This document shows positions 1 to 62,236 of a stretch of DNA of 62,236 nt, piece after piece. The notes beneath the pieces were generated by a model. The model worked only from the letters and a program-made list of their open reading frames with translations. It had not been told where the DNA came from and did no database searches. Location: the NCBI RefSeq assembly GCF_016900375.1, contig NZ_JACJKB010000014.1:1-62236 (forward strand), read 5' to 3'. Position 1 is the first letter of the stretch, and the number at the start of each line of letters is the position of its first letter. The stretch is from Collinsella tanakaei (GTDB lineage: Bacteria; Actinomycetota; Coriobacteriia; Coriobacteriales; Coriobacteriaceae). The translations under genes and the position numbers were made by a program.

Positions 1-278
1 CGGCAGGCCTCGTCGGCCTGCCCGCGGTATCCGGTTCTCAAGGTGCCCGCCGCGGGTGCTCGCCCGCGCGGCAGGGAGATATAGTGCCACTCCCCGGGGG
101 CGCCGGGGGCGGGATTCTCTCCCTCCACACTGTCTACATATTTGCACCATTCTTTCCGTTAACTCACCCGATCTTTACCGTATAGGCGCTAACGGCCTTC
201 CCTGCCCTATGGCCTTCCCCCTAGACCTTATAGAGTCCTAACCTGGCGGCGTGCTTTTCTTTGTAGACATTCAAACGA
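1..278. other. Left-edge stretch without a recognisable gene
   Basis: No open reading frame here has a convincing ribosome binding site or a recognisable product. The first 22 bases form a small GC-rich hairpin (GGCAGGCC, loop TCGTC, GGCCTGCC). Another inverted repeat, CGCGGG/CCCGCG, lies near 52-70. The stretch is downstream of the rplT terminator and may be the end of an intergenic region whose other gene lies outside the window. Confidence 0.5.
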
Positions 279-304
279 AACGGGGTACCCTCAGGCACCC
301 CGTT
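279..304 (-). terminator. Terminator of the infC-rpmI-rplT operon
   Basis: On the minus strand an 11-base arm AACGGGGTGCC and its partner GGTACCCCGTT form a strong hairpin with a 4-base loop and one G-T pair, followed by TCGTTTG. It lies about 20 bases after the rplT stop. The T-tract is short, so efficiency is uncertain. Confidence 0.7.
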
Positions 305-326
305 GCAATAGCTATAGGCAGCTGGC

Positions 327-686
327 TTAAGCCTCGAGCGCCTTCTTGGCGATGGCGGCAAGCTCGTTGAAGGACTCGGTGTCCTCGTAAGCCATCTGAG
401 CGAGAACCTTGCGATCCAGCTCGATGCCGGCAAGCTTCAGGCCGTGCATGAACTGCGAGTAGGACAGGCCGTTCAGACGCGCGGCGGCGTTGATACGGGT
501 GATCCAGAGGCTGCGGATCTCGCGCTTCTTGTTGCGACGATCGCGGTACTGGTACTGCAGGGAGTGCTGGACCTGCTCCTTGGCATGCTTATACGTACGC
601 GAAGCGGCACCGTAGTAACCCTTCGCACGGCTCATAACGGTACGGCGCTTCTTCTTGGCGCTCACAGCGCGCTTCACACGTGCCAT
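327..686 (-). CDS. rplT: 50S ribosomal protein L20
   Basis: This is the assembly protein of the large ribosomal subunit, binding 23S rRNA. At 119 residues it matches the family length. It opens with the typical basic N-terminal segment ([15 protein letters not shown]) and has the conserved [16 protein letters not shown] stretch near residue 23. It is the last gene of the infC-rpmI-rplT operon, the usual bacterial order. The start is preceded by AGGAG about 10 bases upstream. In other bacteria L20 represses its own operon by binding the infC leader; whether that happens here cannot be seen directly. Confidence 0.98.
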
Positions 687-740
687 ATCTGATCAACTCC
701 TAGTCAAATAGTCTTTCGTACGTAAGATGGGAAGTTCGGC

Positions 741-938
741 TTAGCGGCCGGCGAGACGCGCGGTGACGACCTTCTTGTCGGCAGCGGCGATCTCGGTCTC
801 CTGACGGAAGTTGCGCTTGCGCTTGGTGGTCTTCTTGGTGAGAATGTGGCTCTTGAAGGCCTTGGCGCGCATGAGCTTGCCCGTACCGGTGCGGCGATAA
901 CGCTTCTTGGTGCCGCTGTGGGACTTCATCTTAGGCAT
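741..938 (-). CDS. rpmI: 50S ribosomal protein L35
   Basis: A 65-residue, very basic ribosomal protein of the large subunit. The N-terminal [20 protein letters not shown] and the downstream lysine/arginine-rich helix are typical of L35, and the length is normal. It has a strong Shine-Dalgarno sequence (AAGGAG, 7 bases before ATG). It sits 26 bases after infC and 54 bases before rplT in one transcription unit. Confidence 0.98.
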
Positions 939-964
939 GAGACTTCTCCTTAATCTTCCTTACG

Positions 965-1525
965 CTATTTCTTAGCTTCGTTCTCGCTGTCCTCGACATT
1001 GTCGAAGGCGCCCTTGATGGGAGCGAGGAGCATGAGCATGTTACGTCCCTCGAGCTTGGGAGCGCTCTCGACCGTGGCATACGGCTTGAGGTCCGCTGCC
1101 AGGCGCTCGAGCACATTGAGACCCTGCTCGGGATGGGCCATCTCGCGGCCACGGAACATGATGGTGACCTTGACGCGGGCGCCCTTCTTCAGGAAGCGCA
1201 TCACGTGACCCTTCTTGGTCTCGTAATCGCCCACATCGATCTTAGGCCGGAACTTCATTTCCTTGACCTCGACCCGCGACTGGTTCTTGCGGGCCTGCTT
1301 GGCCTTCATGGCCTGCTGGTACTTGAACTTGCCATAATCCATGACCCTGCAAACCGGGGGCTCCGCGTTGGGCGCGATCTCCACCAGGTCGAGTCCCTGC
1401 TCGTCAGCGACGCGCTGGGCGTCGCGGATGCCAAACAGGCCGAGCTGCGAACCGTCGACACCGATGAGACGGCAGGTGGTCGCGGTGATCTCCCCGTTGA
1501 TGCGGGTGGCATCAGACTTAGCTAT
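965..1525 (-). CDS. infC: Translation initiation factor IF-3, AUA start codon
   Basis: IF-3 binds the 30S subunit, prevents premature 50S joining and proofreads start codons. Both IF-3 domains are visible: the N-terminal part (TRINGEI, CRLIGVDGSQLG, MDYGKFKYQQ) and the C-terminal part (VKEMKFRPKIDVGDYETK, GARVKVTIMFRGREM). From the proposed start the protein is 186 residues, close to the family norm of about 180. There is no ATG, GTG or TTG at the expected place. A perfect AAGGAGG lies 8 bases before an in-frame ATA (1523-1525), and IF-3 homology begins six residues later. The upstream ATG at 1582 lies inside a hairpin without a ribosome binding site and is rejected. Known infC genes use AUU or related rare codons, which gives self-regulation by IF-3. 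Confidence 0.93.
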   Translation of the reverse strand: MAKSDATRINGEITATTCRLIGVDGSQLGLFGIRDAQRVADEQGLDLVEIAPNAEPPVCRVMDYGKFKYQQAMKAKQARKNQSRVEVKEMKFRPKIDVGDYETKKGHVMRFLKKGARVKVTIMFRGREMAHPEQGLNVLERLAADLKPYATVESAPKLEGRNMLMLLAPIKGAFDNVEDSENEAKK

Positions 1526-1550
1526 TGTCCCAACCTCCTTCTTGAGAGAC

Positions 1551-1588
1551 AAAACAATACCCGGATGCCTGACAGGCGGCATCCGGGT
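1551..1588 (-). terminator. Hairpin in the infC leader, probable attenuator
   Basis: A perfect 11-bp stem (ACCCGGATGCC/GGCATCCGGGT, loop of 8) is followed on the minus strand by ATTGTTTTGT, and then directly by the infC ribosome binding site. The position between promoter and infC suggests a leader attenuator rather than an end-of-gene terminator. Control by L20 or IF-3 is inferred from other bacteria. Confidence 0.7.
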
Positions 1589-1716
1589 ACACAGGTCAAA
1601 TTAAGGCATGATTCGCCTTGATCTTCTGTTGTGCAACCAGACAGCTACCTCGCAGGCGCCGAAAGGTGGGAGCTCTTGCCCCGCTTTCGATGGGCACTGG
1701 AATCAGTGCGTTGGCT

Positions 1717-1722
1717 ATACTA
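1717..1722 (-). promoter_or_regulatory. Candidate -10 box for infC operon
   Basis: TGC-TAGTAT on the minus strand forms an extended -10-like element. No good -35 box is seen 17 bases upstream. If used, the leader would be about 185 bases long and contain the hairpin just before infC. Confidence 0.35.
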
Positions 1723-1789
1723 GCACAAAGTCGCTCGGCAGTTGGGCCTTCATGCTTTCGCCATAGGAATCAAGCGACAGCGGCTCGGC

Positions 1790-2131
1790 CTATTCCCACG
1801 TCTTCCAGATATCGGGCTCATAGCCGATCGTCGCCTTCTTGCCGTTGCGCACGATGGGCTCCCGCAGGACCTGCTGGTTCTCGAGGAGCTTGTCGAACTT
1901 CTGGCTCTCGGCGAGATAGGTGATGAGTGCAACGGTGTCCTGATCTTTCGCCTTGGGGTCGATGAGCGCATCGATGCCGCCCGCTGCCTGCATGACGCTC
2001 ATGAGCTCACCTTTGCTCATCTCCTTTTCCTTCAGGTCGATGAACTGGAACTTGATGCGGCGCTCCTTGAAGTAGCGCTGGGCCTTCTTGGTGTCGAAGC
2101 TCTTCTTGGTGCCGAAGATCTGGATGTTCAT
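1790..2131 (-). CDS. ArsC/Spx-family thioredoxin-fold protein
   Basis: The 113-residue protein starts MNIQIFGTKKSFDTKKAQRY, the pattern of the ArsC/Spx/YffB family, which usually has a catalytic cysteine in the position occupied here by the serine of the KKSFDT segment. The rest (YFKERRIKFQFIDLKEKEMS, TYLAESQKFDKLLENQQVLREPIVRNG) fits the family, including the arginine/proline stretch near the C terminus. The missing cysteine argues against arsenate reductase activity. The start is chosen from GGGGGAGG six bases upstream; a longer frame runs back across the tRNA gene and is artefactual. Function unknown. Confidence 0.85.
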   Translation of the reverse strand: MNIQIFGTKKSFDTKKAQRYFKERRIKFQFIDLKEKEMSKGELMSVMQAAGGIDALIDPKAKDQDTVALITYLAESQKFDKLLENQQVLREPIVRNGKKATIGYEPDIWKTWE

Positions 2132-2182
2132 GGGACCTCCCCCGGGCAAAAGGGGACGGCGCCCCCCTTTACCCCGCTTATG

Positions 2183-2207
2183 AAAAGGGCCCCATTGCTG
2201 GGGCCCT
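2183..2207 (-). terminator. Terminator after tRNA-Leu
   Basis: Minus-strand hairpin AGGGCCCC/GGGGCCCT with loop AGCAAT, followed by TTTCAT, 13 bases after the tRNA 3' end. Confidence 0.75.
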
Positions 2208-2219
2208 GACTGTTCTATA

Positions 2220-2306
2220 TGGTGCCCGAGGCGAGACTCGAACTCGCACGATGTCGCCACCGGTGGATTTTGAGTCCACTGCGTCTGCCAATTCCGCCAC
2301 TCGGGC
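2220..2306 (-). tRNA. tRNA-Leu (anticodon CAA)
   Basis: An 87-base class II tRNA. The acceptor stem GCCCGAG pairs with CTCGGGC, followed by discriminator A and an encoded CCA. The anticodon stem GTGGA/TCCAC encloses CTCAAAA, giving anticodon CAA, which reads UUG. There is a long variable arm between the anticodon and T arms, as expected for leucine, and the T arm is GCGAG-TTCGAGT-CTCGC. Confidence 0.97.
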
Positions 2307-2342
2307 ACAGCACGCGACCTATAGTAGCATACGGCCGGTCGG

Positions 2343-3767
2343 TTACACCTCGTGCATTTCGACAAGCTCGATGGCGCGGCGCATCTCGTCCTCGTCGCAT
2401 CCGCGGCCCTCCACGGTCGCCTCGCCCATCTGGTTATCGAACGGATCCCAGCGCACGCCGTTGGATGCCGGCGTCAGCTCTGCCTGGTACTGGGAGTTCG
2501 CCACCATGCGCCAGGGATCGAGGTTGCCGAAGTAGTGGAGACGACGTGCCTCGTTGCCCTCGCGGCGAGCGGACGAGCCGAACGAGCAGTCGGCCCACAG
2601 CCAGCCGAACTCATCGGTGTGGAACATCGCCCAATCGTGCGGGCCCACGTAATCCGGGGAGACATATAGTCCGCTTTGCCAACGCGCGGGAATGCCCGCG
2701 ATACGGCACATCGTGATAAAGGTGAGCGCCATGACGCCGCAGTCGCCGCGCAGCGACTTCGCGCAGTTATCTGGAATGCAGTCGAGCTGGGCATACGGGG
2801 GCTGATAGCGGTAATCCACGTTCTTCGTGATGTAATCGTAGATGGCGCGCGCCTGGTCGATCGGGCGCTCGATGTCGCCGACGACGCGCGCGGTCAGGGT
2901 GCACAGGTACGGCGTGAACACGATATGGGGCGCAAGCTCGGCAAGGTCGTCATCGGTGACCGTATCATCTGCTACGACGTGCTCCGCGGGAGCCGGCGCG
3001 CAGGTGTCGACATACGGGGCGTGGATGCGGTAACGGTAGCTCGCCTCGAAGGAATGGTTCTCCCTCGACCCCCAAAACGCCGTGCGCGCGGGGGCATCCT
3101 CCTTGGCAACGAGCACGCCGGGGGTCCAATCGTAGACGTCGATATCGGATTGCTGCGGACAGGCGGCCGGGACGGGCAGCCAGGCGCGGAGCATCTCGCC
3201 CGGCGTGGCACCGGGGATATCGATGGAGACCTTAAGCGCGATCTCGCAGGTCAGGCCACCCTTCTCATGCATGCGGTCGAGCATGGCGTCGCGCATCTCG
3301 AGGTCGCGGGACTCCTCCTTCTTGAGGCCGGGGACCTCGTGCGGATACACGCGCAGCGAGTCGAGGAAGTTGTCGAGGAAGCGCTGCTCGCCCTCGATGA
3401 AGCGGGTGTCGATGCGCTTGCGCGCGATGAGGTCATCCAGCTGCTTTTCGGTGAAGTCCGGCCACTCGGATCGAATGGCCGCAAGGGCATCCGCGCGCGT
3501 CACGCAGAACTGCTTCGCGAGCCTGCCCATGCGATGGCGCTCGACACGCAGGCACGCCGCGAGCTCCGGTGTGATATCGCCGCTCAGCAGCTCGTCGCAC
3601 GCGTGCACGGCCTCGCGAAGATACCCCGCCTGCTTGAGCCGCTCGATCTCTGCGGGCAGCCCCACGACCAGAAAGCGGTAATCGTCGTTGGATACCTCGT
3701 CGGTGCATCCGACCGGCCCATCCACAACAAGCTTGCCCTCCTCAGGCCACTCAGTCCTAACCGCCAT
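2343..3767 (-). CDS. Transglutaminase-like domain protein
   Basis: A 474-residue cytosolic protein with no signal peptide. The C-terminal third holds a transglutaminase-like core: RGDCGVMALTFITMCRIAGIPARW carries the catalytic cysteine, VGPHDWAMFH the histidine and LWADCSFG the aspartate. The N-terminal half is charged and helical and not recognised. Such proteins may be peptidases or protein-modifying enzymes; the substrate is unknown. The start at 3767 follows GGGGGAG, while the ATG 15 bases further upstream has no ribosome binding site. It lies directly upstream of tRNA-Leu on the same strand. Confidence 0.85.
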   Translation of the reverse strand: MAVRTEWPEEGKLVVDGPVGCTDEVSNDDYRFLVVGLPAEIERLKQAGYLREAVHACDELLSGDITPELAACLRVERHRMGRLAKQFCVTRADALAAIRSEWPDFTEKQLDDLIARKRIDTRFIEGEQRFLDNFLDSLRVYPHEVPGLKKEESRDLEMRDAMLDRMHEKGGLTCEIALKVSIDIPGATPGEMLRAWLPVPAACPQQSDIDVYDWTPGVLVAKEDAPARTAFWGSRENHSFEASYRYRIHAPYVDTCAPAPAEHVVADDTVTDDDLAELAPHIVFTPYLCTLTARVVGDIERPIDQARAIYDYITKNVDYRYQPPYAQLDCIPDNCAKSLRGDCGVMALTFITMCRIAGIPARWQSGLYVSPDYVGPHDWAMFHTDEFGWLWADCSFGSSARREGNEARRLHYFGNLDPWRMVANSQYQAELTPASNGVRWDPFDNQMGEATVEGRGCDEDEMRRAIELVEMHEV

Positions 3768-3918
3768 CTCTCCCCCTCGCATCGCGTACCGAATCCCGCC
3801 GCAAGCCGCAGCGGGCCACTCCCGATTCTACCCCCAACACCCCCGAGGCGCGAAGCGCAGCACAACGTCCCGACCCCAACCCCCGCCCAGCTTCGCCTGC
3901 TCTGCCGCAAATCGAAAC

Positions 3919-4044
3919 CCCTGGCCCCATAAAACGCGGGAAGGCCCCGGAGGGATTTCCTAAGCTGACAATCCCGCAGCCGCGAAGCGGCGAGGACGTC
4001 AGCGTGGAAACCCTCCGGGGCCTTCCGCGTTTTATGGGGCCAGG
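3919..4044. repeat. Large inverted repeat at the fba 3' end
   Basis: Arms of about 40 bases, nearly perfect (two single-base bulges), surround a 45-base centre that itself contains CTGAC/GTCAG and CCGC/GCGG inverted repeats. The right arm ends two bases from the fba stop codon. It probably ends fba transcription. The remaining bases between it and the transglutaminase gene (3768-3918) show no gene. Confidence 0.85.
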
Positions 4045-4046
4045 CG

Positions 4047-4913
4047 TTACGCCTTGTTCACAGAGCCGAACTCCTCCATGAGTTCCTTGGTGCGGGCGAC
4101 GATGGCATCGCGGCCGGGCTTCAGCAGCTTGCGGGGGTCATAGCCCTTGCCCTGCTGATCCTTGCCCTCCTCGATGTAGCCGCGAGTCGCAGCGGCAAAG
4201 ACGAGCTGGAGGTCGGTGTTGACGTTGATCTTGGAAACGCCCATGGAGATGGCCTTCTGGATCTGGTCAACGGGGATGCCGGTACCGCCGTGAAGGACGA
4301 GCGGGAGGTCGCCGACCTCGGCCTTGATCTCGGCCAGACGGTCAAAGGACAGACCAGCCCAGTCGGCCGGGTACACGCCATGGATGTTGCCGATGCCGCA
4401 AGCGAGGAAGTCGACGCCCAGGTCGGCGATCTGCTTGCACTCGGCGGGATCGGCGAGCTCGCCGTTGGAGGCAACGCCGTCCTCGACGCCGCCGATGCCG
4501 CCGACCTCGGCCTCGATGGAGATGCCCTTGGAGTGGGCGAGCTCCACGAGCTCCTTGGTGCGGTCAAGGTTGATCTGGAAGGTCTCCTCATGGGAGCCGT
4601 CGTACATGATGGACGTGAAGCCAGCCTCGATGCACTTGAAGCAGTCCTCATACGAACCGTGGTCGAGGTGCAGGGCAACGGGGACGGTGATGTTCAGGGC
4701 CTCAACGGCAGCCTTGACCATGTCGGCGCAGACCTTGTAGCCGCCCATCCACTTGGCGGCACCACCGGTGCACTGCATGATCAGAGGGGACTTAGCCTCC
4801 TCGGCAGCCTGAAGGATGGAAAGGGTCCACTCGAGGTTGTTGGTGTTGAACGCACCGAGGGCGTAGTGGCCGGCCTCGGCGTTCTTGAGCATCTCTGCCG
4901 CGTTAACGAGCAT
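4047..4913 (-). CDS. fba: Class II fructose-bisphosphate aldolase
   Basis: Cleaves fructose 1,6-bisphosphate to dihydroxyacetone phosphate and glyceraldehyde 3-phosphate with a bound metal ion. The 288 residues match the class II family: AGHYALGAFNTNNLEW near the N terminus, LHLDHGS at 81-87 with the catalytic Asp84 and zinc ligand His85, the SIMYDGSHE segment, GGIGGVEDGV, and VLHGGTGIP with a metal-binding histidine. A strong AGGAGG lies ahead of the start. It is transcribed alone and feeds from the fructose PTS pathway encoded near 36-40 kb. Confidence 0.97.
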   Translation of the reverse strand: MLVNAAEMLKNAEAGHYALGAFNTNNLEWTLSILQAAEEAKSPLIMQCTGGAAKWMGGYKVCADMVKAAVEALNITVPVALHLDHGSYEDCFKCIEAGFTSIMYDGSHEETFQINLDRTKELVELAHSKGISIEAEVGGIGGVEDGVASNGELADPAECKQIADLGVDFLACGIGNIHGVYPADWAGLSFDRLAEIKAEVGDLPLVLHGGTGIPVDQIQKAISMGVSKINVNTDLQLVFAAATRGYIEEGKDQQGKGYDPRKLLKPGRDAIVARTKELMEEFGSVNKA

Positions 4914-4953
4914 AAGAAGACCTCCTGTTTAGGTTGCTCCAATACCTTCGGCA

Positions 4954-5010
4954 ATTCTACCACTGTCCATTACGGCAGATATCGCAAATGTACTGCCGAA
5001 ATCGCAGCAA
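4954..5010 (-). promoter_or_regulatory. Candidate fba promoter and palindromic site
   Basis: On the minus strand TAGAAT (4954-4959) is a possible -10 box. About 18 bases further upstream lies a 26-base imperfect palindrome with ends CGGCAG and CTGCCG, which could be an operator. No clear -35 box is seen. Confidence 0.3.
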
Positions 5011-5179
5011 GACCCCTCATTTTGCGACAGATTCCCCCAGCTCAAAGGCATCGCTCAGACACTCTGAAAGACGCTGGTGTTAATTTGTGGAAACCTTCCC
5101 ATAATCGCCAGCGGGGGCAAAGGGGGTCCGAGTGACAAGCCTGCGTGCGGAAACTCGGCAGATGCGGACACAACGCGGG

Positions 5180-5857
5180 CTAAACCGGACCGCCCACGTA
5201 CCGCGCGGAGCTGCGGAACCTGCCGTCCACGCCGATGAGATCGCGTACGAGACGCAGATAATAGCTGCGCTGTGCAGCTTCGGGGAGCTCGATATCGCCC
5301 GGGTGGATCTCGCCGGCGGAATTCTCGTCAACCGGCCGCGGAGGACAGCGGTCGTAGAGGCTCACCTTGCCGGTGTCCTGCCACAGCCCGTCCACGCAGG
5401 CGATGCGCATGCCGATCGTCCCTTCTTTCCACCGGTCGACCTCGCACAGATGCCGCGCGAACACCTCATAGCCTTGCCCCGTTCGAACGTCCACCAAATT
5501 CGCCATGCAGGTCTGCAGATCTTTCTTTTCGATGGCAAATCGCGAGAAGAACTGCGTCTGTGCCACCTGGCGCAGCACATCAACCATCTGAGCAGGAAAA
5601 TCCTCGGGCGGATCGTCGACAAGAACCTGCAGGGGCGTCTTCCCCTCGCGCATCGGCCGCTCGAACACCAGCCACTCGAAATAGCACATGCTCGCGACCA
5701 CCAGATCGCTCTCGGTGGGACTCGGCTCGTAGCAGACAGCAGGATCTACGCAGCTGTCGAACTCCCCGCTCGCCTCATCCAGCATCCCATCGAGCGAATC
5801 GTGCATCCGCTTGACCGCAAGCTCGACCGCCCTCAGCGCACTTCCACCAGTCTCCAT
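5180..5857 (-). CDS. Conserved-looking protein of unknown function
   Basis: I do not recognise this 225-residue acidic protein. It has no signal peptide or membrane segment. It contains several cysteines spread over the sequence (CVDPAVCYEP, MCYFEW, CMANL, HLCEVD, ACVDG) without a clear metal-binding pattern, and the C-terminal part YYLRLVRDLIGVDGRFRSS looks helical. The start has GGGAGG eight bases upstream. It stands alone between fba and the MBL-fold gene, all on the minus strand. Confidence 0.75.
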   Translation of the reverse strand: METGGSALRAVELAVKRMHDSLDGMLDEASGEFDSCVDPAVCYEPSPTESDLVVASMCYFEWLVFERPMREGKTPLQVLVDDPPEDFPAQMVDVLRQVAQTQFFSRFAIEKKDLQTCMANLVDVRTGQGYEVFARHLCEVDRWKEGTIGMRIACVDGLWQDTGKVSLYDRCPPRPVDENSAGEIHPGDIELPEAAQRSYYLRLVRDLIGVDGRFRSSARYVGGPV

Positions 5858-5990
5858 CTCGGTACCTCCCTATACAATGCCTCTGGGACATCGTAAGGGT
5901 AGCGATAGGAGTCTTAATTTATATCGGACTTCGTATAGTATTTTTCGCATGTCTTACCGCATATGCAGTGTGCCCAACAGAATCCCGACA

Positions 5991-6040
5991 AAGCGGGAGG
6001 GAGGGCGCCGAACTCCCAGCTCAGTGCCCTCCCCCTTTTT
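5991..6040. terminator. Hairpin downstream of the MBL-fold gene
   Basis: GGGAGGGAGGGC pairs with GCCCTCCCCC around a 19-base loop, with TTTTT on the plus side and CTTTG on the minus side. It most likely ends the minus-strand MBL gene, although the better T-tract is on the plus strand. The rest of the 5858-6112 gap shows no gene. Confidence 0.55.
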
Positions 6041-6112
6041 GGTCAAGCTGTTTGGCGACGCAGAAATCCCATAGGTCGCGATGTCACGCTCCGAGGTCCA
6101 GGGGATGCGCTT

Positions 6113-6829
6113 TTAATAGCCCATATTGAGCGCGCGGCGCACGAAGAGGTTGCCCTCGAGCTCAGCCCCCGCAGTCGTCGATTGCCCGTGGCCGCACAGG
6201 CAGAGCGTGTCCTGAGGCAGCAGGCGAAACAGATGCGCAAGCGAGTGCATGATGGTCGTCTCGTCGCCGCCGGGAAGATCGGTACGCCCATGGCCGCCCG
6301 GGAACAGCGTGTCGCCGCAAAACGCCACGTTGCCGCTCTCGGTCGCGGCAAACAGCACGATACCGCCCGGGGTATGGCCCGGCGTGGCGATGACCTGCAG
6401 GTTCACGTCGCCGAACTCGATGCGATCACCCTCTGTCAGTAGGCGATCGGGCGCAGGCGGCTGCTCGGTATCGATACCCCACGCCTGGCGCAGCCATCCG
6501 ACGTGGTCCCTTGCGGTCTCGACGTCGTCGGCAGCGATAACGAAGGGAACGTCGTCGCCCAGGGCGCGGCGCAGGCCCGCGACGCCTCCCGTATGGTCGG
6601 CGTGTCCATGCGTGCACACGAGCGCCACGATGCGGACCTCGGGATGGCGCACCGCGAAGTGCCGAGCGAGCTCCTCCCCTTCCCAAGCGGGATCAATCAC
6701 CACTGCCTCGTCGTCGGAGGTCACAAAGTACGTGTTCGTCTGGATGGGCCCGTTTTCCACGCACTCGATGGAAAGCGTCCCGTGCGGCTCGAGGTCGAGT
6801 GAGAAATCGGAGGCAGGCATGCCAGTCAT
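6113..6829 (-). CDS. MBL-fold metallo-hydrolase (glyoxalase II-like)
   Basis: A 238-residue metallo-beta-lactamase-fold enzyme. The zinc-binding signature THGHADHTGG lies near residue 78, with further ligands in ATPGHTPGG, FCGDTLF and the C-terminal CGHGQST. The N-terminal GPIQTNTYFV is typical of the YcbL/glyoxalase II-like group, which hydrolyses thioesters. The start is set by AAAGGA five bases before ATG; the frame extends much further upstream into repeat sequence that is not coding. It follows recJ and relA on the same strand but is separated from relA by a terminator-like hairpin and repeats. Confidence 0.92.
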   Translation of the reverse strand: MTGMPASDFSLDLEPHGTLSIECVENGPIQTNTYFVTSDDEAVVIDPAWEGEELARHFAVRHPEVRIVALVCTHGHADHTGGVAGLRRALGDDVPFVIAADDVETARDHVGWLRQAWGIDTEQPPAPDRLLTEGDRIEFGDVNLQVIATPGHTPGGIVLFAATESGNVAFCGDTLFPGGHGRTDLPGGDETTIMHSLAHLFRLLPQDTLCLCGHGQSTTAGAELEGNLFVRRALNMGY

Positions 6830-6850
6830 GTCATTCCTTTCGCATGAAAC

Positions 6851-6874
6851 GCCCCGCAGGCGATCCCGCGGGGC
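6851..6874 (-). terminator. Hairpin between relA and the MBL gene
   Basis: GCCCCGC and GCGGGGC form a perfect 7-bp stem followed on the minus strand by GTTTCATG. It could be a weak terminator or attenuator just before the MBL ribosome binding site. Confidence 0.5.
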
Positions 6875-6895
6875 ATGAGATGTCGAAACAGCTGC

Positions 6896-7137
6896 GAGGC
6901 CTTTCCAGGTAGACCCGGGTCCGGCCCGAGGCCTTCCCAGGTGCCCGAGATTGCCCCGAAAGCCGAGGGCGCACGCCTTGCGTGCGGCGCCCGAAGGCTT
7001 GAGGGCAGGATCGGGACCCAATCCGGCTGTTAGGCCTTTCCAGGTGCCCCAGATCGCCGTGAAAGAGGAAGGAAGCACGCCTTGGCGCGGCGACCGACCG
7101 ATTGAACGGCGAGGTGGGGTGCCTGGGAAGGCCTAAC
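6896..7137. repeat. Imperfect direct repeats plus a long inverted repeat
   Basis: A segment around AGGCCTTTCCAGGT occurs three times (about 6897, 6932 and 7031), the last two followed by a related run of about 40 bases (GCCCGAGATTGCCCCGAAAG against GCCCCAGATCGCCGTGAAAG). The rightmost copy also forms a hairpin of about 21-bp arms with GGGGTGCCTGGGAAGGCCTAA, whose end overlaps the relA stop codon. Possibly a structured 3' end or a degenerate repeat element. Confidence 0.7.
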
Positions 7138-9511
7138 CCCGGCGCTTCATGGTGATGTTACCCTCTCCCGGCATGAGGCGGCGAACGTCGTAGACGCTCT
7201 CGACAGCCGAGATGGAGGCGAACAGCGGGTCGAGGCCGCTTGCATCGGAGATCTCGACGAGGAAGCGCAGGACCGCCATGCCCTCGCGGTCGGTGGATGT
7301 CGCCGCCGACAGGATGTTGCCGCCGACATCTCCGATGGCGATCGTGACGTCCTTGAGCAGGCCCATGCGGTCGAGGCACTCGACAACAATCTCGACCTGG
7401 AACAGGGCATCGGCCGCGTTATCCCACTCGACCTCGATCATGCGCTCGGGGTGCTCCATGAGACCCTTCACGTTCGGGCAATTCGCACGATGCACCGATA
7501 CGCCGCGACCGCGCGTGATGAAGCCGACGATGTCGTCTCCCGCAACGGGGTTGCAGCAATGCGCGAGGCGCACGAGCAGGTCCTTGCTCTCGCCGCCCTT
7601 GACGATGACGCCGGAATTGGACTTGCTCGACGAGCGCGGCTTGCGGTTGGACCCGCGCTCGACCTCGGTGGCGGCGGGCTCGGCCTTCGTCGGGATCTCG
7701 GGCTTGGGGTCGAGAATCTGCTGCACCTTGTTGCCCACCATGCGCACGGGCAGCTTACCGGCGCCGATCGCGGCGAAGATGTCGTCGATCTGCTTGAGGT
7801 TCAGCTGCTCGGCAACGGTGTTGAGCGCGCGCGTCGTGCGCTGCGTCGAGATGCCGTATCCGCGCTTGCGCAGGTCCTTGGCGAGCATGTCGCGACCGGC
7901 CGTCGCGTTGTCGTCCTTGGTGGCGGCAGCGAAATAGCGCTTGATCTTGGAGCGCGCCGAGGGCGTGCGCACGATGTTCAGCCAGTCGCGCGATGGCCTC
8001 GACGCCTTGTTGGTCATGATCTCCACGCGGTCGCCCGTGGCCAGCTCATGGGTGAGCGGCGCCATGACGCCGTTCACCTTGGCGCCCACGCAGTGGTTGC
8101 CCACCTCGGTGTGGACGGCGTAGGCGAAGTCGAGCGGCGTCGCCCCGGCGCGCAGGCTCATGACCTCGCCCTTGGGCGTGAACACGAAGATCTCGGTGTC
8201 GTAGAGATCGGCCTTCAGCGTGTGGAGGAACTCCTTGGCGTCGTCGATCTCGTCGGAAGCCGCCCAGTCGAGCGAGTGCTTGAGCATGTTGATCTGGTCG
8301 TCGAGTCGCTGGGCCTCGTTCGACTTGGTCGCGCTCGAGCCGCCGGAGCGCTTGTACAGCCAGTGCGCGGCGATGCCGTATTCAGCCTGCTCGTGCATCT
8401 CGTAGGTGCGAATCTGGATCTCGAGCGGACGCGCGGTCGGGCCGATGACCGTCGTGTGGAGCGACTGGTAGTTGTTGAGCTTCGGCATGGCGATGTAGTC
8501 CTTGAAGCGTCCCGGCATGGGATGCCACAGGGTATGGACCGCGCCCAGCGCGGAATAGCAATCGCCCACCGAATTGGTGATGACGCGAAGCGCGACGAGG
8601 TCGTAGATCTCGGAGAACTCCTTGCCCTTGCGCTTCATCTTCTGATAGATGGACCAGTAGTGCTTGGAACGGCCGTTGATCTGGTAACCGGTCAGGCCGA
8701 CGCGCTTGAGCTCGTCGTCGAGCGTCTTGATGGTGTCGGCCAAAAAGCGCTCGCGCACCTCGCGGCTCTCGGCGACCATGCGGGCGATGCGCTGGTAGGC
8801 CTCGGGCTCCAGATAGAAGAACGAGAGGTCCTCGAGTTCCCATTTGATGGATGAGATACCCAGGCGGTCGGCAAGCGGCGCGTAGACGTCCATGGTCTCG
8901 CGCGCCTTGAACAGGCGGCGATCCTCGCGCAGCGCGGCGAGCGTACGCATGTTGTGCAGACGGTCGGCGAGCTTGACGATGACCACGCGGATGTCGCGGC
9001 TCATGGCGAGGAACATCTTGCGCAGGTTCAGCGCCTGCTTCTCGTCCATCGTGTCGACGTCGATGTTCGTGAGCTTCGTCACGCCATCGACGAGCTCGGC
9101 AACCGTATCGCCGAACATCCCGCTCACGTCGGCAAGAGAGGTCTCGGTGTCCTCGACCGTATCGTGCAGCAGGGCGGCGCACACCACGTCGCAGTCCATC
9201 TTGAGCTCGGCCAGGATGATGGCGACCTCGACGGGGTGGTTGATGTACATCTCGCCGCTGCGGCGCTTCTGCTTGGCGTGTTTCTCGGCCGCGAAGCAGT
9301 AGGCGTGCTCCACCTTGTCGCGGTCGTCGTCGCCCATGTACTTGCGGCAGAGGTTCGCGAGCTTGTCGTAGTTGTCCGCCATGATCTCGAAGGGCAGGTC
9401 GTCCGCATGAGCATAGTGGACAAGAGCTGATGTGGGCTGCAGCTCGCCCTTCTGATTGCTGTGCTTGTGCGGCTTCGTGCCGAACATCGGCTTGTTCGCA
9501 GAGGCGTCCAT
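7133..9511 (-). CDS. relA: RelA/SpoT (p)ppGpp synthetase/hydrolase
   Basis: Bifunctional stringent-response enzyme. The 792 residues show all expected parts: an N-terminal HD hydrolase domain (NHPVEVAIIL, then LLHDTVEDT with His116-Asp117), a synthetase domain (GRSKHYWSIYQKMKRKGKEF, YDLVALRVI), a TGS domain (FVFTPKGEVMSLRAGATPLD), a zinc-finger-like CCNPV and HRANCPN region, and a C-terminal ACT domain. Because the hydrolase motif is intact, it should both make and degrade the alarmone. The ATG has GAGGGGG at a good distance and starts 12 bases after the recJ stop, suggesting one transcript. Confidence 0.97.
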   Translation of the reverse strand: MDASANKPMFGTKPHKHSNQKGELQPTSALVHYAHADDLPFEIMADNYDKLANLCRKYMGDDDRDKVEHAYCFAAEKHAKQKRRSGEMYINHPVEVAIILAELKMDCDVVCAALLHDTVEDTETSLADVSGMFGDTVAELVDGVTKLTNIDVDTMDEKQALNLRKMFLAMSRDIRVVIVKLADRLHNMRTLAALREDRRLFKARETMDVYAPLADRLGISSIKWELEDLSFFYLEPEAYQRIARMVAESREVRERFLADTIKTLDDELKRVGLTGYQINGRSKHYWSIYQKMKRKGKEFSEIYDLVALRVITNSVGDCYSALGAVHTLWHPMPGRFKDYIAMPKLNNYQSLHTTVIGPTARPLEIQIRTYEMHEQAEYGIAAHWLYKRSGGSSATKSNEAQRLDDQINMLKHSLDWAASDEIDDAKEFLHTLKADLYDTEIFVFTPKGEVMSLRAGATPLDFAYAVHTEVGNHCVGAKVNGVMAPLTHELATGDRVEIMTNKASRPSRDWLNIVRTPSARSKIKRYFAAATKDDNATAGRDMLAKDLRKRGYGISTQRTTRALNTVAEQLNLKQIDDIFAAIGAGKLPVRMVGNKVQQILDPKPEIPTKAEPAATEVERGSNRKPRSSSKSNSGVIVKGGESKDLLVRLAHCCNPVAGDDIVGFITRGRGVSVHRANCPNVKGLMEHPERMIEVEWDNAADALFQVEIVVECLDRMGLLKDVTIAIGDVGGNILSAATSTDREGMAVLRFLVEISDASGLDPLFASISAVESVYDVRRLMPGEGNITMKRRG

Positions 9512-9523
9512 GGCGTCCCCCTC

Positions 9524-12500
9524 TTACCTGCTCTGTGGCGTGATAGGTCTGTTGATACGGTCAAGCATATCAGATGCCGATGCGCTGAGCGCCCAGCTCC
9601 TGAACGCCGAGAACTCCATGCGCGCATGGATGCCCTCGAGGTAGCGGATGGAACTCGTGAGGTCGACGCGCCCCGGATGCTCTGCCATCTGGATGCGCCT
9701 GCCGTCATCGAAACCCGTGATGGATGCGAAGCCCAGCTCCTCGAACACGGCGAGGCCGCACGATACCGTCCGCTCGTTGACCGGGAAGCGCGCATCGATG
9801 GCAAGGCACATCTGCGCGATGTCGAGGTCGCTTGCCGAGAAGCTATCCTGGCCGGTGCGTGTCCGGTTGGAGCGCCACATGGTCTGCAGCGCGCGATACA
9901 GCGTGACGAGCTCATCGCGCTCGGGCGCCGCGATGTCCAGCAGGCGCTCGTTGATGCGCGCGTCGCGCGTCGAGTACAGCAGGTGGATGAGGGCGGGCAT
10001 GCCATCGCGCCCGGCGCGGCCGCTCATCTGGTTGAACTCGATGGCGCCGAACGGCATGTGGTACAGCACGACATGGCGGATGTCGGGAAGGTTGACGCCC
10101 TCGCCGAACGCCGAGGTCGACACGATGCAGCTAAGCTCGCCCGAGCGGAAGGCATCCTCGACACGGCGGCGATCGTCGCGCGAGAGCCCGGCGTGGTAGA
10201 AGGCGATCCTGCTCGCGAGCTCGGGCACGCGGCGGCGCAGCATGCCGGCAAGCGTCATGGCCTGCTCGCGCGAGTTGACGTACACCACGCATTTCTCGCC
10301 GAGCGCCACGATGGACACCAGACGGTTCTCCCTGCTCGCAAGGTCGCGGTCGTCCTCCATGCGCAGGTTCTCGCGCACGGCGTCGTCGACCACGATGCGA
10401 TCGATGGGCAGCAGCCGGCGAATCTCGGAGAGGATGCGGTCATCGCAGGTGGCCGTCGTCGCAAGCACCGTCGGACGGTTGAGGGCGCCCAAGATATCCG
10501 GCAGGTCGAGATAGGCGTCGCGCTCCCCACTGCGCGCCATGCCCGCGTGGTGCGCCTCGTCGATCACCACGAATCCGATACGCCCCGCCTGCGCGAACCG
10601 CGCGCGGTTGATGGCGAGAAACTCCGGTGTAGTGAGCACGATGTCGGTGGCCCCCTGCGCCAGGCGCGCAAAGGCGCCATCGCGCTGGTCGACAGACGTG
10701 CCGCCGGTCAGGACCTGAACATGCAGGCCGAGGTCGGAAAGCGCGTTCACGAGGTGGAACGATTGGTCGGCCACGAGCGCGCGCAGAGGGTACACGAGCA
10801 CGCTCGCGCGCCCGCGCAGAATCGCCTCGCGCGCCGCGTGCACATGGAAGATCAACGATTTGCCCCGCCCCGTGCCCATGACCGCAAGCACGCCCTTGCC
10901 CCGTGCCAAGGCATCGAGCGCCTCGGTTTGGGTTCTATGCGGGCGCGCCGACCCGATAAGCGAGTGAATAAGCGAGCGGGTGAGCTCGTCGTAGGAAAGC
11001 CGGGAGAGCATACGTCGGCGATCGGACGAGACGGCGGGGTCTGCCGCCGCGGGCGCGGGATCGGCAGCCTCGAGCAGCATGGCGGCGTCTGCAGCCTCGG
11101 CATCCCCATCGACGGCGCCCGCCGGCGTGATATCGCACGACGAGTCGTCGCACGAATGGCACAGGATGTCCTTCACCATGAGCTTCGGCTTCACCCTGCC
11201 CTGCCAGTGCTCGGCGACCGCCTCGAACACGAGGTCGACCACCGAATCGCATGCGACGCGGTCGTCGATATCGGGCACGCGGAACATGATGGCGGGCACG
11301 CTCGCGATGCCGTCGGTTGCCACGAAGCGCATATGCTCGCCGCTCTTGCCCACCGCGGCGCGATCGACCATGGTCACGCCCGCCACACCGAGCAGCGGGA
11401 CCTTGTTGCCCTGGCCGAACGGTTCGAGCGCCGAGATGGCCTGGATGGTATCGATATCGAGCTCCGAGAGCTCCACCATGGCGGTGACCTCACGACGGTC
11501 CTCGAACTGCTCGGCCGGCAGACGGTCGAGCACCTCTGCCAAACGGGTGCGGAACTCGTCGAGGCGCGAGGCGTCGAGCGTTACGCCCACCGCCCCCGCA
11601 TGGCCGCCGAAGCGGATGAGCACGTCGGAGCACTGCTCGACCGCATCGAACAGGTTGACCGACCCGACCGAGCGCCCCGACCCGCGCGCGATGCCGTCGA
11701 CAATGGAGAACATGAGCGCAGGCACGTGATAGCGACTCGTGAGGCGGCTCGCCACGATGCCCTTCACGCCCTCATGCCAGCCCTCGCCGCCCACGACGAT
11801 GACGCGGCTGCCGTCATAGGTGCGCTCCACGAGGTCGATGGCCTCGTCGGCTAGCTTCGACTCGATATCGCGGCGCTCCTGATTGATGTGCTCGAGCTCC
11901 GCGGCGAGCCGTCCCGCCTCGATAGGATCCGTCGCGAGCAGCAGGTCGAGCGCCAGCGTCGGGTCGGCCATGCGGCCCGCGGAGTTGAGGCGCGGGATGA
12001 GCGAGAACGAGAGCGAATCGGCGGTTATGGTGGCGAGGTCCGTGCGGGCAAGCGATGCGAGCGCGATGAATCCCGGGCGCGCGGTGGCGCGCATCTGGGC
12101 GATGCCCTCGGCCACCAGCGCGCGGTTCTCGGGCGTGAGCAGCATCATGTCGGACACCGTGCCGAGAGCCGCGACCTCGGTATAGCGGCGCCACAGATCG
12201 GGCATGCCACGGCGCTCGCCCAGCACCTGGACGAGCTTGAGCGCCACGCCCGCACCGGCGAGCTCGCGGCTCGGGCTGTCGGCAACGAGCTTGGGGTCCG
12301 CCACGGGCACGCCCACGGGCACCAGATCTGCCGGCTCGTGATGGTCGGTCACGGCTATATCCACGCCGCGGGCCGTGAGGGCCGCGACCTCCTCGCGCGC
12401 TGCGATGCCGTTGTCGACCGTCACGATGAGCGAGGGATGGCACGCCTGCGCCACGCGATCGAGCGCCGCCGTCGTCAGGCCGTAGCCCTCCTCGAAACGA

Positions 12501-12859
12501 TGGGGAATGAAGGGATGGACCGTGCCGCCCAGAACACGCAGCGCCTCGGTGAGCAGGCAGGTCGAGGTGATGCCGTCCACGTCGAAATCGCCGAACACCG
12601 CGATGGACTCCTGCGCGTCGAGCGCGGCGCACACGCGATCGGCCACGTCGAACAGGCCGGGGATGCACGACGGATCGGCCCAATCGCGCTCGAGCGACGG
12701 GGTGAGGAACAGCCGCCCCTCCTCCACCGAGCGGATACCGCGCGCCGCCATAATGCGCGCGACGAGCGGCGCCACGCCGAGGCCGGCGGACAGTCGCCGC
12801 TCGGCGGCCTCGTCCCGATCGACGACGGTCCAACGGTGGGATGTCTTAAGCGTGGACAT
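9524..12859 (-). CDS. recJ: RecJ exonuclease fused to a RecQ-like helicase
   Basis: An 1111-residue two-enzyme fusion. Residues 1 to about 560 are RecJ: FGDFDVDG (Asp91, Asp93, Asp95), the DHH motif TDHHEP at 171-176, and the DHHA1 signature RFGGHAGAVG. Residues from about 640 are an SF2 helicase: GTGRGKSLIF (Walker A), VIDEAHH (DEAH), ATTAT (motif III) and QMSGRAGRDG (motif VI). RecJ is a 5'-3' single-strand exonuclease and RecQ its helicase partner in the RecF pathway, so one chain may unwind and degrade. Standard RecJ is about 570 residues. The start was chosen at MSTLK because RecJ homology begins there; an in-frame GTG lies 34 codons upstream. Followed closely by relA. Confidence 0.93.
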   Translation of the reverse strand: MSTLKTSHRWTVVDRDEAAERRLSAGLGVAPLVARIMAARGIRSVEEGRLFLTPSLERDWADPSCIPGLFDVADRVCAALDAQESIAVFGDFDVDGITSTCLLTEALRVLGGTVHPFIPHRFEEGYGLTTAALDRVAQACHPSLIVTVDNGIAAREEVAALTARGVDIAVTDHHEPADLVPVGVPVADPKLVADSPSRELAGAGVALKLVQVLGERRGMPDLWRRYTEVAALGTVSDMMLLTPENRALVAEGIAQMRATARPGFIALASLARTDLATITADSLSFSLIPRLNSAGRMADPTLALDLLLATDPIEAGRLAAELEHINQERRDIESKLADEAIDLVERTYDGSRVIVVGGEGWHEGVKGIVASRLTSRYHVPALMFSIVDGIARGSGRSVGSVNLFDAVEQCSDVLIRFGGHAGAVGVTLDASRLDEFRTRLAEVLDRLPAEQFEDRREVTAMVELSELDIDTIQAISALEPFGQGNKVPLLGVAGVTMVDRAAVGKSGEHMRFVATDGIASVPAIMFRVPDIDDRVACDSVVDLVFEAVAEHWQGRVKPKLMVKDILCHSCDDSSCDITPAGAVDGDAEAADAAMLLEAADPAPAAADPAVSSDRRRMLSRLSYDELTRSLIHSLIGSARPHRTQTEALDALARGKGVLAVMGTGRGKSLIFHVHAAREAILRGRASVLVYPLRALVADQSFHLVNALSDLGLHVQVLTGGTSVDQRDGAFARLAQGATDIVLTTPEFLAINRARFAQAGRIGFVVIDEAHHAGMARSGERDAYLDLPDILGALNRPTVLATTATCDDRILSEIRRLLPIDRIVVDDAVRENLRMEDDRDLASRENRLVSIVALGEKCVVYVNSREQAMTLAGMLRRRVPELASRIAFYHAGLSRDDRRRVEDAFRSGELSCIVSTSAFGEGVNLPDIRHVVLYHMPFGAIEFNQMSGRAGRDGMPALIHLLYSTRDARINERLLDIAAPERDELVTLYRALQTMWRSNRTRTGQDSFSASDLDIAQMCLAIDARFPVNERTVSCGLAVFEELGFASITGFDDGRRIQMAEHPGRVDLTSSIRYLEGIHARMEFSAFRSWALSASASDMLDRINRPITPQSR

Positions 12860-13253
12860 GCTGCACCGCCCTATCAGCTCGAGGTACGGGGGCGATGCAT
12901 GATGATGCGCGGCGCGCGCAGGACGCACCGTGCCGGATATGCGGTCGAGGCATAGGGGCACTTCCTAGAAGATGAGCCCGCTGCGGCGGGCCGTGCTGTT
13001 GTTCGCCCCCAATTATACGCACGAAGCGGACAAATCCCCCATCCGACCGGATGGACGGAAGCGTTACGGAGGTGGAGCGTCATCGAGGGCGACGGACCGA
13101 TACGCAACGACCTGGCGTGTGCACCTTGTTTTGTGAAGCGCAGCGAAGGTGCAATCGACCGGTAACACGGGTGCGCTAGCATAGCTTGCGGCAACGCGGG
13201 GCTCGCCCGTGCCGTCGTGACGACAAGCTGTTGAGGAAGGGGGTATCGCGCAG
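12860..13253. promoter_or_regulatory. Divergent region between recJ and the BASS transporter
   Basis: No gene is visible. A consensus -10 box TATAAT lies on the minus strand at 13012-13017, about 150 bases ahead of recJ, without a good -35 box. A palindrome CCATCCG-AC-CGGATGG lies near 13039-13054, upstream of it, and may be an operator. Toward the plus-strand gene, AGGAAGGGGG (about 13233) is the ribosome binding site. Confidence 0.45.
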
Positions 13254-14267
13254 ATGATCGCACAGGGCTACCGCCAGATGGGGTCGTACCTTTCGTCGCA
13301 CATGACGTTTTTCGTTCCCCTATGCGTGGCGCTCGGCGTCCTGCTCCCCCAGGCTTTCGGTCCCGTGTCGACCTTCGGGCCCATCATGTTCGCCATCATG
13401 ACGTTCCAGGGGTCGCTCAACAACACCTTCAAGCAGCTCGCCGGCGTGTTCCGCCATCCTTTGAACCTGCTCATCATCCTCGGCGTCATCATGGTACTCA
13501 TGCCTGGCCTCGCCTATGCGTGTGCCATGCTGCTATTCGGCGACAACATGGACCTCGTGACCGGCATCGTACTCGAGTACAGCGTACCCATCGGCATCGT
13601 GAGCTTCATGTGGGTCGACATGTATCGCGGCGACACCTCGCTCGGCCTGGCGGCAATCCTCGTATCGACGGTGCTCTCGCCGTTCACGATCCCGGCTACG
13701 CTCTCATTCCTGCTCGGCGCCACCGTGCACATCGACGTCATGGGCATGATCGTCGACCTGATCTTCATGATCGCAGCGCCCGCGATTGCGGGCATGGCCG
13801 TCAACGAGCTCACGCGCGGATGGGGACACGAGAAGCTCTCCGGCGCCCTGAGCCCTGCATGTCGCGTGCTCATGCTGCTGAACATCACCGCCAACTCCAC
13901 GAAGATGAGCGCCTACGTGCTCAACATGAACCTGCAGCGCCTGGAGGTCGCCTTGTTCATCTTGGTGTTTGCCACCTGCGGGTTCTTTATCGGTCTGTCG
14001 GTCGCGCGCCTCATGCACGGCTCCCAGTCGCTGCTCGTGACCATGAGCTTCGACTGCGGCCTGCGCAATATCTCGTCGGGCGCCACGCTCGCCGCGCAGT
14101 ATTTTCCCGGCGAGACCGTGTTTCCCGTGATGTGCGGCACGATCTTCCAGCAGATTCTCGCAGCGACGTTCGGTCATATCATCGAGCGGCTCTGCTCCGA
14201 GGACACTGCCGAGCGCGACCGGAAGGTCGAGCAGGCAAAGCGCCTGTTGCGCAAACGGAACCGCTAG
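13254..14267 (+). CDS. Bile acid:sodium symporter (BASS) family transporter
   Basis: A 337-residue integral membrane protein with about nine or ten hydrophobic segments, typical of the SBF/BASS fold. Family-like features are the polar stretches in membrane segments (FAIMTFQGSLNNTF, the crossover-like region SFDCGLRNISSGATLAAQYF near the C terminus) and the charged cytoplasmic tail RDRKVEQAKRLLRKRNR. Members move bile acids, pantoate, pyruvate or other organic anions with sodium; the substrate here is unknown. It stands alone, divergent from recJ. Confidence 0.85.
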   Translation: MIAQGYRQMGSYLSSHMTFFVPLCVALGVLLPQAFGPVSTFGPIMFAIMTFQGSLNNTFKQLAGVFRHPLNLLIILGVIMVLMPGLAYACAMLLFGDNMDLVTGIVLEYSVPIGIVSFMWVDMYRGDTSLGLAAILVSTVLSPFTIPATLSFLLGATVHIDVMGMIVDLIFMIAAPAIAGMAVNELTRGWGHEKLSGALSPACRVLMLLNITANSTKMSAYVLNMNLQRLEVALFILVFATCGFFIGLSVARLMHGSQSLLVTMSFDCGLRNISSGATLAAQYFPGETVFPVMCGTIFQQILAATFGHIIERLCSEDTAERDRKVEQAKRLLRKRNR

Positions 14268-14370
14268 CGATTCGCTGCCCTTGGGCGGCTCCATCGTACT
14301 GCGCTGGGGTCTTTCTTGGATGAATATGCCGGTTTTGCACCGCAGGCTACGTCAACGTGAGATGCAAGGA

Positions 14371-14547
14371 TCAAATTTGCGACTTTTGAGAGGGTTGCAT
14401 CGCGCCTCGATTGATTCGGTCATTGGTCATGTATACGCAATTCATCTGAACAGCGCATTTACGATCATGACTGCATAGAATTGAGACCCTCCAGACATTC
14501 AATCTACCCACCGTTCTTGTGAGGTATCTCAAAAGTCGCGAATTTGA
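14371..14547. repeat. MITE-like repeat, copy 1
   Basis: A 177-base AT-richer element in the convergent gap between the BASS and HAD genes. Its ends are inverted repeats: TCAAATTTGCGACTTTTGAG at the left and the inverse CTCAAAAGTCGCGAATTTGA at the right. A second copy lies at 28603-28777 and shares both ends and interior words such as CTGCATAGA. No transposase and no target duplication are seen. The rest of the 14268-14787 gap holds no gene. Confidence 0.85.
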
Positions 14548-14787
14548 CACTCAACCTGCCTCGCGTCGCTCTCTGCGGACAAACCACCTGCATAAAACAG
14601 GCTGCGCTAAGCCTTTTTGTGGATGCCTGACCGTCAGCCTCGCCTCGACCGTGCGCGGCCCGCCGAACAACCCCCGGCCGCAACACCCGTTACAGCCTAG
14701 CAAGCCCCGGCGGTGCGCCAAACAGCCCGCCAAGCGGATGCGCAACGACCGTTCAATGGCAGATCGTCCACTTGATACCGCGACGCG

Positions 14788-15588
14788 CTACAGCAGGCCG
14801 AAATGCTCCAGTGCGCGAGCGAGGCCGTCCTCGTCGATATCGCCGCAGATATAGTCGGCAGCGGCTTTCGCCTCGGCATCGCCGTTGCCCATGGAAACGC
14901 CCATGCGCACGAACCTCAGCATGTCGGCATCGTTCTCGCCGTCGCCGAACGCCATGGTCTGCTCCTGCGGAATGCCGTAATGGTCGAGCAGCGCCTTGAT
15001 GCCCGCCACCTTGCCGCCGTGCGCAGGCACGATGTCATAGGCGCCGCGATGCCAGCGCGTCGCCTTGCAGCCGGGAAGACGCGCCATGAGATCGTCCTCA
15101 CGCAGGGAGTCCTCGTACACGATGGCCTTGAGCACCGGGATCTCCGGATTCGGCTCGTCGATCGCGGGCACCGGCGTGGAGACTTCCTCCTCCACCTGGC
15201 GCACATGGTCGGTCACAACATTAATGTACATGCGCACCGACTCATAAAACAGGATGGGGCGTCGGCGCGCATAGAACTCTTCGTGCAGCACGTCGAGATC
15301 GTGGCCCACAATGGGGTCGGCGAAGACAACGTTTCGCTGCGCATCACGTGCTTCCTGGCCACCCACCAGAACATATCCGTCGAATGTGAGGTCCTGAAGC
15401 GGCAGGAAATGGAACTCGCTCATGGAGCGGCCGGTCGCCACGAAGACCTTGCAGCCGCGGCGGCGCAGCTCCTCGAGAGCCTCGACCGTGCTGGGCGGGA
15501 CGCGCTTGGTCTTATGGGAGACGAGCGTGCCGTCCACATCGAAGAAGAACGCCCGCGGCGCGGGGTCGAGAATATGCGCGCTTTCCAT
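14788..15588 (-). CDS. Cof-type HAD phosphatase
   Basis: A 266-residue haloacid dehalogenase-like hydrolase of the Cof/YidA type. Motif I is FFFDVDGTLVS (nucleophile Asp and acid/base Asp), motif II the threonine in VFVATGRS, motif III the lysine in GGKVAGI and motif IV FGDGENDADML. The large C2-type cap between motifs II and III is present. Such enzymes dephosphorylate sugar phosphates, pyridoxal phosphate or nucleotide intermediates; the substrate cannot be told. It is read convergently to the BASS gene, after the repeat element. Confidence 0.92.
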   Translation of the reverse strand: MESAHILDPAPRAFFFDVDGTLVSHKTKRVPPSTVEALEELRRRGCKVFVATGRSMSEFHFLPLQDLTFDGYVLVGGQEARDAQRNVVFADPIVGHDLDVLHEEFYARRRPILFYESVRMYINVVTDHVRQVEEEVSTPVPAIDEPNPEIPVLKAIVYEDSLREDDLMARLPGCKATRWHRGAYDIVPAHGGKVAGIKALLDHYGIPQEQTMAFGDGENDADMLRFVRMGVSMGNGDAEAKAAADYICGDIDEDGLARALEHFGLL

Positions 15589-15678
15589 AACCTTATGCCT
15601 CCATCCGACTCGATTCCGGAAGCATTATAGCGTGCGCACGCTGGAGGCGAGGGCATATCCCCACTTCGCGGTATCGAC

Positions 15679-16419
15679 CTACCAGGTGTCGGCACCATAC
15701 TCCGCAAAGACTTGCGGGACGATATCCCTCAGCGCCGCCGCGGTGGGAAACACGTCGGTCACGTATTCGAACGTCCCGCGATAGGCATCGAGGCCGACAG
15801 TGAGCTTGAATGCCTGGCCGAAGTCCTCGGAATGCGCGTAGGCGATCGCGCTGAGCCCACCGCCGTCGAAGCTGATCGTGAACGTAACGCCCTGCGACTC
15901 GCCGAACACGGGCGTGCCCTTGGAGAAGCTATCCTCGTAGCCCGCCCGCTCGAGCAGCTGGCGTATCGCCTCCGTTGTGCCCAAAGGATCGGCATCGAGG
16001 GCCTCGGCAAAGGAGGAGGCGCCGCACGCCGAGGCGATATCGCCTGTGGAGATACCCCCTTCCGCAAGGGCCTCGGCGAAGCGCGGATCGCACGCGATCA
16101 TGTCGTCGGAGGTGGTCGCATCGGCATGGGCGCCGGCGAGTACGCCCTGTGGCAGGGCGCGCAGGTACGCGGAATGCCTGATCACGTTGATGCCGGGAGT
16201 GAGCTCCGAGCCCTCGGAATCCTTCTCGTCCTCCCCGCTCGCAGCGGGATCGGCAGAGACCTCCGCAGAGCCCTGTGGGGCGGAGACGCCCTTGGCCGCA
16301 TCGGTCGCACTCGGCGACGCGCATCCTACCAGTATGGCAGCGAGCATACAGGCAGAGATCGCGATGCCCATAAACGTTGTTGCAAGCGTATAGCCGATAC
16401 CGCGGCCTCGGTTGGTCAT
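15679..16419 (-). CDS. Putative lipoprotein of unknown function
   Basis: A 246-residue exported protein. The N-terminal segment has a hydrophobic helix ending in the lipobox LVGC-AS near residue 32, followed by a low-complexity serine/alanine/acidic linker (about 33-75). The mature part is not recognised. It has two cysteines and ends FAEYGADTW. The start follows AGGGGG six bases upstream; an upstream in-frame ATG 17 codons earlier is less likely. It precedes the HAD gene on the same strand with a 90-base gap. Confidence 0.8.
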   Translation of the reverse strand: MTNRGRGIGYTLATTFMGIAISACMLAAILVGCASPSATDAAKGVSAPQGSAEVSADPAASGEDEKDSEGSELTPGINVIRHSAYLRALPQGVLAGAHADATTSDDMIACDPRFAEALAEGGISTGDIASACGASSFAEALDADPLGTTEAIRQLLERAGYEDSFSKGTPVFGESQGVTFTISFDGGGLSAIAYAHSEDFGQAFKLTVGLDAYRGTFEYVTDVFPTAAALRDIVPQVFAEYGADTW

Positions 16420-16542
16420 ATCGTGCCCCCTAACCGGGTGAGTTCCGCCTTCATGGTACAGGGAGTCCACAGCTCGTTCGCCCGCCCGCCGCGTCGCGCA
16501 TCGGCCTATGTCGCGCGGGCGTAGCCCAACGGCACGAGCATC

Positions 16543-16611
16543 TCACCGGTTGTCCGCAACCCAGCAGATGGCAAGCGTCACGGCAAGAAACAACCAAAAC
16601 GGTAATCCCAT
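16543..16611 (-). CDS. Possible small membrane peptide (22 residues)
   Basis: A tiny frame behind a strong ribosome binding site (GGAGGGG, six bases before ATG). It encodes MGLPFWLFLAVTLAIC plus a short WVADNR tail, one hydrophobic helix with a single cysteine. It lies in the 470-base gap between telA and the lipoprotein gene, both minus strand. It may be a small membrane protein or the toxin part of a type I pair; conservation is untested. Confidence 0.4.
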   Translation of the reverse strand: MGLPFWLFLAVTLAICWVADNR

Positions 16612-16823
16612 AACGCCCCTCCGCAGGCAGACAACCTCCCTTTGAAGCCAGTATTCCCACATCGAATGCATCTTGATCGAGACGACGCCAACTGGGCACA
16701 AGAAGCGCAAACGAGTGCGCAGGAGACAGGCGGATGCAATCGGGTTCGGCGAACCCGACACGTACGGCCTCGAGAAAACGCACCCTGAGCATCATGACAT
16801 CCGCCGAGGAACCGGGAAGCTGG

Positions 16824-16856
16824 GGCGCTTCGCAGATGTCCGACCTGCGAAGCGCC
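16824..16856 (-). terminator. Hairpin after telA
   Basis: A perfect 12-bp stem (GGCGCTTCGCAG/CTGCGAAGCGCC, loop of 9), 32 bases after the telA stop. No T-tract follows on the minus strand, so it may act with Rho or as a 3' end stabiliser. Confidence 0.55.
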
Positions 16857-16888
16857 TGTCGCGAGCAACGGTGGAACGGAACCCGAGG

Positions 16889-18043
16889 CTACCCTTCGGA
16901 ACGCGCAGCCTCAAGCAGTGCCGTCTTCAGATCGGACTCGATCTGGCGCATGCGGCCCTCCGCATCGGCGCGCGCAGCGCGGCCCTCCTGCTGAATCTTC
17001 AGCGTCTCGTGCAGCGTGTCGATCAGGCGCTTGTTCACCTCTTCGAGCGTTTCCACGTCGACGGTGCCGCGCTGCGTGGCGCGCTCGGCATCCACCGCGC
17101 CTTGCTGCAGAGCCTCGGCGTTGGCACGCAGCAGCTTGTTCGTGGTGTCATCCACGTCCTTCTGGAGGGTAAGCGCCGCCTTCTGGTTAGCCAGGCCGAG
17201 TGCGATCACCATCTGCGACTTCCAGAGCGGGATGGTGGTGGAGATCGTCGTGTCGATCTTGTCGGAGATGCTCTTGTCGGCGTTTTGCAGCAGCTTGATC
17301 TGCGGCGCCATTTGCAAGCTTACGATGCTCACGCGGTCGAGATCGTCCAGACGCTTCTCGAAGCGGTCGAGCTTGTCCTTGAAGTCCTTGAGCACCTGCG
17401 CGCCCATCGCGTCGCCGGATGCCTGCGCCTCCGCCTCGAGCGCCGGGAGCTGCTCCGAGCGAAACGCTCCAAGCGCCTCGTGGCCGGCAGCGATGTAAAC
17501 CTTGAGCGAGCGGTACTGCTCGACGTTGCGCTGGTACATGGTGTCGTACATGGCAATGTCGGCAATCATCTGCGCCTGGGCGCGCTCGAGCTTCTCCACG
17601 ACCTCATCGACCTGGGGCGATACCTTCTGATAGGTGCGACGCAGCTTGTCGATGCCAACGACGACCTTACCGATGATGGGAACCTGCTTCACACCGGAAA
17701 GCTCGGCGCTCTCGACATCGGTCAGCAGCTCGCGCAGCAGCTTGCCGGCCTCACCTGTCGACTTGCTCGACGTGCGGGAGAGCACGTCGTCGGCAAAATC
17801 AGACATCGAGCGCTGCGCGTCGCGCGCATAGGTGCTCTCGATACCCGACTTCATGAAATCGATGCCGCGCGCAATCTCATGGGCGCGCGCCTGGTCCTCA
17901 TCGGACAGCGCAACCGCAGGCGGCCGCTCAAGGGCGACAGGCGCCGCCTGTTGCTGCAATGTCGCCCCCTGCGAGGCGGCGATATCCGCAAGGTTGATCC
18001 TCTTCGTCTGAGAAACCGTTGTGTCGAGCTGAGTGTCGGACAT
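16889..18043 (-). CDS. telA: TelA-family protein
   Basis: A 384-residue soluble, largely helical and coiled-coil protein of the TelA family, named for tellurite (toxic anion) resistance. Family-like segments include FMKSGIESTYARDAQRSMSD, KVPIIGKVVVGIDKLRRTYQ, the FEKRLDDLDRVS region and WKSQMVIALGLANQKAAL. The role of TelA is not settled; it is associated with Ter-type membrane stress systems. It is the last gene of a vWA-XpaC-binding protein-TelA operon. AGGAGG lies seven bases before ATG. Confidence 0.93.
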   Translation of the reverse strand: MSDTQLDTTVSQTKRINLADIAASQGATLQQQAAPVALERPPAVALSDEDQARAHEIARGIDFMKSGIESTYARDAQRSMSDFADDVLSRTSSKSTGEAGKLLRELLTDVESAELSGVKQVPIIGKVVVGIDKLRRTYQKVSPQVDEVVEKLERAQAQMIADIAMYDTMYQRNVEQYRSLKVYIAAGHEALGAFRSEQLPALEAEAQASGDAMGAQVLKDFKDKLDRFEKRLDDLDRVSIVSLQMAPQIKLLQNADKSISDKIDTTISTTIPLWKSQMVIALGLANQKAALTLQKDVDDTTNKLLRANAEALQQGAVDAERATQRGTVDVETLEEVNKRLIDTLHETLKIQQEGRAARADAEGRMRQIESDLKTALLEAARSEG

Positions 18044-18099
18044 GGCAAACCTCCTCGTCTCGGCATGGCGCCGAAATCGTATAGATATGCGCAGGGCCC

Positions 18100-19194
18100 C
18101 TACGAGCCGCTCACGACTTCGATCAGCCGGCCCATAGCTGCCGGTGCGGGCAGCTCAACCGCGGCGGGCACGCGCTCGGCGATGCCGGCGACGCCGAAGC
18201 GCTCAGCGCTGTCGGTGCCGAGCTGCGAGGCTCCCCGGAACCCGTGGCGCTCCCACGCGAGCTTCTGCACCTCATCGCTCATCAAGAACTCGGTCAGCTG
18301 CTCGCCCGCCTCGTCGAGCGCCATGATCACATGCGTCGACCACACGGTCGGCGTTGTGTAGGCGACCACCAGGCTATCGGCCACCTGTGCGAACAGATCG
18401 GGCTCGTTGACCGACAGGTCGAGCACTTGGCTCTCATAGCCAACCATCATGGGCTTCGACCCCTCACCGAGCGTCAGAAACTGACGGAAGGAGTCCTCAG
18501 AGCTCGTCTCCATCCAGCCGGACTTCGCGAAGATCTTACGGATGGACCCCACATTCGCGTCGATGCTCTCGACGGAAGCCGGCTGGCCGCCCGCCAGCGA
18601 GTTCGCGACGAGCGCTGCCCACTCGTTACCCGAGTTGGACTCCGCCGGATCGGTGCTATCGATGCGGAACTGGCCGTATCCCGCGGTGTAACCGAGGTCC
18701 GCCCATGTACGGTCGGCAAGCATCGCTTCCACGGCGGCATCGACGTTCAAGGTGTAGACTTCTCCGTCTTTAGCCATGATTCCCGACCCCACGAGCGCAT
18801 CGGCAACGTCGCGATAGGTGTAGATCACAATGGGCGAGTTCAGCACGATCTGTTCGGACACGGGCTCGATTCCCCGTTCATGTCCGTGTGCCACCGCAGC
18901 TTGCGACGAGGGAAACAGGTAGTCCATGCCCTCGATGGGCGCCTCCATCATGGCGAGCGACCCCGCCTTGCGATAGCCGATGGAAAGCGCCGCCTGCTCC
19001 GCCAGGCTGATGAACTCGGGGTCATCGAACAAAGAGATCTTCTCGCCGCCGAGATATCCCGTCATCTCGATGGGCTCCACCGGCGCGGGCGCAGGCTCGG
19101 GCTCGGGCTGCGCCTGCCGAAACAGCATCGCGCCGCCGACGACAAGCACCGCCGCGAGCACGCATATCAATCCGATGATCCTGCCCTTAGACAT
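18100..19194 (-). CDS. Membrane-anchored solute-binding-like protein
   Basis: A 364-residue protein with one N-terminal membrane helix (IIGLICVLAAVLVVGGAMLF) and a proline/glutamate linker, so it should face the outside while anchored. The mature part resembles a type 2 periplasmic-binding fold, similar to the binding domain in the vWA protein upstream (both have segments such as SPIVIYTYRDVADAL and SNSGNEWAALVANSLAGG). No transporter genes adjoin. Its ATG overlaps the end of the XpaC-like gene by eight bases (GGATGTCTAAG), indicating translational coupling. Confidence 0.88.
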   Translation of the reverse strand: MSKGRIIGLICVLAAVLVVGGAMLFRQAQPEPEPAPAPVEPIEMTGYLGGEKISLFDDPEFISLAEQAALSIGYRKAGSLAMMEAPIEGMDYLFPSSQAAVAHGHERGIEPVSEQIVLNSPIVIYTYRDVADALVGSGIMAKDGEVYTLNVDAAVEAMLADRTWADLGYTAGYGQFRIDSTDPAESNSGNEWAALVANSLAGGQPASVESIDANVGSIRKIFAKSGWMETSSEDSFRQFLTLGEGSKPMMVGYESQVLDLSVNEPDLFAQVADSLVVAYTTPTVWSTHVIMALDEAGEQLTEFLMSDEVQKLAWERHGFRGASQLGTDSAERFGVAGIAERVPAAVELPAPAAMGRLIEVVSGS

Positions 19195-19861
19195 CCTCTT
19201 GTTCCATTCTTCCACCACCATCAGACGACGTCGCGTCCGCCGGTGCATCCGGCTTGTATCCATCCATCTCCATCAGGCGTTTAATGGCCTCCGAGCTTGC
19301 CTCGAGCTCCGATGCCTTCGCACCGGTCGCACGCGCAAGCTCACCTTTGGCCGCACCCTGCAGCGCTGCGAGCGCCTCGAGCGCATCCGCGTGCGCGCCC
19401 CGCAGAAGCTCCGGCGTGCTCAAGCGCTCGACAGCCAGATAGCCATCGAGCATGCGCACGCATTGGTCCGCATAGGTCGACAGAAAATGGCCGAGGCGCC
19501 GATAGGTGGCCGGCTGTTCCTCGACCGCCGTGACGAGCGCGCTGATATCGCGCAAGAGATCGTCCACCTCGCGGTTGATGGCCGCATCGCGGATCTTGCC
19601 GCGACGCGCCCCGATTTCGCGCACGAGCCGATGCGCCGCGTCAATCTTCTCCACCGCGGCATCCCCTTCGGGAAGCATACTCGCCGCCACGCCCGCCAGC
19701 CGACGCTCGGGACGCAGCAGCGCGCCGACGCCCACATACAGAAGCCCCGCGACTGCGACGCCCACCGCGAGCCCCAAAGCGCCGCCGATGATCACCGCGC
19801 ATGCAATGCCCGCTGCGATGCCCGCTATCGCGCCTACGACATACCCCATATACCCGTGCAC
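19187..19861 (-). CDS. xpaC: XpaC-like membrane protein
   Basis: A 224-residue protein of the type annotated as 5-bromo-4-chloroindolyl phosphate hydrolysis protein (XpaC), a name that probably does not reflect its real role. It has two adjacent N-terminal membrane helices (GYVVGAIAGIAAGIACAVII and a second rich in Gly, Val and Ala) followed by a helical cytoplasmic domain. XpaC and TelA genes are neighbours in many Gram-positive bacteria. The start is uncertain: GTG at 19861, one base after the upstream stop codon, or ATG at 19849. Confidence 0.82.
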   Translation of the reverse strand: MHGYMGYVVGAIAGIAAGIACAVIIGGALGLAVGVAVAGLLYVGVGALLRPERRLAGVAASMLPEGDAAVEKIDAAHRLVREIGARRGKIRDAAINREVDDLLRDISALVTAVEEQPATYRRLGHFLSTYADQCVRMLDGYLAVERLSTPELLRGAHADALEALAALQGAAKGELARATGAKASELEASSEAIKRLMEMDGYKPDAPADATSSDGGGRMEQEDV

Positions 19862-19862
19862 C

Positions 19863-21611
19863 CTAGTTGTAGCCTTTGACCTGGCGGAAGACCGATGCAA
19901 GGTCTCCGGAGCGCCCGTCGAAGGTCCGTCCGTTGGATAAGCTCGAAAGCTCATCGAGCTGCGTGGGGTCGGCATCGCCGAACATGATGGGAAAGATAGG
20001 TACGTCCACGGCCGCCTCGGCGTAGGCGGAGATGAACGCGTCGCGCGTGTACGTCTCGGATACGCCATCGCTCATGAGGGCGATCGCAACCGTGTAGCCG
20101 CCCTCAGTCTTCGCCTGGCGTGCGAAATCGAGCGCGCGTATGAGGGCCGCGTACATGTCGGTACCGCCGATGGCCTCGCGATCCCGCGCGTACCGGAGCA
20201 GCGCCGCGGTATCGGAACCCGTCGCGACGAGTGCCTCGTCAGGCTGCCCGGCAAACGGGATGAGCACGTTCACGTCATCCTCGGTCGGCTGGATCATGGA
20301 CTCTGCCGCGCGCGCCGGGTCAAGCGCTTGGGTGAGTCCGTCGACGACACCCTGCTTACCCGCGCCGAGCATCGAGCCGGAGTAGTCGACAGCCCACACG
20401 GTATAGGAGGCCTTCTTGAGACCGGTCTGGTAGAGCGTGAGCGCCTGCGAGATCACATCGCCTGCCGGCAGCGGTATCGACTTGAGCGCACTCGCATCCT
20501 CGATGATCCCCCACTCGGAGCTGAACGCCTGCTCGACTTCGGCATCATCGGCATGAACGACCTTTCCTCCCAAGCCCGTTCGCCGTCCCACGCGCTCCAT
20601 CTCGAGGGTGGCCTCGGGTTCGGCGAGCGCCTCCTGGAAACTCTTAAAGGCGGACTCCGCCTCTTCGCTCTGCCCGCGGTCGACGAACGCCAGAGGGCTG
20701 TCGGACACCGCTATGCCGTCGGCCGGGTAGATGACGAGCATCGGCTCATCACCCGCCTCTTCAAGTTCACGGTTCGCCTGCGAGACGAGAGATTCGTAGT
20801 TCACCATCGCCTGGTGCTGATCGGGGTCGGCCACGACCATCTCCTTCAGCCAGTCAGACGAACCCGAGGAGCGGTCCACGCCATCAAGCAGTGCCGCCAC
20901 CCGGCCGGTAAGGTTACCGTCGGCGAGGTCCTCGGAGGTAAGCGGCCCGTCGGCTTCCGACAGCGCCGTCAAGAAGGCAAGATAAGCAGAAGCGCCGCTG
21001 TTCGACTGCGTCGCCGATGTCATGGCGAACGTAAGCCTTCCCTCCTGCACAGCCTCGAGAATCTCGGCGGTTGTAGGTGAGGTCGTCGTACCCGACTCGT
21101 CTGCCCACCCGAGCTCTATTGCTTTCGATTTCGCGATGCCGAACACGACGGGCGTCGTCGAGGTCGACTGCACGTTGCGCGTGATACGCTGCGTGTCGCC
21201 CATCGAGATCCACATGGACGAGGCGGGCCAGACGGCGTCGTAGTCCTCGCCGCCCGCCTCGAGCACCGCCATGATATCGAGCGAACCCATGTAGTGCATC
21301 TCGACGGCAACGCCGGTGGCGCCGACGGCGTACTTGATGGCGCGCGCCGCCTCCTTGTTTTCGGAGCCTGACGCGATCTTAAGCGTGGCCACCGGTTCGC
21401 CGTCGGTCAGATCGAACGTCTGGACATTATCCTGCTCGGCCACGGTCACGCCTGCGACCTCTGAGGGCTCCTGGGAGTCTGTCTGGGCCGGAGTGTCGGA
21501 GGCCGCTTCAGGGGCGCTCTCCGTCAGACCGGAGCACCCCACGAGCACCGTGCACAGCACGACCATCAGCACGCTTGCCAGAAACCCTGCCGCAAACCGA
21601 TGACCCTTCAT
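19863..21611 (-). CDS. Lipoprotein with substrate-binding and vWA domains
   Basis: A 582-residue exported lipoprotein. The lipobox LVGC lies near residue 27. Residues about 60-350 form a type 2 solute-binding-like domain (IKYAVGATGVAVEMHYMGSL, SNSGASAYLAFL). The C-terminal 200 residues form a von Willebrand A domain with an intact metal-site motif DYSGSM and a downstream GGTDMYAAL and MSDGVSE. The pairing of a binding domain with vWA suggests sensing or display outside the membrane. First gene of the operon ending with telA; good ribosome binding site GGAGG. Confidence 0.92.
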   Translation of the reverse strand: MKGHRFAAGFLASVLMVVLCTVLVGCSGLTESAPEAASDTPAQTDSQEPSEVAGVTVAEQDNVQTFDLTDGEPVATLKIASGSENKEAARAIKYAVGATGVAVEMHYMGSLDIMAVLEAGGEDYDAVWPASSMWISMGDTQRITRNVQSTSTTPVVFGIAKSKAIELGWADESGTTTSPTTAEILEAVQEGRLTFAMTSATQSNSGASAYLAFLTALSEADGPLTSEDLADGNLTGRVAALLDGVDRSSGSSDWLKEMVVADPDQHQAMVNYESLVSQANRELEEAGDEPMLVIYPADGIAVSDSPLAFVDRGQSEEAESAFKSFQEALAEPEATLEMERVGRRTGLGGKVVHADDAEVEQAFSSEWGIIEDASALKSIPLPAGDVISQALTLYQTGLKKASYTVWAVDYSGSMLGAGKQGVVDGLTQALDPARAAESMIQPTEDDVNVLIPFAGQPDEALVATGSDTAALLRYARDREAIGGTDMYAALIRALDFARQAKTEGGYTVAIALMSDGVSETYTRDAFISAYAEAAVDVPIFPIMFGDADPTQLDELSSLSNGRTFDGRSGDLASVFRQVKGYN

Positions 21612-21727
21612 GGCGAAACCTCCGCCCAAACCGCTTGAATTACCCAAGCTACCTGTGGTTTTGCCATTCTATCAAACGCATATCAGAGCAATGTAAAGCC
21701 CGCGGGCATGGATGATCGAGGCGAATG

Positions 21728-21769
21728 GAAGGAGCTTCCTGCGCCTTTTCATCCAGGAAGCTCCTTCAA
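21728..21769. terminator. Inverted repeat upstream of the vWA operon
   Basis: GAAGGAGCTTCCT and AGGAAGCTCCTTC form a perfect 13-bp stem around 16 bases, with AAAAGG on the plus side. It lies between the livF terminator and the vWA operon start; its role is unclear. Confidence 0.5.
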
Positions 21770-21817
21770 AAGGAGACTCTCATGCAAGCCCGAAAGCAGA
21801 CACGGGTATGCGCGCAG

Positions 21818-21855
21818 AAAAGGCGGCCGGCCTCCCATGCGGGAAGCCGGCCGCC
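21818..21855 (-). terminator. Terminator of the liv operon
   Basis: Minus-strand hairpin GGCGGCCGGC to GCCGGCCGCC followed directly by TTTTCTG, about 55 bases after livF. Confidence 0.85.
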
Positions 21856-21909
21856 GAAACCGTGGCAGATGGGCTATCCCAGCTGCCAAGCTAGCCGCTC
21901 TGCTTCGCG

Positions 21910-22611
21910 TCAGCCGCCCAGATAGGCCTTGCGGACGTCGTCGTTGTGCAGCAGATCCTGACCGGAGCCGGACAGCGTGATGGTGCCGGTCTCCATGACG
22001 TAGCCGCGCGTGGCGATCGAAAGCGCCGCCTGGGCGTTCTGCTCGACGAGCAGAATCGTCGTGCCCGCCTGGTGCAGCGCCTGGATGATCTCGAAGATCT
22101 GCTCGACCAGGATGGGCGCCAGGCCCATCGACGGCTCGTCGAGCATGAGCAGCTTCGGGTTGGCCATGAGCGCACGACCCATGGCGAGCATCTGCTGCTC
22201 GCCGCCCGACAGCGTGCCGGCGATCTGGCGGCGGCGCTCCTTCAGGCGCGGGAAGTGCTCGTAGACGCGCTCGAGATTGCTCGTGATGGTCTCCTTGGGC
22301 TGCGTGTAGGCGCCCATGTCGAGGTTCTCCTCGACCGTCATCTGCTGGAAGATGCGACGGCCCTCGGGAACGTGCACAAGGCCCTGCTCCACGATCTTCT
22401 CGGCAGGGGTGTGCATGATGTCGGTGTCCATGAACTTGATGGAGCCCGAACGCGAGCGCAGAAGGCCCGAGAGCGTCTTGAGCGTCGTGGACTTGCCGGC
22501 GCCGTTCGCGCCGATGAGCGCGACGATCTCGCCATCGTTGACCTCGAAGGAGACGTTCTTGATGGCGTGGATCGCGCCATACCACACGTTGATGTTGTAG
22601 ACGGAAAGCAT
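21910..22611 (-). CDS. livF: Branched-chain amino acid ABC transporter ATPase LivF
   Basis: One of two ATPase subunits driving uptake of leucine, isoleucine and valine. The 233 residues match LivF in length. Walker A is GANGAGKSTT near residue 36, the signature TLSGGEQQMLAMGRALM, Walker B LLMLDEPSMGLAP and the switch histidine is replaced in ILLVEQNAQAAL, as is normal in LivF. AAGGAGG precedes the start, and the gene begins two bases after the livG stop. Last gene of livJHMGF. Confidence 0.96.
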   Translation of the reverse strand: MLSVYNINVWYGAIHAIKNVSFEVNDGEIVALIGANGAGKSTTLKTLSGLLRSRSGSIKFMDTDIMHTPAEKIVEQGLVHVPEGRRIFQQMTVEENLDMGAYTQPKETITSNLERVYEHFPRLKERRRQIAGTLSGGEQQMLAMGRALMANPKLLMLDEPSMGLAPILVEQIFEIIQALHQAGTTILLVEQNAQAALSIATRGYVMETGTITLSGSGQDLLHNDDVRKAYLGG

Positions 22612-22613
22612 CT

Positions 22614-23489
22614 TTACGCCTCGACCTCCTTCTGCTTACCGAGGTAGGCCTCGATGACGGCGTCGTTCTGCTGGATCTCCTCGGGCGTGCCCTTGGCGAT
22701 GATCTTGCCGAAGTTGAGCACGCAGATGCCCTCGCAGATGTTCATGACGAGGTTCATGTCGTGCTCGATGAGCATGATGGCGATCTGGAACTGATCGCGG
22801 ATCTTGACGATGTTCTCCATGAGCTCAGCCGTCTCGGACGGGTTCATGCCCGCCGCCGGCTCGTCGAGCAGCAGCAGCTTCGGGTTCGTGGCCAGCGCGC
22901 GCACGATCTCGAGACGACGCTGGGCGCCGTAGGGAAGGCTTCCCGCCTCGTGGTCGGCAAGGCCGGCCATGTCGAAGATGTCGAGCAGCTCGAGCGCGCG
23001 CTCGTGGTAGTACTTCTCGCTCTTCCAGTGATGGGGCAGGCGCAGGATGGAGGTCGCCATGCCGCAGTGGTGCTGGTTGTGCAGGCCGACCGCGACGTTC
23101 TCCTCCACCGTCAGCGTGTTGAACAGGCGGATGTTCTGGAACGTACGCGCCACGCCCAAGCGGTTCACGCGCGCCGGGTCGAGGCCGGCGGTGTCGTGGC
23201 CGTCGACCATGATGGTTCCGCGCGTGGGCTGGTAGACCTTGGTGAGCAGGTTGAACACCGTGGTCTTGCCGGCACCGTTGGGGCCGATGAGACCGCAGAT
23301 CTCGGTGCGACCGACAGTGATGTTGAAGTCATCGACGGCCTTAAGACCGCCGAAGTCGATGCCCAGATGCAGGCACTCGAGCGCAGGGGCCTTGCCCAGA
23401 TCGCGCTCGGGCATGATGGACACGCTCGGCACCGGCACCATCTTGGTGCTCTCGCGACGCTGCTTGGCAAAATCGGTGAACTTACTCAT
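22614..23489 (-). CDS. livG: Branched-chain amino acid ABC transporter ATPase LivG
   Basis: Second ATPase subunit, 291 residues. Walker A is GPNGAGKTTVFN, the signature LPYGAQRRLEIVRAL and Walker B LLLLDEPAAGMNP; the LivG-specific insertion (VGLHNQHHCGMATSILRLPH) is present. It carries a somewhat longer N-terminal tail (about 45 residues before the first strand) than most LivG proteins. Its ATG overlaps the livM stop by eight bases (AATGAGTAA), indicating coupled translation. Confidence 0.95.
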   Translation of the reverse strand: MSKFTDFAKQRRESTKMVPVPSVSIMPERDLGKAPALECLHLGIDFGGLKAVDDFNITVGRTEICGLIGPNGAGKTTVFNLLTKVYQPTRGTIMVDGHDTAGLDPARVNRLGVARTFQNIRLFNTLTVEENVAVGLHNQHHCGMATSILRLPHHWKSEKYYHERALELLDIFDMAGLADHEAGSLPYGAQRRLEIVRALATNPKLLLLDEPAAGMNPSETAELMENIVKIRDQFQIAIMLIEHDMNLVMNICEGICVLNFGKIIAKGTPEEIQQNDAVIEAYLGKQKEVEA

Positions 23490-24570
23490 TGCCCTCACCG
23501 CCTTCCGTGGCCGCGGCAGGGGTCTTGGGCTCACGGCGCAGCTTGGAGCGCAGGGCCTCGGCCGCGCGCTGGTAGAGCTTCGTGTTGGGCACGACCATCA
23601 CGAGGATGAGGACCACAGCGTAGATGAGCATGCGGTAGTTGTTGATCGGGCGCAGCACCTCGGGCAGCACCGTGAGGAAGGCCGCCGAGATGATGGAACC
23701 GGAGATGTTGCCCATGCCACCCAGGACCACATACACCAGAATCAGGATCGACTGGTTGAAGTCGAACTGCGACGGCGTGATGGTCGAGTAGTTCATGGCG
23801 TACAGCACGCCCGCGGCGCCCGCGAGGGCGGAGGCCACGGTGAAGGCCATGAGGCGGTACTTGGTGACGTTGATGCCCACGCTCTCCGCGGCGATGCGGT
23901 TGTCGCGCACGGCCATGATGGCGCGGCCGTCGCGGCTGTGCATGAGATTGAGCACCACGGCAACGGTGATGAGCACGAGCACGATACCCAGCGCGAACGT
24001 CGAGATCTTATCGATGCCCACGGCGCCCTTCGGGCCGTTGACGAGGATCATGCCCTGGTTCATGCCGAGCGAGGAGCTGTCGGTCATCGAGAAGTGCAGA
24101 CCGGCGTCATCGACACCGATATAGAAGTTGTTCAGCAGGTTCTTGATGATCTCGCCGAACGCGAGCGTCACGATGGCGAGGTAGTCGCCGCGCAGGCGCA
24201 TGACGGGGATGCCCACCAGAAAGCCGATGATGCCGGCGGCGACGGCGCCGATAGCGGCGGCCGCCACGAACAGCAGCAGCTCGGACTCGATGCCCATGCG
24301 CGTAAGGCAACCCGCGGCGACGACGCCCGTGAAGGCACCGACGCTCATGAAACCCGCGTGGCCGAGCGAAAGCTCGCCCGACACGCCGACGACAAGGTTC
24401 AGCGACACGGCGAGCGACACATATGCGCAGATCGGAACGAGCTGACCGGACAGCGAGTTGGAGATGAGCCCCATGCCGTCGAGCAGCGTGACCGCGACGA
24501 ACGCCACGAGCACGATGGCGTAGGTGATGATCGTCGAGCGCGTCTGCGGCTTCAAAGCCTTGATACCCAT
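23482..24570 (-). CDS. livM: Branched-chain amino acid ABC transporter permease LivM
   Basis: Membrane subunit with about ten hydrophobic helices and 362 residues. The coupling-helix region (MRLRGDYLAIVTLAFGEI) and GHAGFMSVGAFTG are typical of LivM. AGGTGA five bases before the ATG supports this start; a GTG three codons earlier is an alternative that overlaps the livH end more closely. The C-terminal tail is charged (LRREPKTPAAATEGGEG). Confidence 0.95.
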   Translation of the reverse strand: MGIKALKPQTRSTIITYAIVLVAFVAVTLLDGMGLISNSLSGQLVPICAYVSLAVSLNLVVGVSGELSLGHAGFMSVGAFTGVVAAGCLTRMGIESELLLFVAAAAIGAVAAGIIGFLVGIPVMRLRGDYLAIVTLAFGEIIKNLLNNFYIGVDDAGLHFSMTDSSSLGMNQGMILVNGPKGAVGIDKISTFALGIVLVLITVAVVLNLMHSRDGRAIMAVRDNRIAAESVGINVTKYRLMAFTVASALAGAAGVLYAMNYSTITPSQFDFNQSILILVYVVLGGMGNISGSIISAAFLTVLPEVLRPINNYRMLIYAVVLILVMVVPNTKLYQRAAEALRSKLRREPKTPAAATEGGEGNE

Positions 24571-24579
24571 ATGTCTCAC

Positions 24580-25461
24580 CTACACCTTCTCGTTCACGGG
24601 CTTGCCGAGCAAGCCGGCCGGACGGATGAGCAGCATGGCGATGAGCACCGCGAAGACGACGGCGTCGGCAAGCTGCGTCGAGATGTAGGCGCGGGCCAGG
24701 ATCTCGATGATACCCAGAAGCACGCCGCCGAGTGCGGCGCCGGGAATGGAGCCGATGCCGCCGAGCACCGCCGCCGTGAAGGCCTTGATGCCGGGCATGG
24801 AGCCGGTCGTGGGCATGAGCGTGGGGTACGCGGAGCACATGAGGATACCGGCGATGGCCGCAAGGCCGCTGCCGATGGCGAACACCATCGAGATGGTGGA
24901 GTTCACGTTGATGCCCATGAGCTGGGCTGCGTCGCGATCCTCGGAGCAGGCGCGCATGGCCTTGCCCATCTTGGTCTTCGTGGTGAAGAGCGTCAGCGCG
25001 ACCATGATGACCACGCATGCGAGGATCGTGATCACCGCGGTGGCACTGATGGTCAGGCGGCCATCGAACAGCTGCAGAGCGGGCAGGGCGATGATGGACG
25101 AGAACGACTTGGGGTCGGAGCCCATGATGAGGAGCGCCGCGTTCTGCAGGAAGTAGCTCACGCCGATCGCGGTGATGAGGACGTTGAGCGACGGGGCGTT
25201 GCGCAGGGGCTTATAGGCGAGACGCTCGACCACGATGCCCAGCACCGTGCAGCCAATGACCGACAGCACGACGCCCGCAAGGGCGGGAAGCCCGAGGTAG
25301 CTCACGGCGCAGAAGCAGATATAGGCGCCAACCATGATGACGTCGCCGTGGGCGAAGTTGAGCATCTTGGCGATACCGTACACCATGGTGTAGCCCAGAG
25401 CGATGATGGCGTACACGCTGCCGAGGCTCGCACCGTTGATGATATTGGCGAGAATTTCCAT
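24580..25461 (-). CDS. livH: Branched-chain amino acid ABC transporter permease LivH
   Basis: Membrane subunit partner of LivM, 293 residues with about eight hydrophobic helices. Typical segments are NGASLGSVYAIIALGYTMVYG, MLNFAHGDVIMVGAY, KMGKAMRACSEDRDAAQLMG (the ATPase coupling region) and LGGIGSIPGAALGG. Ribosome binding site GGAGGGG lies just before ATG. Separated from livJ by a hairpin. Confidence 0.96.
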   Translation of the reverse strand: MEILANIINGASLGSVYAIIALGYTMVYGIAKMLNFAHGDVIMVGAYICFCAVSYLGLPALAGVVLSVIGCTVLGIVVERLAYKPLRNAPSLNVLITAIGVSYFLQNAALLIMGSDPKSFSSIIALPALQLFDGRLTISATAVITILACVVIMVALTLFTTKTKMGKAMRACSEDRDAAQLMGINVNSTISMVFAIGSGLAAIAGILMCSAYPTLMPTTGSMPGIKAFTAAVLGGIGSIPGAALGGVLLGIIEILARAYISTQLADAVVFAVLIAMLLIRPAGLLGKPVNEKV

Positions 25462-25487
25462 GGCCCCTCCTTTCCACTTTTCATAAA

Positions 25488-25531
25488 CCGAAAGCGGAGG
25501 CCGCCCTGCGGCAGGCAGCCTCCGCTCAAAC
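25488..25531 (-). terminator. Attenuating hairpin between livJ and livH
   Basis: Minus-strand arms AGCGGAGGCTGCC and GGGCGGCCTCCGCT form a strong stem followed by TTCGGTTTATG. It lies just after livJ and before livH. In ABC operons such sites raise binding-protein output relative to permeases; that role is inferred. Confidence 0.75.
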
Positions 25532-25550
25532 CGTACGTATGCGTTAAGCC

Positions 25551-26822
25551 CTAGGCATCGAGCGGCATGTAGACGCCGCCCTGGATGACCATGCCCATGG
25601 GCTGCTTGGAGATCTCGCCCGTCTCGGACCACGTGGCGGCCTCGCCGGCGGTGGTCAGGCCCGTGAACGAGAAGTCGCCGGAGGTGAAGACCTCTACGAG
25701 CGCGTCGCAGATGTCGGAGTAATCGGCATCGGCGGCCACGCCAGCCTGCTCGAGGGCGTCCTTGAGCGCGTAGACGCAGTCATAGGCGTCGGCAGCGAAC
25801 TGGTTGGGGGTCTCGTCGGCGATCTCCTCGAACTTGGCGACGAAGTCCTTGGTGGCCTCATCCTCGGCGGTAGCGACGAACGGGGTCAGCAGCATGCAGC
25901 CCTCGGCGAGCGCGGTGTCGAAGCCCTCGACGGTCAGCAGGCCGTCCATGCCGTCGACGCCGAACCACTTGGGGGCATAGCCCATCTGGTTGGCCTGGGT
26001 GAGGATCAGCGAGATCGGGGTGTAGTAGATCGGCAGGAACACCAGGTCGGCGCCGGCGTTCTTGGCGTCGTTCAGCTGCACGGAGAAATCGGTCGCGGAG
26101 TCATCGGTGAAGGTGGTCTCGGACACGATCTCCAGACCCAGCTCGCCAGCCTCGGCCTTGAAGCTGTTGTAGATGCCGGTGGAGTAGGTGTCGGAGTTGT
26201 TGTAGATGATGGCGATCTTGGTGCCGAGCGCCTGCTCGGAGATGTACTGCGCGGAAGCCGCACCCTGGTTGGGGTCGGTGAAGCACATCTGGAAGACGTT
26301 CTCCTTGCGCGGCGTGGAGACGTTGCCGTCGGCATCCGGCTGGCCGCCGATGACGTCGGTGGAGGAGCCGGACGGGGTGATCTGGAACATGTTGTCGGTG
26401 TTCGTCTCGGAGGACACGGCGACGCACGGGGTGGTGGTCACGGTGCCCATGAGGATCTGCATGCCCCAGTCCTTGAGGTTGTTGTAGGCGTTGACGGCGC
26501 GCTCGGCGTCGTTCTCGTCGTCCTGGAAGTTCAGCTCGAACTGGATGTCGCCACCGGCGGCGTTGATCTCGTCGACGGCGATCTGGGCGCCATTCTTCAC
26601 GGCGTTGCCGTAGATGGCCGCAGCGCCGGTGGTGGGTCCGATGCCGCCGATCTTGAAGGCGGCACCCGTCGCGGAGCCCGTGGAGCTGCTGCCGGCAGAA
26701 GACGCGCCCTCATCGTTGGAGCAGCCGGCGAGAACGCCCGCGGCCCCCAGACCGGCAATACCTGCAATGATGCTCCTGCGGCTGACGACAGGGTTGAACG
26801 ACGTACCGTTGAGGCTCGACAT
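25551..26822 (-). CDS. livJ: Branched-chain amino acid ABC transporter binding lipoprotein
   Basis: Ligand-binding subunit of the importer, 423 residues, anchored as a lipoprotein through the lipobox LAGC at residue 34 after a twin-arginine-like SRRSIIAGIAGLGAAG stretch. The periplasmic-binding type 1 fold of the Leu/Ile/Val class is visible (GPTTGAAAIYGNAVKNGAQI, IAIIYNNSDTYSTG, AADAYDCVYALKDAL). A serine/glycine linker follows the lipid cysteine. Start follows AGAGGAG. First gene of livJHMGF. Confidence 0.95.
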   Translation of the reverse strand: MSSLNGTSFNPVVSRRSIIAGIAGLGAAGVLAGCSNDEGASSAGSSSTGSATGAAFKIGGIGPTTGAAAIYGNAVKNGAQIAVDEINAAGGDIQFELNFQDDENDAERAVNAYNNLKDWGMQILMGTVTTTPCVAVSSETNTDNMFQITPSGSSTDVIGGQPDADGNVSTPRKENVFQMCFTDPNQGAASAQYISEQALGTKIAIIYNNSDTYSTGIYNSFKAEAGELGLEIVSETTFTDDSATDFSVQLNDAKNAGADLVFLPIYYTPISLILTQANQMGYAPKWFGVDGMDGLLTVEGFDTALAEGCMLLTPFVATAEDEATKDFVAKFEEIADETPNQFAADAYDCVYALKDALEQAGVAADADYSDICDALVEVFTSGDFSFTGLTTAGEAATWSETGEISKQPMGMVIQGGVYMPLDA

Positions 26823-27162
26823 AACGGCTCTCCTCTCGCATTGAGGCCGGGGCGCTTGCCTCGGCGGAGTATGGAAACACCCACCCCCGAGAACCGGCGA
26901 CTTTCCCCCGCTGTCCCGTATTGGTGGTTCGGTCCACCTTACTCGTTTTATGCAAAAAACGTAAGGTGTGTGTTTGACGTTAATACGCTGGTGCGCGGCT
27001 TACTTTGAACGCCAGCGAATCAACCTGCCCTTTCGTTGCAAACTTGCGGGTCAACACCTCTGTTACATCTTCGTTACACCGCGCGCGTGTATGCAAAAAG
27101 CTCCGCTTGCGTCCACATGATGGAACATGTTCAACCCAATTCATCACGGCGAAGGAGACACC
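26823..27162. other. Divergent gap between livJ and hom
   Basis: No gene is visible. It is comparatively AT-rich around 26930-27010, with runs such as TTTTATGCAAAAAACG, so promoters for both sides probably lie here. TTGACG at about 26976 on the plus strand is a candidate -35 box for hom, but no convincing -10 box is at the right distance. A 60-codon frame at 27005 on the plus strand lacks a ribosome binding site. Confidence 0.4.
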
Positions 27163-28500
27163 ATGGACAAGACCGCGCGCACCGTAAACGTCGGCCTCAT
27201 CGGCCTGGGCACCGTGGGCGGCGGTGTTGCCCGCCTCATTGCCCGCCATCGCGACGAGTATCTGAAGGCGTACGGCATCGACGTGCGCATCAAGCTCGCA
27301 AGCGCGCTCGAGCCCGAGCGCGCGGCCCAGCTCGGCATCGCACCCGAGAACTTCACGACCGACTGGCACGATGTTGTGGCCGACCCCGACATCGACATCG
27401 TCATCGAGCTCATCGGCGGCGACCACCCCGCCACCGAGATCTTCGAGGCGGCGCTCACCAGCGGCAAGCACATGGTATCCGCCAACAAGGCCCTGCTCGG
27501 CCGCCATGTCGAGCGCCTGGCCAAGCTCGCCGCCGAGAACGGCGTGCAGATTCGCTGCGAGGCCTCCGCGGGCGGCGGCATCCCCATCGTCAACGCGCTC
27601 GAGCACGCGCTCGTGGGCAACGAGATCCTCACGGTGGCCGGCATCCTGAACGGCACCACCAACTACATTCTCTCGCGCATGGACGCCGAGGGCCTCGACT
27701 TCGACGAGGTGCTCGCCGACGCGCAGCGCCTGGGCTACGCCGAGGCCGACCCCACCGCCGATGTCGACGGCTTCGACGCCGCGAGCAAGGTGGCCATCCT
27801 CTCGTCCATCGCGTTCCACACCCGCGTGACCACCGACGACGTGTTCCAGGAGGGCATCCGCAAGGTGTCCGCGGCCGACATCGAGCAGGCGCGCAGCCTG
27901 GGCTACGTGGTCAAGCTGCTGGGCATCGCCCGCAACACGGCTGACGGCGTCGACGTGCGCGTGCACCCCACCATGATTCCCGCCGACCACATGCTCGCCA
28001 GCGTGAACGGCGCCATGAACGCCGTGTACGTCGTCGGTGACGCCGTGGGCGAGACCATGTTCTACGGAGCGGGCGCCGGCTCCTTCCCCACCGCGAGCGC
28101 CGTGGTGGGTGACGTGCTCGAGCTCGCCGACGCCATCAGCCACAACGAGCAGGTGCAGGCCGAGATCGAGCCGTTCGACCGCGTGCTGCCGCTGCGCTCC
28201 ATCGACGACCTGTCCACCCGTTACTACATTCGCCTCGTGGTCACCGACGAGGTCGGCACGCTGGCCCCGGTGGTCGACGCGTTCGCGCGCCACGGCGTAT
28301 CGATCTCGACTATCAACCAGCTGCACGACGGCGACGGCACGAAGTGCTCTGTCGTGTTCCTCACCCACACGGCATCCGAGCGCGACCTGCAGGCGCTGCG
28401 CGCCGACCTCGAGGCGCTCGACCCCGTTCGCGAGGTGGCGAGCGTCATCCGCATCGAGGACGTAGACGCCTGGGCGGAAGGCGCCGAGGCGAACGAGTAG
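27163..28500 (+). CDS. hom: Homoserine dehydrogenase
   Basis: Reduces aspartate semialdehyde to homoserine with NAD(P)H, the branch point to threonine, methionine and isoleucine. The 445 residues contain the nucleotide-binding GLIGLGTVGGGV at the N terminus, the TANKALLG-like segment VSANKALLGRHVERL, the catalytic GILNGTTNYILSRM region and AEADPTADVDGFDAASKV. The C-terminal 80 residues are an ACT domain (VTDEVGTLAPVVDAFARHGV), normally a site of threonine feedback. The start follows GAAGGAG; a longer frame 12 codons upstream is not supported. Confidence 0.97.
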   Translation: MDKTARTVNVGLIGLGTVGGGVARLIARHRDEYLKAYGIDVRIKLASALEPERAAQLGIAPENFTTDWHDVVADPDIDIVIELIGGDHPATEIFEAALTSGKHMVSANKALLGRHVERLAKLAAENGVQIRCEASAGGGIPIVNALEHALVGNEILTVAGILNGTTNYILSRMDAEGLDFDEVLADAQRLGYAEADPTADVDGFDAASKVAILSSIAFHTRVTTDDVFQEGIRKVSAADIEQARSLGYVVKLLGIARNTADGVDVRVHPTMIPADHMLASVNGAMNAVYVVGDAVGETMFYGAGAGSFPTASAVVGDVLELADAISHNEQVQAEIEPFDRVLPLRSIDDLSTRYYIRLVVTDEVGTLAPVVDAFARHGVSISTINQLHDGDGTKCSVVFLTHTASERDLQALRADLEALDPVREVASVIRIEDVDAWAEGAEANE

Positions 28501-28533
28501 GCCCGCGACGGCGCAACCCCCTTGCATGCCCAG

Positions 28534-28568
28534 CCCGCGTCCGGCCAGCCAGCCGGACGCGGGTTTTT
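28534..28568 (+). terminator. Terminator of hom
   Basis: CCCGCGTCCGGC and GCCGGACGCGGG form a perfect 12-bp stem with a 6-base loop, followed by TTTTT. Textbook intrinsic terminator. Confidence 0.93.
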
Positions 28569-28602
28569 CCGACGAAAAGCGTTCTCCGAGACCTGGCGGT
28601 AC

Positions 28603-28777
28603 CAAATTCGCGACTTTTGAGAGGGTTGCAATCAGCCCGAAGTTGCTCGATCACACCGGCTGCATAGAGTTTTTAATTTACCTGCGTTAATGACGAATGT
28701 TTTGCATACTTTTGGATGTTTTGGCGCGGTCAGAAACCCACCGATTTGATGAGATATCTCAAAAGTCCCGGATTTGA
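28603..28777. repeat. MITE-like repeat, copy 2
   Basis: A 175-base element resembling the one at 14371-14547. Its left end is CCAAATTCGCGACTTTTGAG and its right end CTCAAAAGTCCCGGATTTGA; both copies also share AGAGGGTTGCA after the left end and CCCACCG before the right end. Like copy 1 it lies between convergent genes, here hom and the zincin gene. Confidence 0.85.
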
Positions 28778-28789
28778 CACCTCACCCGC

Positions 28790-28837
28790 AGGGCCACGGT
28801 TATATGCGGCGGAGTCGCCGCATATAACCGTGGCCCT
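28790..28837. repeat. Perfect 22-bp palindrome
   Basis: Arms of 22 bases (left arm starts AGGGCCACGGTTATATGCGG) around GAGT. No T-tract follows on either side. It lies 12 bases from the MITE-like element and 48 bases from the zincin stop; it may stop or stabilise transcripts from both directions. Confidence 0.85.
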
Positions 28838-28885
28838 GCCGTCAGATAATGAATCGCACCTGCCGGCAGCAGACGGCCGGCGTCC

Positions 28886-29278
28886 CTAGCGGTAGCCCAT
28901 CTCCTCGAGCATGGCCTCGTCGTTGCCGAAGTAGTGCCCGACCTCGTGGATCACGGTCTTGCGAACCTCCTCGTGCACGCGCTCGCGCCCCTCGAAGCAG
29001 CGCTCGTGCGGCCCCTTGAAGATCGTGATGACATCCGGCAGGTCGCCCTCGCCGTAGTACGCGCCGCGCTCGGTGAGCGGCAGGCCGTCATAGAGCCCCA
29101 GAAGCTCGTCGTCGCATACCTCTGCCCCGTCGCTGTCCATGGCGGCAAGCTGATCGTCATCGGGCTCATCCGCCACGGTGACGATGACGTTCTCCAACGC
29201 CTCGAACAGATGGTCCGGGATGCTATCCAGCGCGTCGGAAACGATGCCTTCGAACTCCTCGTCGGTCATGCGGTACAT
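28886..29278 (-). CDS. Small zincin-like metallopeptidase
   Basis: A 130-residue acidic protein of the small zincin family often annotated as metallopeptidase family protein. The motif HEVGHYFGND near residue 110 matches HExxHxxGxx(D/H), with two histidine zinc ligands, a catalytic glutamate and a third ligand. The N-terminal half is rich in aspartate and glutamate. Substrate unknown. The start follows AGGAAGGA. Located 24 bases after the esterase gene, probably in one transcript. Confidence 0.88.
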   Translation of the reverse strand: MYRMTDEEFEGIVSDALDSIPDHLFEALENVIVTVADEPDDDQLAAMDSDGAEVCDDELLGLYDGLPLTERGAYYGEGDLPDVITIFKGPHERCFEGRERVHEEVRKTVIHEVGHYFGNDEAMLEEMGYR

Positions 29279-29302
29279 ACGGTAATCCTTCCTGCGCCCA
29301 CG

Positions 29303-30133
29303 CTAGCGGTGGTCCTCCTCGAGCCACTCGACGGCAAGATCGATCCAACGCGCAACATGCTCGTCGAGATGAGCCTCATCGGCGCCGGTCTGCTCGGTGG
29401 CAAGCGAAAGCCCATGGCGGCCGCGGTGGAACACATGGCAATCGAAGTCCACACCCGCCCGATCGAGTGCCTCGGCATAGGCGAAGGTGTTGGCCGGCGG
29501 CACGAAGGCATCGGCCGCGGTGTGCCATATAAAAGTGCGCGGCGTATCGCGGTCCACAAGGTTCTGCACCGCATCGAGCTCGCCGTCGACACACAGGGCA
29601 CGCGCGATGACCTCGTCATCCGGCCAGCCGAGCGAGAAGTCGATCACGGGATAGCACAGCACCTGCGCCGCCACGGAGATGTCGCGCATCGCGCAATCCG
29701 CCTCGAAGGGAAAGCTCAGACGACGCGAGACGGCGGAGTACGCGGCGCACAGGTGCGCTCCCGCCGAGAAGCCGACGAGCGCGATGCGGTCCTCGTCGAC
29801 CGACCACTCCTCCGCATGTGCGCGCACCGTAGCCACGGCATGCGCGAGGTCGTAGAGCGGATAGGGCAGCAGCGCCGTGCCGCGCGCTGCCTCCGCATGG
29901 TCGAGCACGGTGTAGTCGACCACGAACGCCTGGTAGCCGCGAGCCAAAAACGCGAGCGCGATGGGCTCCGCCTCGCGCTCCGAGCAGCGCTGGTAACCGC
30001 CTCCGGGGCAGATGATCACCGCGGGGCGCAGACGTCCGGCCTGCACGGGGATGTTGTCCTGAAGATACAGCGTCATCGTGGGGGTCTTTTTGCCGTAGGG
30101 CTGACGAGGCAGCTCGATGGTCTCGAATCGCAT
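29303..30133 (-). CDS. Alpha/beta-hydrolase, esterase type
   Basis: A 276-residue cytosolic hydrolase. The oxyanion segment CPGGGYQRCSEREAEPIA and the nucleophile elbow GFSAGAHL (serine) match the BD-FAE/acetyl-esterase group; the acid is probably in ADAFVPP and the histidine in GRHGLSL. Such enzymes remove acetyl or similar groups from sugars. It is divergent from purL and followed by the zincin gene. Confidence 0.9.
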   Translation of the reverse strand: MRFETIELPRQPYGKKTPTMTLYLQDNIPVQAGRLRPAVIICPGGGYQRCSEREAEPIALAFLARGYQAFVVDYTVLDHAEAARGTALLPYPLYDLAHAVATVRAHAEEWSVDEDRIALVGFSAGAHLCAAYSAVSRRLSFPFEADCAMRDISVAAQVLCYPVIDFSLGWPDDEVIARALCVDGELDAVQNLVDRDTPRTFIWHTAADAFVPPANTFAYAEALDRAGVDFDCHVFHRGRHGLSLATEQTGADEAHLDEHVARWIDLAVEWLEEDHR

Positions 30134-30378
30134 GGATGGCTCCCGTTCTGTTGTCGATAGGAATAAAGATACCCAGACGGTCGCACCTCAAGCAGCCGCA
30201 TGCCCGCACATTCTGGCAACGATGTGCCCCTCCCCGGCTCACGCGCCCGCAGACCTTCGCCTGTCGTATCATGGAAGGGTTAGCACACCGTGCGGCTCAA
30301 GGTACCGGGAGCAAGCGCCTCCGGCAGCCGCTGCCGCGCGGAACCCACGGCCACATCCGTACAGGAAGGCAGGATTCA

Positions 30379-33300
30379 ATGGTCTCACGCATCTATGTGG
30401 AGAAGAAGCCCGGCTTTGACGTCGAGGCATCGCAGCTCAAGGCGGAGCTGACGAGCATCCTCGGCATCAGCGGCCTCGACGGCTTGCGTCTCCTCAACCG
30501 CTACGACGTGGAGGGCGCCGACGAGGAGCTGTTCGCGCGCTGCACGCCCGTAGTGTTCTCGGAGCCCCAGGTCGACGTCACCTACGACGAGCTGCCCGAC
30601 GTGCCCGGCGCGACCGTGTTCGCCGTCGAGTTCCTGCCCGGCCAGTTCGACCAACGCGCCGACTCCGCGAGCGAGTGCATCCAGCTCATCAGCCAGGGCG
30701 AGCGCCCCACCGTACGCTCCGCCAAGGTCTACATCCTGACCGGCAGCCTTTCCGATGCGGATGTCGACGCCATCAAGCACTACGTGGTCAACCCCGTCGA
30801 GGCGCGTCTCGCCAGCCTCGAGAAGCCCGAGACGCTCACCACCGAGGTCCCCGATCCCGAGCCCGTCGAGGTGCTCGACGGCTTCCGTGAGCTCTCGCCC
30901 GAGGAGCTGGCGGCCTTCATCGCCGAGCGCGGTCTTGCCATGGACGAGGCCGACATCGCGTTTTGCCAGCAGTACTTCCTCGACGAGGGCCGCGACCCGA
31001 CCATCACCGAGATCCGCGTGATCGATACCTACTGGTCCGACCACTGCCGCCACACCACCTTCGGCACCGTGCTCACCGACGTCGCGATCGACGACGAGGT
31101 CGTCCAGGCCGCCTTCGACCGCTACATGGAGATCCGCCATGAGCTCGGCCGCGACGAGAAGCCCGTCTGCCTCATGGACATGGGCACCATCGGCGCCAAG
31201 TACCTCAAGAAGATCGGCCAGCTCAAGAACCTCGACGAGTCCGAGGAGATCAACGCCTGCACCGTGCGCGTGACCGTCGACGTCGACGGCGAGGACCAGG
31301 ACTGGCTCTTCCTGTTCAAGAACGAGACCCACAACCACCCGACCGAGATCGAGCCCTTCGGCGGCGCGGCGACTTGCATCGGCGGCGCCATCCGCGACCC
31401 GCTCTCCGGCCGCAGCTATGTGTACCAGGCGATGCGCGTGACCGGCGCGGCCGACCCGACCGTGCCCGTGTCCGAGACGCTCGCCGGCAAGCTGCCGCAG
31501 CGCAAGCTCGTGACCACCGCCGCGGCCGGCTATTCCAGCTACGGCAACCAGATCGGTCTGGCCACCGGCCAGGTCTCCGAGCTCTACCACCCCGGCTACG
31601 TGGCCAAGCGCATGGAGATCGGCGCCGTCGTGGGCGCCACGCCGGCCGACCACGTGCGCCGCGAGTGCCCCGCGCCCGGCGACAAGATCATCCTGCTCGG
31701 CGGCCGCACCGGCCGCGACGGCATCGGCGGCGCCACCGGTTCGTCCAAGGCGCACAACGTCGAGTCCATCGAGAAGGACGGTGCCGAGGTCCAGAAGGGC
31801 AACGCCCCCATGGAGCGCAAGCTGCAGCGCCTGTTCCGCCGCGGCGACGCCTGCCGCCTCATCAAGCGCTGCAACGACTTCGGCGCGGGCGGCGTGTCCG
31901 TCGCCGTGGGCGAGCTCGCCGACGGCCTGTACATCGACCTCGACCAGGTGACCAAGAAGTACGAGGGCCTCGACGGCACCGAGCTCGCCATCTCCGAGTC
32001 CCAGGAGCGCATGGCCGTTGCCGTGGCCGAGGACGACGTCGACGAGTTCATGGGCTACGCCGCCGAGGAGAACCTCGAGGCGACCGTGATCGCCGAGGTC
32101 ACCCACGAGCCGCGCGTCCGCATGGCCTGGCAGGGCGTGGCCATCGTCGACCTCACCCGCGAGTTCCTGGCGTCCAACGGTGCGCCTAAGCACCAGGCGG
32201 CGCACGTGGAGGCCCGCTCCGTGTGGCAGCCCGCTTGGGAGGGCACGACGCTCGCCGAGCGCATGACGAGCCTCGTCACCGACCTCAACGTGTGCTCCAA
32301 CAAGGGCCTGTCCGAGCGCTTCGACTCCACCATCGGCGCGGCGACCGTGCTCATGCCCTTCGGCGGTAAGACCCAGCTCACCCCCGCCGAGGCCATGGTC
32401 GCCAAGTTCCCCGTCGACGGCGAGACCACCACGGCCTCCGCTATGGCCTGGGGCTTCAATCCGTTCCTGATGGAGAAGGACCAGTTCGCGGGCGCCTATC
32501 TGTCCGTCGTGGAGTCCGTGGCCAAGCTCGTGGCCGCCGGCTTCGCGCACGAGAGCGCCTACCTCACCTTCCAGGAGTACTTCGAGCGTCTGCGCACCGA
32601 GCCCGAGCGCTGGGGCAAGCCCGTCGCCGCGGTGCTGGGCGCCCTCATGGCCCAGGTCGACCTGGGCATCGGCGCCATCGGCGGCAAGGACTCCATGTCC
32701 GGCTCGTTCGAGGACCTGGACGTACCGCCCACGCTCGTGAGCTTCGCCGTGGCCGTCGGCCGCGCCGACGGTGCCGTGTCGCCCGAGTTCAAGGGCATCA
32801 CGCACCGTGTCGTGCGCATCGCGCCGGCAACCTACGGCGAGGACTGGCGTCCCGACGTGGCCCAGCTGCTCGACGCCTTCGCGCTCGTGGAGAAGCTCGC
32901 CGACTCCGGTGCGGCGCTCGCCATCTCCACGCCCGGCTACGGCGGCACCGCCGAGGCCCTGTTCAAGATGAGCCTCGGCAATCAGATCGGCCTGGAGCTC
33001 GCCGAGGACGTCGACATTGACAGCCTCTTCGAGCCGATGTACGGCAGCTTCGTGATCGAGCTTTCCGACGACGCCGACGCCCTGCTCGAGAACGCGCCCG
33101 AGGGCCTCGTCATCGAGCCGCTCGGCACCACCGTCGAGGCCTATGTGCTCGACACCGCCAACGAAACCATCGACCTCGCCGAGCTGCAGGAAGCCTGGGA
33201 GAGCGCCCTCGAGGGCGTGTTCCCCTACCGCACGCCCGCCGATGCCGACCTGCCTGCCGTGGAGCCCGTCACCTTCGCATGCGATGCCCCGCACGTGTAT

Positions 33301-34116
33301 ACCGGCGAGAAGTTCGCGCGCCCGCGCGTGATCATCCCCGTGTTCCCGGGCAACAACTGTGAGTACGACTCCGCCCGCGCCTTCCGCACCGCGGGCGCCG
33401 CGGCCGACACCTTCGTGATCAACAACCTCACGCCCGAGGCCGTTGCCGAGAGCACCCATGAGCTGGCGCGCCGCATCCGCGAGAGCCAGATCGTCATGAT
33501 CCCCGGTGGCTTCTCCGGCGGCGACGAGCCCGACGGCTCCGCCAAGTTCATCACGGCGTTCTTCCGCGCCCCCGAGGTCACTGAGGCCGTGCGCGACCTG
33601 CTGCAGAACCGCGACGGCCTTATGCTCGGCATCTGCAACGGCTTCCAGGCGCTCGTGAAGCTCGGCCTCGTGCCGTACGGCGACATCGTCGACGCCACGC
33701 CCGACGCCCCGACGCTGACGTTCAACACCATCGGCCGCCATCAGAGCCGCCTGGTGCACACGCGCGTGGCCTCCAACCTGTCGCCCTGGCTGTCCGCCTG
33801 CACGCCCGGCGATACCTACACCGTCGCCATCTCCCACGGCGAGGGCCGCTTCGTCGCCAACGACGACGTGCTCGCCAAGCTCGTGGCCGGCGGCCAGATC
33901 GCCACGCAGTACGTGGACGAGGCCGGCGTACCGTCCATGGACCTCGACGTGAACCCCAACGGTTCCGTGTGCGCCATCGAGGGCATCACGAGCCCCGACG
34001 GCCGCGTCTTCGGCAAGATGGGCCATGTGGAGCGCCGCGGCGAGGGCCTGTACGCCAACGTCCCCGGCGAGAAGTTCATGCCGATCTTCGAGTCCGGCGT
34101 CGCCTACTTCGCGTAG
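30379..34116 (+). CDS. purL: Phosphoribosylformylglycinamidine synthase, single-chain
   Basis: Fourth step of purine synthesis: converts FGAR to FGAM with ATP and glutamine. The 1245 residues are the long, fused type found in Clostridia and relatives, with both synthetase halves (TYWSDHCRHTTFGT, HNHPTEIEPFGGAATCIGG, later IGGKDSMSGSFEDL) and a C-terminal class I glutaminase (VFPGNNCEYDSARAF, catalytic Cys in LMLGICNGFQALV, His in HGEGRF). The start is set by AGGAAGG; the frame extends 81 codons upstream without homology. Purine genes are scattered here: purF lies at 50-51 kb. Confidence 0.97.
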   Translation: MVSRIYVEKKPGFDVEASQLKAELTSILGISGLDGLRLLNRYDVEGADEELFARCTPVVFSEPQVDVTYDELPDVPGATVFAVEFLPGQFDQRADSASECIQLISQGERPTVRSAKVYILTGSLSDADVDAIKHYVVNPVEARLASLEKPETLTTEVPDPEPVEVLDGFRELSPEELAAFIAERGLAMDEADIAFCQQYFLDEGRDPTITEIRVIDTYWSDHCRHTTFGTVLTDVAIDDEVVQAAFDRYMEIRHELGRDEKPVCLMDMGTIGAKYLKKIGQLKNLDESEEINACTVRVTVDVDGEDQDWLFLFKNETHNHPTEIEPFGGAATCIGGAIRDPLSGRSYVYQAMRVTGAADPTVPVSETLAGKLPQRKLVTTAAAGYSSYGNQIGLATGQVSELYHPGYVAKRMEIGAVVGATPADHVRRECPAPGDKIILLGGRTGRDGIGGATGSSKAHNVESIEKDGAEVQKGNAPMERKLQRLFRRGDACRLIKRCNDFGAGGVSVAVGELADGLYIDLDQVTKKYEGLDGTELAISESQERMAVAVAEDDVDEFMGYAAEENLEATVIAEVTHEPRVRMAWQGVAIVDLTREFLASNGAPKHQAAHVEARSVWQPAWEGTTLAERMTSLVTDLNVCSNKGLSERFDSTIGAATVLMPFGGKTQLTPAEAMVAKFPVDGETTTASAMAWGFNPFLMEKDQFAGAYLSVVESVAKLVAAGFAHESAYLTFQEYFERLRTEPERWGKPVAAVLGALMAQVDLGIGAIGGKDSMSGSFEDLDVPPTLVSFAVAVGRADGAVSPEFKGITHRVVRIAPATYGEDWRPDVAQLLDAFALVEKLADSGAALAISTPGYGGTAEALFKMSLGNQIGLELAEDVDIDSLFEPMYGSFVIELSDDADALLENAPEGLVIEPLGTTVEAYVLDTANETIDLAELQEAWESALEGVFPYRTPADADLPAVEPVTFACDAPHVYTGEKFARPRVIIPVFPGNNCEYDSARAFRTAGAAADTFVINNLTPEAVAESTHELARRIRESQIVMIPGGFSGGDEPDGSAKFITAFFRAPEVTEAVRDLLQNRDGLMLGICNGFQALVKLGLVPYGDIVDATPDAPTLTFNTIGRHQSRLVHTRVASNLSPWLSACTPGDTYTVAISHGEGRFVANDDVLAKLVAGGQIATQYVDEAGVPSMDLDVNPNGSVCAIEGITSPDGRVFGKMGHVERRGEGLYANVPGEKFMPIFESGVAYFA

Positions 34117-34137
34117 GGCGCGCGACAGCCGATATGC

Positions 34138-34172
34138 AAGCGGGTCTCCCTCGGGAGGCCCGCTTTTTGGTT
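34138..34172 (+). terminator. Terminator of purL
   Basis: AAGCGGGTCTCC and GGAGGCCCGCTT (one G-T pair) form a stem with a short loop, followed by TTTT. Confidence 0.9.
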
Positions 34173-34227
34173 CAACGGACACCGATCGTGCATATTGTTT
34201 CCAGCCGATCACATATAGCCAGAACGT

Positions 34228-34245
34228 ACTTTAGCATGCTATAGT
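34228..34245 (+). promoter_or_regulatory. Trp leader promoter and possible operator
   Basis: TATAGT (34240-34245) is a good -10 box about 50 bases before the leader peptide. It overlaps an 18-base imperfect palindrome with a perfect core TAGCATGCTA, flanked by GTACT on the left and AGTGAC on the right. This resembles a repressor operator, possibly TrpR-like, but spacing differs from the known trp operator. The -35 box is weak. Confidence 0.5.
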
Positions 34246-34295
34246 GACTGCAATCCGATGGCTGGATAGGCCAGCCACAGGACGAGGAGGATTCC

Positions 34296-34391
34296 ATGAC
34301 CTACACGGCTCACATGCGCTTCGCGTTCACGGCGCAGCCGGTTGCTGCCGCGTGGTGGTGGAACAACTCCATATCTCGTCTTTCGGATTAG
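34296..34391 (+). CDS. trpL: Trp operon leader peptide with three tandem Trp codons
   Basis: A 31-codon frame behind GAGGAGG, six bases before ATG. It begins MTYTAHMRF and contains AAAWWWNNS: three consecutive UGG codons at 34353-34361 (codons 20-22). It ends with TAG at 34389-34391, followed 29 bases later by an intrinsic terminator and then trpB. This is the classic layout for ribosome-mediated attenuation: stalling at Trp codons when charged tRNA-Trp is scarce would prevent the terminator from forming. A 9-bp stem (34338-34346 with 34390-34398) encloses the Trp codons and may be the pause hairpin. Confidence 0.92.
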   Translation: MTYTAHMRFAFTAQPVAAAWWWNNSISRLSD

Positions 34392-34420
34392 CAGCCGGCC
34401 TTATCGCATATCGCGCTTAC

Positions 34421-34451
34421 AGGGCTTCCGGGCGATCCGGAAGCCCTTTTT
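34421..34451 (+). terminator. Trp attenuator terminator
   Basis: AGGGCTTCCGG and CCGGAAGCCCT pair over 11 perfect base pairs around GCGAT, followed by TTTT. It lies between the leader peptide and trpB. The antiterminator pairing was not clearly resolved by eye; only AGCC (34393-34396) with GGCT (34423-34426) is obvious. Confidence 0.9.
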
Positions 34452-34582
34452 GCGTTCGGGCCGTCTGCAGGCGCGCAGCAGGAATGCGGCCCTTCGCGAA
34501 GCGCGAGCGCTTCTGCCGGCTCGCACCCCCGATTTTCAGACAGTCGACGACCACGAGATACGTTCTTCAGAAAGGAACCGCC

Positions 34583-35977
34583 ATGAGCGCCCAGACCGCC
34601 CGCACCCCCTATCGCCTGCACCTGACCGAGGACCAGATTCCACGCCGTTGGTACAACCTGCGCGCCGACATGCCCAACAAACCCGAGCCCATGCGCCTGC
34701 CGAACGGCCAGGTGGCAACCGCCGCGGATATCGCCCCGGTGTTCGCCGACGAGCTGATCGCCCAGGAGCTCGACGACACGACCCCCTATTTCGACATTCC
34801 CGAACCGGTGCTCGAGATGTATCGCGTCTACCGCCCGAGCCCGCTCGTGCGCGCCTACAACCTCGAGCGGGCACTCAACACCCCGGCGAAGATCTACTAC
34901 AAGTTCGAGGGCAACAACACCTCGGGTTCCCACAAGCTCAACTCGGCCATCGCGCAGGCCTACTACGCCAAGGCGCAGGGCCTGACCAACGTGACCACCG
35001 AGACGGGAGCCGGCCAGTGGGGCACCGCGCTTGCTGAGGCCTGCGCGCACTACGGCCTTGACCTCGATGTCTTCATGGTCAAGTGCTCCTACGAGCAGAA
35101 GCCCTTCCGCCGCAACGTCATGGAGACCTTCAACGCCCGCGTGACGCCCTCCCCCTCCGACACCACCGAGGTCGGGCGCCGCATGCTCGCCGCCGACCCC
35201 ACGAACTCCGGGTCGCTGGGCACCGCCATCTCCGAGGCCGTCGAACGCGCGCTCAACGTACCGCAGAACAAGGGCCGCTACCAGCTGGGATCGGTGCTGA
35301 ACCAGGTCGTGTTGCACCAGTCGATCATCGGCTTGGAGAGCTACGAGGCCATGCACGAGCTCGGTGAGTACCCCGACATCGTCATCGGCTGCGCCGGCGG
35401 CGGCTCGAACCTCGGCGGGCTTATCGCCCCCTTTATGCGCGACAAGCTCACCGGCGCGCGGCCCGACACGCGCTTCGTGGCCGTCGAGCCGGCAAGCTGC
35501 CCCTCGCTCACGCGCGGGCGCTTTGCCTACGACTTCGCCGATACCGGCCAGACCTGCCCCCTGTGCAAGATGTACACGCTCGGCAACGGCTTCATTCCCA
35601 ATCCCGACCATGCGGGCGGCCTTCGCTACCACGGCATGAGCCCCATCGTGAGCCAGCTCAAGCACGACGGGTATCTGGAGGCCATCGCCGTGCGGCAGAC
35701 CGATGTCTTCGCTGCGGCGGAGCAGTTCGCCAAGCTGGAGACCATCCTGCCCGCGCCCGAGAGCGCGCACGCCATCCTCGCAGCCATGCGCGAGGCGGAG
35801 GCCTGCCGCGAGACCGGCGAGGCGAAGACCATCCTCTTCGGCCTTACGGGCACGGGCTATTTCGACATGGTCGCCTACGACAAGTTCAACCGCGGCGAGC
35901 TCGAGGACTATATCCCCACCGACGAGGAGCTCGAGCGCGGCTTCGCCACGATCCCGAGCAACCCGGGCATTCAGTAA
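34583..35977 (+). CDS. trpB: Tryptophan synthase beta chain, TrpB2 type
   Basis: Joins indole and serine to make tryptophan using pyridoxal phosphate. The 464 residues and N-terminal extension (LTEDQIPRRWYNLRADMP) mark the long TrpB2-like class, not TrpB1 (about 400). The cofactor lysine is in NTSGSHKLNSAIAQA and the phosphate-binding loop is GCAGGGSNLGG. No trpA or other trp gene adjoins, so it may salvage indole, as expected for TrpB2, here possibly from the gut. Control by the leader peptide upstream is likely. AAAGGA precedes ATG. Confidence 0.95.
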   Translation: MSAQTARTPYRLHLTEDQIPRRWYNLRADMPNKPEPMRLPNGQVATAADIAPVFADELIAQELDDTTPYFDIPEPVLEMYRVYRPSPLVRAYNLERALNTPAKIYYKFEGNNTSGSHKLNSAIAQAYYAKAQGLTNVTTETGAGQWGTALAEACAHYGLDLDVFMVKCSYEQKPFRRNVMETFNARVTPSPSDTTEVGRRMLAADPTNSGSLGTAISEAVERALNVPQNKGRYQLGSVLNQVVLHQSIIGLESYEAMHELGEYPDIVIGCAGGGSNLGGLIAPFMRDKLTGARPDTRFVAVEPASCPSLTRGRFAYDFADTGQTCPLCKMYTLGNGFIPNPDHAGGLRYHGMSPIVSQLKHDGYLEAIAVRQTDVFAAAEQFAKLETILPAPESAHAILAAMREAEACRETGEAKTILFGLTGTGYFDMVAYDKFNRGELEDYIPTDEELERGFATIPSNPGIQ

Positions 35978-36054
35978 CGTGCCTGCACGGCCGGGTTTTA
36001 TACGCGACGGCCCGGCCGTGCGGATCCCCTTGGTCACGCTGGGGCATTCGCGCA

Positions 36055-36096
36055 AAAAGGGCGGCCGAACTCGGTTCGACCGCCCTTCTCTTGAGG
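36055..36096. terminator. Bidirectional terminator between trpB and fruA
   Basis: AAGGGCGGCCGAA and TTCGACCGCCCTT (one mismatch) form a hairpin in the convergent gap; CTCTT follows on the plus side, TTTGCG on the minus side. Confidence 0.8.
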
Positions 36097-36118
36097 GGTT
36101 TTCGCTTTCGCGTCCGCC

Positions 36119-38140
36119 CTACTTAGCGAGACCCGCCTCCTCTGCCGGCAGCGGCTTCTTGAGGAACGACAGGATCAGGCAGGCCACCACGGCGCCGATC
36201 GCCAGCGCGGCGAGGTACATGACCGGGTTGCCGATAACGGCGATGACCCAGGCGCCACCGTGGGGTGCGGGGCTCGTGCAGCCGAAGGCGGCGGAGATGG
36301 CGCCGGCAAGCGCAGAGCCGATGATGCAGGAGGGAAGCACACGACCGGGGTCGGCGGCGGCATAGGGGATCGCACCCTCGGTGATGAACGACAGGCCCAT
36401 GATGTAGTTCACCACGCCCGCCTTGCGGTCGGCGGAGCTCCAGCGGTTCTTGAAGATCGTCGTGGAGAGCGCGATGGCAATCGGCGGAACCATGCCGCCC
36501 ACCATGACGGAAGCCATGATGATCTGGCCGGTGGAGGTGCCGTCCGCAAGCATCGCGGTGCCGAAGACGTAGGCAGCCTTGTTGAACGGGCCGCCCATGT
36601 CGACGGACATCATGCCGCCGACAACAGCGCCCAGAAGCACCATGTTACCGGTGCCCATGCCGGCAAGGGCGCTCGAGAGCCACGCGTTGATGGCACCGAA
36701 AATCGGGTTCAGAGCGAGCATCACGAGGCCGATGAGGAAGATCGAGATCAGCGGATAGAGCAGCACCGGCTTGATGCCCTCGAGCGAATCGGGCAGCCTG
36801 TCGCAGGCCTTCTCGATGCCGTAGGTGATATAGCCGGCGGCAAAGCCCGCGAACAGCGCGGCGATGAAGCCGCCGGAGATGAGTGCGCCCTGGGCCTCGG
36901 CGTCCATAGCCGTGGCGAGGTAGCCGAGCGTGTAGCCCTGCTTGGCGATCCAGCCGCCCACGAAGCCCGGCGCCAAACCCGGACGGTCGGCGATGGACAT
37001 CGAGATGTAGCCGGCAAGAATCGGCAGCATGAAGTTGAAGGCCTGGTTGCCCACCAGGTTGAAGAAGGCTGCGAGCGGCGTCGAGGAGCCGTAGCTCGCT
37101 GTGCCCATACCCGCTTGGTCAAGCAGGAACGAGATGGCCATGAGGATACCGCCGCCCACGACGAACGGCAGCATGTGGGAAACGCCGTTCATGAGGTGCT
37201 TGTACACGGTGGAGCCCAGGCTCTCGGTGGCGCCGGACGCCGCGGGAGCGGAAGCGCCGCCCTCAGCATGGCAGATGGGCGCCTCGCCGTTCATGATGAT
37301 GTTGATGAGCTTCTCGGCGTCGTTGATGCCCGCCGACACGTTCGTGGAGTAGAGCGGCTTGCCGTTGAAGCGGCCGAGCTCGATGCCCTTGTCGGCGGCG
37401 ATGATGATGCCGCGGCAGGCGGCGATCTCCTCGGCGGTGAGGGCGTTCTTGGTGCCCACGGAGCCCTGGGTCTCGACCTTGATGGTCACGCCCATCTGCT
37501 CGGCGACCTTCTCGAGGTTCTCGGCGGCCATGTAGGTGTGCGCGATACCCGTGGGGCATGCGGTGATGGCAAGCACCTGCGGCAGGCCCGTATCGGCAGC
37601 GGCGCCGGCGTCAGCCGCGGCGGCCTCGCGCGCGGCCTTGGCGGCAGCGGCCTTGGCCTCCTTGGCAGCCTGCTCGGCATCGTGCTCCGCCTCCGCCTTG
37701 TCGATTGCTGCCAGGAACTCCTCGGGGGTCTTGGCAGCGCGCAGCGCGGCGGCGAAATCGGCATGCATGAGCAGCGCGGACAGCTTGGCCAGCACCTCGA
37801 GGTGGACGTTGGCCTGCGTATCCGGCGCGGCGATCAGGAAGATGAGGTCGGAGGGCTTGCCATCCGGCGCCTTCCAGTCCACGCCCGCGGGCACCGTGAT
37901 GGCCACGAGCCCCGCCTTGGACACGGCCGCGGTCTTGGCGTGCGGGATGGCGATGCCCTCTCCCACCGCGGTGGAGAACTGAGCCTCACGGTCGAGAACC
38001 GCCTGGCGGTACTTCGCGCGATCGTTCACCGCACCGCATGCGACCTGCAGGTCGACGAGTTCGTCGATAGCCTCCGCCTGCGTGGCGGCGACAACGCCCA
38101 GTTTCACCCCGTCTTTCTTCAGCAACTCGGTGATTTTCAT
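36119..38140 (-). CDS. fruA: Fructose PTS transporter, fused IIA-IIB-IIC
   Basis: Imports fructose while phosphorylating it to fructose 1-phosphate. The 673 residues read from the N terminus: IIA domain (phospho-histidine in GIAIPHAKT near residue 63), an alanine/lysine/glutamate helical linker (about 155-205), IIB (phospho-cysteine in LAITACPTGIAHTYMAAENL), and a IIC membrane domain from about residue 325 with some eight to ten helices. AAAGGGG precedes ATG. Last gene of fruR-fruK-fruA, 116 bases after fruK. Confidence 0.96.
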   Translation of the reverse strand: MKITELLKKDGVKLGVVAATQAEAIDELVDLQVACGAVNDRAKYRQAVLDREAQFSTAVGEGIAIPHAKTAAVSKAGLVAITVPAGVDWKAPDGKPSDLIFLIAAPDTQANVHLEVLAKLSALLMHADFAAALRAAKTPEEFLAAIDKAEAEHDAEQAAKEAKAAAAKAAREAAAADAGAAADTGLPQVLAITACPTGIAHTYMAAENLEKVAEQMGVTIKVETQGSVGTKNALTAEEIAACRGIIIAADKGIELGRFNGKPLYSTNVSAGINDAEKLINIIMNGEAPICHAEGGASAPAASGATESLGSTVYKHLMNGVSHMLPFVVGGGILMAISFLLDQAGMGTASYGSSTPLAAFFNLVGNQAFNFMLPILAGYISMSIADRPGLAPGFVGGWIAKQGYTLGYLATAMDAEAQGALISGGFIAALFAGFAAGYITYGIEKACDRLPDSLEGIKPVLLYPLISIFLIGLVMLALNPIFGAINAWLSSALAGMGTGNMVLLGAVVGGMMSVDMGGPFNKAAYVFGTAMLADGTSTGQIIMASVMVGGMVPPIAIALSTTIFKNRWSSADRKAGVVNYIMGLSFITEGAIPYAAADPGRVLPSCIIGSALAGAISAAFGCTSPAPHGGAWVIAVIGNPVMYLAALAIGAVVACLILSFLKKPLPAEEAGLAK

Positions 38141-38256
38141 GGTTTACCCCTTTCCCCGGCACAGGCCGGCCCCACCGCCCGGGAGGACGGATTGTCTACA
38201 ACGATGGATATGGATCTCATCGTGCCGCCCGTCGGACGCGACGGCACGCTGGAACG

Positions 38257-39159
38257 CTAGCGGGCGAGCAGCTCCTCGACCTGGTCGCGCGTGGCCAGAC
38301 CCAGCGAGAACGCGCTGGCCGACCCCGTGCACACGCCCATGCGGAACGCCTGTTCGAACGAGCCGTCGCTCTCCAGGTAGCCGGCGACGAAGCCAGCCAC
38401 CATCGAGTCGCCCGCGCCCACGGAGTTAACCACGGTGCCCTTGGGTGAGGGGCTTTCGATCACATCGCCGTCCTCGGTGACGAGCACGGCGCCCTCCCCC
38501 GCCATGGAGACGAGCACGTTGCGCGCGCCGCGCTCCTGCAGCTTTCGGGCATACGGAACCACGTCCTCGCGCGTCTTCAGCTCGACGTCGAAGATCTCGC
38601 CCAGCTCGTGGTTGTTGGGCTTGATGAGGAACGGATGGAACGGCAGGACGTTCACCAGCAGGTCGCGTGTCGCGTCGACGACGATGCGCACACCGCGACC
38701 GTCGAGGCGCGCCAGGATGCGCTCGTAGATGTCACCGGGCATCGTTGCCGGCACGCTGCCCGACACGATAAGGATGTCATCTGCGGTCAGCTGATCGATC
38801 TTGGCGTAGAGCGCCTCGACGTCGGCGTCGGTGATGGCCGGTCCGATGCCGTTGATCTCGGTCTCCTCGGCAGCCTTGACCTTGACGTTGATGCGGCTCA
38901 TGCCCTCGCGCACCGAGATGAAATCGGTGTCGATGCCCATGGTGCGCAGGCGGCGCGCGATCTCGTCACCCGTGAAGCCGGCGAGGAAGCCCCAGGCGCA
39001 GCTTGCATGACCCAAGTTCTTGAGCACGATCGAGACGTTCACGCCCTTGCCGCCCGCCATCACGGTCTCGCGCGAGACGCGGTTGACCGCGCCGAGCGTC
39101 AGGTTGTCGACGCTCACGACGTAGTCGAGGCAGGGGTTGAAGGTCACGGTGTAGATCAT
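38257..39159 (-). CDS. fruK: 1-phosphofructokinase
   Basis: Phosphorylates fructose 1-phosphate to fructose 1,6-bisphosphate, the substrate of the aldolase at 4-5 kb. The 300 residues match the PfkB family: N-terminal MIYTVTFNPCLDYVV, GGKGVNVS, a VSGSVPATM stretch, KPNNHELGEIF, and the C-terminal anion hole and catalytic base GTVVNSVGAGDSMVAGFVAG. AAGGAG precedes the start. It follows fruR by 39 bases. Confidence 0.96.
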   Translation of the reverse strand: MIYTVTFNPCLDYVVSVDNLTLGAVNRVSRETVMAGGKGVNVSIVLKNLGHASCAWGFLAGFTGDEIARRLRTMGIDTDFISVREGMSRINVKVKAAEETEINGIGPAITDADVEALYAKIDQLTADDILIVSGSVPATMPGDIYERILARLDGRGVRIVVDATRDLLVNVLPFHPFLIKPNNHELGEIFDVELKTREDVVPYARKLQERGARNVLVSMAGEGAVLVTEDGDVIESPSPKGTVVNSVGAGDSMVAGFVAGYLESDGSFEQAFRMGVCTGSASAFSLGLATRDQVEELLAR

Positions 39160-39198
39160 GGGGGCTGCTCCTTTGCTTGGGACCGATTATGCGGATAA

Positions 39199-39951
39199 TC
39201 ACGCGGCGGCAGATGCCACGATGATGTTCGAATACTCTTCGAAGTCGGGCGGAAGGGCCTCGGTCACAATCGTCGCATCGTCGAAATCGGCGAACGTGAC
39301 CGGCGAGACCATGGAGAACTTGCTGGAGTCGCACAGCACGTACGGACGGAGCGTCTGGGCAAGAGCCGTCGACTTGACGAGAGCCTCCCCCGTCTCGGGC
39401 GTGGTGAAGCCCTCGTCGGGCGTCGCGCCGTTGGTGCCGAAGAACCCGATGGTGAAGTGATAGCGCCCCAGGACCTCCACCGTCTGCTCGCCTACCAGCG
39501 CCTCGGTGACGGGCTTGAGCTCGCCTGCGGGGACGAGCACCCGGCAGCCCTTGGACAGCAGAGTGTGGGCTGCAGAGATGGAGTTGGTGAAATACGTGGC
39601 GCGCGTCTCGGTGATGAAATCGACGAGGCGCTCGGTCGTGGAGCCGGCATCGATGTAGACGAAGTCGTCGGGACCGATGAGCGTAGCGGCGAAGCGCGCG
39701 ATGGCGGTCTTCTCCTCCAGACGCACGCTGTACTTCTCGTAGACGGTCTGGTCTGAGGAAACGACCGTGCGGGTGACCGCGGTGGCTCCTCCGCGGACCT
39801 TCACGATGCGACCCATCTGCGCCAGACGCGTGAGGTCGCGACGAATGGTGGACTCGGAGGCGTCCAGCAGCTGCATGAGATCGGTTGCGGTGATCGATCC
39901 GTGTTCGTTGACCAAGGCGACGATCTTCTCAAGGCGGTCTTCTGCAAGCAT
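39199..39951 (-). CDS. fruR: DeoR-family regulator of the fru operon
   Basis: A 250-residue DeoR/GlpR-type regulator. The N-terminal winged helix includes MLAEDRLEKIVALVNEHGSI and the recognition helix ASESTIRRDLTRLAQMG; the C-terminal sensor domain carries YIDAGSTTERLVDFI and CDSSKFS, the sugar-phosphate-binding pattern. Such regulators usually respond to fructose 1-phosphate. The start follows AGAGGAG; a longer frame upstream adds 29 codons without homology. It is the first gene of fruR-fruK-fruA and probably autoregulates from the repeats upstream. Confidence 0.94.
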   Translation of the reverse strand: MLAEDRLEKIVALVNEHGSITATDLMQLLDASESTIRRDLTRLAQMGRIVKVRGGATAVTRTVVSSDQTVYEKYSVRLEEKTAIARFAATLIGPDDFVYIDAGSTTERLVDFITETRATYFTNSISAAHTLLSKGCRVLVPAGELKPVTEALVGEQTVEVLGRYHFTIGFFGTNGATPDEGFTTPETGEALVKSTALAQTLRPYVLCDSSKFSMVSPVTFADFDDATIVTEALPPDFEEYSNIIVASAAA

Positions 39952-39988
39952 CTGCGCTCCTCTCATCGTGTCCCGTGGATGGAATCTG

Positions 39989-40072
39989 TCAAAACCATCC
40001 AAAACCATTCTAATTCGTTCACAACGAGAGAATAGCACCAGAATTGGTCACGTTCGTTCAAAATCGGTCACC
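39989..40072 (-). promoter_or_regulatory. Repeated motifs upstream of fruR, probable operators
   Basis: Short direct repeats are visible on the plus strand: CAAAACCATC/CAAAACCATT (39989-40009), GTTCGTTCA/ATTCGTTCA (40033 and 40013 regions) and GGTCAC twice (40046 and 40067 regions). DeoR proteins bind such repeated sites. No convincing -35/-10 pair was found among them. Confidence 0.5.
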
Positions 40073-40192
40073 ATGGATGAACGGTCGATTTATGCCCGCG
40101 AACGGTTACGGAACCCAGCGTGACAGTTGGGACGGGGCGCTTGGTACCATCAAAAGACCTGACAACATGCCCCTCACGAGAAAGGACATCCC

Positions 40193-40945
40193 ATGAGCCT
40201 GTGGTCCGACCTCGCCAAACTGAAGAGCTGCCACTGGGTGGAGCTCTCCCATCCCCTCACCGACGACAGCCCGTATTGGGCGGGCATCCCGGAGGGCTCG
40301 GTCGAGCTCTGCCGCACGGTGTTCGACTACGACGAGGAGATGCTTTCCTGCCGTATCCACACCTACAAGTTCCCCGGGCAGTTCGGCACGCATGTCGACT
40401 TCCCGAGCCACTTCACGCCCGGTGCGGTGGGCTCGGAGGCCTACGGTGCCGCCGATATGGCCATGCCGCTCGTCGTGATCGACCTCACGCCCAAGATCGC
40501 CGAACAGGGACCGGATGTCGCCATCGATGTCGCCGATATCGAGACGTGGGAGGCCGAGCACGGCCGCATTCCCGAGGGCGCGTTTGTGGCGCTGCGCACC
40601 GACTGGCACCTCCGCTGGCCCGACAACGACGCGCTCAACAACTTCGACGAAAACGGCGGCGAGCACTGCCCTGGCTGGTCGATGCCCGCGCTGCAGTTCC
40701 TCTATGAGGAGCGCGGCATCGCCATGAACGGTCACGAGACCTTTGACACCGACGCGTCGTATCTGGCGGCCGAGGCCGACGACCTTGCCTGCGAGCGCTG
40801 GGTGCTCGACCACGGCCACCTGCAGGTCGAGGTCATGGCGAACCTCGACAAGGTGCCCGCCACGGGCGCCATCGTGTTCGTGAGCTGGCCGCGCATCGAG
40901 GGCGCCACGGGCCTTCCCGCCCGGGTCGTCGCCGTATTCGAATAA
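40193..40945 (+). CDS. Cyclase-family protein (KynB-like)
   Basis: A 250-residue metal-dependent hydrolase of the cyclase/kynurenine formamidase family. The metal-binding motif FGTHVDFPSHF near residue 64 matches HxGTHxDxPxH. The family includes arylformamidases and isatin hydrolases; the lack of other kynurenine genes here leaves the substrate unknown. AAAGGA precedes the start. Stands alone upstream of azlCD. Confidence 0.92.
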   Translation: MSLWSDLAKLKSCHWVELSHPLTDDSPYWAGIPEGSVELCRTVFDYDEEMLSCRIHTYKFPGQFGTHVDFPSHFTPGAVGSEAYGAADMAMPLVVIDLTPKIAEQGPDVAIDVADIETWEAEHGRIPEGAFVALRTDWHLRWPDNDALNNFDENGGEHCPGWSMPALQFLYEERGIAMNGHETFDTDASYLAAEADDLACERWVLDHGHLQVEVMANLDKVPATGAIVFVSWPRIEGATGLPARVVAVFE

Positions 40946-40954
40946 ACGCCAACG

Positions 40955-41069
40955 TCCCGCCCGCGAGCGACCCGTCAATCGACGGGCATGCGGGCGGGAG
41001 GACCCCTGCATCGAAACCATGGGTTTGTACCGTATAGAGGCTCTTAAACGGTACAAACCCATGGTTTCG
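40955..41069. repeat. Two hairpins between the cyclase gene and azlC
   Basis: The first (40955-41001) pairs CCCGCCCGC with GCGGGCGGG with a smaller inner stem. The second (41012-41069) has perfect 22-bp arms beginning CGAAACCATGGGTTTGTACC around a 14-base loop. Neither has a T-tract. Probably the 3' end of the cyclase transcript. Confidence 0.8.
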
Positions 41070-41189
41070 CTCTTGCCCGCCAACGAGGCGCGCCCATCAC
41101 CTCCACGACCCGTCACCTTGCGCTATCCTTGTGACCATTGTTCGCAATAGGGCGCACAACCGGGCGCAAACCACGTCGAAGGGAGGGGC

Positions 41190-41933
41190 ATGCAGCCGAC
41201 AGGCACCAAGACGGCGGCCTTCAGGCAGGCGCTGCCGCTTTCCTTCCCTATCATGGTGGGATTCATCTTCCTCGGCATCACCTGCGGCATGTACGCGAGC
41301 TCGCTCGGCCTGCCCTGGTGGATGCCCACGTTCATGTCCATCGCCATCTTCGGCGGCTCGGCCGAGTTCGTCGTGGCGTCCATGCTGCCCGGCGTCTTCG
41401 ACCCGCTCACGACCTTCGCGGTGATCCTCGTCGTGCAGGCGCGCCATCTGTTCTACGGCCTATCGATGCTCAAGCCCTTCGCGGGCATGGGGCGCAAGAA
41501 GCCCTATCTCATCTACGCCCTATGCGATGAGTCGTTTTCCATCAACTACGGCGCCCATGTGCCCGAAAGAATCGACCGCGGCTGGTTCATGCTGTTCGTG
41601 AGCCTGCTCAACCAGGCCTCCTGGGTGCTCGGCTGCACACTGGGCGGCGTGTTCGGCAACATGATCCCCCTCGATATCGAGGGCATATCGTTTGCGATGA
41701 CGGCCCTGTGCGTCGTCATCTTCCTCGATCAGTGGCTGCAGGAGAAAAGCCACGTGAGCTCGCTTACCGGCCTCGCGGCGTCCGCGCTGGCGCTCGTCCT
41801 CTTCGGGGCGGACGGCTTTTTGATTCCCGCGATGCTGATCATCCTCGCCGTGATGGCCGTTCTACGACCGCGACTTGAAAGCATCTACAGCTCCGATGAC
41901 GCCCCCGCCGCGGACGGGAGCGGTGCCGCATGA
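41190..41933 (+). CDS. azlC: Branched-chain amino acid exporter AzlC
   Basis: Large subunit of the AzlCD exporter, 247 residues with seven or eight hydrophobic helices. Typical segments: ALPLSFPIMVGFIFLGITCG, GGSAEFVVASMLPGVFDPLT and ARHLFYGLSML. Together with AzlD it exports leucine analogues and excess branched-chain amino acids, opposing the Liv importer. Overlaps azlD by four bases (ATGA). Confidence 0.94.
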   Translation: MQPTGTKTAAFRQALPLSFPIMVGFIFLGITCGMYASSLGLPWWMPTFMSIAIFGGSAEFVVASMLPGVFDPLTTFAVILVVQARHLFYGLSMLKPFAGMGRKKPYLIYALCDESFSINYGAHVPERIDRGWFMLFVSLLNQASWVLGCTLGGVFGNMIPLDIEGISFAMTALCVVIFLDQWLQEKSHVSSLTGLAASALALVLFGADGFLIPAMLIILAVMAVLRPRLESIYSSDDAPAADGSGAA

Positions 41934-42250
41934 CGACGCTCCAGCAGATCGCCACCGTGCTCATCGCCGGCGCCGCCACCGTGCTCACGCGCTTCCTTCC
42001 CTTCTTCGCGTTCCGCCATGGTGCCCCTCGCTTCATCCGCTATCTCGGAGACGTGCTGCCCGGCGCCATCTTCGGCATGCTTGTAATCTACTGCCTGAAG
42101 GACGTTGACGTTCTTGCCGGGTCGCATGGCGCACCCGAGGCGATCGGCATCCTTGTCACCGGCGGCATCTACCTCTGGCGCCGCGACATGCTGTGGGCGA
42201 TCCTCACCGGCACCGCCTCCTACATGCTCCTCGTGAACCTTGTCTGGTGA
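41930..42250 (+). CDS. azlD: Branched-chain amino acid exporter AzlD
   Basis: Small membrane subunit of the exporter, 106 residues with three to four hydrophobic segments (TVLIAGAATVLTRFLPFFAF, LPGAIFGMLVIYCL). Start and azlC stop overlap as ATGA, so translation is coupled. Its TGA stop codon touches the left arm of a perfect 43-bp palindrome. Confidence 0.93.
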   Translation: MTTLQQIATVLIAGAATVLTRFLPFFAFRHGAPRFIRYLGDVLPGAIFGMLVIYCLKDVDVLAGSHGAPEAIGILVTGGIYLWRRDMLWAILTGTASYMLLVNLVW

Positions 42251-42338
42251 TGTCCATTTTCAGGACGGAGATGTTTTGGGACATTGCGCGGCGCACCGCG
42301 CAATGTCCCAAAACATCTCCGTCCTGAAAATGGACATC
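42249..42338. repeat. Perfect 43-bp palindrome abutting the azlD stop
   Basis: Two exact 43-base arms (left arm starts GATGTCCATTTTCAGGACGG and ends GGGACATTGCGCGG) around CGCA. The inner sequence TTTTCAGGACGGAGATGTTT also occurs, slightly changed, at 56385-56419 and 57508. No T-tract follows. It probably ends azlCD transcription and separates it from the HD gene. Confidence 0.95.
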
Positions 42339-42431
42339 CGGCCCGTACATTGCCTACAATCAAAGCTCGACTTCTACAGACGGTTGAGGCCACGGCGCCC
42401 CTTGACGCCGTGGCCCTGGGAGATGAGCCGC

Positions 42432-43235
42432 ATGGATATCGATCGCCCGCGCGCACTCGACGCGTTTTACGAATACGTCGCACCCTACGACGCCGCCAAC
42501 CCCCGCATCGCACTCAAGATCGAGCACACCCGCCGCGTCGCGACGCTCTGCGACACCATCGCGCGCAGCGAGGGCCTGCCCGCGGCAAACGTCGACCTCG
42601 CATGGCTCTGCGGTCTTTTGCACGACATCGGCCGTTTTGAGCAAGTTCGGCGTTGGGAGACCTTCAGCGATGCCGAGAGCGAAAGCCACGCCCAGCTAGG
42701 CGTCCAAGAGCTCTTCGAAACCGAAGACGACGCACCGGGCAACATTCGCCGCTTTGCCGACGAGCGCTACGAGGACAATCTCATCCGCGCCGCGGTCGGT
42801 TTCCACAGCGACTTTCGCCTGCCCGACGACCTCGATGCCCGCACGCGCCTGTTCTGCAACATCGTCCGCGATGCGGATAAAGCGGACATCCTGCGCACCG
42901 TGAACGAAAGCAGCGTGGAGACGATCCTCGGCGTCGACAAGCGCGCCTTTTTGGCCAGCCGGTTTTCCGACGAGGCCCTTCAGGCGTTCAGCGAGCATCG
43001 CTGCCTCAAGCGCAGCGAGCGCCACGAACCCGCCGACTACCTGATCGGCCTCATCTGCTTCGTGTTCGAGCTCGTATTCGCCGAGACGAAGCGGGCCGTC
43101 GCCGCGCAGGGCCACCTCTTCCGCGTGCTCGACGACCCCTTTGGGCTGGACCGCCCCTTCGACGACCTGAAGACCCAGGAGACCTGGGAGCACATCGGCG
43201 ACGAGGTGCGCATCTACCTGCAAACCCGCCGGTAA
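42432..43235 (+). CDS. HD-domain phosphohydrolase
   Basis: A 267-residue HD-superfamily protein. The metal ligands are visible in KIEHTRRVATLCDTIA (His) and LAWLCGLLHDIGRFEQ (HD, near residue 60), with a later Asp in VRDADKADIL. This pattern fits small nucleotide or phosphodiester hydrolases; the substrate is unknown. The start at 42432 is chosen from GGAGATGAG upstream; a second ATG three codons earlier is possible. Frame upstream runs into the palindrome. Confidence 0.87.
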   Translation: MDIDRPRALDAFYEYVAPYDAANPRIALKIEHTRRVATLCDTIARSEGLPAANVDLAWLCGLLHDIGRFEQVRRWETFSDAESESHAQLGVQELFETEDDAPGNIRRFADERYEDNLIRAAVGFHSDFRLPDDLDARTRLFCNIVRDADKADILRTVNESSVETILGVDKRAFLASRFSDEALQAFSEHRCLKRSERHEPADYLIGLICFVFELVFAETKRAVAAQGHLFRVLDDPFGLDRPFDDLKTQETWEHIGDEVRIYLQTRR

Positions 43236-43237
43236 TA

Positions 43238-43280
43238 AAACGGTGCGAGCGGAACGATCCGCTCGCACCGTCGCCTTTTT
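43238..43280. terminator. Bidirectional terminator between the HD and etfA genes
   Basis: ACGGTGCGAGCGGA and TCCGCTCGCACCGT form a perfect 14-bp stem with loop ACGA. TTTTT follows a few bases on at the plus side and TTTTATT directly at the minus side. Confidence 0.9.
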
Positions 43281-43281
43281 G

Positions 43282-44484
43282 CTAGGAGTGCAGGGTCTCG
43301 AGAAGCGCCTCGGCCACCTCGATGCAATCGCCCACGACCTTGTAGTGCGCGGCGCCGAATATCGGAGCGTCGGGGTCGTCGTTCACCGCGATGACGGTCT
43401 GGGCACCGCCGATGCCCGCCAGGTGCTGGATGGCGCCGGACACGCCGAGGCTCACCAGCAGCTTGGGCGCCACCGACACGCCGGTCTGCCCCACCTGGTG
43501 CGGGTACTCGAGCCAACCCGACTCCACGAGCGGGCGGGTGCAGCCGAGTTTCGCGCCGAGCGCGTCTGCGAGCTCGCGCATGAGCGGCAGATTCTTCTTG
43601 GACCCGATGCCGCGACCGACGACCAGCAGGCGCTCGGCATCGGCGATCGACGCACCCGCATCGGCAGTCTCGTACCCGAGCACGCGCACGCGCGGCACCA
43701 CGCTGTCGTCGAGCGAGACCTCGCTCACCGTGCCCATCCGCGTGCTGTCGAACTCGGGCGCCGCGAACACGCCGGGGCGGACCGTCGCCATCTGCGGACG
43801 ATGCGCCGGGCACACGATCGTGGCCATCAGGTTGCCGCCGAACGCGGGGCGCGTCTGCTGCAAAAGACCTGTCTCGGGGTCCATGGCGAGCACGGTGCAG
43901 TCGGCGGTAAGACCCGTCTGCAGACGGACCGCCACGCCGGGCGCGAGCTCGCGGCCGAACGCCGTCGCGCCGTAGAGGATCGCCTCGGGCTTGCGCGGGC
44001 GCGCAAGGTCGCAAATCCAACGCGCGAACACCTCGGCATCGCGGTGGGCAAGCCGCTCGTCGCGGCAAACGAGCACCTCGTCGGCACCCGCGGCGATCAG
44101 CAGCTCCTCGTTGGCCGAGGGCGCCTCCGCCCCCTCGCCGAGCACCGCGGACACGCGGCAGCCGCGCTCGGCGGCGAGCTCGCGGGCACGCCCGAGCAGC
44201 TCGAACGCCACGGGAAGCACGCGCCCCTCGTCGTCGACCTGTGCGAACACCCAGATACCCGCATACGACGCGAGCTCGGCGGCATCGGCCCGCTCGTCCT
44301 TCTCGATCGAGATCGCATCCACCGGGCAGGCATCGACGCACGACCCGCAGAACACGCAGGAATCCGTGGGGCGCGCAAAGCGGTTCGGCCGTTCCCCCAC
44401 GAGCTCGATTCCCGCCGACGCGCACGCCTTGACGCAGCGGCCGCACCCGATGCACAGCTCGCGATCGACCATCAACCCGCTCAT
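43282..44484 (-). CDS. lctC: EtfA-type flavoprotein with N-terminal ferredoxin domain (LctC-like)
   Basis: A 400-residue electron transfer flavoprotein alpha subunit. The first 60 residues carry two 4Fe-4S motifs (CIGCGRCVKAC and CVFCGSCVDACP); the rest is EtfA, with the FAD-binding C-terminal stretch VGRGIGSKKNLPLM, SGWLEYPHQVGQTGVSVAPK and SGAIQHLAGI. In Acetobacterium LctC has this ferredoxin-EtfA layout and passes electrons between ferredoxin, NAD and lactate. The ATG at 44484 overlaps the etfB stop (ATGA) with GGAGG seven bases ahead. Confidence 0.93.
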   Translation of the reverse strand: MSGLMVDRELCIGCGRCVKACASAGIELVGERPNRFARPTDSCVFCGSCVDACPVDAISIEKDERADAAELASYAGIWVFAQVDDEGRVLPVAFELLGRARELAAERGCRVSAVLGEGAEAPSANEELLIAAGADEVLVCRDERLAHRDAEVFARWICDLARPRKPEAILYGATAFGRELAPGVAVRLQTGLTADCTVLAMDPETGLLQQTRPAFGGNLMATIVCPAHRPQMATVRPGVFAAPEFDSTRMGTVSEVSLDDSVVPRVRVLGYETADAGASIADAERLLVVGRGIGSKKNLPLMRELADALGAKLGCTRPLVESGWLEYPHQVGQTGVSVAPKLLVSLGVSGAIQHLAGIGGAQTVIAVNDDPDAPIFGAAHYKVVGDCIEVAEALLETLHS

Positions 44485-45281
44485 CGGCATGCCTCCTCAA
44501 TCAGCGTGGCCAGCGCCGCTGCCTGCTCGGCAGCCGTGCCCTCAACGGGCACCGCCTCATGGGCGCGCTCAGGAACGAACGAACGGACCACCTGCGTCGG
44601 CGATCCCGCAAGCCCCGTGCGCGTCGGATCGGCCTTCACGTCGGCGGCCGTCCTCACCGCCACCGGCGCGTCCTCCGCCGCAAGCACGCCCGCGATGCTC
44701 GGCATCCGAAGCTGCGCGGCATCCTTTGCCACCGTGATGACGGCGGGCAGCTCGACCTCAACGAACTCGCGGCCGGCATCGGTTGCCCGCTCGGCGGACA
44801 GAACCTTCCCGCACAGCTCGACCAGGCGCTCGACCCCCGCGATGCAGGGCACGTCGAGTGCGCCGGCAAGCTCGGGACCGATCTGCGCCGTGTCGCCATC
44901 GACCGCCATCTTGCCGCAGATAACAAGATCGACGGGCGCCCCCATGCTCTCGATGCCGCAGGTGAGCGCATAGGCCGTCGCAAGCGTGTCGGCGCCCGCG
45001 AAGGCACGATCCGAAAGCAAAAGACCGTCGTCGGCACCGCGGGCGATGCAGTCGCGCAGCAGCCGTTCCGTGTCGGGGATGCCCATCGACAGCACGGTCA
45101 CGTCCACGTGCTCACCCGCCGCGGCGCGCTCGTCCTTGATGCGCAGGGCGAGCTCGAGCGCCGTGGCGTCAAACGGGTTCACGACCGCCTGGCGCCCGTC
45201 GCGCACGATGGTGTTGGTCACGGGGTCCATCTTGACCTCCGTGGTGGAGGGGACCGCTTTCACGCACACCACGATCCGCAT
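44481..45281 (-). CDS. lctB: EtfB-type flavoprotein (LctB-like)
   Basis: Electron transfer flavoprotein beta subunit, 266 residues. Starts MRIVVCVKAVPSTTEVKMDP, typical of EtfB of electron-bifurcating complexes, which carry a second FAD instead of AMP. VTVLSMGIPDTERLLRDCIARG and GKMAVDGDTAQIGPELAGAL are family segments. Starts three bases after the dehydrogenase stop codon; overlaps etfA. Confidence 0.94.
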   Translation of the reverse strand: MRIVVCVKAVPSTTEVKMDPVTNTIVRDGRQAVVNPFDATALELALRIKDERAAAGEHVDVTVLSMGIPDTERLLRDCIARGADDGLLLSDRAFAGADTLATAYALTCGIESMGAPVDLVICGKMAVDGDTAQIGPELAGALDVPCIAGVERLVELCGKVLSAERATDAGREFVEVELPAVITVAKDAAQLRMPSIAGVLAAEDAPVAVRTAADVKADPTRTGLAGSPTQVVRSFVPERAHEAVPVEGTAAEQAAALATLIEEACR

Positions 45282-45284
45282 GGG

Positions 45285-46886
45285 CTATGCACCCCTTTCA
45301 CACGTCTCGAGTTCGAACAGATTGCCCTGACCCAGCTGAAGATAGGGGTCGAGCTGCCGCTTGAGCGAGGCCATCTCGCAGATATGCTGCTCGCCGTACA
45401 TCACCGCCAAGAAGCTCCGCTTGAGCTTGCCCACGCCATGCTCCGCCGACACCGCGCCGCCCATGTCCGTGACCGCACGGGCCCACTTCTCGAACAGGCG
45501 CTTTCCCGCTGCGTAGTCCGCGGTGTTGCGCGGCAGCACGTTGACGTGCAGGTGGTTGTTGCCGATATGCCCCCAGGCGGCCGACTCGAGCCCGGCTGCG
45601 GCGAGGTCGGCGCGGTAGAGCGCCATCACGTCGCGCAGGCGCTCGTCGGGTACCGACATGTCGCTGCCGAGCTTGGTGATCGTGGGGTCGGTGCGGCGGC
45701 GCTCGTCGATAAGCATGTTGACGCTCTCGGGCACGGCATGGCGGAAGAACCGCTGCGTCTCGCGGTCGATGTCGGTGCGGCCGACCCAGGTGGCAGCATT
45801 CGAGCCACCGCAATCGCGCGCGATATCGCCCAAGCGCGCAAGCTCAGCGAGCGCCTGCTCGCGAGAGGAGCACGCGAGCTCAACATACACGCAGCACGAC
45901 CAGGCATCGTCCATCGCGGGCAGCGCCGAGAACGCCGTGCTACGCTCGCGCTGGCGGCGCAGGATGTTCAGGGCGTCGGCGTCGAAATACTCGATAGCGC
46001 AGGCGTCCGACAGCACGGGGCGCACGGCGCAGGTGAAGTCGATCGCATCGGACTCGCTTGCAAAGAAGCAGTTCACACCCCAGCTCACGGCCGGCGTCGG
46101 CATCAGCGCGAGTTCGAGTTCGCAGATGATACCGAGCGTGCCGTCGGAGCCGATGAAGAGGTCGATGGCGTCCATGTCGTCCTCCACGAAGTAGCCCGAG
46201 GCGTTCTTCGTGCAGGGCATGGTGTAGGTCGGAAGGTCCAGCTCCAGCGTGCGGCCGGACTCCGTGGCAAGCGTCAGGCGACGGGCCCTCGCGCGCACCT
46301 CGCCGCGGCGCAGCGCGACGACGTCGCCGTCGGCGAGCGCCACGCGCAGCGCGCGAACGTGCGGGCGCATGGGGCCATAGGCGTAGCTGCGCGCGCCCGA
46401 GGCGTTGCAGGCCGCCATACCGCCCACGCACGCCGAGGTCTCGGTCGGGTCGGTGGGAAAGAACTGCTCGGGGCCGGCATATAGCTCCTCGAGCGCATCG
46501 AGGCTCGCGCGGTCCCAGCCATCGGTGGGAACGGTGTGGCGAGCCAGGTGCCGACGGAGCTCGGAAAGGATCACGCCAGGCTGCACGCGCAGCAGGTAGG
46601 TTCCATCTTCATCGCGGGAAAGCCCAAGATAGGCGGTCGCGCGCGACAGGTTCATGACGTGCCCGCCCGACGGCACCGCGCCCGCGGCGAGACCCGTGCG
46701 CGCGCCCTGCACCGTGATGGCAACCGGCTTGCCATCGGCGCCGGAGACCCCGTGCAGGCTACGCAGCACCGAACGGATCTCGTCCTCGGTTCGGGGAAAC
46801 GATATGGAATCGGCCGTGCCCACGCTGCGCGATTCATCGCGCAGATACTCTCCGAATTCCGGAGTCATCGGCAACATATCCACCAT
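45285..46886 (-). CDS. lctD: FAD-linked lactate dehydrogenase-like oxidase (LctD-like)
   Basis: A 533-residue GlcD/D-lactate dehydrogenase-type flavoprotein. The PCMH FAD-binding domain contains VQGARTGLAAGAVPSGGHV and TETSACVGGMAACNASGARS; the C-terminal cap has WGHIGNNHLHVNVLP and the family motif SAEHGVGKLKRS. First gene of a unit with EtfB and ferredoxin-EtfA, hence the inferred role in lactate oxidation coupled to NAD and ferredoxin. In Acetobacterium the order is lctB-C-D, here D-B-C. Glycolate or other 2-hydroxyacids are alternative substrates. Confidence 0.88.
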   Translation of the reverse strand: MVDMLPMTPEFGEYLRDESRSVGTADSISFPRTEDEIRSVLRSLHGVSGADGKPVAITVQGARTGLAAGAVPSGGHVMNLSRATAYLGLSRDEDGTYLLRVQPGVILSELRRHLARHTVPTDGWDRASLDALEELYAGPEQFFPTDPTETSACVGGMAACNASGARSYAYGPMRPHVRALRVALADGDVVALRRGEVRARARRLTLATESGRTLELDLPTYTMPCTKNASGYFVEDDMDAIDLFIGSDGTLGIICELELALMPTPAVSWGVNCFFASESDAIDFTCAVRPVLSDACAIEYFDADALNILRRQRERSTAFSALPAMDDAWSCCVYVELACSSREQALAELARLGDIARDCGGSNAATWVGRTDIDRETQRFFRHAVPESVNMLIDERRRTDPTITKLGSDMSVPDERLRDVMALYRADLAAAGLESAAWGHIGNNHLHVNVLPRNTADYAAGKRLFEKWARAVTDMGGAVSAEHGVGKLKRSFLAVMYGEQHICEMASLKRQLDPYLQLGQGNLFELETCERGA

Positions 46887-47204
46887 AGCGCGCCTTTCTT
46901 TATCAAACTAAAGCGTCACGGATTCCAAAGTATACAGAAACGGCCGAAGTCTATACGGATGGCTCCCGATTATGACAAGCACGTGAACAGAGGGTTACGG
47001 GCTTCGCGGCATGCGAAAACCGCCCGGAGGCGCCTGCCCGCACGCGCGATTCATGGGGATATACCGCTGTTTTCGGGCCCGCCGCCGGGTCCATGCTGGC
47101 ACGTTTGGGCGGCGGTAAGGCCATGCGCGAGGGGCGGTAAGATTCGGCTGATAGGCTGGCAGCACCCGTTGCCGCAGGCGTGACCTGCGAAGAAGGAGGA
47201 TGCC
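46887..47204. other. Divergent gap upstream of the lct-like operon
   Basis: No gene is visible. The left half holds the promoter for the minus-strand lct-like operon; the right half is GC-rich with an inverted stretch around GGGGCGGTAAG (47131) but no clear promoter for the small plus-strand gene. Confidence 0.5.
46950..46978 (-). promoter_or_regulatory. Promoter of the lct-like operon
   Basis: TTGTCA (-35, 46973-46978) and TATAGA (-10, 46950-46955) are spaced by exactly 17 bases. A second -10-like TATACT lies 20 bases downstream. The start codon is about 60 bases away. Confidence 0.65.
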
Positions 47205-47471
47205 ATGGCCCTGTATTTTCCCCAGCACAAGCTCGCGCTCGACATCGTGGACGACCCGCACAGCTCGCCGATCGACGCCGATGCGTTTCCGGGGCTTACC
47301 GTCGTGCCCGTCACGCACGATGAGGTGACGGGGCCAGCCGCAGCGCGGCGGCTCGTGCGCAAGCTCTCGCGCCGTGGCTGGATGGGCGCCCCGAGGTTGC
47401 AGGCACCGCACGACGACCTCGCCAGCCTGATCGAGGAGGCAGCCGGCCGGCAGCAGGATTCCAGCCGATAG
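47205..47471 (+). CDS. Small protein of unknown function (88 residues)
   Basis: I do not recognise this protein. It has a very strong ribosome binding site (AAGGAGG, seven bases before ATG), which argues that it is real. The N terminus ALYFPQHKLALDIVDDPHSS resembles the first strand of endonuclease-like (DUF559-type) folds, but the length is far short and the rest is basic. It could be a remnant. It precedes the DUF554 gene on the same strand. Confidence 0.6.
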   Translation: MALYFPQHKLALDIVDDPHSSPIDADAFPGLTVVPVTHDEVTGPAAARRLVRKLSRRGWMGAPRLQAPHDDLASLIEEAAGRQQDSSR

Positions 47472-47584
47472 CGCCCCTGCCAGGCCGCCTCTCCCCAACC
47501 CCCGCGCCGCCGTTTGCTACCATGGCTTTCGACATCGAAACCCATGCGTCGCTGCGGCGGCGCCTTGTTTTGCGGAGTTGGCAC

Positions 47585-48304
47585 ATGATCGGACTGGGAA
47601 CGCTCATCAACGTCGCCTGCATCCTCGCCGGCGGTATCTTCGGCTTGCTCGGCGGGCGCTTTCTCGTGCCGCGCGTGCAGGAGACCCTCATGAAGGCGAC
47701 GGGCCTCTGCGTCATCTTCGTCGGGCTTTCGGGCACGCTCGAGGAGATGCTCGCGATCCAGGACGGCGCGCTCGCCACGGGCGGCACCGCCATGATGATC
47801 GTCTCGTTTGCCCTGGGCTCTGCCATCGGCGAGTTCATCGACCTCGACGACCGCTTCGAGCAGCTCGGTGTCTGGCTCAAGCAGAAGACCGGCAGCACCG
47901 ACGACGCGAGCTTCGTCAACGGCTTCGTGAACACCTCGCTTACCGTGAGCATCGGCGCCATGGCCATCGTCGGGTCCATCCAAGACGGCATCGCGGGCGA
48001 TTGGACCACCCTCGCGCTCAAAGGCGCGCTCGATGCCATCATCGTCTGCGTGATGAGCGCATCGTTCGGGCGCGGTTGCCTGTTCTCGGCGCTGCCTGTA
48101 GCGGCGATCCAAGGCTCCATCACCCTGCTCGCCCAGCCCATTCGCCCGATCATGACCGCCGCGGCGCTTTCTAACCTCTCGCTGGTGGGATCGATGCTCA
48201 TCTTCTGCGTGGGCGTGAACCTGATCTGGAAGGGGACGTTCAAGCCGGCGAACATGCTGCCCGCGGTGGTCGTCGCCGTCATCTGGGCGCTCATCGCGCC
48301 GTAG
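47585..48304 (+). CDS. DUF554-family membrane protein
   Basis: A 239-residue integral membrane protein with about six to seven hydrophobic segments. GLGTLINVACILAGGIFGLL at the N terminus, GSAIGEFIDLDDRFEQLG and VNTSLTVSIGAMAIVGSIQDG match the DUF554 family (YdfK-like), whose function is unknown. GGAG lies seven bases before the chosen ATG; the frame extends 21 codons upstream without a site. Confidence 0.88.
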   Translation: MIGLGTLINVACILAGGIFGLLGGRFLVPRVQETLMKATGLCVIFVGLSGTLEEMLAIQDGALATGGTAMMIVSFALGSAIGEFIDLDDRFEQLGVWLKQKTGSTDDASFVNGFVNTSLTVSIGAMAIVGSIQDGIAGDWTTLALKGALDAIIVCVMSASFGRGCLFSALPVAAIQGSITLLAQPIRPIMTAAALSNLSLVGSMLIFCVGVNLIWKGTFKPANMLPAVVVAVIWALIAP

Positions 48305-48345
48305 GGGCTGTGAGGGATTCGCCCGCCCTGAACACCCGTTACAGC

Positions 48346-48383
48346 GGAGCGCCCGGCTCGCATGTGTGCGAACCGGGCGCTCC
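48346..48383. terminator. Bidirectional hairpin between DUF554 and def
   Basis: GGAGCGCCCGGCTCGCA pairs with TGCGAACCGGGCGCTCC (one mismatch) around TGTG in the convergent gap. AAATCGTTTT follows on the plus side. Confidence 0.8.
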
Positions 48384-48405
48384 AAATCGTTTTGCCAGCT
48401 ACAGG

Positions 48406-48825
48406 CTACACGAGCCTGCCGTTGCAGTGATCGATCATGTGCTGGATCATCTGGGCCTCCCAATCGGCGAAGTCACCGCGACGGTGCTTGAGCTCGCCGT
48501 CGACCAGCTCGTCGTAGTTGACCTTGATCTTGATGAAGCGCGTGACCTTGTGGGCATCCTCGAGCGACAGGCAGCGCTCCTCGCACTTGAAGGCGCCGAG
48601 GCCGAGCAGCATCTTGGGGTTGTACATCACGTGGACCTGGTCGTCGTCATCCTTGTAGACGGCGAGCGCCTTGGTGACGCCGATCTGGTTAGCAGCCAGG
48701 CAGACCGCGTCGTCGATGGAGTTCATCGTATCGATAAGGTCCTGCGCGATCGCGGCGTCATCGGCCGTGGCGGGCTCGCAGGGCTGGGAGAGGATGGCTT
48801 CGTCGTGCACGAGCTCTTTAATCAT
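48406..48825 (-). CDS. def: Peptide deformylase-like protein with altered active site
   Basis: A 139-residue member of the peptide deformylase family, which removes formyl groups from new proteins. All three motifs are recognisable but changed: motif 1 reads VCLAANQIGV (41-50; usual GxGLAAxQ), motif 2 EERCLS (82-87; usual EGCLS, metal ligand Cys85 kept) and motif 3 QHMIDH (128-133), in which the catalytic Glu of HExxH is Met130. The metal ligands His129 and His133 remain. Possibly inactive as a deformylase or with another role. AAAGGA precedes the start. Confidence 0.85.
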   Translation of the reverse strand: MIKELVHDEAILSQPCEPATADDAAIAQDLIDTMNSIDDAVCLAANQIGVTKALAVYKDDDDQVHVMYNPKMLLGLGAFKCEERCLSLEDAHKVTRFIKIKVNYDELVDGELKHRRGDFADWEAQMIQHMIDHCNGRLV

Positions 48826-48978
48826 GAAGAGGTCCTTTCGGATGGGTTCGTTCGGTGCGCCGCGGGGCGCTCCACGATAGTAGCGTAAATCGGCAGGGCC
48901 GCTCTCCAAAGAGCGTCCCCTCACCCAAAATAGCGTAGGATATCGCATGTCCCATCGGCCCATTGCTTGCGAGGCCCC

Positions 48979-49599
48979 ATGCTGAACATCGTGCTCTTCG
49001 AACCCGAGATTCCCGCCAACACCGGCAACATCGGACGCACCTGCGTCGTCACGGGCACGCGGCTCCATCTGATCGAGCCTCTGGGCTTCTCGCTCGACAG
49101 CAAGATGCTGCATCGCGCCGGCCTCGGCTACTGGGAGAACCTCGACGTTCGAGTCCATGCTTCATGGGACGCGTTCCTGGACGCCTGCAACCTGCGCGGC
49201 GCGCACGCGGGCAGCCGGCTCCATCTGCTGACCAAGAAAGCCCAGCGCACCTACGCTCAGAGCACCTATCGCGATGGCGACTATCTCGTGTTCGGAAAGG
49301 AGAGCTCGGGCATTCCCGAGCGTATTCTCGCGGAGCTTCCCGGCTGCTGCGAGCGCATCCCCATGCTGCCCGACCGCGATTCGCTCGCGAACCGCGCGCA
49401 GTGGGAGGCCCACGAACAGGAGCTCCATGCGGGCGCAGGCGATAATGCGGCCGCCTCTCCCCTGCTGCAGCAGGATATCTGTGGCAATTTCATCGATCCG
49501 GACGACTACCGCATCAGCGCGCTCAACCTTTCGAACGCAGCGGCCGTTGTCCTGTACGAGGCGCTGCGCCAGACCGGATTTCCGGGCATGGAGGCCTAG
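48979..49599 (+). CDS. trmL: tRNA (cytidine/uridine-34-2'-O)-methyltransferase
   Basis: SPOUT-family enzyme that methylates the wobble ribose of tRNA-Leu isoacceptors, such as the tRNA-Leu(CAA) at 2.2 kb. Typical motifs are LNIVLFEPEIPANTGNIGRTC, HLIEPLGFSLDSKMLHRAGLGYW, LVFGKESSGIPE and the C-terminal knot segment ALNLSNAAAVVLYEALRQ. At 206 residues it is longer than E. coli TrmL (157) owing to an insertion between about 140 and 180. The start is the ATG giving the normal N terminus. Confidence 0.93.
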   Translation: MLNIVLFEPEIPANTGNIGRTCVVTGTRLHLIEPLGFSLDSKMLHRAGLGYWENLDVRVHASWDAFLDACNLRGAHAGSRLHLLTKKAQRTYAQSTYRDGDYLVFGKESSGIPERILAELPGCCERIPMLPDRDSLANRAQWEAHEQELHAGAGDNAAASPLLQQDICGNFIDPDDYRISALNLSNAAAVVLYEALRQTGFPGMEA

Positions 49600-49654
49600 C
49601 GGCCGCACCGAAACGGCCCCGCTGCACCTCGTCGGAGGGCGTCGCTGGGCGGCG

Positions 49655-49829
49655 CTGGCAAAAGTTGTAACTTGAGCATTTTTCTGGCACCCTATCACCC
49701 CGACAGACCGTCCTCTTTTCGCCTCGTTGAGGCTCAAATCGGGCTCTTTGGCATCCGAAAGCCTCCTGATTCGGTCATGGGGCTCGACCGAAAAATGCTC
49801 AAGTTACAATTCCTGCCAGTCAGCGGACC
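49655..49829. repeat. Element with 28-base inverted ends
   Basis: About 175 bases bounded by inverted repeats: left GTAACTTGAGCATTTTTC and right GAAAAATGCTCAAGTTAC, extended outward with a few mismatches (GGCAAAAGTT against AATTCCTGCC). It lies between convergent trmL and purF, like the two MITE-like copies, but the ends differ. The rest of 49600-50161 shows no gene. Confidence 0.8.
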
Positions 49830-50102
49830 TAAATCGGCCCCAATCGACGCTGCCGACCAACCACACTGGCTGAAAAGGCGACTTTTGTACCGCGCGCAAC
49901 GGCTTCGGGAACCTAGCTTGCCCGTATAAGCCGCGATACAGTGATAGGTTAAGAGCGTTTGTCCGCCTTGGCCGATATTGTAAGTCCGTTCTGTCCGTTT
50001 ATATGAACAGCCCGGGTACACAACTCGCATTTTCAGCCAAGCAGCTCAAACCAAAGCTTCGACCGATGCACCCCGCCAGCATGAAACGCCCCGTTTTGCC
50101 AA

Positions 50103-50136
50103 GAAAAGCCCGCCGAGGCGCAACACCTCGACGGGC
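50103..50136 (-). terminator. Terminator of purF
   Basis: Minus-strand GCCCGTCGAGG and CCTCGGCGGGC (one G-T pair) around a 7-base loop, followed by TTTTCTT. Confidence 0.9.
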
Positions 50137-50161
50137 CGAACAGACTTGGCGAGTATAAAAC

Positions 50162-51592
50162 CTACTCCTTGCCGTTCCAGCAGTAGGTGCAGACCTTCGA
50201 GGGGTCGATGCCGATCGCCTCGAGCATGCCGGGCAACGACTGATAGCCGAGGCTGTCGAAGCCGAGCTGCTCGCAGATGCGGCGCAGCATGCAGCCGCCG
50301 CGCTCGGTGGAGCTGTCGGCGTACTCGTCGAGATGCTTGTCGCCCTCGGGACCCTCGAGCTCGCGCACGACGCGGCGCGCGATGAGGTCCATATCGGACT
50401 TGCCGCGCGAGAACGACAGGTACTTGCAGCTAAACATGATGGGCGGGCACGCAGAGCGCATGTGCACCTCTTTGGCGCCGGCCTCGTACAGGAAGTTCAC
50501 GGTCTTGCCGAGCTGCGTGCCGCGCACGATGGAGTCGTCGACGAACAGGAGCTTCTTGTCCTTGATGAGCTCGGGCACGGGGATCTGCTTCATCTCGGCG
50601 ATGCGGTTGCGCACGCTCTGGTTGGACGGCATGAAGGAGCGCGACCAGGTAGGCGTGTACTTGATGAACGGGCGGGCGAAGGTGGCGCCGCACTCGTTGG
50701 CGTAGCCGATGGCGTGCGGCAGGCCCGAATCGGGCACGCCGGCAACGTAATCGACCTCGGGCAGCGTGCCGGCGGCAGCCTCGTCGCGAGCCATGATATG
50801 GCCGTTGCGGTAGCGCATGACCTCGACGTTCACGCCCTCGTAGTTCGAGTTGGGATATCCGTAGTACACCCAGAGGAACGCGCAGATTTTCATCTCGGTG
50901 CCCGCGGGCGCCATGGTCTCGTAGCCGTCGGCGGTGATGCGCACGATCTCGGCAGGGCCGAGCTCGTACTCGTCCTCGTAGCCAAGCTTGTGGTAGACGA
51001 ACGACTCGAACGAGATGCAGTAGCCTTGGCCCTCGATGTCGCGGCCGATGAGCACGGGCAGGCGACCCATGCGGTCGCGGGCGGCGAAGATGGTGCCGTC
51101 CTCGGTCATGACCAGCAGGGTGAGCGAGCCCTCGACCACTGACTGCGCGAACATGATGCCCTCGACCAGGTCTTCCTTCTGGTTGATGAGCGCCGCGACG
51201 AGCTCGGTGCCGTTGACCGCACCCGAGCTCATGGCCATGAACTGCGCGCCGCCCTGGTCGAAATACTGCTCGATGAGCTGGTTGGCGTTGTTGATGATGC
51301 CGACGGTCGTGATGGCGAACACGCCGTGGCGGGAGCGCACCAGTAGCGGCTGGGGATCGGTGTCGCTGATGCAGCCGATGCCGCTCGTGCCATGGAAGCG
51401 GGCGAGGTCGGCGTCGAAGCGAGAACGGAACGGCGTGTTCTCGATGGAGTGGATCTCCTTCTGGAAGCCACCCGTCCCCTCGCAGATCACCATACCGGCA
51501 CGTCGCGTACCGAGATGCGAGTGGTAGTCAACGCCGAAGAACACATCGAGCACCACGTCGCGCTTGGACGTTGCGCCAAAGAATCCGCCCAT
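50162..51592 (-). CDS. purF: PurF-like amidophosphoribosyltransferase without catalytic Cys
   Basis: PurF makes phosphoribosylamine from PRPP and glutamine, the first step of purine synthesis. The 476 residues show a class II glutaminase-like N-terminal half (DYHSHLGTRRAGM, NGTELVAALI) and a phosphoribosyltransferase half with the PRPP loop LLFVDDSIVRGTQLGKTV and a C-terminal cysteine-containing tail (CMLRRICEQLG, CTYCWNG). The N terminus is MGGFFG where PurF has MCGI/VG: the cysteine nucleophile at position 2 is glycine. AGGAGGG at normal distance fixes this start. Glutamine use is therefore doubtful; ammonia is an alternative donor. Confidence 0.88.
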   Translation of the reverse strand: MGGFFGATSKRDVVLDVFFGVDYHSHLGTRRAGMVICEGTGGFQKEIHSIENTPFRSRFDADLARFHGTSGIGCISDTDPQPLLVRSRHGVFAITTVGIINNANQLIEQYFDQGGAQFMAMSSGAVNGTELVAALINQKEDLVEGIMFAQSVVEGSLTLLVMTEDGTIFAARDRMGRLPVLIGRDIEGQGYCISFESFVYHKLGYEDEYELGPAEIVRITADGYETMAPAGTEMKICAFLWVYYGYPNSNYEGVNVEVMRYRNGHIMARDEAAAGTLPEVDYVAGVPDSGLPHAIGYANECGATFARPFIKYTPTWSRSFMPSNQSVRNRIAEMKQIPVPELIKDKKLLFVDDSIVRGTQLGKTVNFLYEAGAKEVHMRSACPPIMFSCKYLSFSRGKSDMDLIARRVVRELEGPEGDKHLDEYADSSTERGGCMLRRICEQLGFDSLGYQSLPGMLEAIGIDPSKVCTYCWNGKE

Positions 51593-51736
51593 ACCTTGCC
51601 CTCCTGTTGGGATTTCGGAACCCAACAAGTATAGAGTGGCGGCGGGGCGTCGCATCAGGGCATCGGCAATTTCACACGGTTATGATTTTCCGCGCGCAGG
51701 CAAAGCGGCATAACGGACAGCTGCGACGATCTTCAC

Positions 51737-52615
51737 CTACGCTAGGCACTGCCCGCAGAGGTTATATCCCATCCGCTCCGCCTCGGCGAGCGAGCCGTGG
51801 AAATCCTCACGGTTGGAACGCGCGATGTCCTCGACGCCGGGGCACTCCGGATCGTGCACCTTGTGCGTGTTGGTGTTGAGCACGTAATCGTCGACCTCGT
51901 TCGCCTCTGCGTCGCCCTCGCCCACGGCGGCGTCATCGGTCAGGCGCGCCTCGCCTGTGACGTAGTCGATCTCCACACCCGGCTGCACGTTGGGGCACCA
52001 TACCGAAAAATCGATGCCGCGACCGTCGTCCTCGAGCGAGTAGGCCTCGACCTGGATACCGCGGCACACGAGCTCATCGCCCTCGAACACGGGCGTCGAG
52101 CGGTAGAGCACGTGGTTGTCGGTGTCGTAGATGTAGTCGGCGACCTCCTCCTCGTACAGGCGCATGACGTCGGCGTTCATGTAGCGCGTGCCCGTCACGA
52201 GGTTGCGCTCGTTGGCGTTCTCGGCCGCGAGCGCCCAGCCGATCAGGTGACTGCGGTTGTAGAGCGACTCGCCCTCGATGAAGTCGTAGCGGATGGAATG
52301 CCAGCCGGAGGGGTGAACGTCGCTGATGCTCTCGCGCTCCTCGCCACGGGCAGGAAGCGTCTCGGGGCCGAGACACGCCTCGGCGACGCCGCAGCGGCCG
52401 AGCTCGTCCAGGCCGCTGTAATGCTCATAACCCAGGTTGTCCTCGGCGTAGGCGATCTCCTCGTCTGTAAACGACGATTGCTCGACGGTCGCCTCGGACG
52501 ACAGCTCGACATAGGAGCCCGCCGACGCGCCATCCTTCGTGCCGCCGCAGCCGGCAAGCACGAGGGCAAGGGCAAGGCAGATGAAGGCAAACGCTCGTAC
52601 GATGCGCTGGTTCAT
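51737..52615 (-). CDS. Secreted DNA/RNA non-specific endonuclease lipoprotein
   Basis: A 292-residue lipoprotein with lipobox LAGC at residue 23. The middle holds a beta-beta-alpha-metal nuclease domain, with YNRSHLIGWALAAENANERNLVTGT as the active-site region (His of the SHLIG motif, Asn metal ligand in ENANERN). The last 50 residues carry THKVHDPECPGVEDIA and NLCGQC, a possible zinc knuckle often found at the end of secreted nucleases. It may degrade external nucleic acid for nutrients. Start has AGGAG seven bases upstream. Confidence 0.88.
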   Translation of the reverse strand: MNQRIVRAFAFICLALALVLAGCGGTKDGASAGSYVELSSEATVEQSSFTDEEIAYAEDNLGYEHYSGLDELGRCGVAEACLGPETLPARGEERESISDVHPSGWHSIRYDFIEGESLYNRSHLIGWALAAENANERNLVTGTRYMNADVMRLYEEEVADYIYDTDNHVLYRSTPVFEGDELVCRGIQVEAYSLEDDGRGIDFSVWCPNVQPGVEIDYVTGEARLTDDAAVGEGDAEANEVDDYVLNTNTHKVHDPECPGVEDIARSNREDFHGSLAEAERMGYNLCGQCLA

Positions 52616-52823
52616 GCAAATCTCCTCATGGCTGGCGGTGTCTCCGCCCTGCAGATTGGTGCAACGGGCACCATTGTGGCATGCCCGCGCAAAGCGCTGA
52701 GCAGATGACGGCCCGTTTGGACTGTAAGTTTAGGGTTAGATTGGGGCAAGGCCGCACGACGCGCGTGGCCCCGCAATAACACCAGCAGGGTATCCGGCGT
52801 GCAAGGCGGTGCGCAAAGTATGA

Positions 52824-52870
52824 GTTTTCCGACAGCTACGGCCGAAAATCGGCCGCTATCTGTCGGAAAT
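52824..52870. terminator. Hairpin downstream of the phosphatase gene
   Basis: TTCCGACAG with CTGTCGGAA and an inner CGGCCGA/TCGGCCG form a two-part stem around AAA. It lies 33 bases beyond the phosphatase stop on the minus strand, between it and the nuclease gene. The flanking 52616-52823 shows no gene. Confidence 0.7.
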
Positions 52871-52902
52871 CTCGGACTCTGCGCGATGCGGGCCGAACAC
52901 CC

Positions 52903-53694
52903 CTACACGAGATAGCGCGCCTGAAGCTCAGCGCGGGCGTCGGCGCCGATGCCCAGCGCGCGATCGATGTAGCCGAGCATGCCGCCGAACTCGCGGTCAA
53001 CGGCTTCGGAGGCGGCGGAGAGGTAGCGCGCATCGACGCCGTTGAACGGATCCTCGGGAACGCCGTCGACCACGGCAAGACCATAGAAGCGGTTTGTGGC
53101 CATATAGTCGGCGAAGATGACCTCCCAGGGAACGCCGAGGGCCGTCTCCATGAGCACGCTCGCCATGCCGCAACGATCCTTGCCCGCCGTGCAGTGCCAT
53201 AGCACCGCACCGGTCTCGCAGGCGAGGACCTCCTCGAAGAACGTGCGGTAGGCGGTGACGCCGATATCGTCGAGCAGCATGTGCGGGTAGAGGGTGATCA
53301 TGAGCTGCGCGGGTTCGACCTCGCCGCGCATGACCTGCGAACGCACGCGGTCCATATCGGTCTCGCTGCGCGACACGCCCGCCGCGGGCTCCTGGAACAC
53401 CGGCAGGTGCACGAAGCGCAGGCCGGAGATCTCGCCGACCGGGTCGGGACGCTCGGCGCACTCCTCATCGGTGCGCAGGTCGACATCGAGACGCAGGTCG
53501 TACTCCTCATGCAGGCGCGTCAGGTCGGTACGCGTGGCGGGAGCAAGCAGGCCGCTGCGAAGCAGACGGCGCCCCCGGATGCGCCTCCCGTCCGCTGCGG
53601 GCATGCCGCCCAAATCGCGCGTGTTGGGAAGCCCCTCGAACTCGATATGTCCGTTGTCGATGTGCCCGGCAAGCTGCGCCGCGTCCTGCTGCAT
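52903..53694 (-). CDS. Tyrosine-protein phosphatase (Y_phosphatase3 type)
   Basis: A 263-residue dual-specificity-like phosphatase. The P-loop HCTAGKDRCG (167-176; Cys168, Arg174) matches the HCxxGKDRTG pattern of bacterial tyrosine and lipid phosphatases such as LipA of Listeria. NTRDLGG near residue 24 and the ADYMATNRF region are also typical. No signal peptide. Substrates could be protein phosphotyrosine or phosphoinositides. Confidence 0.92.
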   Translation of the reverse strand: MQQDAAQLAGHIDNGHIEFEGLPNTRDLGGMPAADGRRIRGRRLLRSGLLAPATRTDLTRLHEEYDLRLDVDLRTDEECAERPDPVGEISGLRFVHLPVFQEPAAGVSRSETDMDRVRSQVMRGEVEPAQLMITLYPHMLLDDIGVTAYRTFFEEVLACETGAVLWHCTAGKDRCGMASVLMETALGVPWEVIFADYMATNRFYGLAVVDGVPEDPFNGVDARYLSAASEAVDREFGGMLGYIDRALGIGADARAELQARYLV

Positions 53695-54247
53695 GTGCGT
53701 TCCTCTCTTCGATAGCTATCCTTTCAACCTTACCAGAGGCCAAGGGCACATGCCCATCTGCCTTTGTCAGGTTGCGGTAAGCATGCGACGTCCGCCGAAG
53801 CACGCGACGTCTGCCGAAGCACGCATGAACAAACACGAAATTGAGCGTATCTTTGCCTACGATTCGGGTAGGAAACCGCATAGGTATGCGAGCGGCGAAG
53901 CCCCGCACGCCGATGGCGACATCACCGTCGTACGGCGACCAAACCTTCGCATGACCTTTCGCACCGCGCCGGGGTGTCCCCTTGCCCGCCCCGGCGCGCC
54001 TTTCGATGCAAACGAGCCCCGTGGTTGCGCAGCTGGCGACGATACTTGCCCGCAAGCCAACGTCGGTCAGATCCACTGCCACAGGAGTCGCAATCTCTTG
54101 GACGCTCTGCACGCAGGCCCAGGCGCATGTAAAGCAGCCTCAGGCGCGCCGCATGGAATGTTGACGCTTCAGCACCTCTTTCGATGCCGTACGGGGTGAA
54201 CATCCCCGCGCATTTCCCGCAGCTGCGGAACTTTCACCGGAGGCATC
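53695..54247. other. Gap with a tandem repeat and uncertain frames
   Basis: Two exact-but-one copies of a 19-base unit, CGACGTCYGCCGAAGCACG, stand head to tail at 53786-53823. A frame of 124 codons begins at 53826 on the plus strand (MNKHEIERIFAYDSGRKP...), and another lies on the minus strand over the same bases; neither has a ribosome binding site or a recognisable product. GGAGG for yitT lies at the right end. Confidence 0.4.
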
Positions 54248-55051
54248 ATGGGCACCCATATGCGCCATCTGGCGGCTATCGTACTCGGCAACCTTCTCGT
54301 GGCGTTCGCCGTCACGGCATTCATCGTTCCGCATGGTCTTGTGCTCGGCGGCTCCACGGGCATCTCGCTCGTGGTGACGCACTTCGTGCCGCTGCAGCTC
54401 TCGCTTGCCGTGCTCATCGTGAACGGACTGCTGTTCGTGGTCGGATCGTTCTTCCTGGGAAGGACCTTTGCCGCCTCGACCATCGTGAGCACCGTCGCCT
54501 ACCCGCTTGCCATGGCCGTGCTGGAGATGCTGCCGATCGCAGAGCTTGCGCAGGACCATGTGCTCGCTGCGATCTGCGGCGGCGCCTTCATGGGCGCAGG
54601 CGCCGGCGTCATCGCGCTGATCGCGCACAAATACCTGCATCTCAACGTGTCGGCGTTGCTGTGGGGCATCGACGCCTTCGTGATCGCCTGTCAGTTTCCG
54701 CTCTCCAGCTCCGAGCAGATCCTGCTCGGCATTCTTGCGCTGTCGCTGCTCTCCATCGTGATGAACAAGGTCATGGTCATGGGGCGCTTGCAGGTCCAGC
54801 TGCTGATCTTTTCGCCCGAGTACGAGAAGATCCGCGAGCTGATCCTCACCGAGCAGGACGCGGGCGCCACGATGCTGCCCATCGAGCAGGGCTACACCCA
54901 CGCCGACAGCAAGGCCGTGCTGTGCGTCATCCCGCGCCGCAAGCTGTGGCCCATGCGCGAGATGATCAACTCGGTGGACCCGCACGCGTTCTGGGTTATC
55001 TCCGAGGTCAGCGAGGTCCGCGAACGCGAGCTCACTCGCCGCGTGGCGTAA
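54248..55051 (+). CDS. yitT: YitT-family membrane protein
   Basis: A 267-residue protein with five or six N-terminal hydrophobic helices (GNLLVAFAVTAFIVPHGLVL, GGSTGISLVVTHF) and a C-terminal DUF2179 soluble domain of about 80 residues (GATMLPIEQGYTHADSKAVL, PRRKLWPMREMINSVDPHAF). Function is not established. GGAGG lies four bases ahead of ATG; a second ATG four codons later is possible. Confidence 0.9.
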   Translation: MGTHMRHLAAIVLGNLLVAFAVTAFIVPHGLVLGGSTGISLVVTHFVPLQLSLAVLIVNGLLFVVGSFFLGRTFAASTIVSTVAYPLAMAVLEMLPIAELAQDHVLAAICGGAFMGAGAGVIALIAHKYLHLNVSALLWGIDAFVIACQFPLSSSEQILLGILALSLLSIVMNKVMVMGRLQVQLLIFSPEYEKIRELILTEQDAGATMLPIEQGYTHADSKAVLCVIPRRKLWPMREMINSVDPHAFWVISEVSEVRERELTRRVA

Positions 55052-55052
55052 C

Positions 55053-55136
55053 CTGGCCTCTCTGGGGACGTAGCCGGAAGGCGCCAAGGGCCCGCGGCCC
55101 CTTGGCGCCTTCCGGCTACGCCCTCTGAGAGGCCAG
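55053..55136. repeat. Long GC-rich palindrome between yitT and the CAP gene
   Basis: Arms of about 38 bases with few bulges (left CTGGCCTCTCTGGGGACGTA..., right ending CCCTCTGAGAGGCCAG), one base after the yitT stop and 17 bases from the CAP stop. Likely a shared transcript end for two convergent genes. Confidence 0.85.
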
Positions 55137-55153
55137 CGGGACAGCCGAGGCGT

Positions 55154-56197
55154 CTACGAGGAGAACGCCTCGACCCAGTACTTGTAGCCGTTGTCGTCGA
55201 TCAGGCAGCTGACGCCGAGCTTCGTGAAGTTGGGATTGACCATGTTGGCATAGTGCCCAGGCGAGTTCGTCCACGCCTGGTTCACCTGCGCCGCCGACCT
55301 CTGACCAGCAGCGATATTCTCGCCCACCGCCGCCGCAGGAGGGAAGATGATGAAGCACGAAGTGCCATCGGGTCGCCCGTGCGAGAACGAGATCGTGAGC
55401 TCAGCCGCGCGGACCTCTGCCGTTGCAGCGAGCTCATCATCCCACGCAAGCGGCGCCACGCCAACGGCGGCGCGCGCCTGATTCACCAGACCGAGCACGT
55501 CGCGCGCCTCGTTCGGGCTGTAGCGCCCTCCAAACTGATGCGCGCCAGTGGCCATGTCGAACTCGCGGGGCACGCCGTCGATCACGCGACGCCCGTGGAC
55601 CATGCGCCCGGTCGACGTGTCGTAGTAGACCCACTTGAAATCGATGTCCGAAATCAAGAATTGCCAGCCGTAGGTCACCGCACCGGTGTCGTCGGCAAAG
55701 TACATCCAGCCGGGCTCGTCGCCATGGCTGCCATCGATATAGCGCTCGCCATGAGCCATCTGGCCGGTGATGTAATCGTAGAACACCCATTTGCCGCCGT
55801 TGGAATCGAGATAGCGGAAGCCTTTTGCCATCTCGCCGGTCACCGGATCGAAGTAATACCAGCCGCCATAGCGGTAGTCCTCGCCCTTGACCATGTGGCC
55901 TTCCGCATCGTAGCGCACCCACTTGCCCCGACTGCGGTCCTCGTTGGAAACAGGGATGAACACGTCTTTGTCCGTCGCCATCGTGCCGTCGGCGTCAAAC
56001 CAATACCACGCGTCGGAAGCCGGGTCGTACACCTGCTTGTCGCGGGCCATAACGCCATTGTCGTACCAGTAGCGCTCCCCTCCCGACTCGACCCAGCCGT
56101 TCTGGGGAGCCGCGAAGGCGGGGGCGGCCCAGGTGAACGCGGCCACGGCAACCGCAATGGTCGTCATCTTCAGAAAGTTCACGCGCTTGGTGCCCAT
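55154..56197 (-). CDS. Secreted CAP-domain protein with wall-binding-like repeats
   Basis: A 347-residue exported protein. A signal peptide (MTTIAVAVAAFTWAAPAFA, cleaved after AFA) is followed by seven or so tryptophan/tyrosine repeats of about 20 residues (for example YWYDNGVMARDKQVYD, WYYFDPVTGEMAKGFRYLD, WVFYDYITGQMAHGERYID), like choline- or glucan-binding modules. The last 120 residues form a CAP/SCP domain (ARDVLGLVNQARAAVGVAPL, FSHGRPDGT, VGENIAAGQRS, SPGHYANMVNPNFTKLGVSC). It is probably tethered to the cell wall or glycans. GGGGGA precedes the start. Confidence 0.92.
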   Translation of the reverse strand: MGTKRVNFLKMTTIAVAVAAFTWAAPAFAAPQNGWVESGGERYWYDNGVMARDKQVYDPASDAWYWFDADGTMATDKDVFIPVSNEDRSRGKWVRYDAEGHMVKGEDYRYGGWYYFDPVTGEMAKGFRYLDSNGGKWVFYDYITGQMAHGERYIDGSHGDEPGWMYFADDTGAVTYGWQFLISDIDFKWVYYDTSTGRMVHGRRVIDGVPREFDMATGAHQFGGRYSPNEARDVLGLVNQARAAVGVAPLAWDDELAATAEVRAAELTISFSHGRPDGTSCFIIFPPAAAVGENIAAGQRSAAQVNQAWTNSPGHYANMVNPNFTKLGVSCLIDDNGYKYWVEAFSS

Positions 56198-56345
56198 AGC
56201 GTCCCCCATCACTCCATCTGCCAGCCGATTCGGTGGATGCCCCCATTGTAAGCAGGGGTTTTACATGGGCAGACGAACGCCCAGTATGAACGGCCATATC
56301 GCGCTGGCGGGTGGCGGACGGAGGACCTGAGCAAAAAGGCGTGCG

Positions 56346-56419
56346 AATGTCCCAAAACATCTCCGTCCCGAATGTGGACACGTATGTCCACTTTCAGGAC
56401 GGAGATGTTTCAGGACATT
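56346..56419. repeat. 35-bp-arm palindrome overlapping the dehydrogenase stop
   Basis: Two 35-base arms with four mismatches around CGTA. The right arm, TGTCCACTTTCAGGACGGAG and onward, matches the left arm of the azlD palindrome (42249-42338) except for a few bases, so the element is arranged inside-out compared with that copy. The dehydrogenase stop TGA (56410-56412) and last codons lie within the right arm. Confidence 0.92.
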
Positions 56420-57462
56420 GCGGGGGTGATGACCACCTTGAGGCAGTCGTCTTCGCGGGCCTCGAAAGCGCGGTACGCCTCGAGGATGTCGTCCAGCGGA
56501 TAGCGCTTGGAGATGAGCAGGCTCGTGTCGAGCTTGCCAGCCGCGATGAGGGCAATGACCTCATCGAGACCGGATGCGTCCACGCCACCGGTCTTGAAGA
56601 TGAGGTTCTTGCCGTACATCTGGGGCAGAGGCAGCGTCTGGTCCTGCTCGTACATGGCAGAAATCACCACGATGGCGTTGGGGCGGGCGATGCGCCAGGC
56701 CATCTCGAAGGTGTCGGGACCACCTGCTGCCTCGATGACGGCGTCCGCGCCGCGGCCGCACGTCGCCTCTTGCACGAGCGCCTCGACCTCGGTCTGGCTC
56801 TTCCCCGTCGGGTTGATGGCGATGTCGGCAAGCCCGTGGTCGACCGCGCGGCGCAGGCGAACCTCGTCGACGTCAAGAGCGATGATGCACCCGGGATTCG
56901 CCAGCCGCGCGCACATCATGGTCGTGAGACCGACCGGCCCCGCACCGATGACCGCGACGGAGGAGCCGGGCTCGATCTCCGCCAGGCGCACACCCCACCA
57001 GCCCGTTGCCAGGATATCGCCCAAGAAGAGCGCGTCCTCGTCGGAGACGCCATTGGGAATGCGCGTGAAGGCGTTGTCCGCCATCGGTACGCGGACGTAT
57101 TCGGCTTGGCAGCCGTCGATGGTGCAACCCAGCAGCCAGCCGCCGTGCTCGCAGTTGTTGACCCAACCGCGCTTGCAGAAGAAGCATTCACCGCAGAAGG
57201 TCTCGCAGTTGACGGCCACGCGGTCACCCGGCGAGAATCGCGTCACCCCCGAGCCGACTTCTTCGACCACCCCCACGAACTCGTGGCCGAGCACCGTATC
57301 GGGCAGCGCACGGGGAACGGCGCCGCGCATGATGTGGAGGTCGCTCGTGCAGATGGTCGAGCGCGTCACGCGCACGATGGCGTCAGTCGGCTCCTGCAGC
57401 TTCGGACGCGGGCGCTCGAGCAGCGCGATGTTTCCGTGACCGTCATGCACCAGTGCCTTCAC
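56410..57462 (-). CDS. Zinc-binding medium-chain alcohol dehydrogenase
   Basis: A 350-residue MDR-type dehydrogenase. The catalytic zinc ligands are in TICTSDLH and LGHEFVGVVEEVGSG, the structural zinc cysteines in CETFCGECFFCKRGWVNNC, and the nucleotide fold in AVIGAGPVGLTTM. It could act on secondary alcohols, sorbitol-like polyols or threonine. The GTG start at 57462 (VKALVHDG...) is chosen because homologues start there with MKAL and GGAGG lies five bases upstream. The last residues MS and the stop are encoded by the palindrome. Confidence 0.92.
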   Translation of the reverse strand: MKALVHDGHGNIALLERPRPKLQEPTDAIVRVTRSTICTSDLHIMRGAVPRALPDTVLGHEFVGVVEEVGSGVTRFSPGDRVAVNCETFCGECFFCKRGWVNNCEHGGWLLGCTIDGCQAEYVRVPMADNAFTRIPNGVSDEDALFLGDILATGWWGVRLAEIEPGSSVAVIGAGPVGLTTMMCARLANPGCIIALDVDEVRLRRAVDHGLADIAINPTGKSQTEVEALVQEATCGRGADAVIEAAGGPDTFEMAWRIARPNAIVVISAMYEQDQTLPLPQMYGKNLIFKTGGVDASGLDEVIALIAAGKLDTSLLISKRYPLDDILEAYRAFEAREDDCLKVVITPAMS

Positions 57463-57507
57463 ATTGACCTCCCCTGCAACGAGACCCCTCAATTGTACTC
57501 GGCACGA

Positions 57508-57562
57508 TGTCCACTTTCAGGACGAAGCGGCCTCGCTGGCACCTCCGTGCTGAAAGCGGACC
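57508..57562. repeat. Degenerate copy of the palindromic motif at the dus stop
   Basis: TGTCCACTTTCAGGACG, identical to the start of the 56385 arm, is followed after 18 bases by CTCCGTGCTGAAAGCGGAC, its imperfect inverse. The right end abuts the dus stop codon (57563). Confidence 0.8.
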
Positions 57563-58579
57563 TCAGCTGAAGATCTTTGCTATGGCAGCTTGGTAGTCGG
57601 GTATGGTACGGACCTTCCTAACGGCGCGGTGGACCGTCTGCGGGTCGTCGAACGCGTGCTGGGCGTAGGACCACCACTCCTTCATGCGGAAGACCGCATT
57701 GCCGCCCATCTGCCCCTCATAGGCGCAGAACAGCTTGTCGTGGAAGCGCTTGAGCTCGTCAAGCGTGAGCGCCGGACCGCCGTGCAGCATACGCGCCAAC
57801 GCCGGGTTGTACAGAAGCCCGCGGCCCAGCATCACATGACGCGTCTCTGGATACGCCGCAAGCAGCGCATCCATGTCGTCGCAGGTAAAGATATCGCCGT
57901 TGTACGCCACGGGAAACGACGCACGGCGCAGGGTCTCGCCATAGGACTCCCAGCGCGGCTTGCCGCGATAGAAATCTTTCCGCACGCGCGGATGTACGAT
58001 GAGCTCGGCCAAGGGATGACGACAGTACATCTCGAGAATCGCCTCGTACTCCTCATCGCGCGCGATGCCAATGCGCGTCTTGACCGACGCCGGCAGCGGG
58101 GACCTATCGCACACCTCGCTCAAAAATGCATCGAGCGCATCCAGATCGCGCAGAAAGCCCGCTCCCCTGCCCTTGCCGACAACCGTGCCCGACGGGCAGC
58201 CGACGTTCAGGTTGACCTCGCGGTAGCCCATCTTCGCCAGAAGCTCGGCGGCCCATACGAACTCATCAGCATTCTTGGTGAGCAGCTGCGGCACGACGTC
58301 GAGCCCCTGGTTGTTGGCCGGATCGACCTCCCCGCAATCGCGCTTGCCGAACGAGCTGCCCACGCGCGGCGGCGTGAGAAACGGCGTGTAGTAGCGGTCG
58401 AGCGCACCGAAGCACTCCGCGTGAATCCGACGGAAGGTGTGGCCGGTCAACCCCTCCATAGGGGCAAGTGACAGCAGCGGCATGCGCGGGCGATCCGCAC
58501 CCCCAAGTTGCGCGGTAGCACCTGCCACCGGCATAGGCGAAAAACCAGATTCGTTTTCCAGCGCGGCGCAGTTCTCCAT
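57563..58579 (-). CDS. dus: tRNA-dihydrouridine synthase family protein
   Basis: FMN enzyme that reduces uridines in tRNA D loops. Of 338 residues, homology starts near 33 (PLLSLAPMEGLTGHTFRRIH). Other motifs: LNVGCPSGTVVGKGRGAG with the catalytic cysteine, VKTRIG, LIVHPRVRKDFYRGKPRW and YNGDIFTCDD, then VMLGRGLLYNP for FMN phosphate. The fusion-free, single-domain layout resembles DusC/DusB-like members of Firmicutes. The first 30 residues are non-conserved, and a later start is possible. Confidence 0.9.
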   Translation of the reverse strand: MENCAALENESGFSPMPVAGATAQLGGADRPRMPLLSLAPMEGLTGHTFRRIHAECFGALDRYYTPFLTPPRVGSSFGKRDCGEVDPANNQGLDVVPQLLTKNADEFVWAAELLAKMGYREVNLNVGCPSGTVVGKGRGAGFLRDLDALDAFLSEVCDRSPLPASVKTRIGIARDEEYEAILEMYCRHPLAELIVHPRVRKDFYRGKPRWESYGETLRRASFPVAYNGDIFTCDDMDALLAAYPETRHVMLGRGLLYNPALARMLHGGPALTLDELKRFHDKLFCAYEGQMGGNAVFRMKEWWSYAQHAFDDPQTVHRAVRKVRTIPDYQAAIAKIFS

Positions 58580-58741
58580 ACGGCTCCCGAAATCGACACG
58601 TTACGAACCATCAAGCATACCCGCTGGATATGGGATACGCAACGCGTGCTGCAACGGCCAGCTTGGATGGAGAACAAGCGGCGGGGCGCACCACATCGGT
58701 ACGCCCCGCCGCCTAGCCGCAATCCGCAGATGCCGCCTCCC

Positions 58742-61627
58742 CTACGACAGCAGGCGCATCATCACCGTCGCCGCCTCGGCGCGGGTGAGGTTGCCGGTGG
58801 GCATGAGCTCACCGGTCACGCTGTTGCCGGTGAAGATGCCCTCGTCGACGGCCCAGGCCATCGCGTCGCGCGCCCACGTGCTCGTCTTCCAGCCGTCCGG
58901 GAAGCTCGCCAAGTCGCCCGCGGCCGCCGGCTCGCCCGCCTGGCGCCAGAGCACCACGGCGATCTGCTCGCGCGTGATCGGGTCGTCCGGCCCGAAGTTG
59001 CCGGAGTCGGAGTATCCGGAGAAGATGCCCTCCTGAACCGCCCAGGAGACGGCCTCGCCGTACCAAGAGCCCGCGACGCAGTCCTCGAAGCGGTCCATGA
59101 TGGTCGTGTCGACCTCGGGGTTTTTCGCCACGTTGTAGAGCACCGTCGCCATCTGCGCGCGCGTGATGGAGTCGTCCGGCCCGAACTTATCGGAGCCCTC
59201 GTAGCCGTGGAAGATGCCGTTCTCCACCGCCCATGCGACGGGCTCGGCGTACCAGGCGTCGGACGCCACGTCGCTGAAGACCTTCTCGGGCTCCTCGGTA
59301 TCGCCCGCCTCGGTAGCCGTGGCAGTGACTGTTACCGGGCCGTCGGGCATCGTGAACCAGTACTCGCCTGCGGTGCGCTCGGTCACGGCGACCGACTTGC
59401 CGTCCTTATCGGTAACGACAACAGCGCCCTTCTCGAGCGTATAGCCGTCGTTCGGCTCCACGTGGAGGTTGACCTGGATGCCGGGCTTGGCTTCCTGCGG
59501 AGCGAGCACCGAGCAGTCGGAGACCTCGACGTCGATGGCGTGCGCGGCGTCGTGCTCCTCGACCGCCGCCGTGATGGTCACGTCGGACTCCGGCATGGTG
59601 AAGGTGTATCGCAGGCCGTCAGGGTAGGAGACGGGGCCAGTCAGCTTCACCGTCTTGCCGTTGCCGTCGACCGCCTTGATGGAGGAGACGCCGTACCCCT
59701 CGTCGGGGTCGATCATGTAGTAGACCTCCTCGCCGGGCGCGTAGTCCCGGTCCTGGAGGTAGACGGTCGCGTGCGCGGGCTTGTTGGCCTTCACGCGGTA
59801 CACGGCGTCCTTGACAAAGGCGACCTTAACCGTGACGTCCGCGTCCGGCATGTCGAACGCCCAGGTGGTGTTCGCGGTCTGCGGTATGTCGACGGTCTTG
59901 CCGCTCGCGTCGGTGTACGTGACCGAGCCGACCTTCCAGCCGTCGTCGGGCTTCGGGTAGACCTTCACGACGGAGCCGACCGTGGCGGGAGAGCCGCTGA
60001 TGCTCACCGTGCCACCCTCGGTGGGCTGGACGACGTCGATGTAGCGCTTGTTCACGGCATTCTCGTACGTGACCGTGAGCGTGACGTCCTCGCTCGGCAT
60101 GGTGAACCAGCGCGTGTCGTCCGCCCCGTACACCTTCACGCTCTCGCCGGTCTTGGTGGTCACCGTGACGTCGGAGATCCCATAGCCGTCGTCGGGATCG
60201 ATGACGAACGCCACGTGATCGCCGATCTCAACCCTATCCTTGTCGAAGCCTTCGCCGAATCTGAGGGTGCCGTTGGCCGAGACGATGGATACGGCGCGAT
60301 GGGCGACGATAGCGATAGGGGGCAGGTCGTTATTATTCTCGAATTCCAAGGTGATGGTAATGTCCTCATCGGGCATGATGAACCAGCCGCCGGAGCCGCT
60401 TCGCGAGAACGGCACGTCCTTGCCACTCGCCGTCGTCACATAGATATCGGTGAGGCGGTAGGTATCAAAAAACATGCAATGGATACTCACCCGCTCGCCG
60501 GTGACGGCGGAGTCCTTCTGCGTGTCGTAGAGCCCGTTGAAGGTAACGCCAAATCGGGAATCCACCGTGATCTTGTGCGAAGTCTTCTGATCGCCTTGCG
60601 CCTCGACCTGCTTGAAGCCCCGTGGCCCATCGAACGTCGAGGAGGACGTGTTGTTGAAGTTGAGCTTCTTGATAGAGCTCCAGCTCATCTCGCCGGTGCT
60701 AGAAGAGGGGCACGCCTCCAAGTAATAATCCTCGCCCTGATAGGTCACCCGACAGTAGTAATGCCACGCGTAGTACGCCTCTGTGCCCTTTTCGTAGTCG
60801 AAAAAGCAGTTATGGACGTCTTCGAATACGCCCATGCGGTTCGCGATATAGGTAATCGTCGTGGGCGAGACGTATGAGTCCCAAGTCTTCGTAACGAAAA
60901 ACGGCTCATCGGGGCGCGTCACCAAATGGATGAGATACTCGCCGTCGTTCAGAGGGTAATGGAATTCGGCGCGGAGCCCGTCGCAGACGGCGGAGAGCTT
61001 CTCGACGGGATTCTTGATGGATTTGCCGTACTTCGCAAAAGCGTCGTCAACCCACTTGTTGAGGGCCTGGTCGTAATCGACGAAGTTCGCGGTAAACGTC
61101 GCGGCGAGCACCTTTCTCGATCCCGACTTCTCATAGAGGCTGAGCGTCTTCGCCCCGGTCGAATTCGGCTTGAATGCAAATCCAGCAACGTAGCCCCCCG
61201 GCACGCGAAGGCAGTGATTCACCACGCCCTGGTCATCGATATCATCGAATTCCCCTGACTTCAGTGGGTCATAGTAGGTCGTCGTCGCCCCGGCGCACTG
61301 AAGCGAGAAGCTCGCGTCCGGGTTGTCGGTTCTGATGTACAGATAACGCATGCACTTCGAATTGTTGTACCAAGTGTCGCCGAGCCCGTCGATGTAGTAC
61401 ACCTGGTAATCGTACTTGGGTGCGGTAGTCGCTGCCATAAGGTCGATGCCACCATCAGCCTCCTGCGCGGGCTCAGCAATAGACTGAATCGCCGACTCGA
61501 GCGTCCCCGCCACATCCACCGGATTGGCATACGCCGCACCCGGCGCCATCGGCAGCGCGAGTGCCACTGCCACCGCTAGCGCCGCAACACGACCCCGTAT
61601 TCTAGGGATATAATGATCGACCTTCAT
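58742..61627 (-). CDS. SLH-domain cell-surface protein with repeat domains
   Basis: A 961-residue exported protein. A signal peptide (VAALAVAVALALPMAPGAAYA) leads to an N-terminal region that resembles a degenerate transglutaminase core (about 180-330, WVDDAFAKYGKSIKNPVEKL, AYYAWHYYCRVTYQGEDYYL). From about 350 to 770 there are five or more similar repeats, each ending in a YWFTMPDGPVTVTA-type strand. The C-terminal 185 residues are three S-layer homology domains (SDVASDAWYAEPVAWAVENG, ITRAQMATVLYNV and two more), anchoring it to wall polymer. AAGGAG precedes ATG. Confidence 0.92.
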   Translation of the reverse strand: MKVDHYIPRIRGRVAALAVAVALALPMAPGAAYANPVDVAGTLESAIQSIAEPAQEADGGIDLMAATTAPKYDYQVYYIDGLGDTWYNNSKCMRYLYIRTDNPDASFSLQCAGATTTYYDPLKSGEFDDIDDQGVVNHCLRVPGGYVAGFAFKPNSTGAKTLSLYEKSGSRKVLAATFTANFVDYDQALNKWVDDAFAKYGKSIKNPVEKLSAVCDGLRAEFHYPLNDGEYLIHLVTRPDEPFFVTKTWDSYVSPTTITYIANRMGVFEDVHNCFFDYEKGTEAYYAWHYYCRVTYQGEDYYLEACPSSSTGEMSWSSIKKLNFNNTSSSTFDGPRGFKQVEAQGDQKTSHKITVDSRFGVTFNGLYDTQKDSAVTGERVSIHCMFFDTYRLTDIYVTTASGKDVPFSRSGSGGWFIMPDEDITITLEFENNNDLPPIAIVAHRAVSIVSANGTLRFGEGFDKDRVEIGDHVAFVIDPDDGYGISDVTVTTKTGESVKVYGADDTRWFTMPSEDVTLTVTYENAVNKRYIDVVQPTEGGTVSISGSPATVGSVVKVYPKPDDGWKVGSVTYTDASGKTVDIPQTANTTWAFDMPDADVTVKVAFVKDAVYRVKANKPAHATVYLQDRDYAPGEEVYYMIDPDEGYGVSSIKAVDGNGKTVKLTGPVSYPDGLRYTFTMPESDVTITAAVEEHDAAHAIDVEVSDCSVLAPQEAKPGIQVNLHVEPNDGYTLEKGAVVVTDKDGKSVAVTERTAGEYWFTMPDGPVTVTATATEAGDTEEPEKVFSDVASDAWYAEPVAWAVENGIFHGYEGSDKFGPDDSITRAQMATVLYNVAKNPEVDTTIMDRFEDCVAGSWYGEAVSWAVQEGIFSGYSDSGNFGPDDPITREQIAVVLWRQAGEPAAAGDLASFPDGWKTSTWARDAMAWAVDEGIFTGNSVTGELMPTGNLTRAEAATVMMRLLS

Positions 61628-62091
61628 GGTGCTCCTTCCAATCGTCCCCTCCCAAAAGCGCCGACCCTGCTCTGTCGCGCTTCATCGCAAGACCGCGGTC
61701 ACCAGATCGAACGCATGAATCCATTTCACGGTACCAACCGAAGTTGGCGCGCTGTTGCGCAACATCAATCATTTGACCCACTGCTTAAGCCATCATCTCT
61801 GCAGGCGGAGGCCGCGAACGCTCCCTCGATAAAGAGGCTCTCGAGCAGGAGATGCCCGGTCCGCCTAAAGCGCAAGTCGGCACCTGCCATCCCCGTGTTC
61901 GAATCGATAGCGCTGGCAAACCGTATCTCCCCAAACCGGGGCGGCGGATATGGCTCCCCTGCCCGCGGCGCCCTACGGCGCTTTCGGCGTCCCATCCGTC
62001 GCACATCCTCGGCTCCCCCGCCTTCCATAAAGAGGCACCCCCGCCTGCAGAGAGGCGGGGGTGCCGAAGAGCACTATAGACCTTGCGGCCG
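61628..62091. other. Gap upstream of the SLH protein gene
   Basis: No convincing gene is seen; overlapping minus-strand frames between 61765 and 62028 have no family resemblance. The bases 61790-62030 are GC-rich with several short inverted repeats and may form a leader for the SLH gene, but I could not match it to a known riboswitch. Confidence 0.4.
62034..62065 (-). terminator. Terminator of the right-edge gene
   Basis: Minus-strand GGCACCCCCGCC and GGCGGGGGTGCC form a perfect 12-bp stem followed by TCTTTATGG, 26 bases after the stop codon. Confidence 0.85.
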
Positions 62092-62236
62092 CTACTTCAC
62101 GACGCCGGCCTGGACCGCGTTCACGATCATCGCGGCCATCTCGGCGCGGTTGATGGAGCGGGTGGCCTGCAGGGCGCGGGAGCCGTCGTCGAGCTCGACG
62201 CCGCTGATGACGCCGTTCTCGACCGCCCACGCCATG
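62092..62236 (-). CDS. C-terminal fragment of an SLH-domain protein (cut by window edge)
   Basis: The last 48 codons of a minus-strand gene whose start lies outside. The sequence (MAWAVENGVISGVELDDGSR, INRAEMAAMIVNAVQAGVVK) matches the end of an S-layer homology domain, as in the protein encoded just downstream. So at least two wall-anchored proteins are encoded in tandem. Confidence 0.85.
   Translation of the reverse strand, partial: MAWAVENGVISGVELDDGSRALQATRSINRAEMAAMIVNAVQAGVVK

Follow-up and report, generated by a model that had tools for sequence, protein, structure and literature searches.

Half-units of a palindromic motif are dispersed through the genome

In a 62,236-nt stretch of Collinsella tanakaei DNA (the whole stretch is called the window below), a palindrome runs into the 3' end of an alcohol dehydrogenase gene, raising the question of whether such palindromes serve to close genes or are mobile repeats, and, if they are mobile, whether the whole palindrome or half of it is what spreads. 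We searched for the 20-mer behind a dispersed motif proposed in an earlier note on this DNA (TTTTCAGGACGGAGATGTTT, up to 3 mismatches) and found four matches in the window (42257+, 42311-, 56355- and 56391+), compared with 0.01 expected from shuffles. Genome-wide, the same search gave 70 matches, 32 forward and 38 reverse, while the reversed-pattern control gave 1 and 0, confirming that the motif is real. The repeated unit is longer than the 20-mer: it spans about 33 nt, TGTCCACTTTCA-GGACGGAGA-TGTTTTCGGACA, and is a half-palindrome with the ends TGTCC...GGACA and a 9-nt centre, GGACGGAGA. We named it family A, all repeat-family letters being labels assigned in this analysis. Positions 13-23 of its consensus, TGTCCACTTTCAGGACGGAGATGTTTTCGGACA, are conserved at 97-100%, a value inflated by the search itself, which used that core.

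Units were counted by a plain mismatch scan (up to 8 mismatches in 33) of the window and of 42 stretches around the genome-wide matches, and two units on opposite strands were taken as a pair when fewer than 350 nt separated them; earlier fuzzy-regex scans had missed copies, and the unit counts rest on the plain scan. The scan yielded 71 units in 54 elements, namely 37 single units, 15 '+-' pairs and 2 '-+' pairs, which occupy intergenic DNA either singly or as inverted pairs forming long hairpins. Two of the 37 singles lie at contig ends and resemble the arms of one broken element. Two contig ends, L037:1-112 and L047:2000-2111, carry the same A-B-E arm, and a palindrome of this kind seems to have interrupted the assembly there.

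The two arms of a pair differ by a mean of only 1.47 of 33 letters and are identical in 10 of the 17 pairs, whereas the left arms of different pairs differ by 3.94 of 33, and none of 20,000 re-pairings reached the within-pair value. A rare variant, represented by the right arm TGAAAGTGGACA at L023, is predicted to form a 12-bp stem with the 9-nt loop GGACGGAGA (z -6.6). The common unit alone, however, was predicted to fold no better than shuffles (z -1.0; 36 of 200 as good), and the predicted loops of units from sister families vary in size; we therefore refer to the nine shared letters as a centre rather than as a loop.

Family A elements at gene ends in the window

The window holds three copies at gene ends, those of azlD, the dehydrogenase gene (adh) and dus, as the earlier note had reported (Table 1). 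Element 1 has 43-nt arms that are 100% complementary and two identical units, and its predicted fold as DNA reaches -57.8 kcal/mol (z -17). Element 2 has 35-nt arms, 89% complementary, and a fold z of -10. The arm order is indeed opposite at the two sites, '+-' at azlD (42251-42336) and '-+' at adh (56348-56417).

Table 1. Palindromic elements of the window and the genes next to its family A copies
Feature	Position	Strand	Units or stop codon	Remark
Palindromic element 1 (A+ A-)	42249..42338		units 42251-42283 (+), 42304-42336 (-)	3' end of azlD
azlD	41930..42250	+	TGA at 42248-42250	ORF, PF05437
Family B palindrome (B+ B-)	55054..55135			sister family tied to transposase gene of L054
Palindromic element 2 (A- A+)	56346..56419		units 56348-56380 (-), 56385-56417 (+)	3' end of adh
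Zn-dependent alcohol dehydrogenase (adh)	56410..57492	-	stop 56410-56412	ORF, Pfam ADH domains
Decayed family A pair	57508..57562		units 57508-57524, 57546-57562	abuts dus stop
dus	57563..58579	-	stop 57563-57565	ORF, PF01207

We compared these gene ends with those of the nearest genome found (G029, in which two window regions match at 85-86%) and of another relative (G039). The final codons of adh, ATG TCC TGA, sit within the outer arm of element 2, so that the Met-Ser-stop noted previously was borne out. Both relatives end in VITPWE-stop and the window in VITP-AMS-stop; judged from this comparison, the adh stop was supplied by element 2, whose arm replaced the native WE-stop. At azlD, the last two bases of the TGA are common to the element 1 palindrome, yet the codon lies just outside the 33-nt unit, and the gene ends in the same final Trp followed by TGA in the window, TAA in G029 and TAG in G039. 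The dus copy is decayed and is the weakest of the three. Its right unit has 11 mismatches in 33, while the same scan gave three chance-like matches at 10-11 mismatches; support comes from the facing left arm, TGTCCACTTTCAGGACG, which exactly matches the first 17 letters of the family A unit. The dus product ends in FS-stop in the window and in FSQK-stop in G029.

Stop codons are rarely supplied by family A

We asked how often the situation at adh recurs. Among the 53 family A elements with both neighbouring genes called, a stop lies inside a unit in one (adh), and three (at azlD, L014 and L038) abut a stop with no gap. Tandem gaps made up 34 of the 53 gaps with family A and 74 of 112 others (Fisher P 0.86; the control gaps were drawn using an older unit set), and the tandem, convergent and divergent shares were alike. 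On the 3' sides of genes, however, 13 of 49 element sides lay within 10 nt of a stop (6.6 expected, P 0.005; 18 of 54 when five sides whose called gene overlaps the element by more than 20 nt, excluded here, are included), compared with 1 of 52 5' sides, for which the gene starts are unsure, as the calls come from a home-made caller. The earlier note had named random placement relative to genes as a refuting outcome; gap orientation agrees with that outcome in part, being ordinary, but placement within gaps is skewed towards the stop side. We read this excess as tolerance of insertion on the 3' side, which may be joined by mild targeting. The proposal that the motif supplies stop codons holds at adh but not as a rule: genome-wide, stop supply by family A is uncommon and a side product. 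On the genome-wide stop and gap counts, we rejected the idea that family A serves chiefly as a stop-codon device. Stop codons supplied by REPs have already been published, for GTAG REPs, in the sections of Di Nocera et al. 2013 (PMC3733652) consulted.

Family A is private to one species among the genomes searched

The 19-base core of family A (up to 1 mismatch) occurs in 63 copies in its own genome and in none of 42 other genomes of the genus; among 395 genomes of the order it is present only in its own (0 of 394 others). Wider genome contigs gave three single exact matches, in Prevotellaceae, Delongbacteria and Tannerella MAGs, a number that chance could give. Family A had no match in viral contigs, and element 1 had none in plasmids or phages. 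Family A is accordingly species-private among the genomes searched. In G029 and G039 the azlD and adh sites are without a family A element, a comparison that is between species. The intergenic DNA of relatives did not align in two further stretches compared, so that exact insertion points are readable in relatives only at gene ends. Other palindromes, with different sequences, lie in the same intergenic gaps of G029 and G039 (L125, L157, L162).

Sister repeat families flank RAYT genes

A PF01797 search found four Y1 transposase genes in the genome, and a profile built from eight RAYTs revealed no fifth. The best hit of all four was NF047646 (REP-associated tyrosine transposase), with 80.6, 75.4, 53.5 and 51.0 bits, of which one passes the cut-off of 80 bits. 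Eight aligned proteins (the four of this genome and four relatives) all share the HUH histidines and the Tyr. A different palindromic unit flanks each RAYT gene: family C at L052, B at L054, F at L051 and H at L053. These flanking units have a GGAC/GGCC centre, their central letters being GGACAGGTC, GGACGTAGC, GGCCTGAGG and GGCCAGGTA, to be compared with GGACGGAGA in family A. At L052, the family C transposase gene also lies between inverted 166-nt copies (1232-1397 and 2220-2385, 99% complementary), each carrying a tRNA-Ala (GGC) gene and a C unit.

We then surveyed 33 Y1 loci, 4 from this genome and 29 from a search of the genus, and found an ORF in 29. An inverted unit was present on both sides of 11 of these 29 genes, with the centre read as GGAC or GGCC in 11 of 11; this search had no shuffled control and some loci are orthologues. 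No inverted unit was seen beside the other 18, six or more of which are short IS200-like genes. Family B has 123 exact 12-base cores in this genome, and none of 41 genus-mates has more than 5. Between the rare A variant and the L054 copy of the B unit, 22 of 33 letters agree (1 in 200,000 shuffles was as good), and the common A and B forms agree in 18 of 33.

None of the four Y1 genes is flanked by family A. In two stretches where A units stand far apart, the six proteins encoded between them include no transposase; their matches are to flavodoxin, DUF3793, an HMA domain, a DPBB/lytic-transglycolase domain, peptidase M24 and zinc ribbons.

Repeat families are nested, often around shared centres

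Family A lies close to the transposase-linked families. A unit of another family was found within 130 nt of 35 of the 54 A elements, compared with 9 of 110 A-free gaps drawn with the newer unit set (P 5e-14), and 8 of the 17 A pairs enclose a unit of another family. The orders A+ B+ C+ C- B-, A+ B+ B- A- and A+ C+ C- A- recur. In 12 pairs the nesting is direct: 8 of them are exactly centred, the left and right distances being equal, and 4 are off-centre; the centred ones have identical locus-specific stems where a stem exists, and two have no stem between. At least two further palindromic bases flank 11 of the 17 A pairs and 5 of the 37 single A units. A tentative reading, possible although on the unlikely side, is that this lineage's RAYT-class elements enter palindromes already present at their centre and that the families have come to be stacked in this way, A enclosing B and B enclosing C or E. 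Single-stranded hairpin loops would then be the target, and the half-unit the moving packet. Nesting as such is not new: REP dimers inside other palindromes have been described (PMC3733652, sections consulted). Exact centring across several RAYT-linked families was not met in the parts of the literature examined. Among the papers listed by our literature search, none was on this group of bacteria or on nesting of this kind, and in the portions of two papers searched by term neither Collinsella nor Coriobacter is named.

Single units, pairs and known repeat systems

The earlier note had suggested that the half-unit, and not the whole palindrome, is what spreads. If single units were remnants of pairs, they should be more decayed. 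Single A units, however, showed a mean of 1.81 mismatches to the consensus and paired units 2.06 (single-minus-pair difference larger in 16,325 of 20,000 permutations), and singles do not, for that reason, look like remnants; strongly decayed singles may be under-counted here, since the search favoured intact cores. Partner remnants were detected beside 11 of the 37 single units at p 0.01, and these are mostly B pairs. The half-unit proposal fares well in that 37 of 54 elements are lone, both pair orders exist and singles are conserved, and less well in that decayed singles could escape the search. Conservation of the single units favours the half-unit idea, although deletion of a partner without decay could leave the same picture. 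Inversion by recombination, the other explanation put forward for the two arm orders, is not needed, as head-to-head and tail-to-tail dimers are both usual in REP families (PMC3733652, sections consulted).

The closest published layout is that of the TIRtrons, in which RAYT-like (TIRYT) genes are enclosed by inverted repeats, some of them self-complementary, and whose TIR families have single and dimeric copies elsewhere in the genome (PMC3733652); in the part of PMC6006769 consulted, TIRYT genes largely correspond to TnpA-REP subclass 2.1, or RAYT group 1. The RAYT loci of this genome are laid out alike, with families B, C, F and H flanking Y1/HUH genes in inverted orientation, and they probably belong to TnpA-REP subclass 2.1. 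Some, not all, published TIRs share the motif GGGGWSAS (PMC3733652); judged by eye, family C (GGGGACAG) fits it and family A, with CAGGACGG at that place, does not. Family A resembles TIRs in its dispersed single (37) and dimeric (17 pairs) copies, and differs in flanking no Y1/HUH transposase gene (0 of 4) and in nesting, often centred, with families B, C, D and E.

With the REPs and BIMEs that carry GTAG or CGTC tags, family A shares palindromic intergenic units of 20-40 nt, both dimer types and a link to RAYTs (PMC3733652). It has no unpaired end tag, beginning with TGTCC and ending with GGACA, and GTAG (in family B) and GGAG (in family A) are central in the unit, not terminal. The CGTC families have no transposase link in the sections of PMC3733652 consulted, and one strand of family A does contain CGTC, though in the centre of the unit. 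REPINs, as described in the parts of PMC3116915 consulted, likewise form hairpins from inverted pairs in extragenic space and are linked to RAYTs, and the 17 A pairs have the foldable spacer, as in elements 1 and 2. They predict decayed singles, however, whereas the singles of family A predominate and are as conserved as paired units. Lacking a flanked transposase, GGGGWSAS, an end tag and REPIN-like decay, family A probably works like these known repeats but is not counted as a member of any of them.

Family A as a repeat probably moved in trans

These comparisons argue that family A is a species-private, non-autonomous palindromic mobile repeat of the REP/TIR type, probably moved in trans by a RAYT, a reading to which we assign a probability of roughly 0.7. 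The best candidate enzyme would be the product of the gene flanked by family B. A RAYT would cut and join the family A unit as single-stranded DNA, and template switching would keep both arms of a locus alike, a process that is described as homogenising inverted-repeat arms in the part of PMC8604942 consulted. Copies beside stops would persist since the 3' side of genes tolerates insertions, and occasionally the arm of an inserted copy would supply the last codons and the stop. Loop and stem irregularities are reported to aid recognition besides GTAG (PMC8266576, part consulted), and recognition by way of the central letters is therefore plausible.

Two other accounts were weighed, and we regard each as rather improbable. 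Under the REPIN model, only the inverted pair is mobile, and a lone half-unit is what is left of a pair that broke. This would accommodate the near-identical arms of the 17 pairs and some single A units beside B pairs in which a portion of the second palindrome arm survives (most clearly at L045), and Pseudomonas REPINs behave in this way (PMC3116915, parts consulted); the predominance of singles and their lack of additional decay speak against it. Alternatively, family A may have moved with a non-RAYT transposase or with a RAYT since lost, its likeness to RAYT-linked units being convergence. The absence of any gene flanked by family A, and of a transposase among the six proteins between A units, is in keeping with this account, while the match to RAYT-linked units in length class, centre motif and nesting is not.

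Much less probable still is that family A is a functional 3'-end device, such as a terminator, an mRNA stabiliser or a stop supplier, under selection and not a mobile repeat. The stop-side excess and the strong predicted folding of the pairs would suit such a device. Against it, the family is absent from the other genomes searched in the order, its gaps are oriented as other gaps are, the azlD, adh and dus orthologues end without the element, and its copies are embedded among transposase-linked repeats.

This one genome combines four RAYT genes, to each of which a separate unit family belongs, with a fifth abundant family that has no enzyme, and its nested insertions record their order. Direct tests of trans-mobilisation, of centre targeting and of the homogenisation of arms are possible in such a genome. 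To our knowledge, the spread of REP-type repeats is still an open question, the enzymes being known and their movement having rarely been watched.

Other repeats in the window and beside family A

Besides the named families, the window contains a 54-nt direct repeat (14506-14559 and 28736-28789, 80% alike), whose second copy is followed by a perfect palindrome with 24-nt arms at 28788-28839, and further strong inverted repeats, belonging to none of the named families, at 41012-41069 and 49655-49819. AT-rich hairpins, approximately TTCCGAGAATATATATATTCTCGG, adjoin A units at L031:2010-2288 and L043:3765-4000. Family D, with 17-nt units (TGTGCGC...GGAACA), forms '++--' groups beside A and B and recurs in L010, L018, L022, L023, L033, L042 and L046.
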